From Pseudoips prasinana (lineage: Eukaryota > Arthropoda > Insecta > Lepidoptera > Nolidae), in contig OX621259.1 of assembly GCA_951640165.1 (NCBI GenBank), positions 868,001 through 932,000 of the forward strand: a DNA stretch of 64,000 bases, in the 5' to 3' direction. Shown here one piece after another: positions 1-64,000 of the stretch. Each line of letters begins with the position of its first letter. Positions within the stretch are counted from its first letter, which is position 1. A program made the position numbers and the translations under genes. The notes under the pieces were generated by a model. The model did not search any database, was not told the DNA's origin, and saw nothing but the letters and a program-made list of their open reading frames with translations.

Positions 1-872
1 GACACATTTTACATTATCTGATCGTTCTTTCCGTAGGCAGTTACTGGATAAGTGGTCTCCAGCGCATTTGATACATTTGGGGCTACGTCGACAGTACGTC
101 TTGGTGTGACCATATTGCTGGCAATTAGCACATTGAGGTAATTCACGTTTCGGGCGAGGAGGTTCGAAATAAACAAGGCAATGCATAAGGCTTTTGATGT
201 TGTATATAGTCTTGTTGTTATTGTTAGGTTTTAGTTCGACGATGAACATTGGTAGGGGCTTCTTTGAACTTCTTTGCTTGATGTTCCAGATATTACTACA
301 CTCATGACCTTTTTCCTTTAATGCATCTTTGATGGATGTATATTTTTAAGCACTACTTTGAAGCTGCGTTCTTGCTTCGGTTTGTATGTATAGAACTCTG
401 TATTTTTAAGTTCTAATTGCTTAACAATGGTAGCATATATTTCTGAATTCTTTGGTTGAATTTTTACTCTATCATTGTAAAGTACTTTTAGATCATAGAG
501 GTCCTGGGCATACTCATTCAGGAGGTTCTGTAGTGGTTGGATATTTCCCACTTTATCTACAAAAATAGGCGGGGCCTTGATTTCCTTCTCCGTTGTAGTA
601 TTTTCATCTTGTGGTGTGACATTGTCTAGTTGAGCAAAACTGTTTGAAATTGTTATTGGTGGGGTTTTGGATAGCCAGTAAGTATCTAGTTTGGTTTGCT
701 TCTCTTTCCCACTTTGGTCTGGGCTCGTTCTCATTCTTTTACCACGTGAACTTTGGATCTTCCAGCTCTCATTTTCATCCACGCAAGGTTTTGTGGCTGT
801 TGTTGGCGTAAATTGACATGGGTGTGTAGCAGACGCCATAGTTTTCCGGGTTTTAGGTGCAGGCTCATTCAT
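1..872 (-). pseudogene. Jockey-type LINE ORF1 (gag-like nucleic-acid-binding protein), frameshifted, cut by window edge
   Basis: Read on the minus strand, the ORF opens at 872 with a basic, low-complexity N-terminus and runs about 180 residues to a stop near 318. A one-base frameshift near 345 moves the rest of the protein into another frame. That frame continues to the window edge through the stretch PLPMFIVELKPN and two zinc knuckles: CANCQQYGHTKTYC (C-x2-C-x4-H-x4-C, about 93-134) and CIKCAGDHLSSNC (about 48-90). Paired CCHC knuckles after this kind of domain are typical of ORF1 of Jockey-group non-LTR retrotransposons, where the protein coats the element RNA. The ORF2 expected downstream would lie outside the window. 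The frameshift makes this a dead copy unless it is a sequencing error. Confidence 0.8.
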
Positions 873-1329
873 TCTCCATCAGTTAATGGCGGTTTGCACA
901 TTTTTGAAATCATAATTCTAATTCAGATTTATGTATGAAGTTTATTTTTCTTCTAATGAAATTTACTTATAAATAATTTCTAAATTAATGAGACTTTTTT
1001 ATTTAGATAATTAGTCGAATTTTGAAAGTTGATATGGCAACATTTTAACTTGTGACAGATGTCAGTTATCACTTGTCTGAATATATGGGGGTATATAAAT
1101 ATTTATGTTGACAGCTAAATTATTTCCCCATTAGTGGGTAGAAAAATCCAGAGTTTTATTCACTATTTCAGCACTATCTCGCGAATTAATTTAGTTACAA
1201 ACGATAACACTGATACACTTGATGATTCTGCACATTGTGGTGTAAGTTTTGCAATGTTAACACTCTGATTTATATTTAATTTCACTAAAAGTTTTGGCAC
1301 TGACTTGTTGGTAGCAGGAGCTTTGACAG

Positions 1330-1400
1330 CTAGGTTCAAATAAAGTCTCTCTCCGTTTGAGTGTGTACAATAAAGAGTATTCTATCTTTCTTTCTATATT
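1330..1400 (+). repeat. LINE 3'-tail-like fragment
   Basis: Contains GTGTACAATAAAGAG followed by a pyrimidine-rich TCTTTCTT run. It resembles the 3' end of the Jockey-type LINE at 57,020-57,050. No coding sequence lies next to it. Confidence 0.4.
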
Positions 1401-3000
1401 GAGGAAATAATAGAAAGAAGTAGTTTAATATATCTAAGACTATAAGCTTTGACAATTAATATTTAAAACCTTAAATAACCAATGGGCCAATAACTTCAAG
1501 AATTTATTATTTTAAAATTAAATTATATTTTACATGATCAAATATAAGTTACGATCAAACAATCTATTTGTACCAAGAATTAATATATATAGTTAATTTG
1601 TATTACTATTCATGTTTCCACTATTTAAAGGCGCTTTTTAAAGTTAGCGTGAATAGAAACCGTTTTTATTTTATTTCTTTATTAGGGTATACCAAGCTTT
1701 CCCCCTAATGAGCAAGTCTAAAACGAACTGGCCCGCTTTTTATTTCCACTCCGCCAGCATACGGGAAAATTGTTATTGTGTTTCATAAACCTGCAGTTTC
1801 ATAAAACTATAATATGAAGACTGCGACACATACACAATCCATTTGGTTTAAATTTATATGTTGAAAGAGAAGATAAATCATAGGAAACGGGTAATCTATT
1901 CTAGGTTATTGTGCGCAGCGGGGCCGTTACACGTGTTATGAAATACGCTAGGCATTATATAAAACAACAACACCTAAATAAACTTATTCGTGACAATGTG
2001 GGGCAATGGGAGACTGCCCGATCGCAAATACATCAGTATCAATATACATATATGTATTTACAAAAGAAAAGTAGTTTATAGATAGATAGATAGAAACTTC
2101 CTGAAATAGAATTGATCTCTACCAGTATATAGAATATTTAACCATTGAAGATTTTATTGAGTGTTTCAATGTCCTCCTGGGGGGGCTACCGGCTATGTCA
2201 CCGAACATCGTGATAGTGATCGGCGTTCAAATAAATAAAGGTTAAAAATTACTGAATCAATCGTTAAAATTTTAAAATAATATAATTTTAATTGTGATAG
2301 ACATTTTAATCAACTTTGACCAATGTGTAAGTGACCGGCGACAGTGTCATACGCTAAGTTATTGTTTATTAGTGTGTGTAGCGGCGACGCGCGACGTTGC
2401 CAATTTGTTACAAAACAGTGCGCTGTTGCCGTTCAGTTATACTTTACTTCAAACTAGGTACACTTTTTATAAAACAATAAGCTCAGGGAAGTGTTCCCAA
2501 ATTCGGGACCTCTCCACTTTAGGGAGTAAATAAGTGGGGTGGATTTTTTATGCTTTATATTTTTGAGGTACTTTTCGACTTAAGTATAACGAATTTATCG
2601 AAATATACATATTTATTTGGATCACGAGATAACAATAGAACTATGGAACCAAAAAAAATCTTTATTATTCAGTGTTAAATTGCAATATTCTTTTTCTTTT
2701 GATTATTATATCCAATTTGTCACGACAACTTTTATGATTACCGACTATCACTAGTCCCGGAGAAGGACATAGAATACGTTTTATAGCGGAAAATTCCACA
2801 TGATGTGTCTATTATAACTTTGTAGGTACCTATATGCTTACTTTTTGTTTAGTGAACTGTACCTAGTGTAATTTTCTGGTTTATATTTCTAATTAATTGT
2901 GTTGATTTTAGTGGGTTTTGGCTTCAGGTCAGGGGAATTAGTAATACTAACTCAGCTCCCGCGTTCACATAGGTTTTAATTTGGCGCCAATGCATGGATT
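1401..3000. other. AT-rich intronic or intergenic DNA without recognisable features
   Basis: No coding region, SINE boxes or terminal repeats were recognised. Only a short (TAGA)n run at 2078-2093 and scattered homopolymers are visible. Confidence 0.5.
2078..2093. repeat. (TAGA)4 microsatellite
   Basis: Four uninterrupted TAGA units. Such tetranucleotide runs often mark the 3' tails of LINEs in this window (compare 57,033-57,052), but no LINE was recognised here. Confidence 0.7.
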
Positions 3001-3004
3001 TTGA

Positions 3005-3046
3005 AAATAGAACAATGCATGCATCGATGCATGCATTGTTCTATTT
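3005..3046. repeat. 42-bp perfect palindrome
   Basis: Perfect two-fold symmetry around 3025/3026 (ATCGAT core), with alternating GCAT steps on both sides of the centre and GTTCTATTT at the edge. There is no loop. It lies in noncoding DNA. Confidence 0.95.
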
Positions 3047-3559
3047 GAAAAAACTGGTATAAACCTGAGATTTTTATACTAAATGACGAAAATGCTGAAT
3101 AAATGTTATATGTTATGACATAATTATTTATTACGACTGAAGGATGTAATCCATGGTCAAGAAATTATAAAAAAATATCCCTCGCTCCCATGAAGCAAGT
3201 AAACTTTTGCACGCGCTTTTCTGTACGAATTTGTATTTGGATTTTATTACCTAAATTCAGACGTTTTCATTTTGCTGTTAACCGGTTTTACTAGTAAATT
3301 TTCAATATCAATGCTGTATTTTCCTGTGTCTAAACTATGAAGCCACAAACTTTTCGGAAAGATTAAAGGTAGGTAATAAAGGTAGGTTTCTGCCTACCTA
3401 ACAATTGTCTATATCCTTATATTTTTGTTTTGGTTATAAGTACATAGGTAGGAACTAGACATTTTTCACTCTTATCATTTACAAAATATATAAAATTATC
3501 TCGATTACGCAATTAAGAAAATATTTTCAATTTAGGAAATGAGTAAATAAAACATAAAA

Positions 3560-3850
3560 TAAATAAGGTTTTGATTCACGTAGACTTTAAAAAAGCGCTT
3601 GTAAATAGTCAGAACATGTTCGCAGTAATATATAATTAATTTATAATTATTTCTAGGTACATATAGATATTTAGGTACACGGATTGTAGGAAATAATTTA
3701 CAATAAGATTTATTTTATAACAGTAACGATATTTAGCTAACTAAAATTAAGGTATTGTCAAGGATCATGTGTAGGTTTAATTATCTAAATTTTAGCTATA
3801 TTTTTACTACATATTTTCTGAATGGTTCTGTCTATATTAAGGTACGAATT
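3560..3850 (-). repeat. Interspersed repeat family A (retroposon 3' end)
   Basis: One of at least five copies sharing TTCACGTAGACTTTAAAAAA, GCGCTTGTAAATAGTCAGAA and ATAGATATTTAGGTACAC. The minus strand carries GTGAATAAAAAC near the family's edge, which looks like an AATAAA signal close to a retroposon 3' end. No coding sequence is attached. Confidence 0.7.
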
Positions 3851-3931
3851 AAATGTTATCAATGTTATCACACAGCACTATCAGTGAAATAATTTTTTAA
3901 ATCCGACCTATAGTTTATAAGGTACATTCAG

Positions 3932-4003
3932 TCAAAAAGTATCGGGAATGGATGATTTGTTTATGGGTCAAAAAAGTATCGGGAATGGATGATTTGTTTA
4001 TGG
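3932..4003 (+). repeat. Two tandem 36-bp units
   Basis: The unit beginning TCAAAAAGTATCGGGAATGG occurs twice head to tail, with one extra A in the second copy. It sits just upstream of the mariner remnant and may be a duplicated mariner terminus; this is an inference from position. Confidence 0.8.
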
Positions 4004-4159
4004 TTCCAAATTCAAATTTTTGTTTTCTTGTTGGTAGATTGGCACAACTGTTTTCCATTTTGGCGCGGAGTTTGAATTGCATCTGTTATTTATATTAAAT
4101 ACAGTGCTGGTTTTAGTAATATCATATAGGTATAGTGTGTATTGTGAATTTCATAATTG

Positions 4160-4575
4160 ACAAAAATATCGAACAAAGAGTTTGTCTTAAATTTTGCATC
4201 GCTAATGGAATTTCGTGTTCGGAGTCACTGAAAATGTTACAGAAGGCTTACGCTGAATCGACTTTATTATGAACTAATACTAAATATTTTGAACCACTCA
4301 AAAACTCGTGCTTATGAGTGGTTCAAAGCGTTCAAAAGCGGTCGAGATGTGATGAAAGATAAGAAGAGAGAGCCGCTGAACTTTCTGTATCTCACGAGTC
4401 GATTCGTACCATTTTAACTAATCATTTGGGTATGCAACATGTTGCCACTCGGCTAGTCCCAAAAGATCTGAATTTTCTCCAAAAACTCGATCGCATGAAA
4501 GTCGCTGAGGACATGGTAGAACGAGTCAATTCCGACCCAACATTCATGGAACGCATTGTTACAGTGATTTGTGAC
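4160..4575 (+). pseudogene. mariner transposase fragment, internally deleted
   Basis: Conceptual translation in shifting frames gives mariner-like blocks: IEQRVCLKFCIANGIS and LKMLQKAYAESTL (helix-turn-helix region), then a messy internal duplication, KTRAYEWFKAFKSGRDV, ELSVSHESIRTILTNHLGM, LVPKDLNFLQKLDRMKVAED and NSDPTFMERI. It stops just before the first catalytic Asp block would begin, so the whole catalytic domain is missing. Several frameshifts and stops are present. It is unrelated in detail to the cecropia-type mariner at 57.6-58.8 kb. A dead remnant. Confidence 0.8.
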
Positions 4576-4679
4576 AGAATTTAAAGCTTTTTGTTGCGTG
4601 ATTGTCTTTCTACATTTGTCTTTTTCGGGATTCACATGGAACAAACGTAACGTAAGCACGTAACCATCAGCAGCTCTGA

Positions 4680-4765
4680 TACGTCGACTCGGCTACGGCT
4701 CGGTAAGGCCTCGGCTATATACGGCTAGCTGACGCCTCGGCTACAGCTAGGGGACGCCGCGCTTA
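4680..4765. repeat. GC-rich degenerate CTCGGCTA repeats
   Basis: The motif CTCGGCTA(C/T) recurs imperfectly about every 18-25 bp in a small GC-rich island. No coding or terminal-repeat context was recognised. Confidence 0.5.
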
Positions 4766-6180
4766 CGGATCACCGACCGCTGCACTCTGGTTCGTTTAGA
4801 ACAAGCTAACTGGCCCAAAACAACTCAATTCTTAGTAGTTAATTACTACTATGAACTCATTAGTTATTTTCAGATTCGGAATCCATTTTGCTATGGCCAT
4901 TTTATCACCTCATGGCCTCTAGGGCTTTGCAGTTGTTAACTTTTTTTATTGTTGTAATGACTAATGAGAGGTTATTGCAAACCCAACATAGCAAATTAAA
5001 AAAAAATCTGGTTCAATTAATATATATAATAAGTTTGGTTGAAAGTAGCGATACATAAACTTAGTTTGTTATATTTGCTTTTTCGCATTATGCTACTAGC
5101 AACAGTGTGCTACAGGCAGGCCGCGGAAGGGGTGAGAGGGGCAAGGGTAGACGAACAGACGTAAGCGCAGTGACGGTGCGGCTTAAGCTCGTGAAATTTC
5201 GACGAGGCATACACGGAAATAGATTTCCTCGTAAAAAAAATATGTTGAGTTGCTGCCGGAAACTAATAACAGTCCAAGAGGTATAAAACAGAATAAAAAA
5301 GATGGTATTCTGTCCATGCCTTCAAACCGAAGACAATTTTGGATAAATTTACCGGTTTGTAACTCATCCGAAGATTTAGTTTCAGGGGGGGAAATGATTA
5401 CAGACTCATACGGTTTTTTGTTTCTTTTTCACGTTTCATGAACATTCATTATGTACTAAATTGTTCCTACTTTAAAACATAAATAAATAATTACTGCAAA
5501 AATCATGAGTATCATTTAAATTTCGTACTTACTAGCTTTATTAAATGGTCATCGTGGCGATAGGTGAACTAATTCAACAATATTAAAATCCTAGTAACGG
5601 CACTTACTATGTTATGAAATTGTTAAACAGGTTTACTCTAAATTAAAAAAACAATTTAACTTTAGTAAGTGCTATAACACGTGATTTATTATTTATACGC
5701 AAAAATAGTTAAATTCTGTTTAAAGCCAAGGATATACCTACCGCATCTTTTGATCTAACTCTCATCTCTGTAGGTCTTCTAGTCTCAGGCAAGGTCTCAA
5801 GGTCATCTACTTGTTTTTTGGCTCTCCTGTAAAATTTGTCCCGAGTCCCTTACTAGGTTTTGAAATTGTACAGCCGGGATGTGTAGGTACCTACCTCTAG
5901 CGGTTTTGGTAGTGCACGCCGGCATAGCTTCCAGATGGTAGATTTTTTCCTACTTACTTGACACTTATAGTCATATTTTTGACAACATCCCACAATATCT
6001 TTATAAGTTGTAGCCTATGTGTTATTCTGATGTATAAACTATATTATTGTACGGTTTCATTAAAATCCATTCTGTATTTTTTACATGAAAGATTAACAAA
6101 CATCCATACTTACAAACTTTCGCATTTATAATATTAGTAGGATGTATGAATAAATTCCATTAATCTTGACCTATTTTCTG
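4766..6180. other. Intergenic or intronic DNA, only short repeat fragments
   Basis: Mostly AT-rich. At 5599-5682 a short imperfect inverted repeat (GCACTTACTA against TAGTAAGTGC) is visible. At 6118-6145 lies the tail end of a family B repeat (CGCATTTATAATATTAGTAG). Nothing coding was seen. Confidence 0.45.
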
Positions 6181-6196
6181 TATTTAATTCCACCAG

Positions 6197-6318
6197 GCAC
6201 AAGAGAAGGACTACGACATACTGAGCGACGACGATCCGGACTGCGAGTACTACGTGCACCTCGGCTCAGCTTTCCCCAATAGAAAAGTCACTTCCACCGT
6301 AACCATCGTCAACCATAG
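6197..6318 (+). CDS. Host gene exon 1 of 8 seen (internal exon)
   Basis: The exon is flanked by TTTAATTCCACCAG and GTAAGATC, a good acceptor and donor. It reads open in one frame, beginning AQEKDYDILSDDDPDCEYYV and continuing with HLGSAFPNRKVTSTVTIVNH, and ends with two bases of a split codon. The exon is much richer in G+C, particularly at third positions, than the DNA around it. Its phase matches the exon at 14,359. The acidic DDD stretch followed by a beta-like segment looks like real protein, but I do not recognise the gene. Earlier exons must lie outside the window or were not found. The gene runs on the + strand through most of the window, with transposon-filled introns. Confidence 0.75.
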
Positions 6319-6386
6319 GTAAGATCTCAAAATATTTTCCATCCACTGAATAATTTAAGACAAGAAAACAATTAAACATATCATAT

Positions 6387-6576
6387 ACTAGTTGTTCCCC
6401 GCGGTCTTACCCGCGTTAAACTTTATAAATTATAGCCTATGTGTTAATCCAGGGTATGAGCTAACTCCATACCCAATTTTATTAAAATCGACCCAGCCGT
6501 TCTGACGTCAAAAAGTAACAAACATACACACTCACACACTCACAAACTTTCGCCTTTATAATAATAGTGTGATACA
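6387..6576 (+). repeat. Family B repeat (ACTAG...CCCCGCGG type)
   Basis: Begins ACTAGTTGTTCCCCGCGG, continues ATTATAGCCTATGTGTTAAT and ends CTTTATAATAATAGTGTGAT. Other copies lie at 18,281-18,465 and 60,400-60,685. There are no terminal inverted repeats. The CTAG start and lack of target duplications would suit a Helitron-like non-autonomous element, but this is an inference. Confidence 0.65.
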
Positions 6577-6595
6577 TGGCTAAGTAGTTATCGTG

Positions 6596-6900
6596 GCGCT
6601 TATAGCTAGATGCTTTCACCGGTCCGTAAGGAATCGGCGAGGTTAAGCAACTAGTATCGCGGTCAGTCCATAGATGGGTGACCACCTAAGCGTTTAATTT
6701 CTGAGCGTTTCCATGCTTCGTCCGGCATGTTAAGCTGTCGGTCCCGGTTGTAGCCACTAGGCAACAGTGACTAAGTCATGTCGGAAGCCTACTGGGCAGC
6801 TTGAACAACTCTAACACGAAGGTAATCACTGCCCATATGATAAATAAGGACTTACCAAAATAATCTTATCTTGATAACTCCTTACTTATCATATGGGTGT
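6596..6900 (+). repeat. 5S rRNA-derived SINE, copy 1
   Basis: Carries GTTAAGCAAC...CGCGGTCAGT...ATAGATGGGTGACC, which matches the internal promoter half of 5S rRNA, preceded by CACCGGTCCGTAAGGAATCG. The downstream body (TTAAGCTGTCGGTCCCGGTT, GTAGCCACTAGGCAACAGT) is shared with other copies. The tail CCCATATGATAAATAAGGAC is followed after a short loop by its inverse (6875-6898), forming a foldback. It is diverged from true 5S and is a retroposon, not an rRNA gene. Confidence 0.7.
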
Positions 6901-7217
6901 ACATACAACCTTATACACCCTCAAAGTATAAAAATGACACCGCGAAAAGAGCGCGTTGCACTCAATTAGTATTAAATGTTTTGTTTTTGAAGTGAGTTTT
7001 ACCTCATACCTACTATAGTTTCGTGTCATTACTTTAACCTAACGGTTACTTAATATATTATAATGTAATATTTTATTTGATAGATCTTAGAACAATTTTG
7101 CGTAAATGCAATAAAAGGCAACCAGTAGGGTAACTATTCAATAACTTAAAATCAGACCATTGTGAACTCTATTTTTATGAAAATTGATTCGAATTTCAAC
7201 ATTGTTATATTTGATTT

Positions 7218-7590
7218 TGACTGCCTCGTTGGTCTAGCGGTAGCGTGTTCAACCGCAGAAAATGAGGTCCTGGGTTCAAAGGGATCGGGCCAAAAAGGGA
7301 TATTGGCATTTTTCCGTAAAAAGAAATTTCTCAGTATCAGCCCTAAGTCTGAGAGTAGGCGGTATTACACCTCCGTGCCTCGGAGAACACGTAAAGCCAT
7401 CGGTCCTGTACCTGACCTCTTCCGGCCGTGTCGCTAGTCGTCCCATCGGATCATTAGAGTGATAGAATAGAAAGTGCCCCTGTGTTTACGCAAAAACTTG
7501 TGCAATATAATATGTCTCTCGCAGATGGCTAATCTCTATTGAGACTGGCCGCCGTGGCCGAAATTCGGCTAGGAGGACATTATTATTATT
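7218..7590 (+). repeat. SINE family 1 (tRNA-derived), full length
   Basis: The head GACTGCCTCGTTGGTCTAGCGG holds an A box (TGGTCTAGCGG), and GGGTTCAAA is a weak B box. The body includes CATCGGTCCTGTACCTGACC, and the end GGCTAGGAGGACATTATTATT carries a TTA-repeat tail. At least four other copies occur in both orientations. Confidence 0.85.
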
Positions 7591-7824
7591 ACATGTTGAT
7601 AAATTATTAATTTGGATAAAACTGAGATTTTGCCGGTTTGAGTGGGTCCTTTGCGTCTATAGCAATAACTTACTATGACGTTCACTGTAGTTATCCTAGC
7701 AGGATTTCACTGCCTCATCGGACAGTAATCAAACGCAATGCGATAATAGTTGTAAGCTTTTGCTTTCGAAAATTGATCGTCGAAAGATACGAGAGTGCCT
7801 ACTTCACAAAACATTTGATAATAT

Positions 7825-8250
7825 TATCCTGCGACATTATTCACACACGGCCTTCTAATCCCGAACCAAGCAGAGCTTGTACTGTGGAAACCAGATAACT
7901 TATATTCTACATATACTATATTTTGTAAATACGTACTTATATAGATAACTAGCTGTGCCCCGCGGTGTTACTCGCGTTGAATTTTATAAATTTTCTTTGC
8001 TATAAACCTCACGGAGCCCGAGACATTTCCAACGAATGCAAAACCGTGGAAATCGGTTCGTGCGTTCTGGAGTTATAGCGTTAGGAAGGAAAACCCGACT
8101 TATTTTTATATAGTAGATTACAACCAGACTCAGGATAAACAGACATACATGTTCATGCCCACAAATATCTGTCCTGGATAGACGTCGAACCCACGACCTG
8201 TGGCGTGAAAGGCAAGTATTTTCCAACCACTACGACTGGCCCGCTGTACA
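7825..8250 (-). repeat. SINE family 2 copy split by another repeat
   Basis: The two parts (7825-7943 and 8117-8250) join into one SINE 2 copy on the minus strand, whose head carries the tRNA-like module (TCGAACCCACGACCTG on the + strand). Between them lies a foreign 173-bp insert. Confidence 0.8.
7944..8116 (+). repeat. Repeat inserted in the SINE (family C)
   Basis: Starts ACTAGCTGTGCCCCGCGGTG and contains AATCGGTTCGTGCGTTCTGG, ending near TTTTATATAGTAG. A possible target duplication is TATATAG on both sides. Its first 35 bases resemble family B but the body differs. Confidence 0.65.
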
Positions 8251-9300
8251 TACAAAGTCTAGATCTAATAAATCCTTATACGACTGATTTTATTGCAACG
8301 TATTAGAAAAGCGAACAATTTTAGTCACGCAAAAAAGACTTATTGGTACTTTCTTTCTTTTCAATTTGTTTAAAAGTTTTGCTTGTATTCGTGCTACAGT
8401 CAATCGTAACCTTGTGGCCAACATAGGCAAGTTGCCAACTTTATGGAAACTTATGAAAATCCTTGGTTACTTTTCTACTTCGTTTTTGATGTCTCAAAAG
8501 CTTCAAATTTGTGATACTGTTGCCAAAAAGTAAATTCCACATAAATGTATTTTTTTTACAGAATAAATGATTTTTGACTTGACTTGACGTTGGTACGAGT
8601 CGAAGAGGCGTGTTCGGGCACTCACTTCCCTTCGAGGCGGATAGTGCCTAGAAACTGTATCACAATTCGTTGTTTGATTTATTGTGTCAAAGTGTGTATA
8701 GTGTGTGATAATATATAAATTGACAGACGGTGAAGATTTAAGTGTCGACCCACCACTATTCCCGAAATATATTTTCAATGATATATGGATTGTTTCGTAC
8801 CACAATCACTACACAACAATAGCGCTAATTTGTATGAAAATTACTAGTTCCATGCATTCTTATTTTTATTTTTTTATTTTATTTGGTTTACCAACAACTT
8901 AAACATTAACATTAATCTTTAAAAATAACACAATATTTAAGATTTAAATGTCTAGTTACTTATAATTAAACACAACATTCAAAATTTAATGAGCTACTTT
9001 TACATACATATTATATTATACATTTTTTTTTATGTGTAACTAAAACCTTAATGACTATTGATACTTTTCCGAAATAATCCTAATGAAACGTGGTGGATAT
9101 AAACCTTGTCACTGCATTCAATATATAATTTTGTCATTCGGCGAAGAGGTTCTGACCCACGTTTGCCGTCATTATCGATCGCGTGGGTGATATCGACAAT
9201 ATCGCGGCCATGTCTCAACCACAATGCAACCACCAACAACAACAAACACTCTCTGTGTATATAGTACGTAACCACATCTCAACTACTAGTGACAATGCAA
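8251..9300. other. No clear feature
   Basis: AT-rich noncoding DNA. A purine/pyrimidine-biased stretch with CCACAATGCAACCACCAACA and ACAATGCAACCACATCCA at 9219-9308 repeats a CAATGCAACCAC motif but was not assigned to any element. Confidence 0.4.
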
Positions 9301-9309
9301 CCACATCCA

Positions 9310-9348
9310 CGCGTTATGTTAACTACATTTTGTAGTTAACATAACGCG
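9310..9348. repeat. 18-bp perfect hairpin with 3-base loop
   Basis: The stem CGCGTTATGTTAACTACA pairs with its exact inverse across a TTT loop. A second small hairpin (CTGCAA...TTGCAG) follows directly. It may be the end of a foldback MITE. Confidence 0.85.
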
Positions 9349-9357
9349 ACTGCAAAA

Positions 9358-9830
9358 AGTTGCAGCGACGCTATTCACACATAACCAATACTTTACCACC
9401 TATACAGGGGTTCCAATATTTAGCTTTATCCTCTTACCCTACGCAGAGACGTGGTGACTCTATGTGTCTTTTACCGCATTTATCACACCACCACATTGCG
9501 CTACAGACCTTCTCGCTAAAAGTGGAAATCATCATTCATCCTTATCACCTGCATGAATAGTCCTACCACCGTGGTTTTCACAAAAAACTTTATACTGCGC
9601 ACTATCACTCTATGGAATCAATTAACGGCAGAAGTAGTTCCGATCCGGTATCACATGGCAACCTACAAGACGCGAGCCTATTCCTTTCTTAAAGACCGGC
9701 AAAGCACTTGCAGCTCCTCTTGTCTTACGAGTGTACATGGCGGCGGTGATCACTTACCATCATCCAAAGTCCGAGTTGCTCGTTTGCCTTACTATATATA
9801 TATAAAAAACCTTTTGTCACTGCGATGTGT
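9358..9830 (+). pseudogene. CR1/Jockey-like LINE ORF2 C-terminal end and 3' tail
   Basis: Broken frames give the end of a reverse-transcriptase ORF: a stretch like HPYHLHE, then FTKNFILRTITLWNQLTAEV, YKTRAYSFLKDRQ, and a tail containing GGCGGCGGTGATCACTTACC. The same blocks occur at 26,410-27,045 with better preservation and as a bare tail at 47,580-47,730. No RT catalytic motif remains. This is a 5'-truncated dead copy. Confidence 0.75.
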
Positions 9831-9942
9831 TGTTATTGTGGTACGTGTGAAACCAGCCTAAAACGAAATGAATTGCTATTTTGATGACACAACCGTTACC
9901 ATTTATTAAGCTTATGTTACATGTAGATATAGGTATAAGGGC

Positions 9943-10180
9943 CTGTTGGCGTGGTTGGCAAATGCTTGCTATTCACGCCGCAGGTCGTGGGTTCGATTCC
10001 CATCCGGGACAGATACTGGTGTGCATGAACATGTGTGTTTGTCCTGAGTGAGTGAGACACTTATATAGATAAATTATCTATATAAGTGTGTATTTACAAA
10101 AAAGAACGTAGTATATCAGTTATTTGGTTTGCATAGTACAAGCTCTACTTAGTTTGGGATCAGATGGCCGTGTGTAAATA
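9943..10180 (+). repeat. SINE family 2 (tRNA-derived)
   Basis: The head GGCCTGTTGGCGTGGTTGGC is followed by the B box GGGTTCGATTCCC. Its end, CTTAGTTTGGGATCAGATGG with CCGTGTGTAAATAAATA, matches the other copies. An inverted ACTTATATAGATAAATTATC stretch forms a small internal hairpin. Confidence 0.8.
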
Positions 10181-10184
10181 AATA

Positions 10185-10385
10185 AAAATTGGTTGTATTC
10201 ACGTAGACTTTAAAAAAGCGCTTGTAAATAGTCAGAACATGTTTGTAGTAATATAGTTGTATACATTATTATTTCTAGTAACATAGATATTTAGGTACAC
10301 ATTGTATGAAAACATTTATAAAATTTATTTTATTTTAGCATTGATATTTAGCTAGCTCGTATCAAGTTATTGCCAAGAGACGTAT
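10185..10385 (-). repeat. Repeat family A copy, interrupted by the hAT-like element
   Basis: Shares the TTCACGTAGACTTTAAAAAA and GTAAATAGTCAGAACATGTT blocks with the copies at 3560 and 25,452. Family similarity runs close to the left end of the element at 10,394. Confidence 0.7.
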
Positions 10386-12189
10386 GTGTGAATTAGGGTT
10401 GTAACGGAGGCCTCTTAGCGGAGGCGGAGGCGGATGCGAGGGTGACGGATTTCACCTCCGCGGATGCGGAGGTTAACGGATGCGAATGCGAAGGTGAAAG
10501 TGGATGTGAAAAAATAGTATTTTATGAGTAATATTAATGTTTTTTTAATCTCAATAAATGAAGAATGAGCTGAAAGTGGGGCAATTTCAATTTGACTTCG
10601 TAGAGAAGGAGGGACTCTTTATGATGAACTCCTTTTTCAAGAAGCCGGATAACCGCAAATGGACCTGGGTAAGGTAAAACAAAAAACGAGATAGACTTTA
10701 TTTTGTCGATGATAAAACAGATGTTCAATGACGTCTTTGTGATCAATACGGTTAAAAGCGGGAGCGATCACAGGCGGGGCTCATTGAACCTTAATGTCAA
10801 GCTCCATAGGTCCCGACTGATAAAGTCTATGCTCCGACCTTTACCCATCCACGTCGAAAACCCGGAACCCTTTCAGCTCAAACCGCAAAATCGAGTGGAG
10901 TCTTACCACGATAGGTTCGTAGAAGCTGTCCATACGGCTGGGTCTTTAAGGCCCTTCGTACAAACAGAACCAAAAAGATCTCTGACTAAACCCTGCAGCT
11001 AAAGGAAGAAAGACGGAAAATGGTTTAACATCCTCTGATGATGCTACTAGATACTGGCAGCTCAACAGACAGATCTAGACAGTCTTTGACTCGCGACACG
11101 CACCCTATTAACACAAAATGTATTAAGAAGCCATCGAGTGGAACAAAGGCTCTAAAGTGTTAGCAAGAGAACTGTCTGTTGAACAGAGCCAACTGACAAA
11201 GCTGAAGACTGAGGATGGCAGAATCGTCACGTCTAGACCTGAGTTGATGGGAGAGATCGAGAGGTTCTATGGACAGCTGTATACGAGAACCCAGTCACCT
11301 GTCGATAGTTGTGCCTCAGATCCCAGAGCACGACTTACCCGAGACTTCACCAAAGACATCCCGGACGTCAGCATGTGCGAGATAAGAATCCCTCTCAAAC
11401 AGCTTAAGAACAACAAGGCGCCTGGTGATGATGGAGTTAAAGCAAGTTACAATTACAAGTTACAAATAAATTAGGTCAAACGCCACAAGTATGGCACAGA
11501 GGTGTGGCGGTACTCTTCTTCAAAAAAGGCGAAAAAACCCTCTTGAAGAATTACAGACCCATCACAATGCTGAGCCAAGTTTACAAGTTTTTTTCCAGAA
11601 TCATTACGAATCGTCTCGCACGCAGGTTTGACGACTTCCAGCCTCCCGAACAAGCCGGATTCCATAAAGGCTTTAGTACCATAGACCACATAAATAAGAC
11701 CGGAGAGTATAACCAGCCATTATGCTTAGTGTTTGTGGACTATGAAAAAGTATTTGATTCGATCAGAACCTGGGCCGTACTGAGGTCTCTCCAAAAATGC
11801 CAAATCGACTACCGGTATATCGAGGTGTTAAAGTGTTTATATGAAAACGCCACTATGTCAGTGCGACTCCCGGACCGGAACTGGGAACCTATCCACTTGC
11901 AGCGAGGTGTGAGACAGGGAGATGTTATATCTCAGAAACTGTTCACTGCCGCATTGAAGATGTTTGATATGATGATGATGATGAAAAAGGTGGAATTGAT
12001 GCCAAAGGCATTCTTTGCCAGTCGACCTTTGGGTGATGCAGAGATATATGATTATGCCGTAAATAAACCTCCGTTATAACTCCGCAAAAAAACAGCGGAG
12101 GCGGAGGCGGAGGCGAAGGTACGATTTCATGCGGAACTTCCGCAGTAACGGAAGCGGAGGCGAAGATCCGTTACAACCCTAGTGTGAAT
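10386..12189. mobile_element. hAT-like non-autonomous element carrying an RTE fragment
   Basis: Perfect 15-bp terminal inverted repeats, TAGGGTTGTAACGGA at 10,394-10,408 and its inverse at 12,167-12,181, are flanked by a perfect 8-bp duplication GTGTGAAT (10,386-10,393 and 12,182-12,189). The 8-bp duplication and the TAGGG start are typical of hAT elements. Both subterminal regions hold runs of GGAGGCGGA/GGATGCGGA motifs, probable transposase binding arrays. No hAT transposase is present. The middle is an RTE-type reverse-transcriptase fragment. Confidence 0.85.
10742..12076 (+). pseudogene. RTE-type LINE ORF2 fragment inside the hAT-like element
   Basis: Three broken frames read in order. 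The first gives SDHRRGSLNLNVKLHRSRLI and the linker NPEPFQLKPQNRVESYHDRF (end of the endonuclease). The second gives LKTEDGRIVTSRPELMGEIE and LKQLKNNKAPGDDGV (start of RT). The third gives NYRPITMLSQVYKFFSRIIT, EQAGFHKGFSTIDHI, LVFVDYEKVFDSI (with the first catalytic Asp) and HLQRGVRQGDVISQKLF. The YxDD block is missing: the sequence degenerates after MFDMMMMM (a GATGATGAT run). The PITMLSQVYK, GFSTIDHI and RQGDVISQKLF forms are typical of RTE/BovB. It is 5' truncated and non-functional. Confidence 0.8.
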
Positions 12190-13600
12190 AATGTCCCAGG
12201 ATATATGTATATATAAATATCTGGAAGTCTCTGAGTCGTATAGAATAGTTGTAGATCGCTGCAACTACCTTTTACATAAGAGGGAATAATGGGATCTCCA
12301 CACTGCGTCTGTGCCGCACCTGAACAAACGATTCAATATGTAATCCCGGCAGCTGTCCAAACGTAAGATTCACAGGCAGGTAAAATCGACGCCATTAGCT
12401 CGCCGTATTCAGAAACTAGAGACTGGTTGACCGATTTGCATAGGTATAAGGCTCTAAAAGTAATATCCATTGTAGTTAGTGACACTTTAGGCAACAATCC
12501 CGTATCGGTTGCGTGGGGTACATATATGAATTTCGAAAATTAAAATTTGTAGGTAAGAGTAAAATGTCGATGTTCAAACCATCAAAAATTTAAATATGCC
12601 AGTATGGAAATATTGAACATTTTTATATCTAGGCTTAAAATATCTTAGAGTACAATAACATGTGATTAAATGATTAAAATATCGATTATATACCCGTATT
12701 TTTAATATATTTGATAGAATTTTCAATATTATATTAAAATAGTGTCATAAAAGGTTATGCTGGAAAATTTTATGCTAGAAACAAATCGCTGCAAAACCGA
12801 CACGAAACACAGACTAAACCATCCACGCAGTCTTGTCTGCCCTGTCACGCCATGAAGCCTAAACTGCGGTGGTGGTGAGCGTTAACCATTTGCAACAATA
12901 AGCTCGCGTGGGCCGTTAAAACCCCGCAAACAAAACAACGCTTGCGTAACGCGACTTACCTTTATTGTTATTTTCCCGAGCTTCCGACCAAGTTGCATAG
13001 ACCGTGGTCACGGGCTGACTGGCGCACGTGTTGCTCCGCCACAGAATAAAAAGTACTTACGTAGCTCCGCTACTGAGCGCGGCGAGTAGGTATTTGACTA
13101 CCCTCACTGATCGTTTATCACATTGTTAAGGCCGGTTACACACTGCGATGACTCGCGAAAATTTAAAAGTATATAACGCTTGCGTTATTCGATGTATCTT
13201 TTTTATTAGATAACTAAATTTTAGATTTACGAAGGTTATCTCATGTTTCGACATTAAAATCTAACGTTATTTTGAATTTTTCATATTTCTATACAATTTA
13301 AATTTAATTTTTCCATGTTTTGAACATACACATTTTACTCGTAGATATTTTAATTTTCGACATTCAAATATGTACCCGTTGCGTGACCCCAAAGGGCCAG
13401 CTCACTGCGTCTGCAGGTTTTTATTACTTTATTTTAACGACAGGCGGTCACTAGTTTAACCTCTTATTAGCTTATTGAAATGTCATATCGGTGAAACAAG
13501 ATAAGAAGCAGTAGTTTAAGTGTTCAGTCATGAAAGAAAATTTAAATTTTCTCTATATTTTTACATGAAAATATTTAATTTACCTACTACTAAAGATAAT
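12190..13600. other. No recognised gene or element
   Basis: Mixed composition, with a GC-richer stretch at 12,780-13,130 that shows no open frame of note. Nothing could be assigned. Confidence 0.4.
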
Positions 13601-13611
13601 CATAGATATTA

Positions 13612-13835
13612 ATTTTTAACCCCTACCCAAAAAGAGATTGGTTATAAGTTTTACGTCGATGTCTGTCTGTCCCTGTGTGTGTGTGGTATCGTAGCTCCCA
13701 AACGAATGGACCGATTCCAATGCGATTTTTTGAATTGCAAATTTCCTTGCCGATATCTTGCCAACATAGCTAAGAGCCACCTGTTAGCTATGTTGGCTTA
13801 ATATCGGTTCATTAGTGTAAGAGTATCAGCTCTTT
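13612..13835. repeat. Repeat with internal hairpin (MITE-like)
   Basis: CCAACATAGCTAA (13,761-13,773) pairs perfectly with TTAGCTATGTTGG (13,784-13,796), and the flanking CCGATATC/ATATCGG extends the stem. The preceding AACCCCTACCCAAAAAGAGA start and GTCTGTCTGTCC run resemble a dispersed insect repeat, but no second copy was identified here. Confidence 0.5.
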
Positions 13836-13924
13836 TGATGTAATTTTTGTTGTATCGGGGGTTTACTGACGGTTAGCTTAGGTTATTACAATTTTGCCCA
13901 ATTATTTAATAATAATATATAATG

Positions 13925-14252
13925 TTGAATAATAATATCCTGTGACATTATATTACACACGGCCATCTGATCCCAAACTAAGCAGAGCTTGTAAATATAT
14001 TACTTTTCTTTTGTAAATACATGCTTATAAAAATAATTACACCCAGACTCAGGACAAACAGACAAGTTCATGCACACAAATATTTGTCCTGGGTGGGATC
14101 GAACCCAAGACCTCCGGCGTGAAATAATTACACCTAGACTCAGGACAAACAGACATGTTCATGCACACAAATATTTGTACTGGGTGGGAATCTAACCCAC
14201 GACCTCCGGCGTGAAAAGCAAGCATTTGCCAGCCACGCCAACAGGCCCGTCA
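13925..14252 (-). repeat. SINE family 2 with duplicated B-box module
   Basis: A full-length minus-strand copy in which a 91-bp block holding the tRNA-like promoter B box (14,033-14,123) is tandemly repeated at 14,124-14,215. Both halves keep GACCTCCGGCGTGAA. Confidence 0.85.
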
Positions 14253-14358
14253 ATATTTTTATTTTGATGAAAGAAATAAATGCTAGTAATGGTATTGGAT
14301 GTTTCAGTCCACTTATTTACAACTTCTACTGGATCCCTCGGCCCTGGGGCGTATGCAG

Positions 14359-14458
14359 TTGCTGGGAAGATGCAACAAAAGAAGGTCAGTTAGTTACAGA
14401 AGATGAAGAGGAGAGTCTTTGTGCTGGTGCTAAGGAAGCCAAGTCTATTGCTCGAGAA
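14359..14458 (+). CDS. Host gene exon 2
   Basis: The exon lies between CGTATGCAG and GTAAGTCTC. The first base completes the codon split at 6318, then the exon reads CWEDATKEGQLVTEDEEESL followed by CAGAKEAKSIARE and ends on a whole codon. It is highly acidic in the middle and alpha-helical in look. The polypyrimidine tract before the acceptor is weak, so the exact start is the least certain of the set, but the phase agrees with both neighbours. Confidence 0.65.
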
Positions 14459-15393
14459 GTAAGTCTCTTGATGAAAATAGTAAATTAAAGTGTTTGTTGT
14501 ATGTATATAAGGAACTGAGGCCTTACACCAACTTCTTCACTTTCATATATCTAGGGGAGATTGATTTAGGAATTTGTGATTTTTTGTATTATTTTTCATG
14601 CGTTTTCGAACTCTTTTCATCCTGACGGACCTTGGTGATTTACTCATATTGAGGTTCACAACAATAATATGTCAATTACATTTATCAATGTGTTAATCAT
14701 ATAAATTAATGTGTTAATCAGATTAATTAATATGTTAATCACATTAATGCTATTCTTCAGTGGTATCACGCTCTGACTAGGGTTAACACACGGTTTCTCC
14801 GAACATCTTAAGCGAATAAAGTTCTTATCTTATCATATCTCATAAAAACACTTAGAGTTTCAATTCACGGACACACAGATCTAACAACCATGTATGAATC
14901 ACCAAAAATCCTTATAATTTAGAAGGGTCTGTGTGAGTGCGTGTCTATCTGTGGCATTGTCGCTCACGAACGGTGAAACCGATTTTAATTTTGGATTTTT
15001 TGTTTGGTCAAAGATTCCGCCAAAAAGGCCCAAATCCAAATAAATTACAAATACAAAATGCCGCCCAAAGTTATGACATTATATTTTTTTCACAACGCTC
15101 TCAAAATGGGTACCATATGAAGGGGCTTGACTAATAGAATACTTTTCCATTCACTTTGACAAATGCTGGCGTTTTTTTTATCTATGTTTTTATTGAGAAG
15201 AGAATGCATTACCTATCAAAATAAGACGATTAGAACCCAGTCACTTTTAAATGTATGGTCAAAGAACATTATTTAAACTTATCTAGTTGCCGCCGAGACT
15301 TTACTTGAATCAGCTGAAAGCATGCTAGTTTACATAATAGTTTATATGTGAGTAGAATTAGGTTTATATATTTATTTTTATATGTATATACAA

Positions 15394-15428
15394 CGTGTAA
15401 CAGAAAGAGTGAACGTAACTTAAGGGGC
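15394..15428 (+). repeat. One copy of a repeat found inverted at 17,600-17,634
   Basis: GTGTAACAGAAAGAGTGAAC with CTTAAGGGG, followed by AT-rich TATATATA-type DNA on its other side. The inverse copy at 17,600-17,634 differs by few bases. It may be the edge of an unrecognised dispersed element. Confidence 0.5.
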
Positions 15429-16334
15429 ATATACGGTCTCCTTAAGCCTACCTATACACAAAATCTCATACCGAAATACCATCATTTTAATCTTGATCGT
15501 AAAATAATATACCGTTCAATATATCGACAAGTATTTTTATCGATATAACGAACATCCGTACTAACACAGCACAGCTGATTCTGATTTACGCTAGAAATTG
15601 TTTGACATACCTCTGTGTTTCTATGCACGCCTGGTAGTTTGATTCCGATTGCACTCACTACACATATATTGTTTTATTTTAGAGTTATGTCTTTATTTAT
15701 AGCACTGCTGAATAGCTATTGGATACTTTACATCGTATAAGTACGTGATACACAAACACATTACGAGATCCTTTTTATAGTTTAACTTCTAGTTGAAGTT
15801 GTTTTCAGTACTGATGGAAGAATTTCATTATTTCACGTTCACTAAAATCTGCACCGACACCGAAAGCTTAACTCTAAGACTTGCCAACTAACACGAGTCT
15901 CTCTCATGTACAACATATTCATAGAATCGTAAAGCTTTCATGTTTCTTTGTTATAATGAGGCGTGGCCTCCATCGCGACACTGTACCCTTCACGACATAG
16001 GTTCCTCGTAATTAAACAGTCTTAAATTCTGTGACCTATGAATCCTCATCATCACAAAGTGCACGTCTGAGGCTATTATTACGATCACTAAACGACATAG
16101 TTAAGGATTTCGCGGAACACTTTACTCATTACTAAACGACATTTTAGACGATTTAGTAACTAAACACGACCTAAATAGACAGCAGTTTACGAACAACTGA
16201 TGATTTTAATATTTTTATTGAATAAATGAAATTGCACAATATTTGATGAATTTGGCGGCTTTCTTCGAACGCGGCCCCTTTGGCGGCGTCTTTGGGTCCA
16301 CTCAAAAGAGCCGCCTAGGTATCGACGACGCGCG

Positions 16335-17018
16335 CGGCTCGCTTACATGAATATTAAAAGATATTTAACCGTTTATTATTTACCTACATCAACTCTTTGA
16401 TTTTGCCGCCATATTAGTGTAACTTTGGATATAATCAGGACGGAATTTGAAATATCCCCTACTGTTCATATGAGCCTAGTAGGTACATTATTCATATTTT
16501 TTTTTTGTATGTATGCACTTTCTATTCCATCACTCTCATGATCCGATGGGACGACTAGAGATACGACCGGAAAGAGGTCAGGCACAGGAACGACGGCTTT
16601 ACGTGCTCTCCGAGGCATGGGGGGTGTAATATCGTCAACTCCCAGACTTCGGGCTGATACTGAGAAATTTCTTTTTACGGAAAAATCCCATAATCACTTT
16701 TTGGCCCGAACCGGGAATTGAACCCAGGACTTCATTATTCCCATAATCACTTTTTGGCCCGACCCGGGATTTGATCCCAGGACTTTATTATCTGCAGTTG
16801 AACACGCTACCGCTAGACCAATGAGTTATACACGAACACATTCAAATGGCGCGGCGCGCGGGGCCCGAATATTAAAAAATATTTAACCATTTATTATTTA
16901 CCTACATCAATCCTTTGTATTCGCCGCCGTATTAGAGTTCCTTGCGACAAAATCAGGACGGAATTCGAAATGTCCCCTAATGTTCATATGAGCCTAGTAC
17001 ATTATTCATATTTTTTCG
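16335..17018. repeat. Direct repeats of about 150 bp flanking a SINE
   Basis: The block AATATTAAA...TTATTATTTACCTACATCAA...AATCAGGACGGAAT...GTTCATATGAGCCTAGTA...ATTATTCATATTTTTT occurs at about 16,350-16,503 and again at about 16,868-17,020, with a SINE family 1 copy between. The two are roughly 85-90 percent alike by eye, too diverged and too long for a target duplication. Confidence 0.75.
16505..16835 (-). repeat. SINE family 1 with duplicated B-box module
   Basis: Minus-strand copy lacking the GGAGGACATTATT tail. A 53-bp block beginning CCATAATCACTTTTTGGCCC is duplicated (16,688-16,740 and 16,741-16,793); it spans the B box (GAACCCAGGACTT and GATCCCAGGACTT). The head GGTCTAGCGGTAGCG lies at 16,805-16,820 on the minus strand. 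Confidence 0.85.
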
Positions 17019-17811
17019 TAATTTATCAGTAGTCGTACCGCGTGGGTTTATCTGGTTAGTTTGTATAGTTTGTATTAAAAATTAAGTACCTATTCGTTTC
17101 CGGCCAGATTAAATTCACATACTGAAAGAAAAATTTAATATTCTTACTATTTAACACACAAAAAAATATCTGCAGTTACATAAGTCAATTAAATTATTTA
17201 TTTCTCCTAGATCCAACATCTTGCGGAATATCAATTTAAATTAAATTAAGTGATTTTTCCTAGTTATCAAAGTATGAATGATTAAAATGTCGTTAAAAAT
17301 TAGAGCAAAAATTCAGTTAAACATTTGATTGAATCTTAAAATAAACACGTGTAATAAATTATGTGACTGTACAGAACCACACTTTTTATTTACAGTCTAA
17401 GTAGTAGGTACTTACCCAAAGAGTTCGCGGTAAGGTTCATTCATTACCCTTGCGGCTGAGTTTTTAGTGTTGTTCATAATGTCGGTAATCTTTGTTGTTG
17501 ATTTAGGTGGTCGATAGAAAAATAAATTACTAGTTGAATAAAAAATTATTATTTCTGTTTGAAGTTTCGTCCATAGGTAGCCGTCCTGATACCCTATAAC
17601 CCCCTTAAGTTACGTTCACACTTTCTGTTACACGTAGTATATTTATATATATGTATATATGTTGTGTATGTATGTATACAGTACTGTATATAAGTATTAC
17701 TCCTACGTATATGTATATACGTAAGCTATCTTTTCTTATTTCCAATAAATTCGTACAGCTTTTGCTACCATTATCCATTGATATTAAATTCTGGTCCATC
17801 ATCCAACGCAA

Positions 17812-17945
17812 ATAGGTTGCCTGGAAGAGATCGCTTGTAGTGACAAGGCCGCCAATTGCAAAAATAATGTTCTATGCATATTGTACTTTGTATATACCTT
17901 ATGCAATGAAGTGTACTTCTTCTTCTTCTTCTATTCTTTAGGTAG
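17812..17945 (+). repeat. Jockey-type LINE 3' UTR fragment with (TTC)n tail
   Basis: GGTTGCCTGGAAGAGATCGC with ACAAGGCCGCCAATTG matches the 3' UTR of the LINE at 56,925-57,010. It ends in TTCTTCTTCTTCTTC. Confidence 0.7.
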
Positions 17946-18280
17946 GTAGGTAAATATAAGATATTTATATACTACTTGTGACTATGTTACGACTAAGTGC
18001 TCTCATAAGGTCTAGTTCTGTTATTGAATATTGATGAAACTATTTCAAGTTGAATATCAATCACATGAAAGCAATTAAATTAGTATACCTAGATGTCAGA
18101 ACTAGAGAATATTGTTTTGAACTTGAGCTTAACTAGTTTATAAGTCATTACGGAGCTATTATTATTAACAACGCTAATGATGCCGAAAATCTATAGAGAT
18201 TAAAGCCATCGCTTAATCGTCTTGGAGTTAAGGGACTGGCATATAACCAAGGCCCGACCATTTTAATTATATTTTTAACT

Positions 18281-18465
18281 AGCTATGCCCCGCGGTTTTA
18301 CCCACGTTAAATTTTATAAATTATAGCCTATGTGTTAATCTAGGGTGTCAGCTAATTCCATACCAAATTTTATTGAAATCGCTCCAGCCGTTTAGACGTG
18401 AAGAAGTAACAAACATACACACTCACACATTCACAAACTTTCGCTTTTATGATATTAGTGTGATG
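18281..18465 (+). repeat. Family B repeat, full length
   Basis: ACTAGCTATGCCCCGCGGTT to CGCTTTTATGATATTAGTGTGAT, the best preserved copy in the window. Confidence 0.7.
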
Positions 18466-18929
18466 ATGTCTTGAATTCGATTCAATTTATTATATTATAT
18501 TCTTGAGATAGAATGAATTTTGAAAAATAAAAAAGAGACGTGTGGCACTCGGAGACTGCCGCGGTAAAGCTATTGTATGGCATTATTTATCAACTTATGC
18601 AATTATTATTATTTATTTATTTTATAATACTGCATTTGTGATAATAAAATGAATGTATATAGAGTACTAACTCATTTTCTTTCACTATTTTTTCGTGACT
18701 TTCTTCATTAATAAATGCACTTTGTTTATTCATATTTAAAACACTTTGTACACAAATTATACGAGTACAGATATTCACTGTTGTACGTAGATGATAAATA
18801 CCTATACACCTATATACTTTCTCACAAACAGCTGAGTACGGTAGTTTTCCAATACAACCAATGCCACCTAAAGGCGGGTTGCTGAGCTAAAGAGGCAAGC
18901 GTGATATTCCAAAAAGTAATTAAAAGTTC

Positions 18930-19262
18930 TGGAATTTATCGATAGATGGCGGTCGGAGTGGGAGGCGTTAGGTTTTTTTCGTTACGGAATTTCTGGATTC
19001 GGTCTCCCAAACAAAGGAAAATTTGGAAAACCAAAGGAGAGGCTCTTGGTTTTCCAGATTTACCTGTCTTTAGCAATTTCAGGCCAGTTGTTACAAAATA
19101 AGTTCTGGTCATCACACCATCTCTGTTTAGACCTACCACGTCGATGACGCCCATTTGGAGGAACCCAATTGGTTGTCATCTGGGCCCCTCTGTCTGGGTG
19201 CATACGTGAACCATGTCAGACCGGTCCCACTTCAGCCTGGCAGTCTTTGTCTTTTCTACCTT
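18930..19262 (-). pseudogene. LINE ORF2 C-terminal fragment (RTE-like)
   Basis: On the minus strand, scattered frames give a region ending in a basic GRSKQRWCDD-like block, then NNWPEIAKDR and a short tail, the usual end of RTE-type ORF2 proteins (GRP-x-RW-x-DD followed by W-x-x-A-x-DR-x-x-W). Several stops interrupt it. No RT core remains. Confidence 0.55.
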
Positions 19263-19439
19263 TTAAGTAAAAGTACCCAATTTCCATAAACCTCACGATA
19301 TATTAATAGACAATGCATCTTACCATTCGGTTCAAAAAATTAACCTCCTACCACAATCAACCGGATGTATTAATCTGTATATATTTTTATATGTGTACAC
19401 ATGTTTATGAAATTAAATGCTTATTAAATAGTGTCGTGG

Positions 19440-19685
19440 ATACAAACCATTGTAATACACCATGATCGTCACGGGTACCAACGGAAGATCAGCGGTGGGT
19501 GTAACCCAGCAAATGCTGAGATGGTGACCCTTTCGGCAGGACATACAGGACCTATTGCGTAGTGTTAAACTATGTTATTGTTTGATTTTTTTATATGTAT
19601 TTAGTTAGTTCTGTTTGTAAATTTCTTGTATGTCTATTGTTTAAATAAATGTATTTCATTTCTTCTTCTTCTTCTTCTTCTTAAA
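19440..19685 (+). repeat. LINE 3' UTR with (TTC)n tail
   Basis: CATGATCGTCACGGGTACCA and CTGAGATGGTGACCCTTTCG lead to GTTTAAATAAATGTATTTCA and six TTC units (19,663-19,682). This is the typical layout of a lepidopteran LINE 3' end with an AATAAA signal before a simple repeat. Confidence 0.6.
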
Positions 19686-19689
19686 TACA

Positions 19690-20353
19690 AGCTGATGCCT
19701 AGATGTCGAATAAACATCGTCTTGGATTGGTGGACATGCACAAGACCCGCACTCCAATCTATGTTTTGGATGAGATGGCAAAAGAGGAGTGACATACCGT
19801 CATTCGATTCCCGCCGTGTCATTGCTTTCGCAGAGCGCTTTTTGTGCGCTGTAATATGCCGGCTCGCAGGTTTGCATGGGGTACGGAACAGGTCAAAGTA
19901 ACTTTGTTTAAAGCTTATTGCCAATCATTTTACACATGCAGCCTGTGGACGAAGTACACCCAGCGCACATATAGCGCTCTGCGAGTCCAGTATAACAACG
20001 CATTCAGGGTGATGTTCGGACTGCCGCGCTATTGCAGTGCCTCTGCCATGTTTGCAGAAAAGAGCGTAGATGGGTTTCATGCTATCATAAGGAAACGATG
20101 TGCCTCCATGATGCAACGCTTGCGAGCTAGTTCGAATAGCATCCTGAGTGTGTTGGGTGGTCGCTGGGACTCGCCTATGTTCCGGCACTGGACATCCCTA
20201 CACTCTATAGGTGGTCGTGTTCTGGGCTTGGTTTAAGCTTGTGCCCTCCACCCACATTATACTTAAATTATTATTACTAACACTAGTTATTAAGATGTAT
20301 TACTAACATATAATATGGACTGTGTCTGAATTAAATGATTTATTATTATTATT
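19690..20353 (+). pseudogene. LINE ORF2 C-terminal region, 5' truncated
   Basis: From about 19,843 one frame stays open for 130 residues to a stop at 20,234: ARRFAWGTEQVKVTLFKAYC, QSFYTCSLWTKYTQRTYSAL, RVQYNNAFRVMFGLPRYCSA, SAMFAEKSVDGFHAIIRKRC, SNSILSVLGGRWDSPMFRHW. This is the region after the RT core of a non-LTR retrotransposon; the NNAFR-GLPR-CSAS-MF block recurs, more broken, at 45,340-45,570. A (TTA)n tail follows at 20,340. The RT catalytic domain is absent. Confidence 0.75.
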
Positions 20354-20539
20354 GCCAGTATAATGCAATAGAATTGCTTTGGGCTCAAGTTATGTAATAA
20401 AATAGAGGATTCGAAAACCATTGCCATTCGAAAAATAAATAAATTATTACTATTACTGCCAGTAGTCGTAAAGTTAATATAGCCAAATTGTTTGTTTCAA
20501 TTTCAACACCAATTTTTACCACGTTTCTTTTAACTACTA

Positions 20540-20775
20540 TATGTTCACTTGACATTGGTTAAGCAACTAGGCTCGCGGTCAGTCCATAGATGGGTAACCG
20601 TCAAAATGGATTAATATCTAAGCTCCGTGCTTTGGAGGGCACGTTAAGCTGTCGGCCCCGGTTGTAGTCATTAGACAACAGTCGTTAAGCCTTGTCAGAG
20701 GCCTAGTAAGCTGTTTGAACAACTCTGACACCAGGGTAACCACAGTGGCCCATACGATAAGTAAGTATTATGAAG
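20540..20775 (+). repeat. 5S rRNA-derived SINE, copy 2
   Basis: GGTTAAGCAACTAGGCTCGC, GGTCAGTCCATAGATGGGTA and TTAAGCTGTCGGCCCCGGTT match copy 1; it ends in GGCCCATACGATAAGTAAG. The 5' part before GGTTAAGC is missing. Confidence 0.7.
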
Positions 20776-21820
20776 TTTATGACTTTGATCGTTGTTTTAA
20801 GTCGTCTCGGTTCAAGAGATAGCTGTGCTAATACGGTTTAACGTCACAATTTTAATGAGGTTTCTGACTTTCTCGGAAACTTAATTACCCCGCGCGTATT
20901 TACATTTTCCTGAGGAAGCATGTACTCCAAGCAAAAGAGGATGAAACGATGATAATCTGGACTGTTGAATTCATTTGAAACATATTTCCAAAAATATAAT
21001 AATGTTATAAACACATGAATAAATTGCCTTCCCCTTAACAGATATGATTAAAGAAAGCCGGTGGCCTAATTCTTAAAATTATTTATGTTTCTGTAGAAGT
21101 TTAGGTTAATATTATTACCTACGGAACCCGTCTGTAACCTCAATTTTCTCATCATGCAATTGAGCACATATCAGTAATTGACAACATTTCAAAACTGACA
21201 CCACCTTACAACTGAAATTCCATTTCTTTATTTTTGTATCCTGAGTTCAAATATATTTTTTTATTTCTTCATTTCTGAGGAATAAAATAAAAACTAAAAA
21301 AAGCTGTGATGACGTCACTTATACGGCGGACGAGGTTTCCTTTGCCTAAGCGTTCCAATGTTTTAAACAAAAACATTAATGTCAAACAAGACATGTCAAA
21401 TTGTCAATTGTCACTCACGGTTTTAAATTTCGAAACTTTCATGGTGACTTAATAAAACATAATAAGGATAATAACACTGGCAATGAATTTAATAATGACG
21501 ATTTTAATTTAATTTGAAATTGAAAACATTAAACAAACGAAAACAAGTTTAGGCGCCAACGAGTTTGACAAAACAGTGTTTTTTTTTGACGGGTTACTTT
21601 AAAGCAAAGATCGATGGCTATTCCACCGTATGTATGATGTTATTTGCCGCTTACGTCTTTTTGGAATACATCGAATTTAAAAGTTGAAATTATGAATGAA
21701 AAGTTCATAATTTCGCAAAAAGGAAAAATATGGTTGCCCTAGTTTTGGATTTACTTTTAAATAACGCAATAATACATGCCAGTTAAAAATATGAAATGTT
21801 GTCAATTGGCCGTTTCTAAA
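20776..21820. other. No recognised gene or element
   Basis: AT-rich. TGACGTCA at 21,309-21,318 and a cluster of TGTCAAA/TTGTCA motifs at 21,380-21,415 are the only notable motifs and are too short to interpret. Confidence 0.4.
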
Positions 21821-21825
21821 AACCG

Positions 21826-22112
21826 GCCAAGTGCGATTCGGACTCGCGCACGAAGGGTTTCGTATCATTATCTATAAAAACGAGCAAAAAATACGTATCT
21901 TGTATGGGAGCCCCCTTAAATATTCAACTTATTTTGTTTAATTTATTTAGTCGTTGTTTTCAATAGTGGCAACAAATACATCATCTGTGTAAATTTCAAC
22001 TGTCTAACTATCACGGTTCATGAGATAAAGCCTGGTGACAAAGAGACAGACAGCGAAGTCTTAGTAATAGGGCCCCGTTTTGCCCTTTGGGTACGGAACC
22101 CTAAAAAACGAA
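21826..22112 (+). repeat. Dispersed repeat (CGGCCAAGTGCGA type)
   Basis: Starts CCGGCCAAGTGCGATTCGGA and ends GGGTACGGAACCCTAAAAAA; the centre carries TCATGAGATAAAGCCTGGTG. A second full copy lies inverted at 59,196-59,480, so both borders are defined by comparison. Confidence 0.75.
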
Positions 22113-22312
22113 GCGGATGTGGGAACAACTGCATGCAGAATCCTAAATTTATCTGCCAGTGTGTACCGTTCCTAGGTTAACGTAGAGCCGGGCCCTGGAT
22201 TGGTAGAGGGTGAAGGTGCGAGACATGCCAGACGAAAAATTTATTGATGCCCCTTGGATTAGCTAAGGATTGCGGATAATGTTGTAAATTTAAAATTTGA
22301 TTGATTTCATAG

Positions 22313-22467
22313 ATTGGCGAGTCGTATTTCAAGGAAAAGCAACAAAACTGCGAACGTGTGCAGATGAAGCCAGAATGTGGTCAAATACTCCCACGGTCTT
22401 CGCTCTCGGTACAGGTGCAAGTTAAAGAAGTTGGGATAAAGCTTGGAGTCCAACGGGCTGTGTGCAT
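22313..22467 (+). CDS. Host gene exon 3
   Basis: The exon follows TTGATTTCATAG and precedes GTGAGTTT. It starts on a whole codon, as required by the previous exon, and reads IGESYFKEKQQNCERVQMKP, then ECGQILPRSSLSVQVQVKEV and GIKLGVQRAVC, leaving two bases over. Alternating hydrophobic residues (SLSVQVQVKEVGIKLGV) look like beta strands of an immunoglobulin-like fold. Confidence 0.75.
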
Positions 22468-22487
22468 GTGAGTTTATAGGTGATAAT

Positions 22488-22862
22488 AATAACGTCCTCC
22501 TAGCCGAATTTCGGCTACGGCGGGCAGTCTCACTCGAGATTAGCCATCTGCGCGGGACATATTATATGTCCAAGTGGACAGGAGCACTTTCTATTCCATC
22601 ACTCTCATGATCCGATGGGACGCCTAGCGCACGACCGGAAAGAAGTCAGGTACAGGACCGACGGCTTTATGTGCTCTCCGAGGCAAGGGTATATAATACC
22701 GCCAACTCACAGACTTCGGGCAGATGCTGAGAAAATTTTCTTTTTACAGAAAAGTCCCAAAATCACTTATGGTCCAACCCAGGATTTGAACCCTGGACCT
22801 CGTTTTCTGCGGGTGAACACGCGACCACCAACCCACAAACGAGGCAGTCATTATTGAAGATT
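22488..22862 (-). repeat. SINE family 1, full length
   Basis: Minus-strand copy with complete tail (ATAATAACGTCCTCCTAGCC) and head (ACGAGGCAGTCA). It starts only about 20 bp after host exon 3. Confidence 0.85.
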
Positions 22863-23007
22863 TTATTTTATTTTAATTGGGAAAAAGCGATTTTACATTA
22901 CATATAACACTTATTAGTAAAGTAGGTATATAAGACAAAACCAATGTAATAACTACAACATTTAAGTAATGGAATCAGGCGTTACTTTGCGGAAATCCAT
23001 AACAATC

Positions 23008-23080
23008 AAAATACAAAATCAATATTTAGTGTTAATTCCGCTAATTGTCAGTTTAATCATGCTGGGATGCAATTTGCACC
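23008..23080 (+). repeat. Left arm of 73-bp perfect inverted repeat
   Basis: Identical to the inverse of 23,596-23,668. The arm covers AATATTTAGTGTTAATTCCG to GATGCAATTTGCACC. The arms bracket a Penelope-like 3' region. Confidence 0.95.
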
Positions 23081-23668
23081 GCCCTCCCGCCCGCAAAAAC
23101 GTGCACATGCAAGAAGGACAATACAAAAAGCAAATTACATGCGCCAGTACGATACCCAACACGTGTTACGGTCCTCCACGGACCATTCTCAAGGGCTGCT
23201 AACTCGTCGAGTGCTCGAAGGAGACTAAAAGCCAACGAGGCGAGCGCTCTTTTATATACTACCAACCGCATGGACAATTATTTCTAACTACCCCCAAATA
23301 TTCGTAGTAAAGGAGATGAAACTAAATTTGTTTGGTCATTCAACAATGCAAAACTATTACTGCTATGTTTTAATATTTCTAATTGTTCCAACACACATAA
23401 CCGGAAACTTTTATCACTACTATGTAAAATATTATACGTATTATTGTCGCCCAAGGAATGGCCAGTTTCAATTAAATGTTTGGCGTAATGAGATTTATCA
23501 GGATGGCCATTCCTATAAGCAGCTACATGCTCTTTATACCGTGTTTCAAAATTTCGGCCTGTCTGACCTATATATACCGCGTCACAATCATCGCAGGTGC
23601 AAATTGCATCCCAGCATGATTAAACTGACAATTAGCGGAATTAACACTAAATATTGATTTTGTATTTT
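23081..23668 (-). pseudogene. Penelope-like retroelement, GIY-YIG endonuclease end
   Basis: On the minus strand, from about 23,612, one frame reads AICTCDDCDAVYIGQTGRNF, ETRYKEHVAAYRNGHPDKSH, YAKHLIETGHSLGD and on through LEQLEILKHSSNSFALLN to a stop near 23,290. The CDDCD-x-VYIGQTGR-x-x-x-TR-x-x-EH spacing and HL-x-x-TGH block identify the GIY-YIG nuclease that ends Penelope-like reverse transcriptases (Tyr of VYIG and Arg of TR are present). The RT part is missing because the coding region enters the inverted-repeat arm at 23,596. The rest toward 23,081 is noncoding and includes a stretch with TATATAAAAG on the minus strand. Hence a truncated copy, retaining the C-terminal domain only. Confidence 0.85.
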
Positions 23669-24429
23669 AACTACAACATTTTCCACGTATTCATTAAGAG
23701 TTATGGTAATAATGACTTTATGGGTCTACAAATAGTTTGATGCTTTGGTAGACGGAAGTGAGGACGCCATCGCCACTTCGGTCCGACTGAGAAGTCTTTT
23801 CATAGGGCTTTACAAACTAGGCCGAGTATAGTGTTCGATCCACTTGTCTTTAAGAAAGCTTCGTTTGTTTGAGGCTCTATTACACTATGGTCACCTGGGT
23901 GATCATTGGCGACTTTATAGTGTCCGTTGATGACTCACGAATATAATCACCTGGATGTTGATAGGCGACTACAATAAAATTATTAATTTGGTATCCTAAA
24001 ATCACCTTCAAATAAATATGATATATACAACATGTAACGTAATTAACGAACACACTCAGACACCCCAATTAGAATATTATGGTGTAATCATAAAACATAC
24101 ACTGAATTTTTAATTTAACATATATGTGCATAGTTATTTACCTACTAAATTGGTTTTTTGATATAAAGTTAATTTTTCTTTATTTTATATTGAATGATAG
24201 AATTTGTATGAATACGAATAAAACTGCGATTTTAAAAGTCTTATTATTTTGACTTACGGTCCATTTCAATTTGTTTTGCTTGTACAGGGTTAATATGACA
24301 ATAACTTCAAGTATTAATTATTTTTCAAAAAAAATAATTACCTATATTAAAAATGATATAAATCGATTCAGTAAACGATTCTGAACAACTATTTTCAGGG
24401 TGTGCGTTAATTAATTTATATGTTGTATG

Positions 24430-24545
24430 TGTACATTGCAAGGGTCGCGGGAATCCGCTGGATGTGGGCAAGACCGGCCGTTGTGGAAATCCTTGGGGAG
24501 CCCTTTTTCTAGCAGGGGACTTCGTGTGGCTGATATAAATGAATG
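24430..24545 (+). repeat. RTE-type LINE 3' end
   Basis: The core CGCTGGATGTGGGCAAGACC with GTTGTGGAAATCCTTGGGGA matches the RTE tails at 44,755-44,880 in order (GTCGCTGGATGCGGGTAGCG, then CCTTTGGGGGAGGCC). Confidence 0.55.
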
Positions 24546-24629
24546 ATATAGATTGAGATATATATAAATTGTGGTTTCATTTGGTAGATATAACATGTGA
24601 ATTCATATTTGTCTAAAACTACTTAATAA

Positions 24630-24945
24630 ATAAATAATAATGTCGTCCTAGCCGAATTTCAGCTACGGCGGCCAGTTTCAATGGACATATTATAGTGCAC
24701 AAGTGTGTGCGCAAACACAGGAGCACTTGCTATTCCATCACTCATGATCCGATGGGACGACTAGCAACACGGCCGGAAAGAGGTCAGGTCCAGGACCGAA
24801 GGCTTTATGTGCTCTTCGAGGCACGGGTGTATAATAACGCCAACTCCCAGACTTCGGACTGATACTAAGAAATTTTTCTTTTTACAGAAAAAATCCAAAA
24901 TTACCTTTTGACCCGACCCAGATATTGAACCCAGGACCTCATTAT
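24630..24945 (-). repeat. SINE family 1, truncated at the tRNA-like head
   Basis: Tail GTCGTCCTAGCCGAATTTCA through body to GAACCCAGGACCTC, then TTATTTATTTTTATTTTATT replaces the A-box end. Confidence 0.8.
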
Positions 24946-24979
24946 TTATTTTTATTTTATTTATTATTATTAATATTCT

Positions 24980-25130
24980 ACAGAGAACGGGCAGCAGCGT
25001 CTCTCTGTGTAGTATGACTATCATACTGAGATCGCCAACTCGTCTGCCAAGCGTGACGATTATGGCATATACCTCCTAATGATGGACACAGCTCCATTGT
25101 GGAAATCTTTTGGGGAGGCCTTCGATGATG
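24980..25130 (+). repeat. RTE-type LINE 3' UTR fragment
   Basis: Contains GAACGGGCAGCAGCGTCTCT and GATCGCCAACTCGTCTGCCA, then TTTTGGGGAGGCC and a GATGATGATG end. The same order is seen at 26,125-26,285. Host exon 4 begins 27 bp downstream. Confidence 0.65.
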
Positions 25131-25156
25131 ATGTGCTAATTATGTTTACACTCTAG

Positions 25157-25259
25157 GTTAGTACTGCAAGGTATACCGAAGGAGAGTTTCGCTCCAGGCT
25201 TCAATGCGATGATTGTCAGAACCGAAACTGTGCAGGCGGATCCGATACCCGGAGTCAAG
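25157..25259 (+). CDS. Host gene exon 4
   Basis: The exon lies between TTTACACTCTAG and GTATTTCC. Its first base completes the codon left open at 22,467; it then reads LVLQGIPKESFAPGFNAMIV and RTETVQADPIPGVK and ends on a whole codon. Two RTE tails and a family A repeat crowd the exon on both sides. Confidence 0.75.
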
Positions 25260-25451
25260 GTATTTCCTTAATAATCACACGAAGAACCAATTCTTTATTA
25301 TTAAGTATATGAACAAATGCTGACAAATCACCTACAAACCAAAACATACACGTGCGTAATTGCAAAACCTTTGCTGACAATGCATGCAATTGTCCCACTT
25401 TTACGTACGTCGAGGTTGTGGAATAAAAAAATAAAAAAAAGAAATAAGATA

Positions 25452-25720
25452 AAAAAGGTTTTTATTCACGTAGACTTTAAAAAAGCGCTTGTAAATAGTC
25501 AGAACATGTTTGTAGTAATATATAATTAATTTATAATTATTTCTAGGTACATATAGATATTTAGGTACACGGATTGTAGGAAATAATCTACAATAAGATT
25601 TATTTTATAATAGTAACTAACTATTTAACTAACTTAAATTAAGTTATTGTCAAGGATCATGTGTAGGTTTAATTATCTAAATTTTAAATTTTAGCTATCT
25701 TTGAATGTACTCCCTGTTAC
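25452..25720 (-). repeat. Repeat family A, long copy
   Basis: TTTATTCACGTAGACTTTAA through TATAGATATTTAGGTACACG to CAAGGATCATGTGTAGGTTT; nearly identical to the copy at 3560 over about 200 bp. Confidence 0.8.
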
Positions 25721-25734
25721 GGTTTTCCGAAGAG

Positions 25735-25897
25735 ACTACAGCTTGGGGCCTTTCAAAAAGGGAGTTATGAAGTTTCTAAAGGGTTGGCAACGCGCTAATG
25801 ATGCCCTGGTGTTGCAAGTGTTTATAGGCTACAGTAACCACTTACCAGCAGGTGGGCCATATGCTTGTTTGACAACTAAATTGTATAAAAAAAAACT
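25735..25897 (+). repeat. CR1-like LINE 3' tail
   Basis: AAGGGTTGGCAACGCGCTAA, CTGGTGTTGCAAGTGTTTAT and AACCACTTACCAGCAGGTGG, ending in ATAAAAAAAAAC. Confidence 0.65.
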
Positions 25898-26124
25898 TTA
25901 GTCATAACAAACAGTATTAAATATCTACTTATTACATTTGACTCTCATTTAAACTTCCGTAAAACCCTACTTCAGAGAGTTCCACTTCAGAGAGACCACT
26001 TTTTTATGTCTTAACGGTATCTTATAACTATTGAACTTATTTTTCTTATAGTAAATCAAGGAATAGCTGTTAGCCATGTGTGTGTGTGGTATCCGGCACA
26101 CCTAACACCCACTTTTGTACCTTA

Positions 26125-26287
26125 TAGTCGGGCAGCAGCGCCACCTGTGTAGCTATCACCTAACCGCGGTCGCCACCTCGCGTGCCAAGCGCGGTGACCA
26201 CGGTAAATCCCTCTAAATGACGTTATAGAAAGCTGTGGGGGAGGTCTATGTCCAGTAGTGGACGATATCAGGCTGATGATTTCAAAT
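26125..26287 (+). repeat. RTE-type LINE 3' UTR with TGATGA tail
   Basis: GGGCAGCAGCGCCACCTGTG, CGGTCGCCACCTCGCGTGCC, GGGGGAGGTCTATGTCCAGT and GGCTGATGATTTC give a complete RTE-type tail. Confidence 0.7.
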
Positions 26288-26409
26288 CAAGTCTCCACTC
26301 GCCACGTCTGTCATATATAGGGATTTCACCGAACGAAAGGTCGAAATAATTTAGTCATCATCTGAACTTATTTCTGCAATATTCAAGTTTTTCTGGTTAC
26401 TAGATCAAT

Positions 26410-27045
26410 TTATCCTTTTCTGCTTTTGCCGTAATTTGCCACCAAAAGACTGGGTGTCCTTCGCAGAGCTAGGCGAAACTTTACATAGGCCCATCGCCTC
26501 CAATTATATAAGGCGCAAGTACGGCCGCATATGGAATATTGCTGCCACCTCTGGGCAACTTCTTCCTTTTGATTGTATTCAACGTCGTGCATCTCGAATG
26601 GTTTTTGAGGACGTAGATTAACCCACTATTTGGTTTGATCCTCTTGTCTTTCGGAGAGACATGGCGTCTCTTTGTGTCCTCTACCGCATTTATTACGGGG
26701 AGTGTTCACAGGAATTGTTCGAGCTCATACCTGCCACTACATTCCGCCACAGATGCTCTCGCCAAAAGTGGAAATTTCATCCTTATCACCTAAATGAATG
26801 ATCATTTACCACCGTGCGTTTAACAAGAAACTTTTTGCCGCGCACTACCGCTCTGTGGAATCAAGTAACTGCGGAGGTATTTCCGAGCCGGTATGACTTG
26901 GCAACCTTCAAGAAGCGAGCCTATTCTTTTCTTAAAGGCCGGCAACGCCCTTGCGGCTCCTCTGGTGTTGCGAGTGTCCATGGGCGGCGGTGATCGCTTA
27001 CCATCAGGTGACCCACTTGCTCGTTTCCCATCCAATATAATATGA
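26410..27045 (+). pseudogene. CR1/Jockey-like LINE ORF2 C-terminus and 3' UTR
   Basis: Frames in order give YGRIWNIAATSGQLLPFDCI, QRRASRMVFEDVD, a stop, then PLVFRRDMASLCVLYRIYYG, SRQKWKFHPYHLNE, a stop, [20 protein letters not shown] and [19 protein letters not shown]. This is the part after the RT core, followed by GGCGGCGGTGATCGCTTACC and an AT tail. It is the better copy of the family also seen at 9358. The RT core was lost by 5' truncation. Confidence 0.8.
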
Positions 27046-27129
27046 AAAAAAAAATGTCAGTATATGTAGTAACATCCTATATAATATTGCATATTAATAA
27101 GAGCTGAAAGCCTATCATGAACCAACTAA

Positions 27130-27302
27130 TGGGCACTTGACTTACTTATCTTGTGGGCAGTGGTTACCCTAGTGGCAGAATTATTCAAGCCGCCCAGTAG
27201 GCCTCTAACATGGCTTAGCGACTGTTGCCTAATGGCTACGCTACAGACGCTCAGGTATTAAACCACTTTGACGGTCACCCAGGTATTAAGCACACGTGTA
27301 AA
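27130..27302 (-). repeat. 5S rRNA-derived SINE, copy 3 (partial)
   Basis: Minus-strand copy: GGGCAGTGGTTACCCTAGTG, CAGTAGGCCTCTAACATGGC, GCGACTGTTGCCTAATGGCT and GACGGTCACCCAGGTATTAA. The 5S promoter half is only partly kept. Confidence 0.6.
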
Positions 27303-27329
27303 ATTATTTTTTTTGACTGAACACAATAT

Positions 27330-29055
27330 GTAACACCAAGCGACGTGAGCTTTAGATATATTAAAGTAAGTTCGTCAGACGTAGAAAAAGTTATACATGG
27401 GTTGAGTTGTGAAAAAGTGCCTGGTTTAGATGGAATAAGAATGAAAGATATTAAATATATACGGAAACAATTAAGTCCTATTTTAGCTAGATTTACGAAT
27501 ATGTGTTTGACTGAGAGTATATATCCTGATCACTTAAAATACTCTATTATACGCCCTATTTATAAATCAGAATGCCATTTAGAATATGTAAATTATAGGC
27601 CTATAGCCATACTCTCTGCCATGGACAAAATCGCTGAAAAGATCATTGTAGGTAAAATTAGTAAGTTCTTAGAATATCACATATAACGGCATTTGCAGAC
27701 TACATAAACGAAAGCTTGGACTCTGGTAAACAGCTGATAGCACTTTTTATTGATTATAAAAAGGCATTTGATACGTTAGATCACAATATCCTATTACAGG
27801 CGATGGATGAATGTGGTATACGAGGTCCAACAAATAAGTGGTCTCAAAACTATTTGTCTAATAAGAGAATGAGCACATCTATCGCTGGGATGACCGGGGA
27901 CGATGCAGCTGTAGATCTCGGGGTGCCGACCGTTTCAGTCTATGGTCCAGTAGGATACGTGACGCACGTCAACAGCGTGACAAATGTGGTTAAAAGGTGT
28001 CGAGTGTACATGTATGCAGATGACATGTGCCTCATTTATGCTTCAAAGGAGATATCAGAGATCCAAAAATATTTACAATAAGACTTCGAGAGTATTGCCA
28101 AATGGGCACATGATAATGGGATAATATTAAACTTATTAAAAACCAAATGCATGCATATACACTCGCCATACACCCGACGTGCTAAAAGCATTAATAAGGA
28201 GAGTATGGCTATTATAGGGCATACATACGAATGTTTACATAGTAATAAAATGAACTGCCGATGTGATAAACTGGAGTATGTAGACACATTTAAATATTTG
28301 GGCTTAACTATAGATAAACATTTTAATTGGAAGCCGCACGTTACTGACATTTGTAATAGGGTAAGATCTGTATTACGGAAGTTCTATCAACTAAATAGTG
28401 TCATTTGTATATATTTAAATAAACGCACGTTATTGGTAATATATTACGCACTTGCCGACTCACTGCTTAGTTATGGGCTCATTGTATATAGTCGAACATT
28501 TATAACATATTTAAAAGATATTAAGAATTTACAAATAAGACTGCTTAAGTACCTGGTTAGTAAACAAGTTAAATTAAAATGTAAAAAGTAAAAAAAAGGA
28601 AAAATGTTTATTTCAACAGAATAATAGTTGCCAACTAATGATTACAGAATAGTGAATGCACAACTTTACAAAAACTACTAGTACTGTCTCCCAAACAAGG
28701 CTATAGCCTGTATTTCGGCAATACAGTTCGGCTATACAGGAAATGTAACAAAGATTATGATAAATTATTTCCAATATGTAAAATTTTACCTGTAAACAAA
28801 TAAGTAGAATATTTAATAGGTCTGGAACACTACTACAGTGAAAAGTATAAATTAAACGTCAAAAATAAATATAATACAAAAAGTGTTAGAGAGAAAAAGC
28901 TAGTTCAACCGCGAGTGACAAACTATTACGGAGAAAGAATGTCAAAATATCTAGTGCCGAAATTATTTAATAAAGTCGACGTATTGAAACAGGAACCTAA
29001 AATAAGTAAAACTATGTTAAAATCTAAGCTGAAGAACTTGTTGCTCGATGATTAG
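27330..29055 (+). pseudogene. Non-LTR retrotransposon reverse transcriptase, decayed
   Basis: Reads as an RT in three main frames: VEKVIHGLSCEKVPGLDGIR, YSIIRPIYKSECHLEYVNYR and PIAILSAMDKIAEKIIVGKI (fingers). A deletion near 27,685 removes about 20 codons. Next come LIALFIDYKKAFDTLDHNIL (first catalytic Asp), a GVPTVSVYGPVGY block (normally GVPQGSVLGP) and YMYADDMCLIYA (catalytic YADD). After a stop come IAKWAHDNGIILNLLKTKCM and YLGLTIDKHFNWKPHVTDIC (thumb). A 155-bp insert at 28,585-28,739 splits the tail; reading resumes at KCNKDYDKLF and ends at 29,055. The clade is uncertain (Jockey/CR1 group). There is no endonuclease or ORF1. Confidence 0.85.
28585..28739 (-). repeat. Short retroposon inserted in the LINE
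   Basis: The insert is flanked by an approximate duplication of AAATGTAAMAAAG (28,575-28,588 and 28,741-28,753). The minus strand carries GAAATAAACATTTTT near its end, like a 3' UTR. The core includes ACTGTCTCCCAAACAAGGCT. Confidence 0.6.
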
Positions 29056-29259
29056 ACTGTATTTAAAATTCTAAAAACAATACCAAAAATAATATATATA
29101 ATAAATAAAAGAAAAAAAATCAGTATCTGATATCATCGAGGAACAAATCCACAGTATGTGTCAATAGAAATAAAATATTACTGAAACGTTGCATGACTAA
29201 TTAAGGTTAATTATAAAATTATGATTAAGTAAGGTTAAAAAAGTGTAAAACGAGCGCGT

Positions 29260-29690
29260 CTCGCCATTAAACGTAAAAGTTTGGCGAGTATATAGTGTTA
29301 ATTGCAAAATTGTTATGTCTGTGCATAAAAAAAGAGCTATGGACTGGCGGCATACCTCGCCATCACTTGCAGACCGGTGAGAGCATCTGGCTATGTTCTT
29401 ATATTCACTCTTAGATTTATAACCTCTGACCTTCTCGGCCGCAGATACGATCGTGAGGTTTATGTTAGCCGAAGCGGTTTGAGAACAATGAGTACTGATA
29501 GTGCCACTCAGCGCCATAAAGCGATACACTTAACGACGCCAACACTTCGTAAACAAGAGGGTTTACGGCCTCCTCTTAAAAGATTGGGTTCGGTTTCCTA
29601 CAATAAAGTTTTAGCACCCCCTTTAGCTTTTGAAAGGGAATTATTGCACATTAAGTGCTGGAATTGGTAGGAGTTTGAGAAACATTGACT
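29260..29690 (+). other. Unrecognised coding-like stretch
   Basis: One frame stays open for about 110 codons to a stop at 29,670 and reads, in part, RFITSDLLGRRYDREVYVSR, HLTTPTLRKQEGLRPPLKRL and ELLHIKCWNW. The composition is more GC-rich than nearby DNA and there is no splice context matching the host gene. It could be a piece of an unrecognised element. No function is suggested. Confidence 0.3.
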
Positions 29691-29712
29691 TGATATAGGT
29701 ACTTTACCTACT

Positions 29713-30085
29713 GGACTGCCTCGTTGGTCTAGCTGCAGCGTCTTCACCCACAGAGAACGAGGTACTGGGTTCAAATCGCACCAAAAAAGTGATTTTGGGA
29801 CTTTTGTGTAAAAAACAAAATTCTCAGCATCAGCCTGAAGTCTGGAAGTTAGCGATATTATACCCCCGTGGCTCGGAGAGCACGAAAAGCCGTCGGTCCT
29901 ACACCTGATCTCCTTCTTCGTATCGCTAGGCGTCCCATCGGACCATGGGAGTGATGGTATAGAAAGTGCTCCTCTGTTTGCTCACACACTTGTGCACTAT
30001 AGTATGTCCCACGCAGATGGCTAATCTCTATTGAGACTCGCCGTCGCCGCCGGAATTCGGCTAGGAGGACATTATTATTATTATA
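29713..30085 (+). repeat. SINE family 1, full length
   Basis: GACTGCCTCGTTGGTCTAGC head with GGGTTCAAATCGC B box and GCTAGGAGGACATTATTATT tail. It ends 24 bp before the target duplication of the 11-kb transposon. Confidence 0.85.
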
Positions 30086-30116
30086 GTTACTGTACCTGCT
30101 CCCTACTGGCCAGGGA

Positions 30117-30642
30117 GTTACCATCAGAATGGCTGGCCCAAACGAGATATGTACATGAGACCATGCCCACTGTTTATTACCTAATTGCTACTATTTACTA
30201 CCAGTAATGAAATAATTGCTACCTTTGCGTTAAGAAATATATCAAAGAAATAAAGTGGTCAGCCATTCTGACGTCAGGTTGGCCGGCCACTTCCAAGTTC
30301 TCATAGTTTTAGCGTCATATTAACAACATTTTTAATTTATATATTCACTACCTATTTGCTACCTTAACATATCTTGACACAAATTTATAGAGGTCCTATA
30401 AAAATATAAAATAAAAGCCATTAAAACGCCTGCGCATCAACTATTTATTTAAATCGTTTCCTCAGAATAATGCTAACAGTGTTTTGCAGGCACTTAGTGG
30501 CTTATGGGCAACTTGTTTCTTTATATCCATAGTAAACTATTATGCATTTAGAAAATTATATACTTATTTGTATATCGCATCTATTCTTAGGAATATGGGT
30601 ACTTGGGTATGTACTTGGAGAATTATTAAATTGGTCTTGATC
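30117..30642 (+). repeat. Left terminal inverted repeat (copy A, 526 bp)
   Basis: Matches the inverse of 40,665-41,186 along its whole length with a few substitutions and about 4 bp of net gap. It contains ACCATGCCCACTGTTTATTA, TGACGTCAGGTTGGCCGGCC and AACGCCTGCGCATCAACTAT. Similarity stops sharply after GGTCTTGATC. Confidence 0.95.
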
Positions 30643-30710
30643 TAGTGAAAAGCTGAGACGGGCTGCTGTACAAATTGTAACATTAATAGTTGACACTTAC
30701 ATGAAACTTA

Positions 30711-31207
30711 ATGTGCGTGTCCCCAGCTTCCGAAGCGAAATTCTAAGTATGCCATATTTTAGAGCATAATTTGAGCAATTTAAAGTTTCAGTCATAGAAT
30801 TGGAGCAATCACAACTTCGTTTCTATGATTTGTTAAATGTGTGTAAGCTGGACAAACGTGTCTCCAGCTGACACATGCCGTTGGGGCAAAACCTGTGATG
30901 TTTGGGTTTTAAAATATAGTCAAAAATTTTGCTCATAATTGGAGCAATGAGAGCCAAAAAATCTAGCCATCACACTCAAATATTATTTAAACTACGATCA
31001 TAAAACCATGTGCGAGCTGGAGACACGTGTCCCTGGCTTACACATGTGTATCTTCGCAATTATTTAAGCTACGATTATGTATTATACCTCAAAATTCTGA
31101 GCAAAATTGCAGTATAAATTTTTCCAAACCTTAGCTCGTATAGTTTTTGAGCTACGAAGCAATAAGTATGTGTAAGCTGGGGACACGTCACACGGGCTTA
31201 CACATCG
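30711..31207. repeat. Array of four CACGTG-centred palindromes
   Basis: Palindromes of the form TGTGTAAGCTGG-x-GACACG with its inverse CGTGTC-x-CCAGCTTACACA lie at about 30,711 (right half only), 30,838, 31,008 and 31,169. Spacers share GAGCAAT and CTACGA motifs, so the array is a diverged tandem repeat with a period of about 125-170 bp. It lies just inside the left terminal repeat, where a transposase binding array would be expected. Confidence 0.8.
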
Positions 31208-31471
31208 TGAATTACGATAACTATATAAGATGCAGTTTTCTTTTAAAGATCAAATAACATGTTATAATTGGAGCACACACGAGGCATAATTTCAAATCTC
31301 TAGGCCTTTTACTTTCACAATTATAAGCCAAATACGCTTTTCCCGCAAAAATTTTTAAAATATTAGGTCGGGAGCGGTCAACCGCGACGTTGTCGTTCCG
31401 TGCATTATACAATTGCTATCGATTAGGATTTTTTCAAAAATATGTGTCACATTACATTCACAACTAATAAA

Positions 31472-32755
31472 TCATCCTGTCATCAGATATTTTTCCATAT
31501 TAAAATACTGCTTCAAAATTTCAGTTCGACTCTGATAAATATTGGGCAGTGAAGCTTTATCTATAAGCATCTTGATAAATTGACAGTAAATTTGATTATT
31601 AGTACAAAACCCATCTAAAACCGCAACAGCGATCGCTTGTGACACAGAATCAAAAGCGCAGGTATTCTTTACGATTACTTACATTGTTTCCACCAGTAAA
31701 TTTTGTTCGAAATCCGTTCTTTAATAAACCAACGTTGACTGTCTTTTTGGAAGTCTTATTTCGTTTTGTTGCTAGTCCTCGCCAGTTTTCTATTAATCTT
31801 GGATTTTCAGTGAAAATAGATTCTTCTGCATGTTCTATATACCTATCAATTTTCATATTCTTAGTTTCCGTTTTTTTCATTGGAATCTTTGTTTTTGTTG
31901 TTTTAATTTCTTTTAAGTTACTGATAGCAACTTTTAATTCACCAGATAATAATTCTAAATGATTTATGAAAAAACTCAACTATACGATATCTATCACTCT
32001 TACAGATTATCCTATATAAATACCTTTTCACGTTTTTAAAATAACTTTCCACATTCGATGACGTTGGATTAGTTATGCTTGAATTGTGTAAATTTTTCAT
32101 AATATTTGACCACAACGGAAGTTGACCTACAAGTCGCATTAAGGTGTTCAAAAAGTCTGGGAAATAATGCAAGTTATCATGGCCATAGTTAAAGTCTCCT
32201 TCAGTTAAGGCTATGATCAACTGTTCGTATTCCATTGCATTGTAGAACCATTCAGGATTTTTCAAAGGTGGTCCTTCCTCCCGAACACTTCCAAGCGAAG
32301 CTTCTAGACCATGGAAAGAAGAGTTGTTCAATGATTTGAAGCTTGTTATTTTGTCACTATCTTCAATATTAATTTCAGATTCAGCTTGTGAAAAAGAGCT
32401 CAATTTTTTCAGCATAATTCTTGCTTCTTCAGGTCTTGTATTGTTACCTGCACTGTCTACACCATCATATTTATTTAAAGATAATGTGATCAAGTCTATA
32501 ACAATTTGTTTCAATTTGTCATAATCCTCGCATTTTTTACTCTTTATGTAAAAAAACTTTACCTGTTGATCAATATGTTTAAAACAAGGTAAATTAAATA
32601 AAATCAATGAAAATGCGAATGTAGCATTTTTCTTGAGTAGACTCTTGTTTTTCTAATTTCATAAATGAATCATTAATGTATTCTTTGGTACCTAGTGTTA
32701 AATTTTGTAAATGCTTTTACAGCAGCCCCAATCAAAATATTATTACAGGAAGCTC
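31472..32755 (-). pseudogene. Transposase of the 11-kb element, C-terminal half
   Basis: On the minus strand from about 32,755 it reads ILIGAAVKAFTKFNT, then KEYINDSFMKLEKQESTQEK with CYIRI. A frameshift leads to FNLPCFKHIDQQVKFFYIKS, PEWFYNAMEYEQLIIALTEG and LPLWSNIMKNLHNS with SSNVESYFKNVKR. After another shift it ends with VIVKNTCAFDSVSQAIAVAV and QSRTEILKQYF before a stop at 31,472. The order CYIR, LPLWS, S-x-x-VES-x-F is one I associate with large uncharacterised insect transposases. The final NTCAFDS-x-x-Q resembles the Cys box of ubiquitin-type cysteine proteases. Two or more frameshifts make it inactive. Its first half lies 6.5 kb away at 39,296-40,481 on the same strand. Confidence 0.65.
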
Positions 32756-32760
32756 TCCAA

Positions 32761-33512
32761 GCTACCGATAATTATGATAGAAATGATAGTGGTATTAACA
32801 CGGGTGAAGAAAATGTAATAGATAATTTAGAAAATAGTGAAACCATTGTAAACACTCCAAATGCAGAAATAAATATAAAACAATCGTCGAAAAATAAATC
32901 AAAAATGATTTTTTCAACTTCTGACGAATCAAATACTGAAGCTATAAATGATACTCCGATGTGTGATGTCAATACTCGTTCTAGTAGAAAAGATAAAGTT
33001 GGTCTTGTAGAAAAATATATTGATCACGGAACGGAGAAAAAGAAAAAACTGATTGCGTCTACCTCTGGAGATTCAAACATAGAAGCTGTTTCTTCTGTGT
33101 ATTGTATTAATACACGTTCTAATAAAATAGATAAAGTTGATCAATTAGTAAAAGCTTGTAGTGAGCAAAGAATTGAACAAGTATTCACCAATATTACTGA
33201 AAATAAAGACAATGAAGTAGTTATAAGTCCTACATTAGCTCGAAAAAATAATGAAACTAGTTCTGAAACCAGTTACAATTCCTGCGAAGAATGTGATTTT
33301 ATTGATGGAAATGTGAGAGATAATATTGAACCGTCCATATTTAATAACATTGAAGTTATCAAGTGCCTCAATGACATGGTGGATAAAGTATGTGATGAGT
33401 TAGATAAACCCTCAACGAAAGATAAAAGTCGTGCAGCAAGAGGAAAGAAAAATTTAGAATCGGAGCTTCCTAAGATGTCTACAATAATTGAAGCGGACGA
33501 CACTACAATGGA
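32761..33512 (+). pseudogene. Second gene of the 11-kb element, first part (charged, low complexity)
   Basis: One open frame with no stop from about 32,695 to the LINE junction near 33,512. It is rich in Asn, Ser, Glu, Asp and Lys: NDSGINTGEENVIDNLENSE, MIFSTSDESNTEAINDTPMC, then a partly repeated block (RSSRKDKVGLVEKYIDHGTE and RSNKIDKVDQLVKACSEQ) and KDKSRAARGKKNLESELPKM. The first 20 codons overlap the transposase on the other strand, so the true start is unclear. The frame is cut by a LINE at 33,513 and resumes at 37,923 (6-bp duplication AATGGA at both points). No known domain is recognised; the charged composition would suit a DNA- or chromatin-binding accessory protein, which is a guess. 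Confidence 0.6.
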
Positions 33513-34556
33513 CGGCACTCCGATTGGCCATGGAGCGGAAATCACTAACGGTAATGGTGTTACTGGATTTCAGCAGCGCTTTTAATTCAGTTGACTTTGA
33601 CATCCTTCTCGGTATCCTGTCCTCTCTAAATGTCTCATCTTCAGTAATTGTGTGGTTTGACTCTTATCTTCAAGGGCGCTTGCAGTCGGTGCGCCACGAC
33701 CAGGCTACCTCTGAGTGGTGTAATCTTACTGCAGGTGTTCCTCAAGGTGGCATACTCTCTCCTCTTCTCTTCTCGGTATTTATCAATGCTATTACCAAAA
33801 TTATCTCTTACCATCTTTACGCAGACGACTTGCAGCTTTATCGTCACTTTAAAGTGGAGGATTTTAGTTTAGCCATAGCTGCCATCAATAGTGATCTTGG
33901 TAACATTAGTGATTGGGCCAAAAGCTTTGGCCTTCTGGTAAACCCATCTAAGTCACAAGCTCTCATTATTGGTGGCCAGTATATGCTTAACATGATAGCA
34001 CATATATGTCCACCTCCAGTAATCTACGATGACGTTTCCATAACTTATTCCAAATGCGGCAAAAATCTTGGAATATTTATTGACTGCACATTATCATGGT
34101 CCGAACACGTTGCAGAAGTAAGCAGGAGAGTATACTGTTCATTTAAGTCCCTAAAACGGCTACAGAAATTCTTGCCTTTTCGCACTATAATCTACCTTGC
34201 TCAATCACTTCTACTTCCTCTTCTTGACTATGCCGATGTCTGTTTCCTGGATGCAAATGAAGAACTTCTCAACAAGCTCGAACGTGTACAGAATTTATGT
34301 AGGTATCCGATTCATTTACGGCCTCCGAAAGTATGACCACGTGTCCGAATTTCGGTCGCAGTTGAATTGGCTACCTATTCGGAGACGTCGAGATTGTCAT
34401 ATTCTGTCATTCCTCTATTCTATCCTTCATAACTCCAATGCTCCAACATATCTCCGTGAACGCTTTGAGTATTTAGTCCCGCGAGAAAAAATCTGTCGTT
34501 CAACCACCTCACTTCTTCTTCGAATGTCTTCTCACTCCTCAAGCCGGTATGCCCGG
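33513..34556 (+). pseudogene. Jockey-type LINE ORF2, 5' truncated, inserted in the element's second gene
   Basis: Reads RLAMER, then VLLDFSSAFNSVDFDILLGI (first catalytic Asp), TAGVPQGGILSPLLFSVFIN, YHLYADDLQLYRHFKVEDFS (YADD), KNLGIFIDCTLSWSEHVAEV and SLLLPLLDYADVCFLDANEE. After a frameshift near 34,300 it continues FIYGLRKYDHVSEFRSQLNW and stops at SSSRY, where the inverted duplication begins. It is the same family as the intact LINE ORF2 at 53,720-56,662 but clearly diverged. Its 3' UTR resumes within 37,690-37,921 (GGTTTGCTGGAAGAGAAC, GTGTGCAATAAAGTATAAAT). Confidence 0.85.
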
Positions 34557-34960
34557 TACCCCATAATATTACTTAAGTCATAATTTGTCTATTAACTAGT
34601 CGGCAACCAACGTTTCTTTACCTAAGATGTTCAATGTTCACCCAGCTTTTTCCATGAAACCTGGCAAATTACATAAATCATGTTAAAATTAATTAAAAGT
34701 ATATATTAATCCCAGCATAGAACAGTAGTTTTCATCCAAGCACAATAATGTTTGCACCGATACTAAGTTCCATAGTCACTTGGGCATTCCCCTTTCACTG
34801 CATTACTACTTTTTAGCATATGCACGGCAGCATGGGCGGCTTGAACAGCTCACTTGGGCAACCACTGCCCATACGACAAAGTAGAAAAAATATCGTAGTT
34901 CTTTTGGTACTCGCCCAGTGGAGCAGTAAAAGTATAGACGACATTCACAGCGTCCCTGGC

Positions 34961-35482
34961 GTTACCGTCAGAATGGCTGGACCAAACGAGATATGTACAT
35001 GAGACCATGCCCACTGTTTATTACCTAATTGCTACTATTTACTACCAGTAATGAAATAATTGCTACCTTTGCGTTAAGAAATATATCAAAGAAATAAAGT
35101 GGTCAGCCATTCTGACGTCAGGTTGGCCGGCCACTTCCAAGTTCTCATAGTTTTAGCGTCATATTAACAACATTTTTAATTTATATATTCACTACCTATT
35201 TGCTACCTTAACATTTCTTGACACAAATTTATAGAGGTCCTATAAAAATATAAAATAAAAGCCATTAAAACGCCTGCGCATCAACTATTTATTTAAATCG
35301 TTTCCTCAGAATAATGCTAACAATGTTTTGCAGGCACTTAGTGGCTTATGGGCAACTTGTTTCTTTATATCCATAGTAAACTATTATGCATTTAGAAAAT
35401 TATATACTTATTTGTATATCGCATCTATTCTTAGGAATATGAGTACTTATTTACTTGGAGAATTATTAAATTGGTCTTGATC
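34961..35482 (+). repeat. Terminal inverted repeat, copy B (in the palindrome arm)
   Basis: A 522-bp copy equal in length to the right terminal repeat and in opposite orientation. Mirror position checks exactly (34,961 + 41,186 = 76,147, the sum of the outer palindrome borders). Confidence 0.95.
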
Positions 35483-35665
35483 AAGTTATGGTACAATATT
35501 TAATAACCATGCCTTGAAATCTCTGATTATTTTTATTTATAGCTACCCACAATATTCACAACTGAGATGATAAATGATAATGTCCACCTTTTCTCATTTG
35601 TTTCTGACGTACACACGTAACAAGTGTCTTTTTAGTTATTATTCAATAAAGAGTGTGTTTTTACC

Positions 35666-36851
35666 ATGAAACGGGGTAGACGGTTAACCGAATCTGGAAA
35701 ATCAAAAAAGTGTCATTGCAAAGTACGAAAATTATTATTCTGATAAAAATGATCTTTCGTCACCGTGTAACCCAGTTTTTAGTAACATTAGTGAACTTTT
35801 ATTATACAAAATGTCCGAAAAAGCTATTTATCAATCTGTTAAGAAAAATTACGATTTTTTTTGATAATAGCAGACCTGTTTGTGATAAATCCCTATCCGA
35901 AAAGGATAAAATGATTACAACAGCCCCAACTCCTGACTGCAAGATATTTGATTTTATCGTAGATTTTTATCAATGGCAGAAAATCCAGCCAATCATACGC
36001 TGCGTAAAAAGAAATAACGAAAAAATATCAACCTTTAGGAAGATTCTTTTGCCGAAACATCAGTGGGCTAATATCTTACGAGAAGAAATTTGGAAGACAA
36101 TCCGAAGTCCGTGTAGCTGGATTTTCAAAAATTATTCGATTAAGGATGAAGATTGTTTTATATATTCTGGAGCTTTAAAGTTATTATCAACTGGTTAACT
36201 GATAAAATTGATAAATGTACTTGTACGATACACAATTTTATTAATGAATGTTCACCTAATTTGCTGAAAAAGATAAAGCTTTCCTCTTTTCAACGACGTG
36301 AATTTGCTGATGAGTTAAAATACGAGTCTGCTATTGTAGTGAAGAATAAAATAACGAATACTTAGTGATATGATAGTGGCGAATGTAGAAGACAGGGAAC
36401 CGACTCATTTACTCACTGTCGGTTGTCTACGACAAATAAAGTACGAAACCAGGAAAAGCGCTTACTACGATTCTAATCCAATACTAGCTTTATGGATTAT
36501 GCATATAATGGCACCCTATAAAGAGATAATAAAACTCGTATCGCTTTTGCCTCTGAACTTTTATGATTGGTCACCCGCGCAAGATGAATATTATAAAGAT
36601 TGTGGTAAAATAGCGAGAACTGTTTTGAGCATTGATGCTACTGGTAGCGTTTTCAAACCAGTTGGAGCGGGAAATTTAAATTTATCAAAGCTTTCATTAA
36701 ATTCTTCTATTCGTGTGTAATAAAATCTTGTAATGATGGAAGCAGTGTTCCAATAGCTCAACTCATTTCTGACAGTCATACGTTACATACAATATGCAAA
36801 TGGCTCGATAGTTGGGCTAAAAACAAAACTCCTGATATTCTTGATTATTAG
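35666..36851 (+). pseudogene. Transposase N-terminal half, duplicated copy in the left arm
   Basis: Mirror copy of 39,296-40,481. The 162-residue frame (35,710-36,198) is identical in translation to that of the other arm, and the frameshifts are shared, so the gene had decayed before the duplication. The one protein difference I see in the 36,370-36,720 block is LNFYDWS here against LNFYYWS on the right. Confidence 0.85.
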
Positions 36852-37603
36852 ATACGGTTTCAACTACTAAGCCGGGTAAAGGAGTTTCGGTTCCATCATC
36901 TAAATATCTTATTTCCAGCGGTTGCTTTTGTCGTTTTGGATCAACTATTTTCTTAAAAGCTTTTGACTTTGATTTTTGCTTGCCGTCAAGTATATCTTTG
37001 TCATCATCTATCAACTCCATTTCCGGAGCACCATCTAACACCAATTTCAGTTCTTCCACAAGATGAGCTGTCTTCTCGACTAGTATAGACGTATTGAAAT
37101 CTTGCGTCGCCTCTCTCATTCTTTCATCAATTAAATCAATCTGTACGACATTCTTTTTTGTACGTGGTTTCCTATTCACTTTTTAACTGGTTTGTTTTCA
37201 TCTGTAGACTTATCCGATTGGATTTTAGGCTTGACAACTCTTCCTCGCCTTATGACAGTTATGACTATAGATTTAACGCTAGTAGCAGAACTAGTTTGCA
37301 GAGTTTGGTTTTTTTAGGTTTGAAGTCATCATCGCTATCACTCGACAAATTATACTCACCATTTACAGATGTTTGATAAGCTACAGTATCTGGTTCATAG
37401 TTCGCTGAAGCCTTTACTTGATCAAATATATCGTTATCTTTTTTGGTTCGTGGAGAGAAAAATGATTCTGGTATCTTAGTACGTCTTGAACGGGGCATTC
37501 TAATACGGTTCTTTCTCTCTCTTTCAATGTCTCTGTAACAAGTGGCTATTGATTTTGGGGTCCTTTTTATTTGAGATTCTGGCGAAATCTTTTCTTCTTC
37601 CAC
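36817..37603 (-). pseudogene. Second gene C-terminal part, duplicated copy in the left arm
   Basis: Mirror copy of 38,112-39,330, on the minus strand. It holds one 216-bp unit where the right arm has three. The last 120-residue block differs from the right arm at about four residues (for example MREATQDF against MREAMQDF and NNQEYQEF against NNQEDQEF). Confidence 0.85.
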
Positions 37604-37624
37604 GACGTCGACTCTGTCATGTTT

Positions 37625-37922
37625 GTATAGGCCTGAACAGTAAATGACCCGTCATACCGGCTTGAGGAGAAGCAGGTTTATGTATATATTTATTTACCAC
37701 TGGTAGATTTTATATTGTTATATTTTTGAATTATTTTCATTACCTTAGTTCATAATTATTTCAAATTGTTGCGCGCTGTTTGTAACCCATTACATATAAG
37801 CTCTCACTCTAACAAAGGTTTGCTGGAAGAGAACTCATAGTTGAGTTAAGCTCGCCTGTGTACATGATATATCTTATCTTTTATGTAAATATGTATTTCT
37901 GTGTGCAATAAAGTATAAATAA
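37625..37922 (+). repeat. Palindrome spacer (first part): LINE remnants
   Basis: 37,631-37,676 is an inverted scrap of LINE ORF2: on the minus strand it reads SSSRYDGSFTVQA, which continues the LINE broken at 34,551. From about 37,690 to 37,921 the LINE 3' UTR runs forward. The adjacent opposite orientations point to template switching at the inner border of the palindrome. The host gene of the element restarts at 37,923. Confidence 0.7.
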
Positions 37923-39330
37923 ATGGAAAAAGTTATTGCACCAAATATAGATAATGATTCTGATTTAAACTTCGAAAATAAAGATAAAGACAATCCTAAA
38001 AATAATTCCGTTCGTGACAAAACGACTACAGAATTTCCTGAAATTCGTAGAAAACGCAAACTTTTTTCTCCTTAAGATAATCAAACTGATAAACATGACA
38101 GAGTCGACGTCGTGGAAGAAGAAAAGATTTCGCCAGAATCTCAAATAAAAAGGACCCCAAAATCAATAGCCACTTGTTACAGAGACATTGAAAGAGAGAG
38201 AAAGAACCGTATTAGAATGCCCCGTTCAAGACGTACTAAGATACCAGAATCATTTTTCTCTCCACGAACCAAAAAAGATAACGATATATTTGATCAAGTA
38301 AAGGCTTCAGCGAACAATGAACCAGATACTGTAGCTTATAAAACATATGTAAATGACGTGTATAATTTGTCGAGTGATAGTGACGATGACTGTTACAGAG
38401 ACATTGAAAGAGAGGGAAAGAACCGTATTAGAATGCCCCGTTCAAGACGTACTAAGATACCAGAATCATTTTTCTCTCCACGGACCAAAAAAAATAACGA
38501 TATATTTGATCAAGTAAAGGCTTCAGCGAACTATGAACCAGATACTGTAGCTTATAAAACATATGTAAATGACGTGTATAATTTGTCGAGTGATAGTGAC
38601 GATGACTGTTACAGAGACATTGAAAGAGAAGGAAAGAACCGTATTAGAATGCCCCGTTCAAGACGTACTAAGATACCAGAATCATTTTTCTCTCCACGAA
38701 CCAAAAAAAATCACGATATATTTGATCAAGTAAAGGCTTCAGCAAACTATGAACCAGATACTGTAGCTTATCAAACATCTGTAAATGGTGAGTCTAATTT
38801 GTCGAGTGATAGCGACGATGACTTCAAACCTAAAAAAAACAAACTCTGCAAACTAGTTCTGCTACTAGCGTTAAATCTATAGTCATAACTGTCATAAGGC
38901 GAGGAAGAGTTGTCAAGCCTAAAATCCAATCGGATAAGTCTACAGATGAAAACAAACCAGTTAAAAAGTGAATAGGAAACCACGTACAAAAAAGAATGTC
39001 GTACAGATTGATTTAATTGATGAAAGAATGAGAGAGGCGATGCAAGATTTCAATACGTCTATACTAGTCGAGAAGACAGCTCATCCTGTGGAAGAACTGA
39101 AATTGGTGTTAGATGGTGCTCCGGAAATTGAGTTGATAGATGATGACAAAGATATACTTGACGGCAAGCAAAAATCAAAGTCAAAAGCTTTTAAGAAAAT
39201 AGTTGATCCAAAACGACAAAAGCAACCGCTGGAAATAAGATATTTAGATGATGGAACCGAAACTCCTTTACCCGGCTTAGTAGTTGAAACCGTATCTAAT
39301 AATCAAGAAGATCAGGAGTTTTGTTTTTAG
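37923..39330 (+). pseudogene. Second gene of the 11-kb element, second part with coding tandem repeat
   Basis: From 37,923 the frame reads MEKVIAPNIDNDSDLNFENK to KRKLFSP, meets a TAA stop at 38,073, then continues in the same frame through ERKNRIRMPRSRRTKIPESF, FSPRTKKDNDIFDQVKASAN and YNLSSDSDDD. It holds three 72-residue units. A frameshift near 38,840 separates the block with IRRGRVVKPKIQSDKSTDEN, and another leads to PRTKKNVVQIDLIDERMREA, ELKLVLDGAPEIELIDDDKD and LEIRYLDDGTETPLPGLVVE, ending at 39,330. The mix of basic (RRTKIPES) and acidic (DSDDD, DDDKD) blocks suggests a nuclear protein. It lies antisense between the two transposase halves. No known domain is recognised. Confidence 0.6.
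38175..38822 (+). repeat. Three tandem 216-bp coding units
   Basis: Units 38,175-38,390, 38,391-38,606 and 38,607-38,822, each encoding 72 residues from CYRDIERE to SDSDDD with few changes. The left palindrome arm has a single unit, so the array changed number in one arm after, or during, the duplication. Confidence 0.95.
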
Positions 39331-40481
39331 CCCAACTATCGAGCCATTTGCATATTGTGTGTAACGTATGACTGTCAGAAATGAGTTGAGCTATTGGAAC
39401 ACTGCTTCCATCATTACAAGATTTTATTACACACGAATAGAAGAATTTAATGAAAGCTTTGATAAATTTAAATTTCCCGCTCCAACTGGTTTGAAAACGC
39501 TACCAGTAGCATCAATGCTCAAAACAGTTCTCGCTATTTTACCACAATCTTTATAATATTCATCTTGCGCAGGTGACCAATAATAAAAGTTCAGAGGCAA
39601 AAGCGATACGAGTTTTATTATCTCTTTATAGGGTGCCATTATATGCATAATCCATAAAGCTAGTATTGGATTAGAATCGTAGTAAGCGCTTTTCCTGGTT
39701 TCGTACTTTATTTGTCGTAGACAACCGACAGTGAGTAAATGAGTCGGTTCCCTGTCTTCTACATTCGCCACTATCATATCACTAAGTATTCGTTATTTTA
39801 TTCTTCACTACAATAGCAGACTCGTATTTTAACTCATCAGCAAATTCACGTCGTTGAAAAGAGGAAAGCTTTATCTTTTTCAGCAAATTAGGTGAACATT
39901 CATTAATAAAATTGTGTATCGTACAAGTACATTTATCAATTTTATCAGTTAACCAGTTGATAATAACTTTAAAGCTCCAGAATATATAAAACAATCTTCA
40001 TCCTTAATCGAATAATTTTTGAAAATCCAGCTACACGGACTTCGGATTGTCTTCCAAATTTCTTCTCGTAAGATATTAGCCCACTGATGTTTCGGCAAAA
40101 GAATCTTCCTAAAGGTTGATATTTTTTCGTTATTTCTTTTTACGCAGCGTATGATTGGCTGGATTTTCTGCCATTGATAAAAATCTACGATAAAATCAAA
40201 TATCTTGCAGTCAGGAGTTGGGGCTGTTGTAATCATTTTATCCTTTTCGGATAGGGATTTATCACAAACAGGTCTGCTATTATCAAAAAAAATCGTAATT
40301 TTTCTTAACAGATTGATAAATAGCTTTTTCGGACATTTTGTATAATAAAAGTTCACTAATGTTACTAAAAACTGGGTTACACGGTGACGAAAGATCATTT
40401 TTATCAGAATAATAATTTTCGTACTTTGCAATGACACTTTTTTGATTTTCCAGATTCGGTTAACCGTCTACCCCGTTTCAT
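39296..40481 (-). pseudogene. Transposase of the 11-kb element, N-terminal half
   Basis: On the minus strand: MKRGRRLTESGKSKKCHC, a frameshift, SSPCNPVFSNISELLLYKMS, a frameshift, DNSRPVCDKSLSEKDKMITT and NNEKISTFRKILLPKHQWAN. After another shift come CSPNLLKKIKLSSFQRREFA, then EPTHLLTVGCLRQIKYETRK, NPILALWIMHIMAPYKEIIK, ARTVLSIDATGSVFKPVG, and in a last frame KSCNDGSSVPIAQLISDSHT with KWLDSWAKNKTPD. SIDATGS and the ISDSHT block look like the first part of an RNase-H-type (DDE/D) catalytic core. The frame ends at 39,296, where the antisense gene begins; the rest of the transposase (31,472-32,755) would be reached across a 6.5-kb gap, either an intron or a captured insertion. Confidence 0.65.
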
Positions 40482-40664
40482 GGTAAAAACACACTCTTTA
40501 TTGAATAATAACTAAAAAGACACTTGTTACGTGTGTACGTCAGAAACAAATGAGAAAAGGTGGACATTATCATTTATCATCTCAGTTGTGAATATTGTGG
40601 GTAGCTATAAATAAAAATAATCAGAGATTTCAAGGCATGGTTATTAAATATTGTACCATAACTT

Positions 40665-41186
40665 GATCAAGACCAATTTAATAATTCTCCAAGTAAATAA
40701 GTATTCATATTCCTAAGAATAGATGCGATATACAAATAAGTATATAATTTTCTAAATGCATAATAGTTTACTATGGATATAAAGAAACAAGTTGCCCATA
40801 AGCCACTAAGTGCCTGCAAAACATTGTTAGCATTATTCTGAGGAAACGATTTAAATAAATAGTTGATGCGCAGGCGTTTTAATGGCTTTTATTTTATATT
40901 TTTATAGGACCTCTATAAATTTGTGTCAAGATATGTTAAGGTAGCAAATAGGTAGTGAATATATAAATTAACAATGTTGTTAATATGACGCTAAAACTAT
41001 GAGAACTTGGAAGTGGCCGGCCAACCTGACGTCAGAATGGCTGACCACTTTATTTCTTTGATATATTTCTTAACGCAAAGGTGGCAATTATTTCATTACT
41101 GGTAGTAAATAGTAGCAATTAGGTAATAAACAGTGGGCATGGTCTCATGTACATATCTCGTTTGGTCCAGCCATTCTGACGGTAAC
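40665..41186 (-). repeat. Right terminal inverted repeat (copy C, 522 bp)
   Basis: Inverse of the left terminal repeat; ends CCATTCTGACGGTAAC, followed by the duplication GCCAGGGA. Confidence 0.95.
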
Positions 41187-41269
41187 GCCAGGGACGCTGT
41201 GAATGTCGTCTATACTTTTACTGCTCCACTGGGCGAGTACCAAAAGAACTACGATATTATTTCTACTTT

Positions 41270-41325
41270 ATCGTATGGGCAGTGGTTGCCCTAGTGAGCT
41301 GTTCAAGCCGCCCATGCTGCCGTGC
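41270..41325 (-). repeat. 5S-derived SINE tail fragment beside the transposon
   Basis: TATGGGCAGTGGTTGCCCTA with GAGCTGTTCAAGCCGCCCAT matches the 3' part of the 5S-type SINE. The inverse copy lies at 34,825-34,880 in the left palindrome arm. Confidence 0.5.
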
Positions 41326-41587
41326 ATATTCTAAAAAGTAGTAATGCAGTGAAAGGGGAATGCCCAAGTGACTATGGAACTTAGTATCGGTGCAAACATT
41401 ATTGTGCCTAGATGAAAACTACTGTTCTATGCTGGGATTAATATATACTTTCAATTAATGTTAACATGATTTATGTAATTTGCCGGGTTTCATGGAAATA
41501 GCTGAGTGAACATTGAACATCTTAGGTAAAGAAACGTTGGTTGCCGACTAGTTAATAGACAAATTATGACTTAAGTAATATTATGGG

Positions 41588-41725
41588 GTAGAGGTGGCCA
41601 ATCTCAACGGAGTCTAGCTTACTAAGCAGGATATATTGTAGTACATGTGCAATCGTAGGTGCACTACTATTTCATCGCTCTGATTGTCTAATGGGGCAGT
41701 GAACAGTTGATACATCGGCGAACTG
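41588..41725 (-). repeat. SINE family 1-related fragment
   Basis: GAGGTGGCCAATCTCAACGG, GGATATATTGTAGTACATGT and CATCGCTCTGATTGTCTAAT follow the order of the SINE 1 tail (GGCCAGTTTCAATGG, GGACATATTATAGTGCAC) with heavy divergence. Confidence 0.5.
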
Positions 41726-42680
41726 TACTATCCATAATGAAGTGATATTAGACACTATTAGTCTCCCGTCTCAAAATCACTTTTCACAACAAGGAGTCTC
41801 TGTCTCAGATTAAAATTATTAGCATAATGGAGTCTCTTTCTCAAAGTCACTCGAGTTGTTACGTATAATCCACAAGAAACATCAAACCATTCGCCAAACA
41901 CTATGATAAAAACTAGTAGTGACTTGCGCAGTTGCACTGTCACATAACGTCAAAGATCACTTAAGTGTTGCCAAAAATACTAACCAGATATCGATTTTTT
42001 ATCGATTTGCTTATCATGTCGTGATGTGTCATTCATTTTATATGTTCATGTTTTTATATTCTAGCATTTAGAAAATAAAAGAAATATAGTTAATATAATA
42101 TTTCTTTGTAAGTCATAAATCTATAATTAGTTGAGGTTGAACAGAAATATTGTTTCAGTAGGAATATGGCTTAGTGGTCTTGGTTATTTCATAAAGCAGA
42201 AACCCGCACCACAACGTAACGAAAATGAATAGACTTAAGAATATTCAGCGCTAATTTACCATTACTAAGTGCTATCGGCTATTTTATTGCTAAGTAACAT
42301 CACTAATTTGGCTGAAATAAATCCTTATTTCTTTTTTGTCCATCGATTGTTGACTTTAAATATTCCGAGTGAATTTATTTTCATTTGTGGCAACATTTTG
42401 TTTATGGCTCCGCTAGTTTTAATGCATAAACAATAAAAGGACTTATAATTGGTTTTTCTTTTATCCGGCAAATTTTAATGTGAAACTCCATATTTCGATA
42501 CTAAATTATGATAATTAAAAATAGGATTTTTACTTATAGTGATCATGTGGCACAACTTAGTTTTAAACGATACTGTCTGTGGGCATTTGCCTTTGCCACC
42601 GTTAATACTACTCTGTACAAACGTAATAAAGTGACTTTTACCTTGATACGTGCTTTGCTGAAACGGCATTTAAGTGATTG
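41726..42680. other. No recognised gene or element
   Basis: AT-rich DNA without clear coding potential. GGCTTAGTGGTCTTGG near 42,168 vaguely recalls an A box but no B box follows. Confidence 0.4.
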
Positions 42681-42684
42681 GACG

Positions 42685-42930
42685 GCAGCATGGCTTATCG
42701 ACTGTTGTAGGTATAACGACTACAACCGAGTCCGGGACCAGACACTCACAACGCCAGAGGTGTCGCGAGTGTTGCCGGCCTTTAGGAGTCACCTCCCACC
42801 AATGAGCTCTGGCGACCTTACTCACAGGCAGAAACACTACATTTAAATTATTATTGAGGAATGTCTTCTGTAAGGTGGAGGTACTTCCCAGTCGGGCTGT
42901 GCCCTATAACGCTATGCCCGACCTCTCTTG
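42685..42930 (-). repeat. Composite repeat, inverse of 47,440-47,640
   Basis: Shares, in inverse order, AAGGTGGAGGTACTT, CCCAGTCGGGCTG and GAGCTCTGGCGAC with 47,440-47,640. The first part (42,685-42,740) resembles the 5S-type SINE body on the minus strand, and 42,755-42,790 resembles a CR1-like tail. Confidence 0.6.
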
Positions 42931-43056
42931 AAATTGATTGGGACATCTTTAAAAACAAATGCTAGAATAACTAGCAGGTAAACTAAATATAAAAGATATT
43001 GTTATTAATATTACAGATACATACATTTTTCCCATTCCGTGACATGTTCATTTTAG

Positions 43057-43172
43057 GATTCCACGAGAGAGGTGTGCGATGTTGTGTGTGGTCAGCTGGA
43101 GGTGTGGTGGGACGTGGTGCCGGTACGATTCGTCCTGGACCCACCTGTTCTACCCATCTACTATTCACGAAG
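43057..43172 (+). CDS. Host gene exon 5
   Basis: The exon lies between GTTCATTTTAG and GTACATAT. It starts on a whole codon and reads DSTREVCDVVCGQLEVWWDV, then VPVRFVLDPPVLPIYYSR, leaving two bases. The pattern LEVWWDVVPVRFVLDPP is strongly beta-like, as in immunoglobulin-like (MSP/ASH or similar) domains. The 17.8-kb intron before it holds the 11-kb transposon. Confidence 0.85.
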
Positions 43173-43432
43173 GTACATATTTATATTTATTAATATGTAT
43201 ATTTGACAAAGATAATCTGTATTGTAATTCATTTAATTTGAATCAGATAGTTTGACAATGTATTTGCATGCCCGTGAACAAAATATGAGGACTATATTTT
43301 GTTAACATCTTCATTACCATATTTTGAGCAATCAAAGAAATTGAAATTGAATTGCAATTGATAACTTGAGAGGCCAGATTACATGTCCAATAAAAGGAAC
43401 CAGAGAATCACGGACATGTTATTTATATAAAT

Positions 43433-43740
43433 AAAAAAGGTTTTTAATCACGTAGACTTTAAAAACGCGCTTTTAAATAGTCAGAACATATTTGTAGTAA
43501 TATATAATTAATTTATAATTATTTCTAGGTACATATAGATATTTAGGTACACGGATTGTAGGAAAAAAAGACAATATTATTTATTTTATAATAATAACGA
43601 TATTTAGTTAGTTTAAATTAAGTTATTGCCAAGGATCATGTGTAGGTTTAATTATCGAAATTTTAAATTTTAGCTATATTTTTACTACGTATTGTCTGAA
43701 TGGTTCTGTCTATATTAAGCTACGAATTAAATATTATTAT
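43433..43740 (-). repeat. Repeat family A, long copy
   Basis: Same order of blocks as the copies at 3560 and 25,452; sits between host exons 5 and 6 in a 620-bp intron. Confidence 0.8.
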
Positions 43741-43792
43741 AATTAGTAAGTCTGGTGAAGATCAGTCCTTTTTCAGTTCTACTCTTCCACAG

Positions 43793-43984
43793 ATTAACTT
43801 CACTGGATATAAAGCTATGCCCCACACAAATGTACGGTAGGAGAGCAGTGTCAGTGTCGTGGCGGGCCCCCGAAGGAGTGTACCCCCCTCAACCCTCTCT
43901 TACTCCCGGACAGCCTTGCGCTGTGACAGTCAAGTTGCCTCTGCCTGTCCTGCCGAATGAGTATATGGACACTGATATTATTAA
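43793..43984 (+). CDS. Host gene exon 6
   Basis: The exon lies between CTCTTCCACAG and GTATGTTA. Its first base completes an Arg codon; it then reads LTSLDIKLCPTQMYGRRAVS, VSWRAPEGVYPPQPSLTPGQ and PCAVTVKLPLPVLPNEYMDT, then DII, leaving two bases. It is GC-rich at third positions and has a strong acceptor tract. SLTPGQPCAVTVKLPLPV is the kind of strand-turn-strand seen in MSP-like domains (inference). Confidence 0.85.
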
Positions 43985-44109
43985 GTATGTTAACTTTTAC
44001 GAGTTTTAACAAATATTTCTGGAAATTGCAATTATGTAGAATCATTGTTATCATGATAAAAAATATAGTTTTGTTTGTTGGGGATTTTAAGAAGAATAAA
44101 AAACTCTAT

Positions 44110-44245
44110 ATTGGAGTCATCATCATACCAGCCGAATGACATACTCAGCTGGACAAAGGCGTCCCCAAAGACATCGACGATGGAGTGTTCTCATCATTTA
44201 GGTATCACCACGGTGATGATGGTCTAGTACACAAACTCTAGGAGA
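44110..44245 (-). repeat. RTE-type LINE 3' tail
   Basis: TCATCATACCAGCCGAATGA, CAGCTGGACAAAGGCGTCCC and CAAAGACATCGACGATGGAG: an inverted tail of the type at 44,755-44,880. Confidence 0.65.
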
Positions 44246-44754
44246 TATTCCCTCGGGATGACTTTTATGGTCCGCAATATTCTTTGCCGTCAGCCACACG
44301 TATTGTTTAGCTCTCTAGTAGCCATCTTAAGTGACTAAGCAAAATATTGTTTGATGAATGTAGCCAAAATTGATCGCTTAATTCGAAGTGCGGCTGCTTT
44401 GCTTCAAATACAGCAGGGAGAATTTCGTACTGGTGACTACAGGTCTGGCAGCCGATCATAATTCTAGTGCCTCTGAAGAGCGAAAATAAAAATAAAAATA
44501 TGTTCCTATTCTAGGTAAAATTTACGATACCTGGTGCGATTTTCTAATTCATGAAAATATCTGGGGACAAATATCTTTCTTTTGGATTACACAGAAGTTA
44601 CGTACCTACCCTAAGCAATTAATATGCACGGCCAAACCTACTTTTCTAGTAGGTAGCAAAATGCATTTTTAGTTCCACCCGAATCAATTTGCTGTTAGTA
44701 TATTTGATATGAAAAATAGGTAATTGATTTTAATTGATTTGAATTTAAATTGAT

Positions 44755-44885
44755 GATAATATGATGATCTTGTCGCTGGAAGTCGCTGGATGCGGGTAGC
44801 GTAAAACCGGCAATCCTTTGGGGGAGGCCTTTGTCCAGCAGTGGACGTCTTTCGGCTTATATGATGATGATGTTGATGGTGATAA
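44755..44885 (+). repeat. RTE-type LINE 3' tail with GATGAT end
   Basis: GTCGCTGGATGCGGGTAGCG, GGGGGAGGCCTTTGTCCAGC and AGTGGACGTCTTTCGGC lead to TGATGATGATG. Confidence 0.75.
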
Positions 44886-44962
44886 GTTCTTCGTTCCAAT
44901 ATCCCTTTAAAAAGTTATTCGCAATTTATTTCGATAGCAAATCGTTTTCTTGGACTGTATAG

Positions 44963-45125
44963 ATTGGTGGCTGCGAAGGACGAGTGGCAGTCCCAGTGCT
45001 GTATAACCCGGCAATGTGCGACGCGCCACCCGGCACTGCGGCCGGCGCTCACGTGGCTCGGAGTCGTGCCGCCAGGGACTCGCGTGCACACACACTTCCA
45101 AGTCGTGAATGATACTTATCAACAC
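44963..45125 (+). CDS. Host gene exon 7
   Basis: The exon lies between TTGGACTGTATAG and GTAAGTATG. The first base completes a Lys codon; it then reads LVAAKDEWQSQCCITRQCAT, RHPALRPALTWLGVVPPGTR and VHTHFQVVNDTYQH and ends on a whole codon. It is the most GC-rich exon after the last one. The next exon is 15.6 kb away, beyond a full LINE, a hAT element and a mariner. Confidence 0.85.
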
Positions 45126-45339
45126 GTAAGTATGGAGGTAAAACATACAACTCTAAGTATCCGTAGAAATCTTTCCTGCTGTTTTAGGAAAGAAAGAAAG
45201 AAAAATGTTTTTAACACATTACACATTGAAATGAAGTGTACAAATCTTGTACATAATTGAAAAACGTACATACATATAATAATATACTACTACATCAAAA
45301 CGAAATTTTATTAAAAAGCATTATACCACTATTACACCA

Positions 45340-45725
45340 ATATAGTAACGCGTTCAGGGCGGCGATGTTCCCCGATACTGCAGCCCCGCACAGAGGCGCA
45401 CACGGACTGCGCGCACGCGACATGCGCAAGCGCGCTGCGTGCACGGCGCGCCGAGTGCGGGCCAGTTCCAACACCATTGTGAGCATGATTGCGCGAAGGC
45501 TGGATTGTCCTTTCATCCGGCATTGTTGCGGCAGACATATTGCTGTATCAATGCCGGAGAAAATGCTTTAATATCATTTTTATTAGTATTTGTTTTATTT
45601 TCATTAATTATTATTTATTGTATGATTTTATTATTATTATTTTTAATTTATACATTTAATTTAATTTATTATTATGTTATGATGGGTGTAACTTACCTGA
45701 AATAAATGGATTTATTATTATTATA
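45340..45725 (+). pseudogene. LINE ORF2 C-terminal fragment with (TTA)n tail
   Basis: SNAFRAAMFPD, then MRKRAACTARRVRASSNTIV and SMIARRLDCPFIRH match, in a scrambled state, the family at 19,843-20,234 (NNAFR, RKRCASMMQRLRASSNSIL, FRHW). It ends with AAATAAATGGATTTATTATTATTATA. Confidence 0.75.
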
Positions 45726-45844
45726 CACCGAACCATAATATATAGTTAAGTTTGTTACTTATTTGTTTCTTACAAATAACAGCACACACCCAATTACAGG
45801 TCTTCACTTATTAACATCAAGTTATTTTTTATTTTTCTGTTTTA

Positions 45845-46005
45845 AAAAGACAACGCCCGCATTAAGAAATTTAATCCCTGTGTCCTGGGGTACTTTACAA
45901 ACATACAATAGACGGACACAAATTACATTCAGATTCAGAACAACTGTTTATGGGTTAAACAAATAGTTGCCCGGCGCAGGCTCGAACCCGCGACACGAAG
46001 CATTT
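45845..46005 (-). repeat. SINE family 3, truncated at its head
   Basis: ACGCCCGCATTAAGAAATTT, GGGGTACTTTACAAACATAC, GACGGACACAAATTACATTC and GGCTCGAACCCGCGACACGA (B box on the minus strand). The A-box end is missing. Confidence 0.75.
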
Positions 46006-46239
46006 AATCAAATAATTCAAAACTTATATATACATTTATAATGATTAAGTGTTCAATTGGTAGGCAGCTCAGCACACTATTACGTCAACGAAACGCTGAT
46101 TTTCAGATGCTTACCGTGGTAAGTTACTGCATGAGCAATTCAGGTTTCGCTTTTTTTTAACTATAGATTCTTAAGAATAAAAATTATAAAAACATTAAGT
46201 TTAGAATATAATGACAAGACAGATGACAATTAAAGTAGT

Positions 46240-46328
46240 GGAAAGGTCGTGACTAATGGAAGTCCGTTGTGTCTTCCTACCCCTCTGGGACACAGGCGTG
46301 AGTCTATGTAATATATAAAGTTCAATAT
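46240..46328 (-). repeat. Short dispersed repeat, inverse of 48,400-48,480
   Basis: GGTCGTGACTAATGGAAGTC, GTCTTCCTACCCCTCTGGGA and CACAGGCGTGAGTCTATGTA mirror the copy at 48,400-48,480. Confidence 0.6.
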
Positions 46329-46589
46329 AAACTAACAAAACAACCCTCTTTTTGAATATGCTTAAATTAAACTACTACCTAAGAATAATATTTTGTTTGC
46401 CTTAACCTTTCTACTCCACCTCCCTCATTTACGGGTCTAAAGGAAATGGAGGATTTTAGCAATCTTCATCCAGCTAAAATGTTTCATTGTGAATCTCATC
46501 GCTACAATTTCATAATACTATCGAAAATTCCATGATACTATTAACAAAGCATACTAAGCTTCGCCATCTAGACCGGACTCCTAAAACGC

Positions 46590-46935
46590 GTCGTGCTCTT
46601 ATAGCTTACCGTACCGAGGGAAACCAACATCCCTAAAGACCACGCGTTCAAGACAAACAAGTATTACGAATTATCAAATGAATTAACCAGAAACGGCTTT
46701 GTGGTTAATTTATATTCCGTGGAAGTGGGTGCGAGGGGTATACCAGCAAAATCCCTCTATTATACATATTAAAAGACCTAGGATTATCAAGAACTTCCGC
46801 AAGTTCTATATTAGAACGAGTATCTAAAGCGGCATTATTAGGATCTTACCAAATTTGGCAAGAACCCTTTTTCTTGCCAAATTTGGTAGGACTGAGAGGT
46901 GAAGGAGAATTAGGGCGTTGATGCATCACAGGGGC
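46590..46935 (+). pseudogene. Reverse-transcriptase C-terminal fragment
   Basis: Two frames give HAFKTNKYYELSNELTRNGF, VVNLYSVEVGARGIPAKSLY, then LKDLGLSRTSASSILERVSK and AALLGSYQIWQEPF. The K-Y-x-x-L-x-x-E and EVG-x-RG blocks followed by LKDLGL and a terminal helix form a conserved tail found after the RT core in a class of non-LTR elements. No RT core is present here. Confidence 0.6.
46847..46888. repeat. 18-bp perfect hairpin, 6-base loop
   Basis: TACCAAATTTGGCAAGAA and its exact inverse. It lies inside the RT tail fragment at QIWQEP, where an inverted duplication extends the reading frame. Confidence 0.85.
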
Positions 46936-47439
46936 CCCCCTTAAACCTACATCTGAGTCGCAGGTTTCAGACAGTCGAGTATTCCCTCCTCTACCACGCG
47001 ATGGACCCGGTTTCCGCACGGTGAATCCATGGAATGCTAAGAATTAAGTCTTCTTTCACAAATGCACTGCTCCATCAAAAGTTCAGTTTTTAATATAGTA
47101 GAAAAATAAACACATACCACCAAAACTCACCACACAAACGAAAAATATCCAATACTAAATTCAGCTTCAGATATTTTATTGCATAACATATTCACTGCAA
47201 AAAACGGTCAATTTAAAATTTTGCTGGTTGAAACATATCCCGGCCCTATGAATGTTTATGTGTATTCCAATTTAAACTGTTCTGTTTTGGTAACCCATAA
47301 ATAAAAGTTAGCCTGGGGTTAGTCTAAACTTACTCAAGTCGGGCGACACACAAAAAATAGAGCATCAATCACCAGCATTTTATACACCGCATTTTATACA
47401 GCATATATATATTTTTATTTTTTTGTATAGTAGAGGTTG

Positions 47440-47735
47440 GGCACTGCGTTCAATCCCTTGAAGAGCAGCCCGACTGGGAAAGTACCTCCACCTTGCAGAA
47501 TACATTCCTTAATAATAACATAAAAAGATTATGTTGTGTGTTAGTAAAGTCGCCAGAGCTCATAGGGGTAGGGGTTGGGAGGGTCAGCAACAATTGTTTG
47601 CAGACTCTTTTCAAGGCCGCCAACGCACCCGCGACTCCTTGGTGTTGCGAGTATCCATGGGCGGTAGTGATCACTTCACCATCAGGTGACCCACTTGCTC
47701 TTTTGTCGCCCTCTCATATAAAAAATAATTTGACA
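47440..47735 (+). repeat. Composite repeat and CR1-like LINE 3' tail
   Basis: 47,440-47,590 is the inverse of part of 42,740-42,930. From 47,600 it runs into GGCCGCCAACGCACCCGCGA, TGGTGTTGCGAGTATCCATG and CATCAGGTGACCCACTTGCT, a CR1-like 3' end. Confidence 0.65.
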
Positions 47736-48399
47736 GTATTGGTAGATGAAAAAGTCATAGCAATTATGAAATAGTCATATTCTTTCATGCTTCCAAATGA
47801 AACTTTTTGCAAGCTAAACGTAATTAGTTATATTGTTTTTGTTGTAAACTAAGTTAAGTTAAGGATTATCTGCGCTTTTTGGGATTTTTTTTTATTCTAA
47901 GGCTCCATTTCCAATAAGAAATAGTGATCATTGACTAGATGTGCCCCGTAGTTTCACCTGCGTAAAACTTTATTCGAAATCATCATCATCAATTGTCTAT
48001 CATCATATATGTAAAAAAAAGAAATTCGATAAATGGAACCTTTTTATTGATATTTATGTAAAACAGAAAATGCAAAGCTCCATTTTATACTTTAGTTATG
48101 AAATCCTAAAAAGTAGTTGACCGGCAACATTCAATGCAAAAATTTTAATGCTGATCAAATTCCAATTGGATTTACCTTGTAAATAAAAGTCAGTTTCGAT
48201 TAGGATGCGTATATTCCATGTTACACAACTCTCACCGGATAACCTTTTATGGACCTCAATCAAATATGTAACTAACCTAACTCTTAAAAATCTCCCTACT
48301 TCAACTTCAATTGCATCATTTTGGAAAAGAGCACTGCTGAACCGATATTAACCACACATAGCTAATAACCACCGCAAAGAAATTGGATTTGAAATTAGT

Positions 48400-48482
48400 A
48401 AACATACATACATAGACTCACCCCTGTTTCCCAGAGGGGTAGGCAGAGACAACGGATTTCCACTTGTCACGATCTTTGAGTG
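48400..48482 (+). repeat. Short dispersed repeat (ACATACATAGACTCACCCCTG)
   Basis: AAACATACATACATAGACTC, CCAGAGGGGTAGGCAGAGAC and ACGGATTTCCACTTGTCACG; a second copy lies inverted at 46,240-46,328. Confidence 0.6.
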
Positions 48483-48552
48483 GCCAACGGAGAGTCGTAT
48501 TGCTACGTTGAATGTTGGAGGAGGATTAAAATTAATAAAACCGCATTGAAAT

Positions 48553-48620
48553 CAGTGTTTATTCACATATACTTTAAAAAGCGCTTGTAAATAGTCGGAA
48601 CATGAGTAGTATTAATAATA
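48553..48620 (-). repeat. Repeat family A fragment split by a SINE
   Basis: TATTCACATATACTTTAAAA and GCGCTTGTAAATAGTCGGAA, then the SINE 2 copy; a possible continuation lies at 48,935-48,995 (ATATAGATATTGAATTCTAG). Confidence 0.55.
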
Positions 48621-48626
48621 ATAATA

Positions 48627-48886
48627 ATAATATCCTGGGACATTATTCACACACGGCCATCTGATCCCAAACTAAGCAGAACTTGTACTATGGAAACCAG
48701 ATAACTAATATACTACATATACTATTTTTCTTTTGTAAATACATACTTATATAGATAATTTACACCCAGACTCAGGACAAACAGACATGTTCATGCACAC
48801 AAATATTTGTCCCGGGTGGGAATCGAACCCACGACCTCCGGCGTGAAAGGCAAGTATCTACCAACCACGCCAACAGGCCCGTCAAA
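48627..48886 (-). repeat. SINE family 2, full length
   Basis: The best-preserved copy: tail ATCCTGGGACATTATTCACA, body CTCAGGACAAACAGACATGT, B box GGGAATCGAACCCACGACCT and head GCCAACAGGCCCGTCAA. Confidence 0.85.
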
Positions 48887-49163
48887 TTACTCGTCATATC
48901 AAACGTCATCGTCGTATCAAATAAGTCGTATTACTATTTAACTATATAGATATTGAATTCTAGGTACAAGTAGATATAGTAGTGGGTAGTTGTGGAAAAT
49001 AGTACTACAGTTTTTAAGTGCTTAATTGAAATTTAATTAAAATTATAATACATACTTGATTTTAAGATTAAATGTGCTTAAAGTTAAGGTAACTCACATA
49101 ACCTACCAGCCCAGTGTTATTGTCACAAACCACTTGTTTCTTAATACACATCACAAGTTCACT

Positions 49164-49898
49164 ATGCAGTCCATGCAACAAAATCTCTCCAGTTTAAAAG
49201 AACATCTTCTGAAGCGGATGACTGAGTTTGAGGAGCTCCATAAGCAATCCAGCACACCTGCAGCTCCAGATACATTGGCCAAAGACTTTGCAGAATTCAA
49301 AAAATTTGTGTTGAGCTCTTTAAATTGTTTCCAGCAACAACTAGATGTACTTGCAGGATGCATTGACCAAGCAGAGATGCGAGGAAGGAGAAAGATGCTG
49401 CTATTCCATGGGATACCAGAACAGAAGAAGGAGAATTCCTTGGAGGTCACAGTTGCCAACGTCAAAAACCATCTCATGTTGTTAGATTTCTCTAATAAAG
49501 ACATTCAGCGGTGTCAGCGTCTTGGTCATATTCCATCATCTGACAAGCCAAGGCCAATTCTGGTAGAATTTGAAAGCTACCAGGTGAGAGACAACATCTG
49601 GTTTGCCAAAACGAAGTGTAAAGGCTCTGGTGTCACAATATCAGAGTTCCTGACCCGGCCCCGTCACGAAACCTTCATGGCTGCACGCCAGCGCCACGGA
49701 ATTTCAAATACTTGGACTCGGGACGGAGTCATATATATCCTGGATCGAGGTGGCAGCCGCCACAAGGTCGTCTCGATGGAGGATCTCAACAAGATCGGCT
49801 CTGCGCCGCAGCACACCAAGGAAGACGCTTCGAAAATCGCGGCCACGGACACGTCTACTACGGCTGCAGTCGGGAAAACTCGAAGAACTAAGAAGTAA
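49164..49898 (+). CDS. LINE ORF1 protein (RNA-binding, coiled coil and RRM-like)
   Basis: A 244-residue frame starting at MQSMQQNLSSLKEHLLKRMT; an in-frame ATG at 49,056 would add 36 residues of unlikely sequence. Residues 1-70 look like a coiled coil (heptads of L and F with E/K). From about 75, MLLFHGIPEQKKENSLEVTV to SSDKPRPILVEFESYQVRDN is the RRM-like domain with the C-terminal domain (TISEFLTRPRHETFMAARQR) of the L1-type ORF1 protein, which trimerises and binds element RNA. A basic tail, GKTRRTKK, follows. No stop or frameshift is seen. ORF2 lies 3.8 kb away because of the hAT insertion. Confidence 0.85.
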   Translation: MQSMQQNLSSLKEHLLKRMTEFEELHKQSSTPAAPDTLAKDFAEFKKFVLSSLNCFQQQLDVLAGCIDQAEMRGRRKMLLFHGIPEQKKENSLEVTVANVKNHLMLLDFSNKDIQRCQRLGHIPSSDKPRPILVEFESYQVRDNIWFAKTKCKGSGVTISEFLTRPRHETFMAARQRHGISNTWTRDGVIYILDRGGSRHKVVSMEDLNKIGSAPQHTKEDASKIAATDTSTTAAVGKTRRTKK

Positions 49899-50112
49899 TT
49901 CATGTTGACTTAATTTGTATCTTCTTAATATTGTTTACGTGTGTTTACGCACATTAGCGATGTTTTTACATAATTGCATTTACGTATTTTCTGTTTCTAC
50001 CTATTTTATTCATAATTTTTTATTGATTTCTAACTTTAAGTGTTGTTATGTTCTCATATTCTGAATTGTTTAGAATTCTATGATTTCCTTGTTATAACTT
50101 TACGTCATTTCA

Positions 50113-53100
50113 TTTGTGATTAGTGGTGCAACCGATATATTCGTATGCGTCAAAATATTAGTAATATTGGCTGTATTCGCGTATCGGTAATCCGACCAAC
50201 TCTGATATGCTAATACGCCATATTCACTCTATATGAACACCGACTATTCAACATGAGCCGTATATAAATATCCACAGAGTATCTAATTTTATTGTATTAC
50301 TTTTTCGGCGATATGTACGAAGTTCACACTAATACCAATGTTTAAATAATTATCATTGGCCGGATAATATCACTCAATTCGACTGCGAATCTGTGGTGAT
50401 CTTAGCATCAGTATGGATATTTCTGTTTCATTCATACCAACACAGTAGGCTATCAAAATAAACGAAACAGAGGACATCTTTAAAGCTTCATTTATCACGT
50501 AATGAGTGGGCACTACATAAAACCCGTTGTCTAGCGGGATTTTTCAATTGTATCGTTTTCGATCTTGAATCTATAAACCTATTTTATCATCAACTAGAAT
50601 AATTATGGATATTAACATCAATTTATTGTAATATTTTTATTAAGTGTATTATCTCTATATCTTCATTATTTTCGTAAAACTTTAGAATTAATAAATAAGT
50701 ATTCAATTGATTATTTTAACTCTGATATCTTGTACCGGAAGTAGATAGCGATCTAAACGTTTTTAATATCCTTTGCCATTTTAATTTATTATTTTATTTT
50801 TATGAATTAAAGTGTGTCACATAAACATAGAAATAAAAGAATATCATGATAAGAATTCTGCGTTGTTTTTTATTTATATTCTAAAAACACTCTGTAATAA
50901 AACAAAAAAAAGGTAGATATTTGAACAAATCTTTGTATTACTTTGTAAATTAAACTAAACAACCAATTGAATCGTACAGTTCAGTTAGTTAGGCTTTCTA
51001 AGTTCTAATTGGCGTACTTTTCGTTTTATTAATTCCTGACTTTATTGGTGAAATTTAGAGGTGTATGTGATTTGAGATTTCGGTGTAAATAGCTGTGTTC
51101 AAATTATTTTTTTGACTTTTTTTATCTCTAAGACTATTAGTTACTTTTTAGACTTTAGGTACTCCTATTCCTATTTTATAAACATGAAGCGCGCTCGAGT
51201 AAGTGAAGTGTGGAATTATTTTACAGTTCATTCTGAAGAAAATAAACTCGCGAAATGTAGTATATGTCAATCAAAATTTAGTTTCAAGGGAACTGTTTCC
51301 AATTTAAATAAACATTTGAAAAATAAGCATTTAATTTTCATGAATGCTGCAACAAAAAATACACGACAAGAACAAGAAGCTCTTCCAACGAGTTCTGCAA
51401 CAACTTGTCCAGAGATTGACTCCAACATAATTTTTGAGAACGTAGATGACGTAGTCCCATCCGGATCCTCACAAACTATAGGTGTGCCAAGTGCACAAAT
51501 AACACTGGACCCGCAAACGTCTAATAAATTTCAGTCAAACCTTCGAATGTACGCTAACACTAAAAAGCTATCGACCAAACAAAGAAAAGAAATAGATGAC
51601 GCATTGATGTTACTATTTTGTAAATGTTTTCTGCCATTTTCAATAGTTGAAGATAAATATTTTAAAAATTTTGTTACAAAGCTTAATCCCGCGTACCAAC
51701 TTCCGAGTCGAAAGCATGTTTCAAATACATTGTTAGATGCTGAATATCACAACACTGCAAAAGTTGTCAGGGAAGACCTTAGTAATGTGGATTCTGCTTG
51801 CCTCACAATAGACTGCTGGACATCGCGAGCCCAAGAGGGTTATCTAGCAGTAACCGCGCATTACATAAATAAAAACTATGATTTAGATACTGCCCTCTTA
51901 CAATGTTGCGTTTTGTCCGGGCCGCATACATCGGTTAATTTGAGTACGGAGTTAAATGGGGTTATAATTGATTGGAATCTTACTCGAAAAATAAAATTAG
52001 TGGTTTCTGACAATGCTCCCAATGTCCAAAACTGCATTAAAGATCTTCAACTAAAGAATTTTGGGTGTTTTGCCCACACTATTAATCTCATAGCCAAAAA
52101 CAGCTTAATGGTACCAGAAGTAGAACATTTTTTGGATAAATTGAGAGCCATTGTAAGCCATTTCAAACGGAGTACCACAGCTGTTGAAAAACTTTTAAAA
52201 TATCAGGTAAATAATAATGTACCCCAGCCAAAGAAAATGATTATAGACGTCCCCACTAGATGGAACTCTACCTTCTATATGATAGAAAGGGCCTTACTAT
52301 TAAAGGAAGCATTAACAAGTACCTTAGCCATCTTAGATTCCAGCAGCAGTGCACGTCTAGAAAATATTAATTCCGACGAATGGAAACTCTGTACAGATTT
52401 ATGTACAGTTTTAAAGCCTTTAGAGCAAGTCACTGTCCAGATAAGTGGAGAGAAGTACCTCACGGGCAGTCTTGTCATTATATTCAACAGATTACTATTT
52501 ACTGTTTATTCTGACAAATTATCACACGATGATACATTGCATTCTGATGCCAAAGCCGTGTGCAATAGGATTATAAGAGGCTTGATAACAAGACTGAGCA
52601 ACATAGAGATGAGCGGAACTTTCGGAGTAGCTACATTACTTGACCCACGCTTTAAGATGGCATTCTTTTTAGATAAAAGAGCTGCCGAATCAGCAAAAAA
52701 ACGGGTAGTTGAATTAGCAGTCTTAGAAATAAATAAAGAAAGTGCAAGGCAAGCTACATTATCTACACCGATCTCAACAGAGCCGACTACGCCAATTCAA
52801 ATATTGGAAGAAACTACCAGCAAGCCCTATACATATATCGATATATGGGCAGATATCGATTTGCAAGAGGTTTCAACATTAGAGTCACCAACGGCTATAG
52901 CAATAGCTGAGATTCAGAGGTACTTAAATGATAAAATATTACCCAGAAACGCAAGTCCCAATGAGTGGTGGCGTAAGCATTATTTTTTGTACCCTAACCT
53001 CAGTAAATTGTTTAAACAGCATTGTTGTGTAATGGCCACATCAGTACCCTGTGAAAGAATGTTTTCAAAATCTGGAGAACTCATTTCTGATCGTCGTACC

Positions 53101-53450
53101 CGTATCTCGTCAGACAAAGTAAAAAAGCTGATGTTTTTAAATGTAAATAAAAAATAATCAAACTTTTTACAAACTTTTTTTTATTTACTGCAATAATTAT
53201 CCTACAAAAACTATTAGTAAAATGACCTGAATGTTAAAATAATGCTATTTGCACTTGCTAGATATATAGTTGTTGAACTTATATAATTAATATCAAATAA
53301 TAATAATATGCATACCCTTAGGATTATAGATAACTCTTATGTATCAGTGATATTCACATATTAGTTTAAATATTATAATATCATTTGACGAATATATGCA
53401 TATTAGCTAATACTGATAAATATCGGTATTAACCCATCCCTATTTGTGAT
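50113..53450 (+). mobile_element. Complete hAT transposon inside the LINE
   Basis: The element spans 50,121-53,442. It starts TAGTGGTGCAACCGATAT and ends with the inverse of TAGGGATGGGTTAATACCGA, giving short imperfect terminal repeats (TAG-x-G-x-TG...ACCGATA). A perfect 8-bp duplication TTTGTGAT lies at 50,113-50,120 and 53,443-53,450. It encodes a single full-length transposase. The insertion is between LINE ORF1 and ORF2, so it is younger than the LINE. Confidence 0.92.
51184..53157 (+). CDS. hAT-family transposase with BED zinc finger
   Basis: A 657-residue intact frame taken from MKRARVSEVWNYFTVHSEEN; an upstream in-frame ATG at 51,112 would add 24 hydrophobic residues and is less likely. 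The BED finger is CSICQSKFSFKG with HLKNKH (C-x2-C, H-x4-H). The RNase-H-like core shows LTIDCWTSRAQEGYLAVTAH (first Asp) and VVSDNAPNVQNCIKDL with FGCFAHTINLI (second Asp), then DVPTRWNSTFYMIERA. The C-terminal dimerisation region has NEWWRKHYFLYPNLSKLFKQ and ATSVPCERMFSKSGELISDR. Length and order are those of ZBED-type hAT transposases, which cut and paste DNA in the nucleus. No break is seen; possibly active. Confidence 0.92.
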   Translation: MKRARVSEVWNYFTVHSEENKLAKCSICQSKFSFKGTVSNLNKHLKNKHLIFMNAATKNTRQEQEALPTSSATTCPEIDSNIIFENVDDVVPSGSSQTIGVPSAQITLDPQTSNKFQSNLRMYANTKKLSTKQRKEIDDALMLLFCKCFLPFSIVEDKYFKNFVTKLNPAYQLPSRKHVSNTLLDAEYHNTAKVVREDLSNVDSACLTIDCWTSRAQEGYLAVTAHYINKNYDLDTALLQCCVLSGPHTSVNLSTELNGVIIDWNLTRKIKLVVSDNAPNVQNCIKDLQLKNFGCFAHTINLIAKNSLMVPEVEHFLDKLRAIVSHFKRSTTAVEKLLKYQVNNNVPQPKKMIIDVPTRWNSTFYMIERALLLKEALTSTLAILDSSSSARLENINSDEWKLCTDLCTVLKPLEQVTVQISGEKYLTGSLVIIFNRLLFTVYSDKLSHDDTLHSDAKAVCNRIIRGLITRLSNIEMSGTFGVATLLDPRFKMAFFLDKRAAESAKKRVVELAVLEINKESARQATLSTPISTEPTTPIQILEETTSKPYTYIDIWADIDLQEVSTLESPTAIAIAEIQRYLNDKILPRNASPNEWWRKHYFLYPNLSKLFKQHCCVMATSVPCERMFSKSGELISDRRTRISSDKVKKLMFLNVNKK

Positions 53451-53719
53451 CTTTTCCACACTTGCATAATAGAAACGTCAAATGACGCGTTTAACTTTTA
53501 ATATGACACCATACCATAGACATCCTGTAATTCTACTACACGCTACTAGATTTCAAACGGGGTGAGTAGAAACAAACTTAAAACTCTCATTAATTCTCTT
53601 TACGCACTGAACTGGTAGGTTAGTTAAAGGTGATATTGCGTATTGTATATTTATTTGTTTTGTATTGTTGTTCTTAAGTATTTTACATATATTTATATTA
53701 TTTAGTTTATTGAATTATT

Positions 53720-56662
53720 TTGTTTTTTATGTCTAACACCGAAGATGAAAGTAGTGATTCTGAATCTTATTTTTCGGCCAATAGTGATGGCGACAGTTTT
53801 ATTAGTATTCCATCGCTTGGGGATACGTTGGAATCCCACTTTGCCGATGTATCGCGTAATTTCAATGTGATTCATATAAATGCCCAAAGTATTCCGGCTC
53901 ATTTTTCCGATATGCTGGCCAGTTTCCAATGTAAAAATATTCATGCTATCCTTGTTTCTGAGTCTTGGCTCAAACCTTGTCTCCCGTCAGCCTCTTACTC
54001 ACTACCTGGTTTTCAGCTCATCAGAAATGATCGAACTGGAACCGGTGGTGGTGGAGTTGCGATATATCTTCGTCATCATTTCAACTACTCTATTCTTAGT
54101 TTATCCTCTCAGCCACCTTCACCAAACGCTGGTGAACATCTTCTACTTGAAGTTGAGCTACACCATTCCAAAATTTTACTTGGTGTATATTACTGTCCTT
54201 CTCTTCGTATAAATTTCTTTTCTTCTTTTGAGCTCTTACTTGAAACATTCACTCCCAATTACGACCACTCAATTATAATGGGTGATTTTAACACTTGTCT
54301 GTTAAAGAACGACTCTCGTTCATCCTTGTTAACTTCTGCTGCAGAATCTAGTAACCTTTGTATTCTTCCTCTAAATGCAACTCATCATTTCCCCAATTCC
54401 GCTCCTTCGCTCCTTGATATTATTCTTGTCTCTTCTCAAAACCATGTCGCTAAGCACGGGCAGTGTTTAGCAGATGCCTTTTCTTACCATGACCTTCTCT
54501 TCCTTTCTTACAAAATTCGCCCACCTAAGGCAAAATCTAAAATACTAATGCAGCGCAATTTTGGTGGTATAAACTTGGAACATCTCCGAGCAGATGCTAA
54601 CAGCATTGACTGGTCATCTTTAATAGCTGCAGAGTCGATTGACGAAAAGGTGCAAATATTTAACAAAACAATTATTAACCTCTACGATGTACATGCTCCG
54701 AGTCGTGCCATCAGAGTGAAACATTTACCTGCGCCATGGCTATCTGGGGAAATAAAAATACTTTTGGACAAAAAAGCCTCTGCCAAATCTCGTTTTAGGA
54801 GTAGACCTAACGACTTCAATCGGGAGAAATATATCAACTTACGAAATCATTGTAATAAGGTGTGTAGGAGTGCACAACGCCAACACATCCACAGCTCCAT
54901 TGAAAATGGAGATCCTGCAAAAATATGGAAATTTCTACGTTCTTTGGGAGTAGGAAAAGCTCAAAATAACGCTATTCCAAAAAACTTTGATGTTAATTCT
55001 TTGAATAAACACTTCTCTGCTTCGCTCAATTTCAACAGGGCAACCAAAACTAGTACCTTAAATTCTCTTTCATCGATTCCTACTCCCAATTACACTTCCT
55101 TTACTTTTAGTCAATTTTCTGCTTGTGACGTTAAGAAGAGTGTTGAATCCATTTCATCAAATGCAGTCGGAAACGATAGTATTACCCGTAATATGGTCCT
55201 TCCTATCCTCAATGAAATCCTTCCTATTATTTGCCATATCCTAAATTCTTCTATTACCCTTGGCATTTTTCCAGCTTTCTGGAAAGATGCTAAAATTATT
55301 CCTCTCCCCAAAAAATCCAACCCCACATCCTTTTCCGATTATCGCCCAATTTCCATATTACCTTTCCTCTCCAAAGTCCTGGAACGCCTCATTTATAATC
55401 AGTTTAGTACCTTTCTTACCAAAAATAATCTCCTCAATCCTTACCAATCCGGTTTCCGTCCTGGACACAGTACGACCACGGCCCTGGTCCATATTACGGA
55501 GGACATAAGATCTAGCATGGAGCGCGGAGAACTGACAGTGCTTACTCTTCTGGATTTCAGCAATGCGTTTAATACCGTAGATTTTGAAATACTACTTGGA
55601 ATCTTGCGCTCTCTTAACGTATCTCCAACGGTCATTGACTGGTTTCGTAGTTACCTGTCTGGCCGCCGGCAGTCTATTTGTATCGATGACACTCGTTCCT
55701 CTTGGTGCAACACAACTGCAGGCGTTCCTCAGGGTGGCGTTTTATCTCCTTTACTTTTTGCAATTTTTATAAATTCTATCTCTAATCAACTTGTCTCCTC
55801 CTACCACCTTTATGCTGACGACCTTCAGATATATTTCCAAACTCCCCTAGATAGGTTATCTTTTGCGGTCAGTCACATAAATACAGATTTAGACAAAATT
55901 TGTGGGTGGAGTCGTGCATACGGGCTTCAAGTCAATCCCATCAAGACACAAACCATCATAATCGGTAGCCCGAGGATGATATCAAAAGTGCCATGGTCAC
56001 AGCTTCCACAAATAACGTTCGATGGTACTGTAATTGAGTTCAGTAGAAGTGTTAAGAATCTCGGCATCTTTTTCGATCGCAATTTGTCCTGGGATACTCA
56101 AATGAAGTGTGTTAGCCGTAAACTATACGCATCGTTTGGTTCTTTACGTCGACTACGCAATTTCCTGCCTATGACCACTAAAATTGCGCTCGCAGAATCC
56201 CTTCTTCTCCCAATACTAGATTATGCAGATGTCAGCTATCTGGATCTTACCCAAAACCAGCTTGATAAACTTGAGCGCCTCCAAAATGTCTGCATAAGAT
56301 TCATATTTGGCCTTCGCAAATATGATCATGTCTCTGAATTCCGTACCAAGCTCAAGTGGCTATCTATACGCCTTCGCCGGGATACTCATATACTTTCATT
56401 GCTCTACAACATTTTGTTTACTCCATCCTTTCCTTCATACCTTAAAAAACGGTTTTCTTTTCTATACGAGTCACATTCGAGAGTTTTGCGATCATCGGAA
56501 AATCTTAAGTTAAAAATGCCAGCGCATTCCACAACCTTTCTTGATAAATCCTTCGCTGTTCAGAGTGTTCGTTTGTGGAATGCACTGCCAATAACAGTAC
56601 GCCAAGCACAAAGTTTACACAAGTTCCAGAAAAGTGTAAAGGATTACTACCTATCACTATAG
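53720..56662 (+). CDS. LINE ORF2: AP endonuclease and reverse transcriptase, intact
   Basis: A 980-residue open frame (ATG at 53,720 or 53,729). The N-terminal endonuclease has HINAQSIPAHFSDM, LVSESWL, RTGTGGGGVAIYLR, IMGDFNTCL and SLLDIILVSS, with YHDL where SDH is usual. The RT core has FWKDAKIIPLPKK, SDYRPISILPFLSKVLERLI, YQSGFRPGHSTTTALVHI, LTLLDFSNAFNTVDFEILLG (catalytic Asp), TAGVPQGGVLSPLLFAIFIN, YHLYADDLQIYFQTPLDRLS (catalytic YADD), and KNLGIFFDRNLSWDTQMKCV (thumb). A C-terminal tail with VRLWNALPITVRQAQSLHKF closes it. The motif set is that of the Jockey/CR1 group. It acts with ORF1 to copy the element into the genome by target-primed reverse transcription. It is the intact relative of the broken copy at 33,513. 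Confidence 0.92.
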   Translation: MFFMSNTEDESSDSESYFSANSDGDSFISIPSLGDTLESHFADVSRNFNVIHINAQSIPAHFSDMLASFQCKNIHAILVSESWLKPCLPSASYSLPGFQLIRNDRTGTGGGGVAIYLRHHFNYSILSLSSQPPSPNAGEHLLLEVELHHSKILLGVYYCPSLRINFFSSFELLLETFTPNYDHSIIMGDFNTCLLKNDSRSSLLTSAAESSNLCILPLNATHHFPNSAPSLLDIILVSSQNHVAKHGQCLADAFSYHDLLFLSYKIRPPKAKSKILMQRNFGGINLEHLRADANSIDWSSLIAAESIDEKVQIFNKTIINLYDVHAPSRAIRVKHLPAPWLSGEIKILLDKKASAKSRFRSRPNDFNREKYINLRNHCNKVCRSAQRQHIHSSIENGDPAKIWKFLRSLGVGKAQNNAIPKNFDVNSLNKHFSASLNFNRATKTSTLNSLSSIPTPNYTSFTFSQFSACDVKKSVESISSNAVGNDSITRNMVLPILNEILPIICHILNSSITLGIFPAFWKDAKIIPLPKKSNPTSFSDYRPISILPFLSKVLERLIYNQFSTFLTKNNLLNPYQSGFRPGHSTTTALVHITEDIRSSMERGELTVLTLLDFSNAFNTVDFEILLGILRSLNVSPTVIDWFRSYLSGRRQSICIDDTRSSWCNTTAGVPQGGVLSPLLFAIFINSISNQLVSSYHLYADDLQIYFQTPLDRLSFAVSHINTDLDKICGWSRAYGLQVNPIKTQTIIIGSPRMISKVPWSQLPQITFDGTVIEFSRSVKNLGIFFDRNLSWDTQMKCVSRKLYASFGSLRRLRNFLPMTTKIALAESLLLPILDYADVSYLDLTQNQLDKLERLQNVCIRFIFGLRKYDHVSEFRTKLKWLSIRLRRDTHILSLLYNILFTPSFPSYLKKRFSFLYESHSRVLRSSENLKLKMPAHSTTFLDKSFAVQSVRLWNALPITVRQAQSLHKFQKSVKDYYLSL

Positions 56663-57052
56663 GATACATTGACAGAACAAGTAGGTAATATTGTGATATG
56701 TAAGTTTCTATCTATTATAGGTATGTATGTATTTATATAGTGTGTATGTATGTGTATAGTATGTATATGTATAGTATGTATGTATATAGTATGTATGTAT
56801 ATAGTGTAAATAGTAGGTATATATAGTAGGCTCTTGTACTGAGTACCAACGGGTACTGTTAACAAAGTATACGTACACCGACAACTGCCCTCTTAAATAA
56901 TCCCTATTATTTTCCATTCTTTGGTTGTCTGGAAGAGATCACATTTTAGTGATAAGACCGCCAATTGTATACTTTTTATTTACATGCTCCTGTAATGTAA
57001 GATCTTAATATTGGTGTACAATAAAGAGTTAATCTATCTATCTATCTATCTA
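56663..57052 (+). repeat. LINE 3' UTR with TATG minisatellite and (TCTA)n tail
   Basis: 56,715-56,830 is a TATGTATGTATA-rich array. 56,925-57,030 holds GGTTGTCTGGAAGAGATCAC and GTGTACAATAAAGAG, shared with 17,812-17,945 and 37,822-37,921. (TCTA)5 ends the element. Confidence 0.8.
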
Positions 57053-57228
57053 TTATTCGATCGTGACTTATATTTGATCGAGTAGAATATAATATAATTC
57101 AAGATAATAATGCTTTAGTTAAATAGGTATTTTGTCAAATTGGTTATATAAGGTCTTTAAATTGTCAATACTTTTGTAGATATATTTTACTTTTTATTTT
57201 TTTATTTTACTTTTTTAATACAACGCCC

Positions 57229-57416
57229 GCACAAGGACAATCTAATCCGTGTGTCGCGGGGTACTTTACAAACATTTAATAGACGGACACAAATTACATC
57301 CAGACTAAGAACAACTATAGGGTCACACAAATAATTGTCCGGCGCGGGACTCGAGCCCGTGGCACGAAGCAGCGAGGCGACTGTCTTAGCCGCTGCGCCA
57401 CACGTGCAGTCAAACT
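57229..57416 (-). repeat. SINE family 3, full length
   Basis: Minus-strand copy: ACGCCCGCACAAGGACAATC tail, GGACTCGAGCCCGTGGCACG (B box) and CGCTGCGCCACACGTGCAGT (A-box end). Confidence 0.85.
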
Positions 57417-57560
57417 ATATCAACTATATCTTGTCTACTTGCTATTAAATAAATGAATGGCCTCAAACGCATTAAATCACTGCAAATAAACTGTTTTCAC
57501 CAAGTACAGTGAATGTTGTATTGGGCCAAGTTTCCTTCATAAGAAACATTGCTATTATAA

Positions 57561-58845
57561 TAGGTCTTTACCTATGAAATTGCCGTTTTGTATGAAAAAA
57601 TTTAAACGAATTTTTTTCATGAATTTTTTTATTTGTATTAATCGAAGTAATCACCCATGCAATCAATGCATCTTTGCCATCGCAGTGGCAGTTTATTGAT
57701 GCCCTTCTTAAAGAAATCAGCTGGACGGGAGGCAACAAATTCTTCAAAGGCATTTTGTACTGCCTCTCGGGTATTGAATTTTTTTCCCGCCAAGAAGTTA
57801 TCCAAATTCTGGAAAAAGTAGTAGTCTGTAGGCGCAAGGTCTGGTGAGTAGGGCGGATGACGGAGAGCTTCCAACCCCAGTTCTTGCAACTTGGAGACCG
57901 TCTGCTGTGCAGTATGAGGTCGCGCGTTGTCGTGCAGGAGCAGCGGAGACGAGCGATTGACCAATGCTGGTTGGAGATGCGCCAGCTTCTCCATCATTGT
58001 GCTCAGTTCTTCACAGTACACATCTGCAGTAATGCTCACCCCGTTTGGTAAGAAGCTGTGATGAATCACACCGGCGCTAGACCACCAAACAGTGACCATC
58101 ACTTTTCTAGGGGTAAGTTTTCGTTTAGGGCATTGTTTAGGTGCTGAACCAGGATCCAACCAACTTGCTGAGCGCTTGCGGTTATCAAACAGAATCCATT
58201 TTTCATCGCAGGTAACAATGCGGTTCAAAATTCCTTCATTTGTGTGTCTGTTGAGCAGTGCAAGGCACGTCTCGACGCGTACTTCGCGCTGGCGATCATT
58301 GAGTTCGTGGGGCACCCATTTGTCAAGCTTTTTTACCTTGCCAATTTGACGCAAATGGACCAATATTGTTTTGACGCTAACGTCGAAAGCTGCTGCTAAT
58401 TCAGCCGTAGATTGTGTATCATCAGCTTCCACAACCGCCTTTAATTCGTCATTGTCGACCAAAGTCTTCGGACGACCGCGAGGTTCATTATCAGGTCGAA
58501 ATTTCTAGAACGGAAGCGAGCAAACCAATAACAGGTGGTGCGTTGGTTTGTAGTGTTAGCTCCGTAAACGTCGTTGATGTTGCGTGCCGCTTGTGCCGCG
58601 TTGCTGCCACGACGGTACTCATATTCCATAATTACTCGAATTTTTAACGTATCCATGATGACGAAAAAGATTGAAATGCGATGAAAATGTAACACTAATC
58701 AATAAAGAAATGACTACTTTTGGAAAAAAGAATCCATGTTTTTAAAATAAAATTAATTTGAAATTAGAATTCTTAGCCAAACAAAAATTATTTTGATTTG
58801 AAATGGCCAGTACTGCAGAACGGCAATTTCATAGGTAAAGACCTA
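57561..58845 (-). mobile_element. Complete mariner (cecropia-type) with TA duplication
   Basis: The element spans 57,563-58,843. Perfect 25-bp terminal repeats begin GGTCTTTACCTATGAAATTG, with TA on both sides. It contains one transposase gene with a single frameshift. The 1,281-bp length is normal for a full mariner. Confidence 0.9.
57638..58656 (-). pseudogene. mariner transposase, one frameshift
   Basis: Starts at MDTLKIRVIMEYEYRRGSNA (58,656) with the paired helix-turn-helix domain, then shifts by one base near 58,495, just before the linker. The main frame reads LVDNDELKAVVEADDTQSTA, IGKVKKLDKWVPHELNDRQR, the first catalytic block NRIVTCDEKWILFDNRKRSA, KVMVTVWWSSAGVIHHSFLP, the second LLLHDNARPHTAQQTVSKLQ and the third PPYSPDLAPTDYYFFQNLDN. 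Exactly 34 residues separate the second and third Asp, giving the D,D34D signature. WVPHEL and YSPDLAPTDYYFF are the usual mariner motifs. It ends with RWQRCIDCMGDYFD at 57,638. The catalytic triad is intact, so only the frameshift inactivates it. Confidence 0.9.
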
Positions 58846-59195
58846 ATACAACGTTCCGCAATATTTTCCCTCACATGTTGATCGTAGAACGCATTAAGCT
58901 CAGTCCTTTTTACTTTAATTTTATCGTCCATCCGAGCGTAAACGAATTTCATATCCTTAGGTATGTTATTACATGTTTCGCTTTTACACAAGCTTACGAG
59001 CAATATGCGTGGTTTGCTCAAAGCTGTATAACACTCACTTACCCATTTTTATTCTGGTATAATCGTCGCGAAACGGATTGGTTCTATCAGCCTTGTTATA
59101 TTTTCTTCATAATATTACAGAGCCTTTTTACGCCGAATTCCTTTACTTCAAGGACAGAACCCTTTTCATAATAGTATAAGATTACGGCATTTTTT

Positions 59196-59482
59196 AGGGT
59201 TCCGTACCCAGAGGGTAAAACGGGACCCTATTACTAGGACTTCTGTGTCTGTCTGTCCGTCTGTCACCAGGCTGTATCTCATGAACCGTGATAGTTAGAC
59301 ACATGAAATTTTCACAGATGATGTATTTCTGATGCCGCTATAACAACAAATACTAAAAAATAAAATAAAATAAATATTTAAGGGTGCTCCCATACAACAA
59401 ACGTGAATTTTTTGTTCGTTTTTATTGATAATCATACGGAACCCTTCGTAGGCGACTCGCACTTGGCCGGTTTTTTACTAGC
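59196..59482 (-). repeat. Dispersed repeat (CGGCCAAGTGCGA type), inverted copy
   Basis: TTTTAGGGTTCCGTACCCAG to GACTCGCACTTGGCCGG, the inverse of 21,826-22,112. Confidence 0.75.
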
Positions 59483-59629
59483 CTGTTGGTCTACTTGTTA
59501 CTTAGTCACCCCAAGACCACTAACTTCTACTCACTTAGGATAAATCTTAGTGTGACGATTATTTGTTTCGTGTCTGGGTGTAATGTATCTTTGCATGTAT
59601 GTAGTATTTAGAAATATATAAGTATGTAT

Positions 59630-59822
59630 TGACTGCACGCGTGGCGCAGCTCCTGAGACAGTCGCCTCGCCTCGTTCGAGTCCCGTGCTGGACAACTATT
59701 TTTGTGACCCATAAATAGTTGTTCTAAGTCTAGATGTAATTTGTGTCCGTCTATTAATGTTTGTGAAGTACCCCGTGACATAGGGATTAGGTTCCCTAGT
59801 GCGGGCGTTATCTTTTAAAAAG
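59630..59822 (+). repeat. SINE family 3, plus-strand copy
   Basis: GACTGCACGCGTGGCGCAGC (A box), GTTCGAGTCCCGTGCTGGAC (B box), TGTAATTTGTGTCCGTCTAT and GTGCGGGCGTTATCTTTTAA. Confidence 0.8.
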
Positions 59823-59839
59823 AAATCAAAATGTTTATC

Positions 59840-59905
59840 AGTTGTTTGGTTACCATAGTACCTACAGGACCAGGATCAGATGGCGGTGTGTTAGTGTTCC
59901 CAAGA
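59840..59905 (+). repeat. SINE family 2 tail fragment
   Basis: TCAGTTGTTTGGTTACCATA with GGACCAGGATCAGATGGCGG matches the SINE 2 tail, preceded directly by the SINE 3 copy. Confidence 0.55.
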
Positions 59906-59994
59906 CATTTATGATTATATTTTTACTACACATTAGGACTATCTTCTTTTTGTCAGTGGTCGTTGTGTATTGGTTTTAGGGTCATTAATTACAT

Positions 59995-60135
59995 TCCCGC
60001 AGAGGACAACTGGTCCATAAGTTCAAACTCAGAATTGCTCTGAGTCTGGGTGAACTTTGTGGCTGTTAATTATATGTTTGTTAATCCTGCGACACGGGAT
60101 TAATTTCCTCAGTGCGGAATTATCTATGTAATCTT
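59995..60135 (+). repeat. SINE family 3-related fragment
   Basis: CCCGCAGAGGACAACTGGTC, GAGTCTGGGTGAACTTTGTG and GACACGGGATTAATTTCCTC follow the SINE 3 order (GGACAACTA, AAGTCTAGATGTAATTTGTG, GACATAGGGATTAGGTTCCC). Confidence 0.45.
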
Positions 60136-60399
60136 AGCTACATAATAAGTTTATTTATTTCTCTTCTGAGAACTCCTCGAAATATGTCTAGTTGTCTTTA
60201 ATGTACGTTGTCTGTATTCAGTTTGAACTGGCTACTACAACGCTCTAATATTCCCACCTGGCGTGAGGTCTTTATTATTTGCGCTTGCTCATAAGGCCTT
60301 TCCAATATGCTATGTGGCCAGCACATTTCAATGTATGTAATGAATAATGTGTAGCTGGAATCATATGTATAAAAACATTATATAAAAATATAAATTACT

Positions 60400-60685
60400 A
60401 GCTGTGTCCCGCGGTTTTACCCGCGTTACATTTTATAATATAGCCTATTTGTTAAGCCAGGGTGTCAGCTAACCCTATACCAATTTTTATTAAATAAAAT
60501 TAAAATAAAATAAAGTAAAATAGTTTTTATTCACGTCAGAACAGTTTTGTAGTAATAATAGTAATAAATCGCTTCAGCCCTTTAGACATGAAGAAGTTAC
60601 AAACATACACACTCACAAACTCACAAACTGTCACCTTATTAAGGTGAAAGTTTGTGAGTTTATTTATTAGTGTGTTTATATTTCA
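60400..60685 (+). repeat. Family B repeat split by a family A fragment, with terminal hairpin
   Basis: ACTAGCTGTGTCCCGCGGTT starts family B; at about 60,497-60,567 a family A scrap (GTTTTTATTCACGTCAGAAC) is inserted, and family B resumes at AATCGCTTCAGCCCTTTAGA. At 60,617-60,665, AAACTCACAAACT and its inverse flank TCACCTTATTAAGGTGA, a long hairpin. Confidence 0.7.
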
Positions 60686-60760
60686 CGTAGTTTAAGGTAA
60701 TTAGAAATAAAAAGTAAATGCTGTATGTTCGCGGTTAATAATGTATTATTGTATTGATAG

Positions 60761-60982
60761 ATCTACTGGTGGTGCTCGAGTTTCCGCTGGTACGGAGAGA
60801 ACGTTCCGTCCCCTTCATGTGCGGGGCAACTCCCGTGCGAGCAGTGCCGGGAGCCGCGCTGTCGGTGCGGCGCGGTGCAGCCCACGCGCACAGCGCTGGC
60901 GCCCCGACAGCGCGCGACCATTCACTACGCTGTCAGCGCGCCCACAGTTAGTTGCTACTATACTTTCAATGTTTCCAAATAG
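60761..60982 (+). CDS. Host gene last coding exon
   Basis: The exon follows TTGTATTGATAG. It starts on a whole codon, as exon 7 requires, and reads IYWWCSSFRWYGENVPSPSC, AGQLPCEQCREPRCRCGAVQ, PTRTALAPRQRATIHYAVSA and PTVSCYYTFNVSK, then TAG. It has eight Cys (several in CEQCREPRCRC), strong GC at third positions, and a final beta-rich block. The other two frames are also open for 60-80 codons because of base composition, but only this one agrees with the upstream phase. ATTAAA at 60,996 may serve as a poly(A) signal. A MITE begins 42 bp after the stop. Confidence 0.7.
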   Translation: MYWWCSSFRWYGENVPSPSCAGQLPCEQCREPRCRCGAVQPTRTALAPRQRATIHYAVSAPTVSCYYTFNVSK

Positions 60983-61023
60983 TGTAGACCCTTGAATTAA
61001 ACTTACAAAATAACAATTCAATG

Positions 61024-61291
61024 GACCACGATGGTAACTGGTGCAATTTTGTAATGTGGTAGTGTTTGTGGATTCTTTTTTGGACTTTACATGTTTAATT
61101 TTGCTGGCATAAGTTAAAAAATGTAATCATAGCTTACATATAGATAGATACATTTTTATAGGCTATCGATCTATGTAGTTATCTACATGTAGTTGCAAAT
61201 ACGTCGTGTGTATTTGAAAAACACTAAAAGTCCAAAATAGAATCCACAAACATTGCCACATTACAAAATTGCACCAGCTACCATCGTGGTT
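61024..61291. mobile_element. MITE with about 62-bp imperfect terminal inverted repeats
   Basis: The left end CCACGATGGTAACTGGTGCA continues to TTTTTGGACTTT (about 61,085); the right end is its inverse from AAAGTCCAAAATAG (about 61,227) with few mismatches. Shared core TGCAATTTTGTAATGTGG. The 140-bp middle has no coding capacity. No clear target duplication was found. Confidence 0.8.
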
Positions 61292-61855
61292 GAAGTTTAT
61301 GTAGCCGTCTGATTATTTATATAGACTCAAGTACCTTACATCGGACAAATAATTTCTTTTGGCTAAAACTTTTGTTTTGTCAAACAAAACGCATGCCATG
61401 CGATGGCGGTCGTGCCACAGTAAACATCGACTCCGCAAACGAAAAATATTTTAAAATAGTAAAACAAGTTATTAGTGTATATGTTATAAACAAATGTATT
61501 AAGTCTACTATTATACAGATTTCTTAGCGTTGGCAAATAGTAATATTCGTCATTACTCCTAAAAGTGAACCAAAATTATCAAACTAACAAGTGAAGTTAT
61601 TTTCAAGAAAACTACATAATAACACTCCATTTCAACAATAACGAAGACCGATATAAAAGTACGAAGGAATTTCCCATAAACTGTGAGTGATTTTAAAAAT
61701 AATTATCACAACAATCCGTTAATGTATCGAACAGACTTCATGTGACGAAATTTAAAACTGGACTTTGAACCTATATAATGACTGGCAAAATAACTTCGAA
61801 GTACCTACTCGTATAACTTATCCTACTATGTACTACTTGTGAATTTCGACATAAA
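61292..61855. other. No recognised feature
   Basis: AT-rich DNA between the MITE and the next SINE; no frames or repeats were assigned. Confidence 0.4.
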
Positions 61856-61856
61856 T

Positions 61857-61980
61857 ACTAAGAGCTCTCTGGTCTTGTGGTATAGCGTTGGACTTGACGA
61901 GTGTGGTAGGGCGTTCTAATCCTGCACAGTATGAAGCGACTTTTTGTGACAATGTTTGGACCAAAACATAATTCTTAGTT
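61857..61980 (+). repeat. tRNA-like SINE (family 4), single copy seen
   Basis: CTCTCTGGTCTTGTGGTATA and GCGTTGGACTTG resemble an A-box arm, and GGCGTTCTAATCCTGCACAG a B-box arm (T loop GTTCTAATCC); followed by GACAATGTTTGGACCAAAAC. Arms beyond the boxes do not fold into a clean tRNA. Confidence 0.45.
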
Positions 61981-62146
61981 ATAATTACGATTATTCTTAT
62001 GACTTTAGAGGACTTAGACAAATATAATTTATTTATTGAAGTTTAACTACACGGACGGTGTTGCCCATAGAAATAGAATTAAACATCTATACAACATTGT
62101 AATTAAAGTTATAATACAACAAGAAAAATCAGAATACTCAAGCCTA

Positions 62147-63205
62147 ATGTCTAATAGTCCTATGACCACAAATGAAAATTACACAAGCAATATAACGATG
62201 AGAAACAAAAACAAGGACTTTACTGCTACACACAGTTCGTTTGGGGCAGATTCAGAATTATCAGGAAACGAGGAAGAATATACATCACCTTCTTCAACCC
62301 CCACTTTCGATTTAAACCGAAGCTATCGAGACTTATACACTAAAAGTGCAAATGATGAGGTAAAAGAACTGAAAATGCGAATAAGTCTACTCGAAGAAAA
62401 GTTAAAGACAGCAGAAGCTGAAATAGATAATTTATTGTTAGAAAATAGCTCTCAAGCTAAACATATCAGTGATTGCAACTTAAAATTTAAAAAAATAACA
62501 CATATATGTACAAGTGGTTCCTCAAAGAAATATTCAACCAAAATAAAGCGTAAAAGTCTTATCAGAACTAAGCTTGACTTTAAGAATATGCAACAAAGCC
62601 CCAAACAGCAAAGTGGACTAAGTAACACGACGCCTAAAGACACAAAGATAATAGATGTTGAGGAACCAAACATTGTTTATGATACAATGCCATTACAGGA
62701 AACACCAGAACGCGCCACTGATCCACTAGACTGTGAGGTCACTACGAGCCAACGTAACATACTCTTGAAAAACGTACAACCAACTAAACTTTGTATAATT
62801 AGTGATAATAATATTAATAATATCTTGCGTATTGCCAAAAACACATTTACCAAAGCAAAAATTTGTCATTATTGCATGCCTAAGGCGGGTGTTTCAGAAC
62901 TACTGGCAACACTCGACCAAAAACTTGTAAACTATACTTTGAATGACTATTGCATTATTCTCATAGGGGAAAAAGACTTTTTAGTCTCGAGTGATTATGA
63001 AAAAATTGTTCTCTACATAAAATGTAAACTCGAAAAGATTATGCATACTAACGTTATCCTATGTTCTCCGAACTTTAAATTGAAGTTGAATGTGAATTTA
63101 TTTAATACAAGAATAGAAGCTTTCAATCGACTTTTGTACCTAAGTAATCAATCTTTTAAATATGCATACATGTTTGACACCAATAACCAACTTGATTACA
63201 TATGA
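62147..63205 (+). CDS. LINE ORF1 protein with coiled coil and SGNH-like domain
   Basis: The frame is open from 62,036; the ATG at 62,147 (MSNSPMTTNENYTSN) is the likelier start, giving 352 residues. Order: Ser/Thr-rich N-terminus; coiled coil VKELKMRISLLEEKLKTAEA with EIDNLLLENS; basic linker (KKYSTKIKRKSLIRTKLDFK); then a domain beginning LCIISDNNINNILRIAKNTF, with YCIILIGEKDF and KLEKIMHTNVILCSPNF. The last part has the order of SGNH-type hydrolase (esterase) domains found in ORF1 of CR1-group LINEs, but the Ser block (GDS) reads SDN and the Asn block (GxND) reads GEKD, so enzyme activity is doubtful. No zinc knuckle is present. Confidence 0.65.
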   Translation: MSNSPMTTNENYTSNITMRNKNKDFTATHSSFGADSELSGNEEEYTSPSSTPTFDLNRSYRDLYTKSANDEVKELKMRISLLEEKLKTAEAEIDNLLLENSSQAKHISDCNLKFKKITHICTSGSSKKYSTKIKRKSLIRTKLDFKNMQQSPKQQSGLSNTTPKDTKIIDVEEPNIVYDTMPLQETPERATDPLDCEVTTSQRNILLKNVQPTKLCIISDNNINNILRIAKNTFTKAKICHYCMPKAGVSELLATLDQKLVNYTLNDYCIILIGEKDFLVSSDYEKIVLYIKCKLEKIMHTNVILCSPNFKLKLNVNLFNTRIEAFNRLLYLSNQSFKYAYMFDTNNQLDYI

Positions 63206-63226
63206 TATGTTTTCTAAATATAGCTT

Positions 63227-64000
63227 GTGTATAGACCACCAGCATCCGATTTAAAGCTTTTTACAGCAACAATAGAAGACATTCTTAGGAAAATTAAAAG
63301 TAAAAAAAAAATCCTTGTATGTGGTGATTTTAATATGAACATTTTAGCTGATTCACCTGAAATAAACATATTTCTATCTGTATTTCGGTCCTTTAACCTT
63401 AAATGCTTGTTCTCTGAGGCCACGAGAGTCACACCCACATCTGCTACTGGCATTGATAACATAATTACCAACTTTGATGTCTCTGAGAAGTGTTTGGTGG
63501 CTGGTGTTCGCTCTGACCATAAATGCCAAATAGTAAAGATAAAAAATGAGATAAATATAAATAAACAAAAAATTAGTTTTAGACCTTTAACAAAATCTAA
63601 TTTGGGAAAGTTCAGTAACAACCTGGAGAATAGTTTGTGCCATCTATTGCCAAACAAAAGTAAGCCTAACGATATGTACACTACATTATTCCACTGTATT
63701 TGCAAAGAATTTAATAAAGCTTGTAAAATAAAAAAACATAACGGTTGACAGTAATAAGATAAAATTTAGTTCTTGGGCAACTCAAGTCATTAGACTGAGT
63801 AGAGATTTTTTATATGAGTTGTATGACAGAAGGTCCTATAACCCTGATGTCAATTTCATTAATTATGTTAGAAATTATTCAAAAATTTTTAAAAAGGTTT
63901 GCATTCAAGCTAAATCTTTATATATAAGAGATAAAATTAAAAAATCTGATAATAAAATAAAATCAGCTTGGCAAATAATTAATACTGAAACTGGTAAAAG
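63227..64000 (+). pseudogene. LINE ORF2 start: endonuclease remnant and RT linker
   Basis: Reads VYRPPASDLKLFTATIED, ILVCGDFNMNILADSPEINI, RVTPTSATGIDNIITNFDVS and GVRSDHKCQIVKIKNEININ, which are the last blocks of an AP-type endonuclease (GDFN, SDH). The N-terminal half of that domain (about 100 residues) is missing. A frameshift near 63,743 leads to SSWATQVIRLSRDFLYELYD, INYVRNYSKIFKKVCIQAKS and KSAWQIINTETGK, the linker before the RT. The RT itself lies beyond the window. Confidence 0.75.

Follow-up and report, generated by a model that had tools for sequence, protein, structure and literature searches.

The origin of the long mirror arms of foldback elements is still debated. For one such element, Tetris, a passage of PMC4079207 gives target site duplications (TSDs) of 8-10 bp, and for Mutator-like elements, published passages report TSDs of 8-11 bp (PMC6446971), a foldback-like member named Tm1, and an IS256/MULE transposon family (both PMC3169594). 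Some Helitrons encode deubiquitinase domains of the VTD or OTU type, according to an extract of PMC9741609.

The locus analyzed here lies in the window, by which we mean the whole stretch of 64,000 nucleotides that was studied. It resembles the foldback elements FB and Tetris in its mirror-image arms, tandem repeats, and similar TSD (for the features covered by the passage of PMC4079207), but its mirror forms can be assigned to a family with coding copies, and host flank is still contained in one palindrome. With Mutator-like elements of the Phantom group, it shares long terminal inverted repeats (TIRs), TSD size, foldback-like members, and a fold match to ISCth4. In contrast to them, the window family has no PF10551 or FLYWCH match in the proteins scanned, possesses a domain of the ubiquitin-specific protease (USP) type, and in its intact relatives encodes a protein of about 1,000 aa, compared with 313-518 aa for complete lepidopteran MULE transposases in an excerpt of PMC13359780. 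In the comparison with P and Galileo elements, the proteins scanned showed no match to THAP or another P-type Pfam profile, and the window family carries the USP domain and has some TSDs of 9 bp. A deubiquitinase-type domain encoded by a transposon is also found in the VTD/OTU Helitrons (extract of PMC9741609), but these are rolling-circle elements with other deubiquitinase classes, whereas a USP-type domain is here combined with a DDE transposase. A narrow literature search on transposon palindromes and conversion returned no matching paper.

Ends, target sites, and internal structure of the element

The TIRs align over 533 columns (30114-30646 / 41189-40661) with 97.4% identity, and the element borders are at 30117 and 41186 with GCCAGGGA directly outside each. 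This 8-mer occurs five times in the window, compared with 0.58 expected from shuffles. The original prediction was thus right about the long inverted terminal repeats at these positions (about 530 bp, 97%) and the 8-bp target duplication, and duplications of 8-9 bp recur at the same TIR ends elsewhere. Of 11 elements of this family that have both ends, nine carry 8- or 9-bp duplications, three of these with one mismatch, and none was found at L014 and L024; counted by distinct sites, the ratio is 8 of 10, as L015 and L016 occupy one site. Single-ended loci do not enter this count, nor do L017 and L018 (gattctta / gattcgta), which lie 25 kb from each other, or the segmental duplicates of the GCCAGGGA site found at 3.36 and 4.13 Mb. 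Family A had a 7-bp TSD in both copies examined. Among the 40 candidates scored of 828 for the right flank, no empty site was detected; the first 160 bp of the flank matched at five places among these candidates, all of which adjoin element ends.

The claim of a complete 11-kb transposon did not hold, as the locus contains a third TIR copy, a palindrome reaching into host flank, a nested non-LTR element, and a broken transposase, all of which the original prediction had missed (Table 1).

Table 1. Features of the locus, in window coordinates
Feature	Position	Strand	Remarks
TSD GCCAGGGA, left copy	30109..30116	+	
Left TIR	30117..30646	+	
Transposase, C-terminal piece	31367..32735	-	tblastn; aligns with P0008 residues 423-892
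ORF2, first part	32737..33512	+	insert within transposase gene
Non-LTR retrotransposon fragment with reverse transcriptase	33513..34556	+	Pfam RVT_1, E 9e-20 on 33488-34333
Inverted copy of right host flank 41187-41590	34557..34960	-	11/404 differ
Inner, third TIR copy	34961..35486	+	
Mirrored copy of transposase N-terminal piece	35694..36836	+	
Mirrored copy of ORF2 second part	36837..37624	-	arm to 37540; 37324-37624 mirrors 38091-38391
Short inverted piece of non-LTR element, palindrome centre	37625..37669	-	
Probable 3' end of same non-LTR insertion	37670..37921	+	AATAAA, A-rich end; absent from L013
ORF2, second part	37922..39317	+	
Transposase, N-terminal piece	39311..40453	-	aligns with P0008 residues 11-413
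Right TIR	40661..41186	-	
TSD GCCAGGGA, right copy	41187..41194	+	
Right host flank, outer 404 bp of palindrome's right arm	41187..41590	+	

Both transposase pieces are frameshifted, and in the alignment neither covers the segment with the second catalytic Asp. The N-terminal piece retains the first catalytic Asp, and the C-terminal piece covers the remainder of the DDE core and the beginning of the USP domain; the end of this domain was not found in the window copy, in which the alignment stops before the His box. Where ORF2 sits, the transposase gene is devoid of 36 bp (L021 2450-2485). The first part of ORF2 runs on directly into 37922 onward in L013, L019, and L020, and the second part contains three 216-bp tandem copies (38175-38822). 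The insertion point of the non-LTR element is AATGGA (33507-33512 = 37922-37927), and its two plus-strand pieces probably derive from one insertion.

The palindrome (34557-37540 / 38607-41590; 2,984 bp, 30 mismatches, 99%) crosses the right element end, and the mirrored flank includes an inverted GCCAGGGA at 34953-34960. At the junction 34556|34557, the overlap is about 1 bp. Within the palindrome centre, the part 37625-37657 joins ORF2 in the same way in L015.

Proposed formation of the palindrome and the mirror-image elements

We consider the following account likely. A non-autonomous DNA transposon with TIRs of about 530 bp, from a family with a DDE transposase and 8-9 bp duplications, would have inserted at GCCAGGGA. 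ORF2 would have split the transposase gene, with the stretch of the second catalytic Asp gone in the alignment; capture of ORF2 and insertion at this site could have occurred in either order. As the split transposase lacks the second Asp, intact relatives probably supplied the enzyme in trans. A non-LTR element would then have inserted into ORF2. Later, an inverted duplicate of the element's right half and the adjoining 404 bp of flank would have become linked to the non-LTR element at 34556|34557. The resulting structure is directly visible, and fold-back repair or template switching may have generated it. The whole locus would subsequently have been duplicated segmentally along the chromosome, and at 3.36 Mb a deletion between the direct repeats formed by the left and inner TIRs would have left a foldback element between the same target duplications. 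Gene conversion would have homogenized the transposon arms more than the flank arms, as supported by site patterns. The likely account also includes the USP-type fusion of the relatives.

Several other explanations were weighed against this account. Movement of 30117 to 41186 as a single 11-kb unit agrees with the matching outer TIRs and the perfect 8-bp TSD, but the palindrome reaches 404 bp into the host flank and includes the inverted TSD copy there, and the only other composite copy seen among the 40 TIR candidates scored of 240 (10.8 kb, on the same chromosome) shares its flanks with the window locus and is a segmental duplicate. With the flank mirrored and the transposase broken and without the second catalytic Asp, we rejected the single unit as scarcely credible. 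One assembly was examined, and inverted repeats of such size and near-perfect identity are known to arise as assembly artefacts, here from a chimeric fold-back read or the head-to-head joining of two haplotypes. However, 25 of the 30 arm mismatches are shared by separate loci at 0.90 and 4.13 Mb, the number of tandem repeats is unequal between the arms, and the related mirror elements L015 and L016 lie between 8-bp TSDs; we rejected a simple artefact as very improbable.

Mirror elements with TSDs do exist, in agreement with an independent mirror element (34961-41186) that landed beside an older element. At 34953 and 41187, however, the 8-mers stand in inverted rather than direct orientation and therefore form no TSD, and the 404 bp of host flank are mirrored too; these two insertions were rejected as improbable. 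More weight, though still as an unlikely course of events, can be given to the possibility that the mirror-only state at 3.36 Mb is ancestral and that ectopic recombination later added 30117-34960 of the window. In its favor, the flank divergences overlap (9/404 between the 3.36-Mb flank and the right flank of the window, 11/404 between the window flank arms), and the centre junction of L015 is common to the left arm of the window. On the other hand, the window would have had to acquire the left half of an element, bordered by the same TSD, along with the inverted flank, whereas a TIR-to-TIR deletion would presumably need one step. We thus favor the change from composite to mirror form. The 3.36-Mb copy consists of the mirror element only, and its centre, where junctions shared with the window would lie, is deleted; this mirror may be older or independent. 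As 11/404 and 9/404 are so similar, the palindrome may have formed either before or after the segmental duplication.

Mirror forms are not confined to this site or to this family. As in foldback elements, long inverted arms flanked by a TSD account for most of L015 (arms 2,295 bp, 98.3%, TSD gattcgta) and of L016 (arms 1,521 bp, 97.8%, same site). These two are 1.1-1.4% apart, compared with 0.2 and 0.6% between their own arms, a smaller contrast that counts against the account; L009 and L018 offered too short a stretch for inclusion in the tree of arms. The junction common to L015 and the window is found at different target sites, indicating that copies also moved or exchanged sequence from site to site. 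The window locus seems to have caught a foldback element in the making, with host flank still inside the inverted duplication, and beside it stand a related mirror-only copy and conversion visible between arms.

Intact relatives and superfamily placement

From the N to the C terminus, the proteins of intact relatives comprise a region containing Cys and His, a DDE core, and a USP-type domain. The core has an IS256-like DDE fold with a helical insertion, contains D-x2-H, and conserves D, D, and E; together with this fold, these residues suggest a cut-and-paste mode; the structure of the ends is directly seen. The USP catalytic boxes NTC..D, HY, and Y/F-D/E-D aligned in 13 of the 15 A6 members (P0006 has no USP domain, and L040 is truncated); P0002, P0003, and P0007 end without the domain. 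The C-terminal domain shows the USP fold. PF00443 matched weakly (E 0.006, one of 15 members), the best USP hit in the PDB profile search had E 0.13, and the domain alone gave nothing at E<=1 against PDB profiles. The transposase of the relatives appears to be fused to a ubiquitin-removing enzyme, and the domain, with its cysteine and histidine boxes, would probably cleave ubiquitin or SUMO off the transposase or off chromatin. If true, a cut-and-paste element would have its own tool against host ubiquitin/SUMO control, and the intact, near-identical copies make this idea testable.

No match at E<=1 to PF10551 (MULE) or FLYWCH was found in the 15 A6 members or further homologs by scans with HMMER, whose filters may lose remote matches. 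KDZ/Zisupton Pfam profiles likewise gave nothing at E<=1, the hAT profiles (BED finger, hAT dimerisation domain) did not match, and neither THAP nor another P-type profile matched in the proteins scanned. The profile search suggested earlier for MULE, KDZ, and P thus yielded no sequence-profile membership, in agreement with the view that the enzyme is not hAT-like and that the family is poorly described, with long TIRs, an 8-bp TSD, and no recognisable Pfam superfamily. Of the proposed closeness to MULE- or Zisupton-type enzymes, the Zisupton part found no Pfam match, and the MULE part gained indirect support from the TSDs of 8-9 bp, which lie within the MULE-type range, and from the best fold match of the core, ISCth4, an IS256-type transposase. 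The NOF lineage of Mutator-like elements may also resemble the family. Among the fold matches listed for the core, no other transposase family reached a comparable Z, an absence that excludes nothing. The fold search favors the IS256/P/hAT group as a whole, and therefore no superfamily was assigned. Tentatively, the family could represent a distinct, recently active cut-and-paste superfamily in Lepidoptera, with a transposase bearing its own USP-type deubiquitinase (or deSUMOylase) and with long-TIR copies that repeatedly become mirror-image elements via palindrome formation and then arm-to-arm gene conversion.

The USP domain had escaped the first reading of the sequence. Searched with a 164-aa piece, viral_contigs revealed no relatives, and a homology search with a broader profile returned six proteins, none from a named family. 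The best match in the viral structure library was the bracovirus protein O92526.

Genuine ends in a rearranged locus

The inverted terminal ends and the flanking 8-bp duplication claimed in the original prediction are genuine: the inverted copies at 30114-30646 and 41189-40661 share 97.4% identity over 533 columns, and GCCAGGGA, an 8-mer that occurs five times in the window versus 0.58 times expected from shuffles, is found on both sides. The accompanying claim of a complete 11-kb transposon was not borne out, as a third end lies internally and a palindrome overshoots the element's right end by 404 bp. A second copy of the host flank 41187-41590, accompanied by GCCAGGGA and like it in inverted orientation, occupies 34557-34960. 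This mirroring of host flank inside the element contradicts transposition as one 11-kb unit, and the 11-kb stretch is a rearranged locus.

Coordinates of the features at the locus (window positions)
Feature	Position	Strand	Details
Element borders	30117 and 41186		GCCAGGGA directly outside each
Third, inverted end, inside the element	34961-35486		
Palindrome arms	34557-37540 / 38607-41590		2,984 bp, 30 mismatches
Palindrome continuation	37324-37624 / 38091-38391		
Transposase N-terminal piece	40453-39311	minus	residues 11-413 of the family protein P0008
Transposase N-terminal piece, mirrored second copy	35694-36836		
Transposase C-terminal piece	32735-31367	minus	P0008 residues 423-892

The left flank at 29714-30083 is a dispersed repeat with further window copies at 7219-7591, 22480-22850, 24633-24909, and 16515-16702, and the right flank from about 41352 (41352-41700) is another, with many genome copies. 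Just inward of the left terminal inverted repeat (TIR), three imperfect copies of ~43 bp lie ~165 bp apart at 30834-31205, two of which also pair as inverted repeats; they are possible subterminal binding sites. Elsewhere in the window, a 661-bp segment (23008-23668) has inverted ends that are perfect over 73 bp, and the 15 bp to each side show no clear target duplication.

Interruption of the transposase gene

The transposase is encoded on the minus strand, and the gap in its gene is occupied by ORF2, a second open reading frame. In L021, another locus of the same genome, the gene arrangement is uninterrupted, though with stops, and 36 bp of this copy (2450-2485), which code for the region of the second catalytic Asp, are missing from the window. 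ORF2 is contiguous in L013, L019, and L020, where 33512 is joined to 37922 (window coordinates). The window copy of ORF2 is interrupted by a non-LTR element (RVT_1, E 9e-20), the insertion of which duplicated AATGGA. At the junction 34556|34557, the left arm of the palindrome is fused into the non-LTR element with an overlap of about 1 bp, and at the palindrome centre a 45-bp inverted non-LTR piece is joined to ORF2. The latter join is also present in L015, at another target site, and the two target sites therefore have a shared history.

Within ORF2, 38175-38822 consists of three 216-bp tandem copies, the number of which is unequal between the palindrome arms and higher in L019. The outer flanks of L019 and L020 (contig C33, 130 kb apart) are mutually reverse-complementary apart from small differences; this pair is an inverted segmental duplication.

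Related copies, target sites, and probable conversion between arms

In the genome (1.126 Gb, 56 contigs; the window is C25:868001-932000), a 97-bp TIR query had at least 40 matches among 240 candidates, 40 of which were scored; C25 holds 14 of these 40, and 20 stretches around part of them were taken for copy comparison. At C25:4.13 Mb, the window composite recurs between the window's own left and right flanks, at about 99.7-99.9%, as a 10.8-kb version without about 290 bp near 38061-38350 (window coordinates); this copy is a segmental duplicate. At C25:3.36 Mb, the window flanks (97.5-97.9%) enclose an interrupted mirror element with a deleted centre. L015 (C25:1.21 Mb; arms of 2,295 bp, 98.3%) and L016 (C25:1.23 Mb; arms of 1,521 bp, 97.8%) are mirror elements that share the target GATTCGTA. 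In family B, a coding family of the same superfamily with 42% protein identity to the transposase-family protein P0001, the inverted ends of one of four copies (L036) extend over at least 865 bp with 99.9% identity, inside a 4.5-kb locus. Recurrent mirror forms are part of what makes the locus interesting.

Target duplications were read from the flanks of 11 elements of the window family that have both ends; one-ended loci, L017 and L018 (a pair), and the window site's segmental copies were not counted. The duplication is 8 bp in the window, L013, L015, L016 (L015's site again), L027 and, with one mismatch, L022; it is 9 bp in L025 and, with one mismatch each, L026 and L028; L014 and L024 have none. 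Outside this family, the L029 duplication is 8 bp (ATATAGCT) provided that its TIR begins at GTGAA, and the related coding family A has 7 bp in both copies examined. A right-flank search of the genome (40 of 828 candidates scored) found no empty site; five scored places match the first 160 bp, all adjoining element ends, and the other 35 match only from query position 146 or later, where a dispersed repeat starts.

The two arms of each copy were compared over an 861-bp stretch of the transposase region: they differ by 0.0% (window), 0.8% (4.13 Mb), 0.6% (3.36 Mb), 0.2% (L015), and 0.6% (L016). Divergence between copies is 2.0-2.1% (window versus 3.36 Mb) and 1.1-1.4% (L015 versus L016). Mismatches between the window arms are denser in the flank (11/404) than within the element (19/2580; Fisher P 0.0012), and one run of 1,122 bp contains no mismatch (P 5e-5, random placement). 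Left and right arms are distinguished at 25 sites in the window and 4.13-Mb loci alike, and seven of the nine sites private to the 4.13-Mb left arm fall inside this run. The simplest account is that, once the segmental duplication had taken place, the right arm of the window converted the left one. At 11/404, the flank arms of the window are roughly as far apart as the flanks of the window and the 3.36-Mb copy (9/404), and these figures therefore give no order of palindrome formation and 3.36-Mb duplication.

A transposase family with a USP domain

The coding family is an IS256/P/hAT-like transposase with a C-terminal ubiquitin-specific-protease-type (USP) domain, which is part of the main interest of the locus. 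With the window transposase, its pieces joined, as the query, six relatives were recovered, the best in Diatraea saccharalis (62% identity across 65% of the query length); 29 came from a profile search, including Pieris, Tuta, and Arctia. Within the same genome, P0001 had at least 94 matches (83 of 362 candidates were scored), and over 20 of these lie in frames that stay open for 1,000 codons or more. Copies of family A share 99.8-100% identity in their aligned parts; two complete copies are 6,752 bp long, and in the one whose TIRs were measured these span about 1.1-1.3 kb. Among the proteins scanned, no Pfam match identified the transposase, and three had no NCBIfam transposase match. The USP domain is not universal: it is absent from P0006, L040 is a truncated copy, and the proteins P0002, P0003, and P0007 end without it.

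Deubiquitinase domains are known from Helitrons (PMC9741609). A USP domain fused to a cut-and-paste transposase was not found in the best-ranked titles and abstract openings of the open-licence literature, which is not proof of novelty. The RepeatMasker class MULE-NOF may already include such elements under that name, and Phantom elements are reportedly the subject of Marquez and Pritham 2010.

Among viral structures, the P0008 model was matched best by the uncharacterised Bracovirus (Bracoviriform inaniti) protein O92526 (BFVD; E 4e-10), which is possibly a relative carried by a wasp virus.
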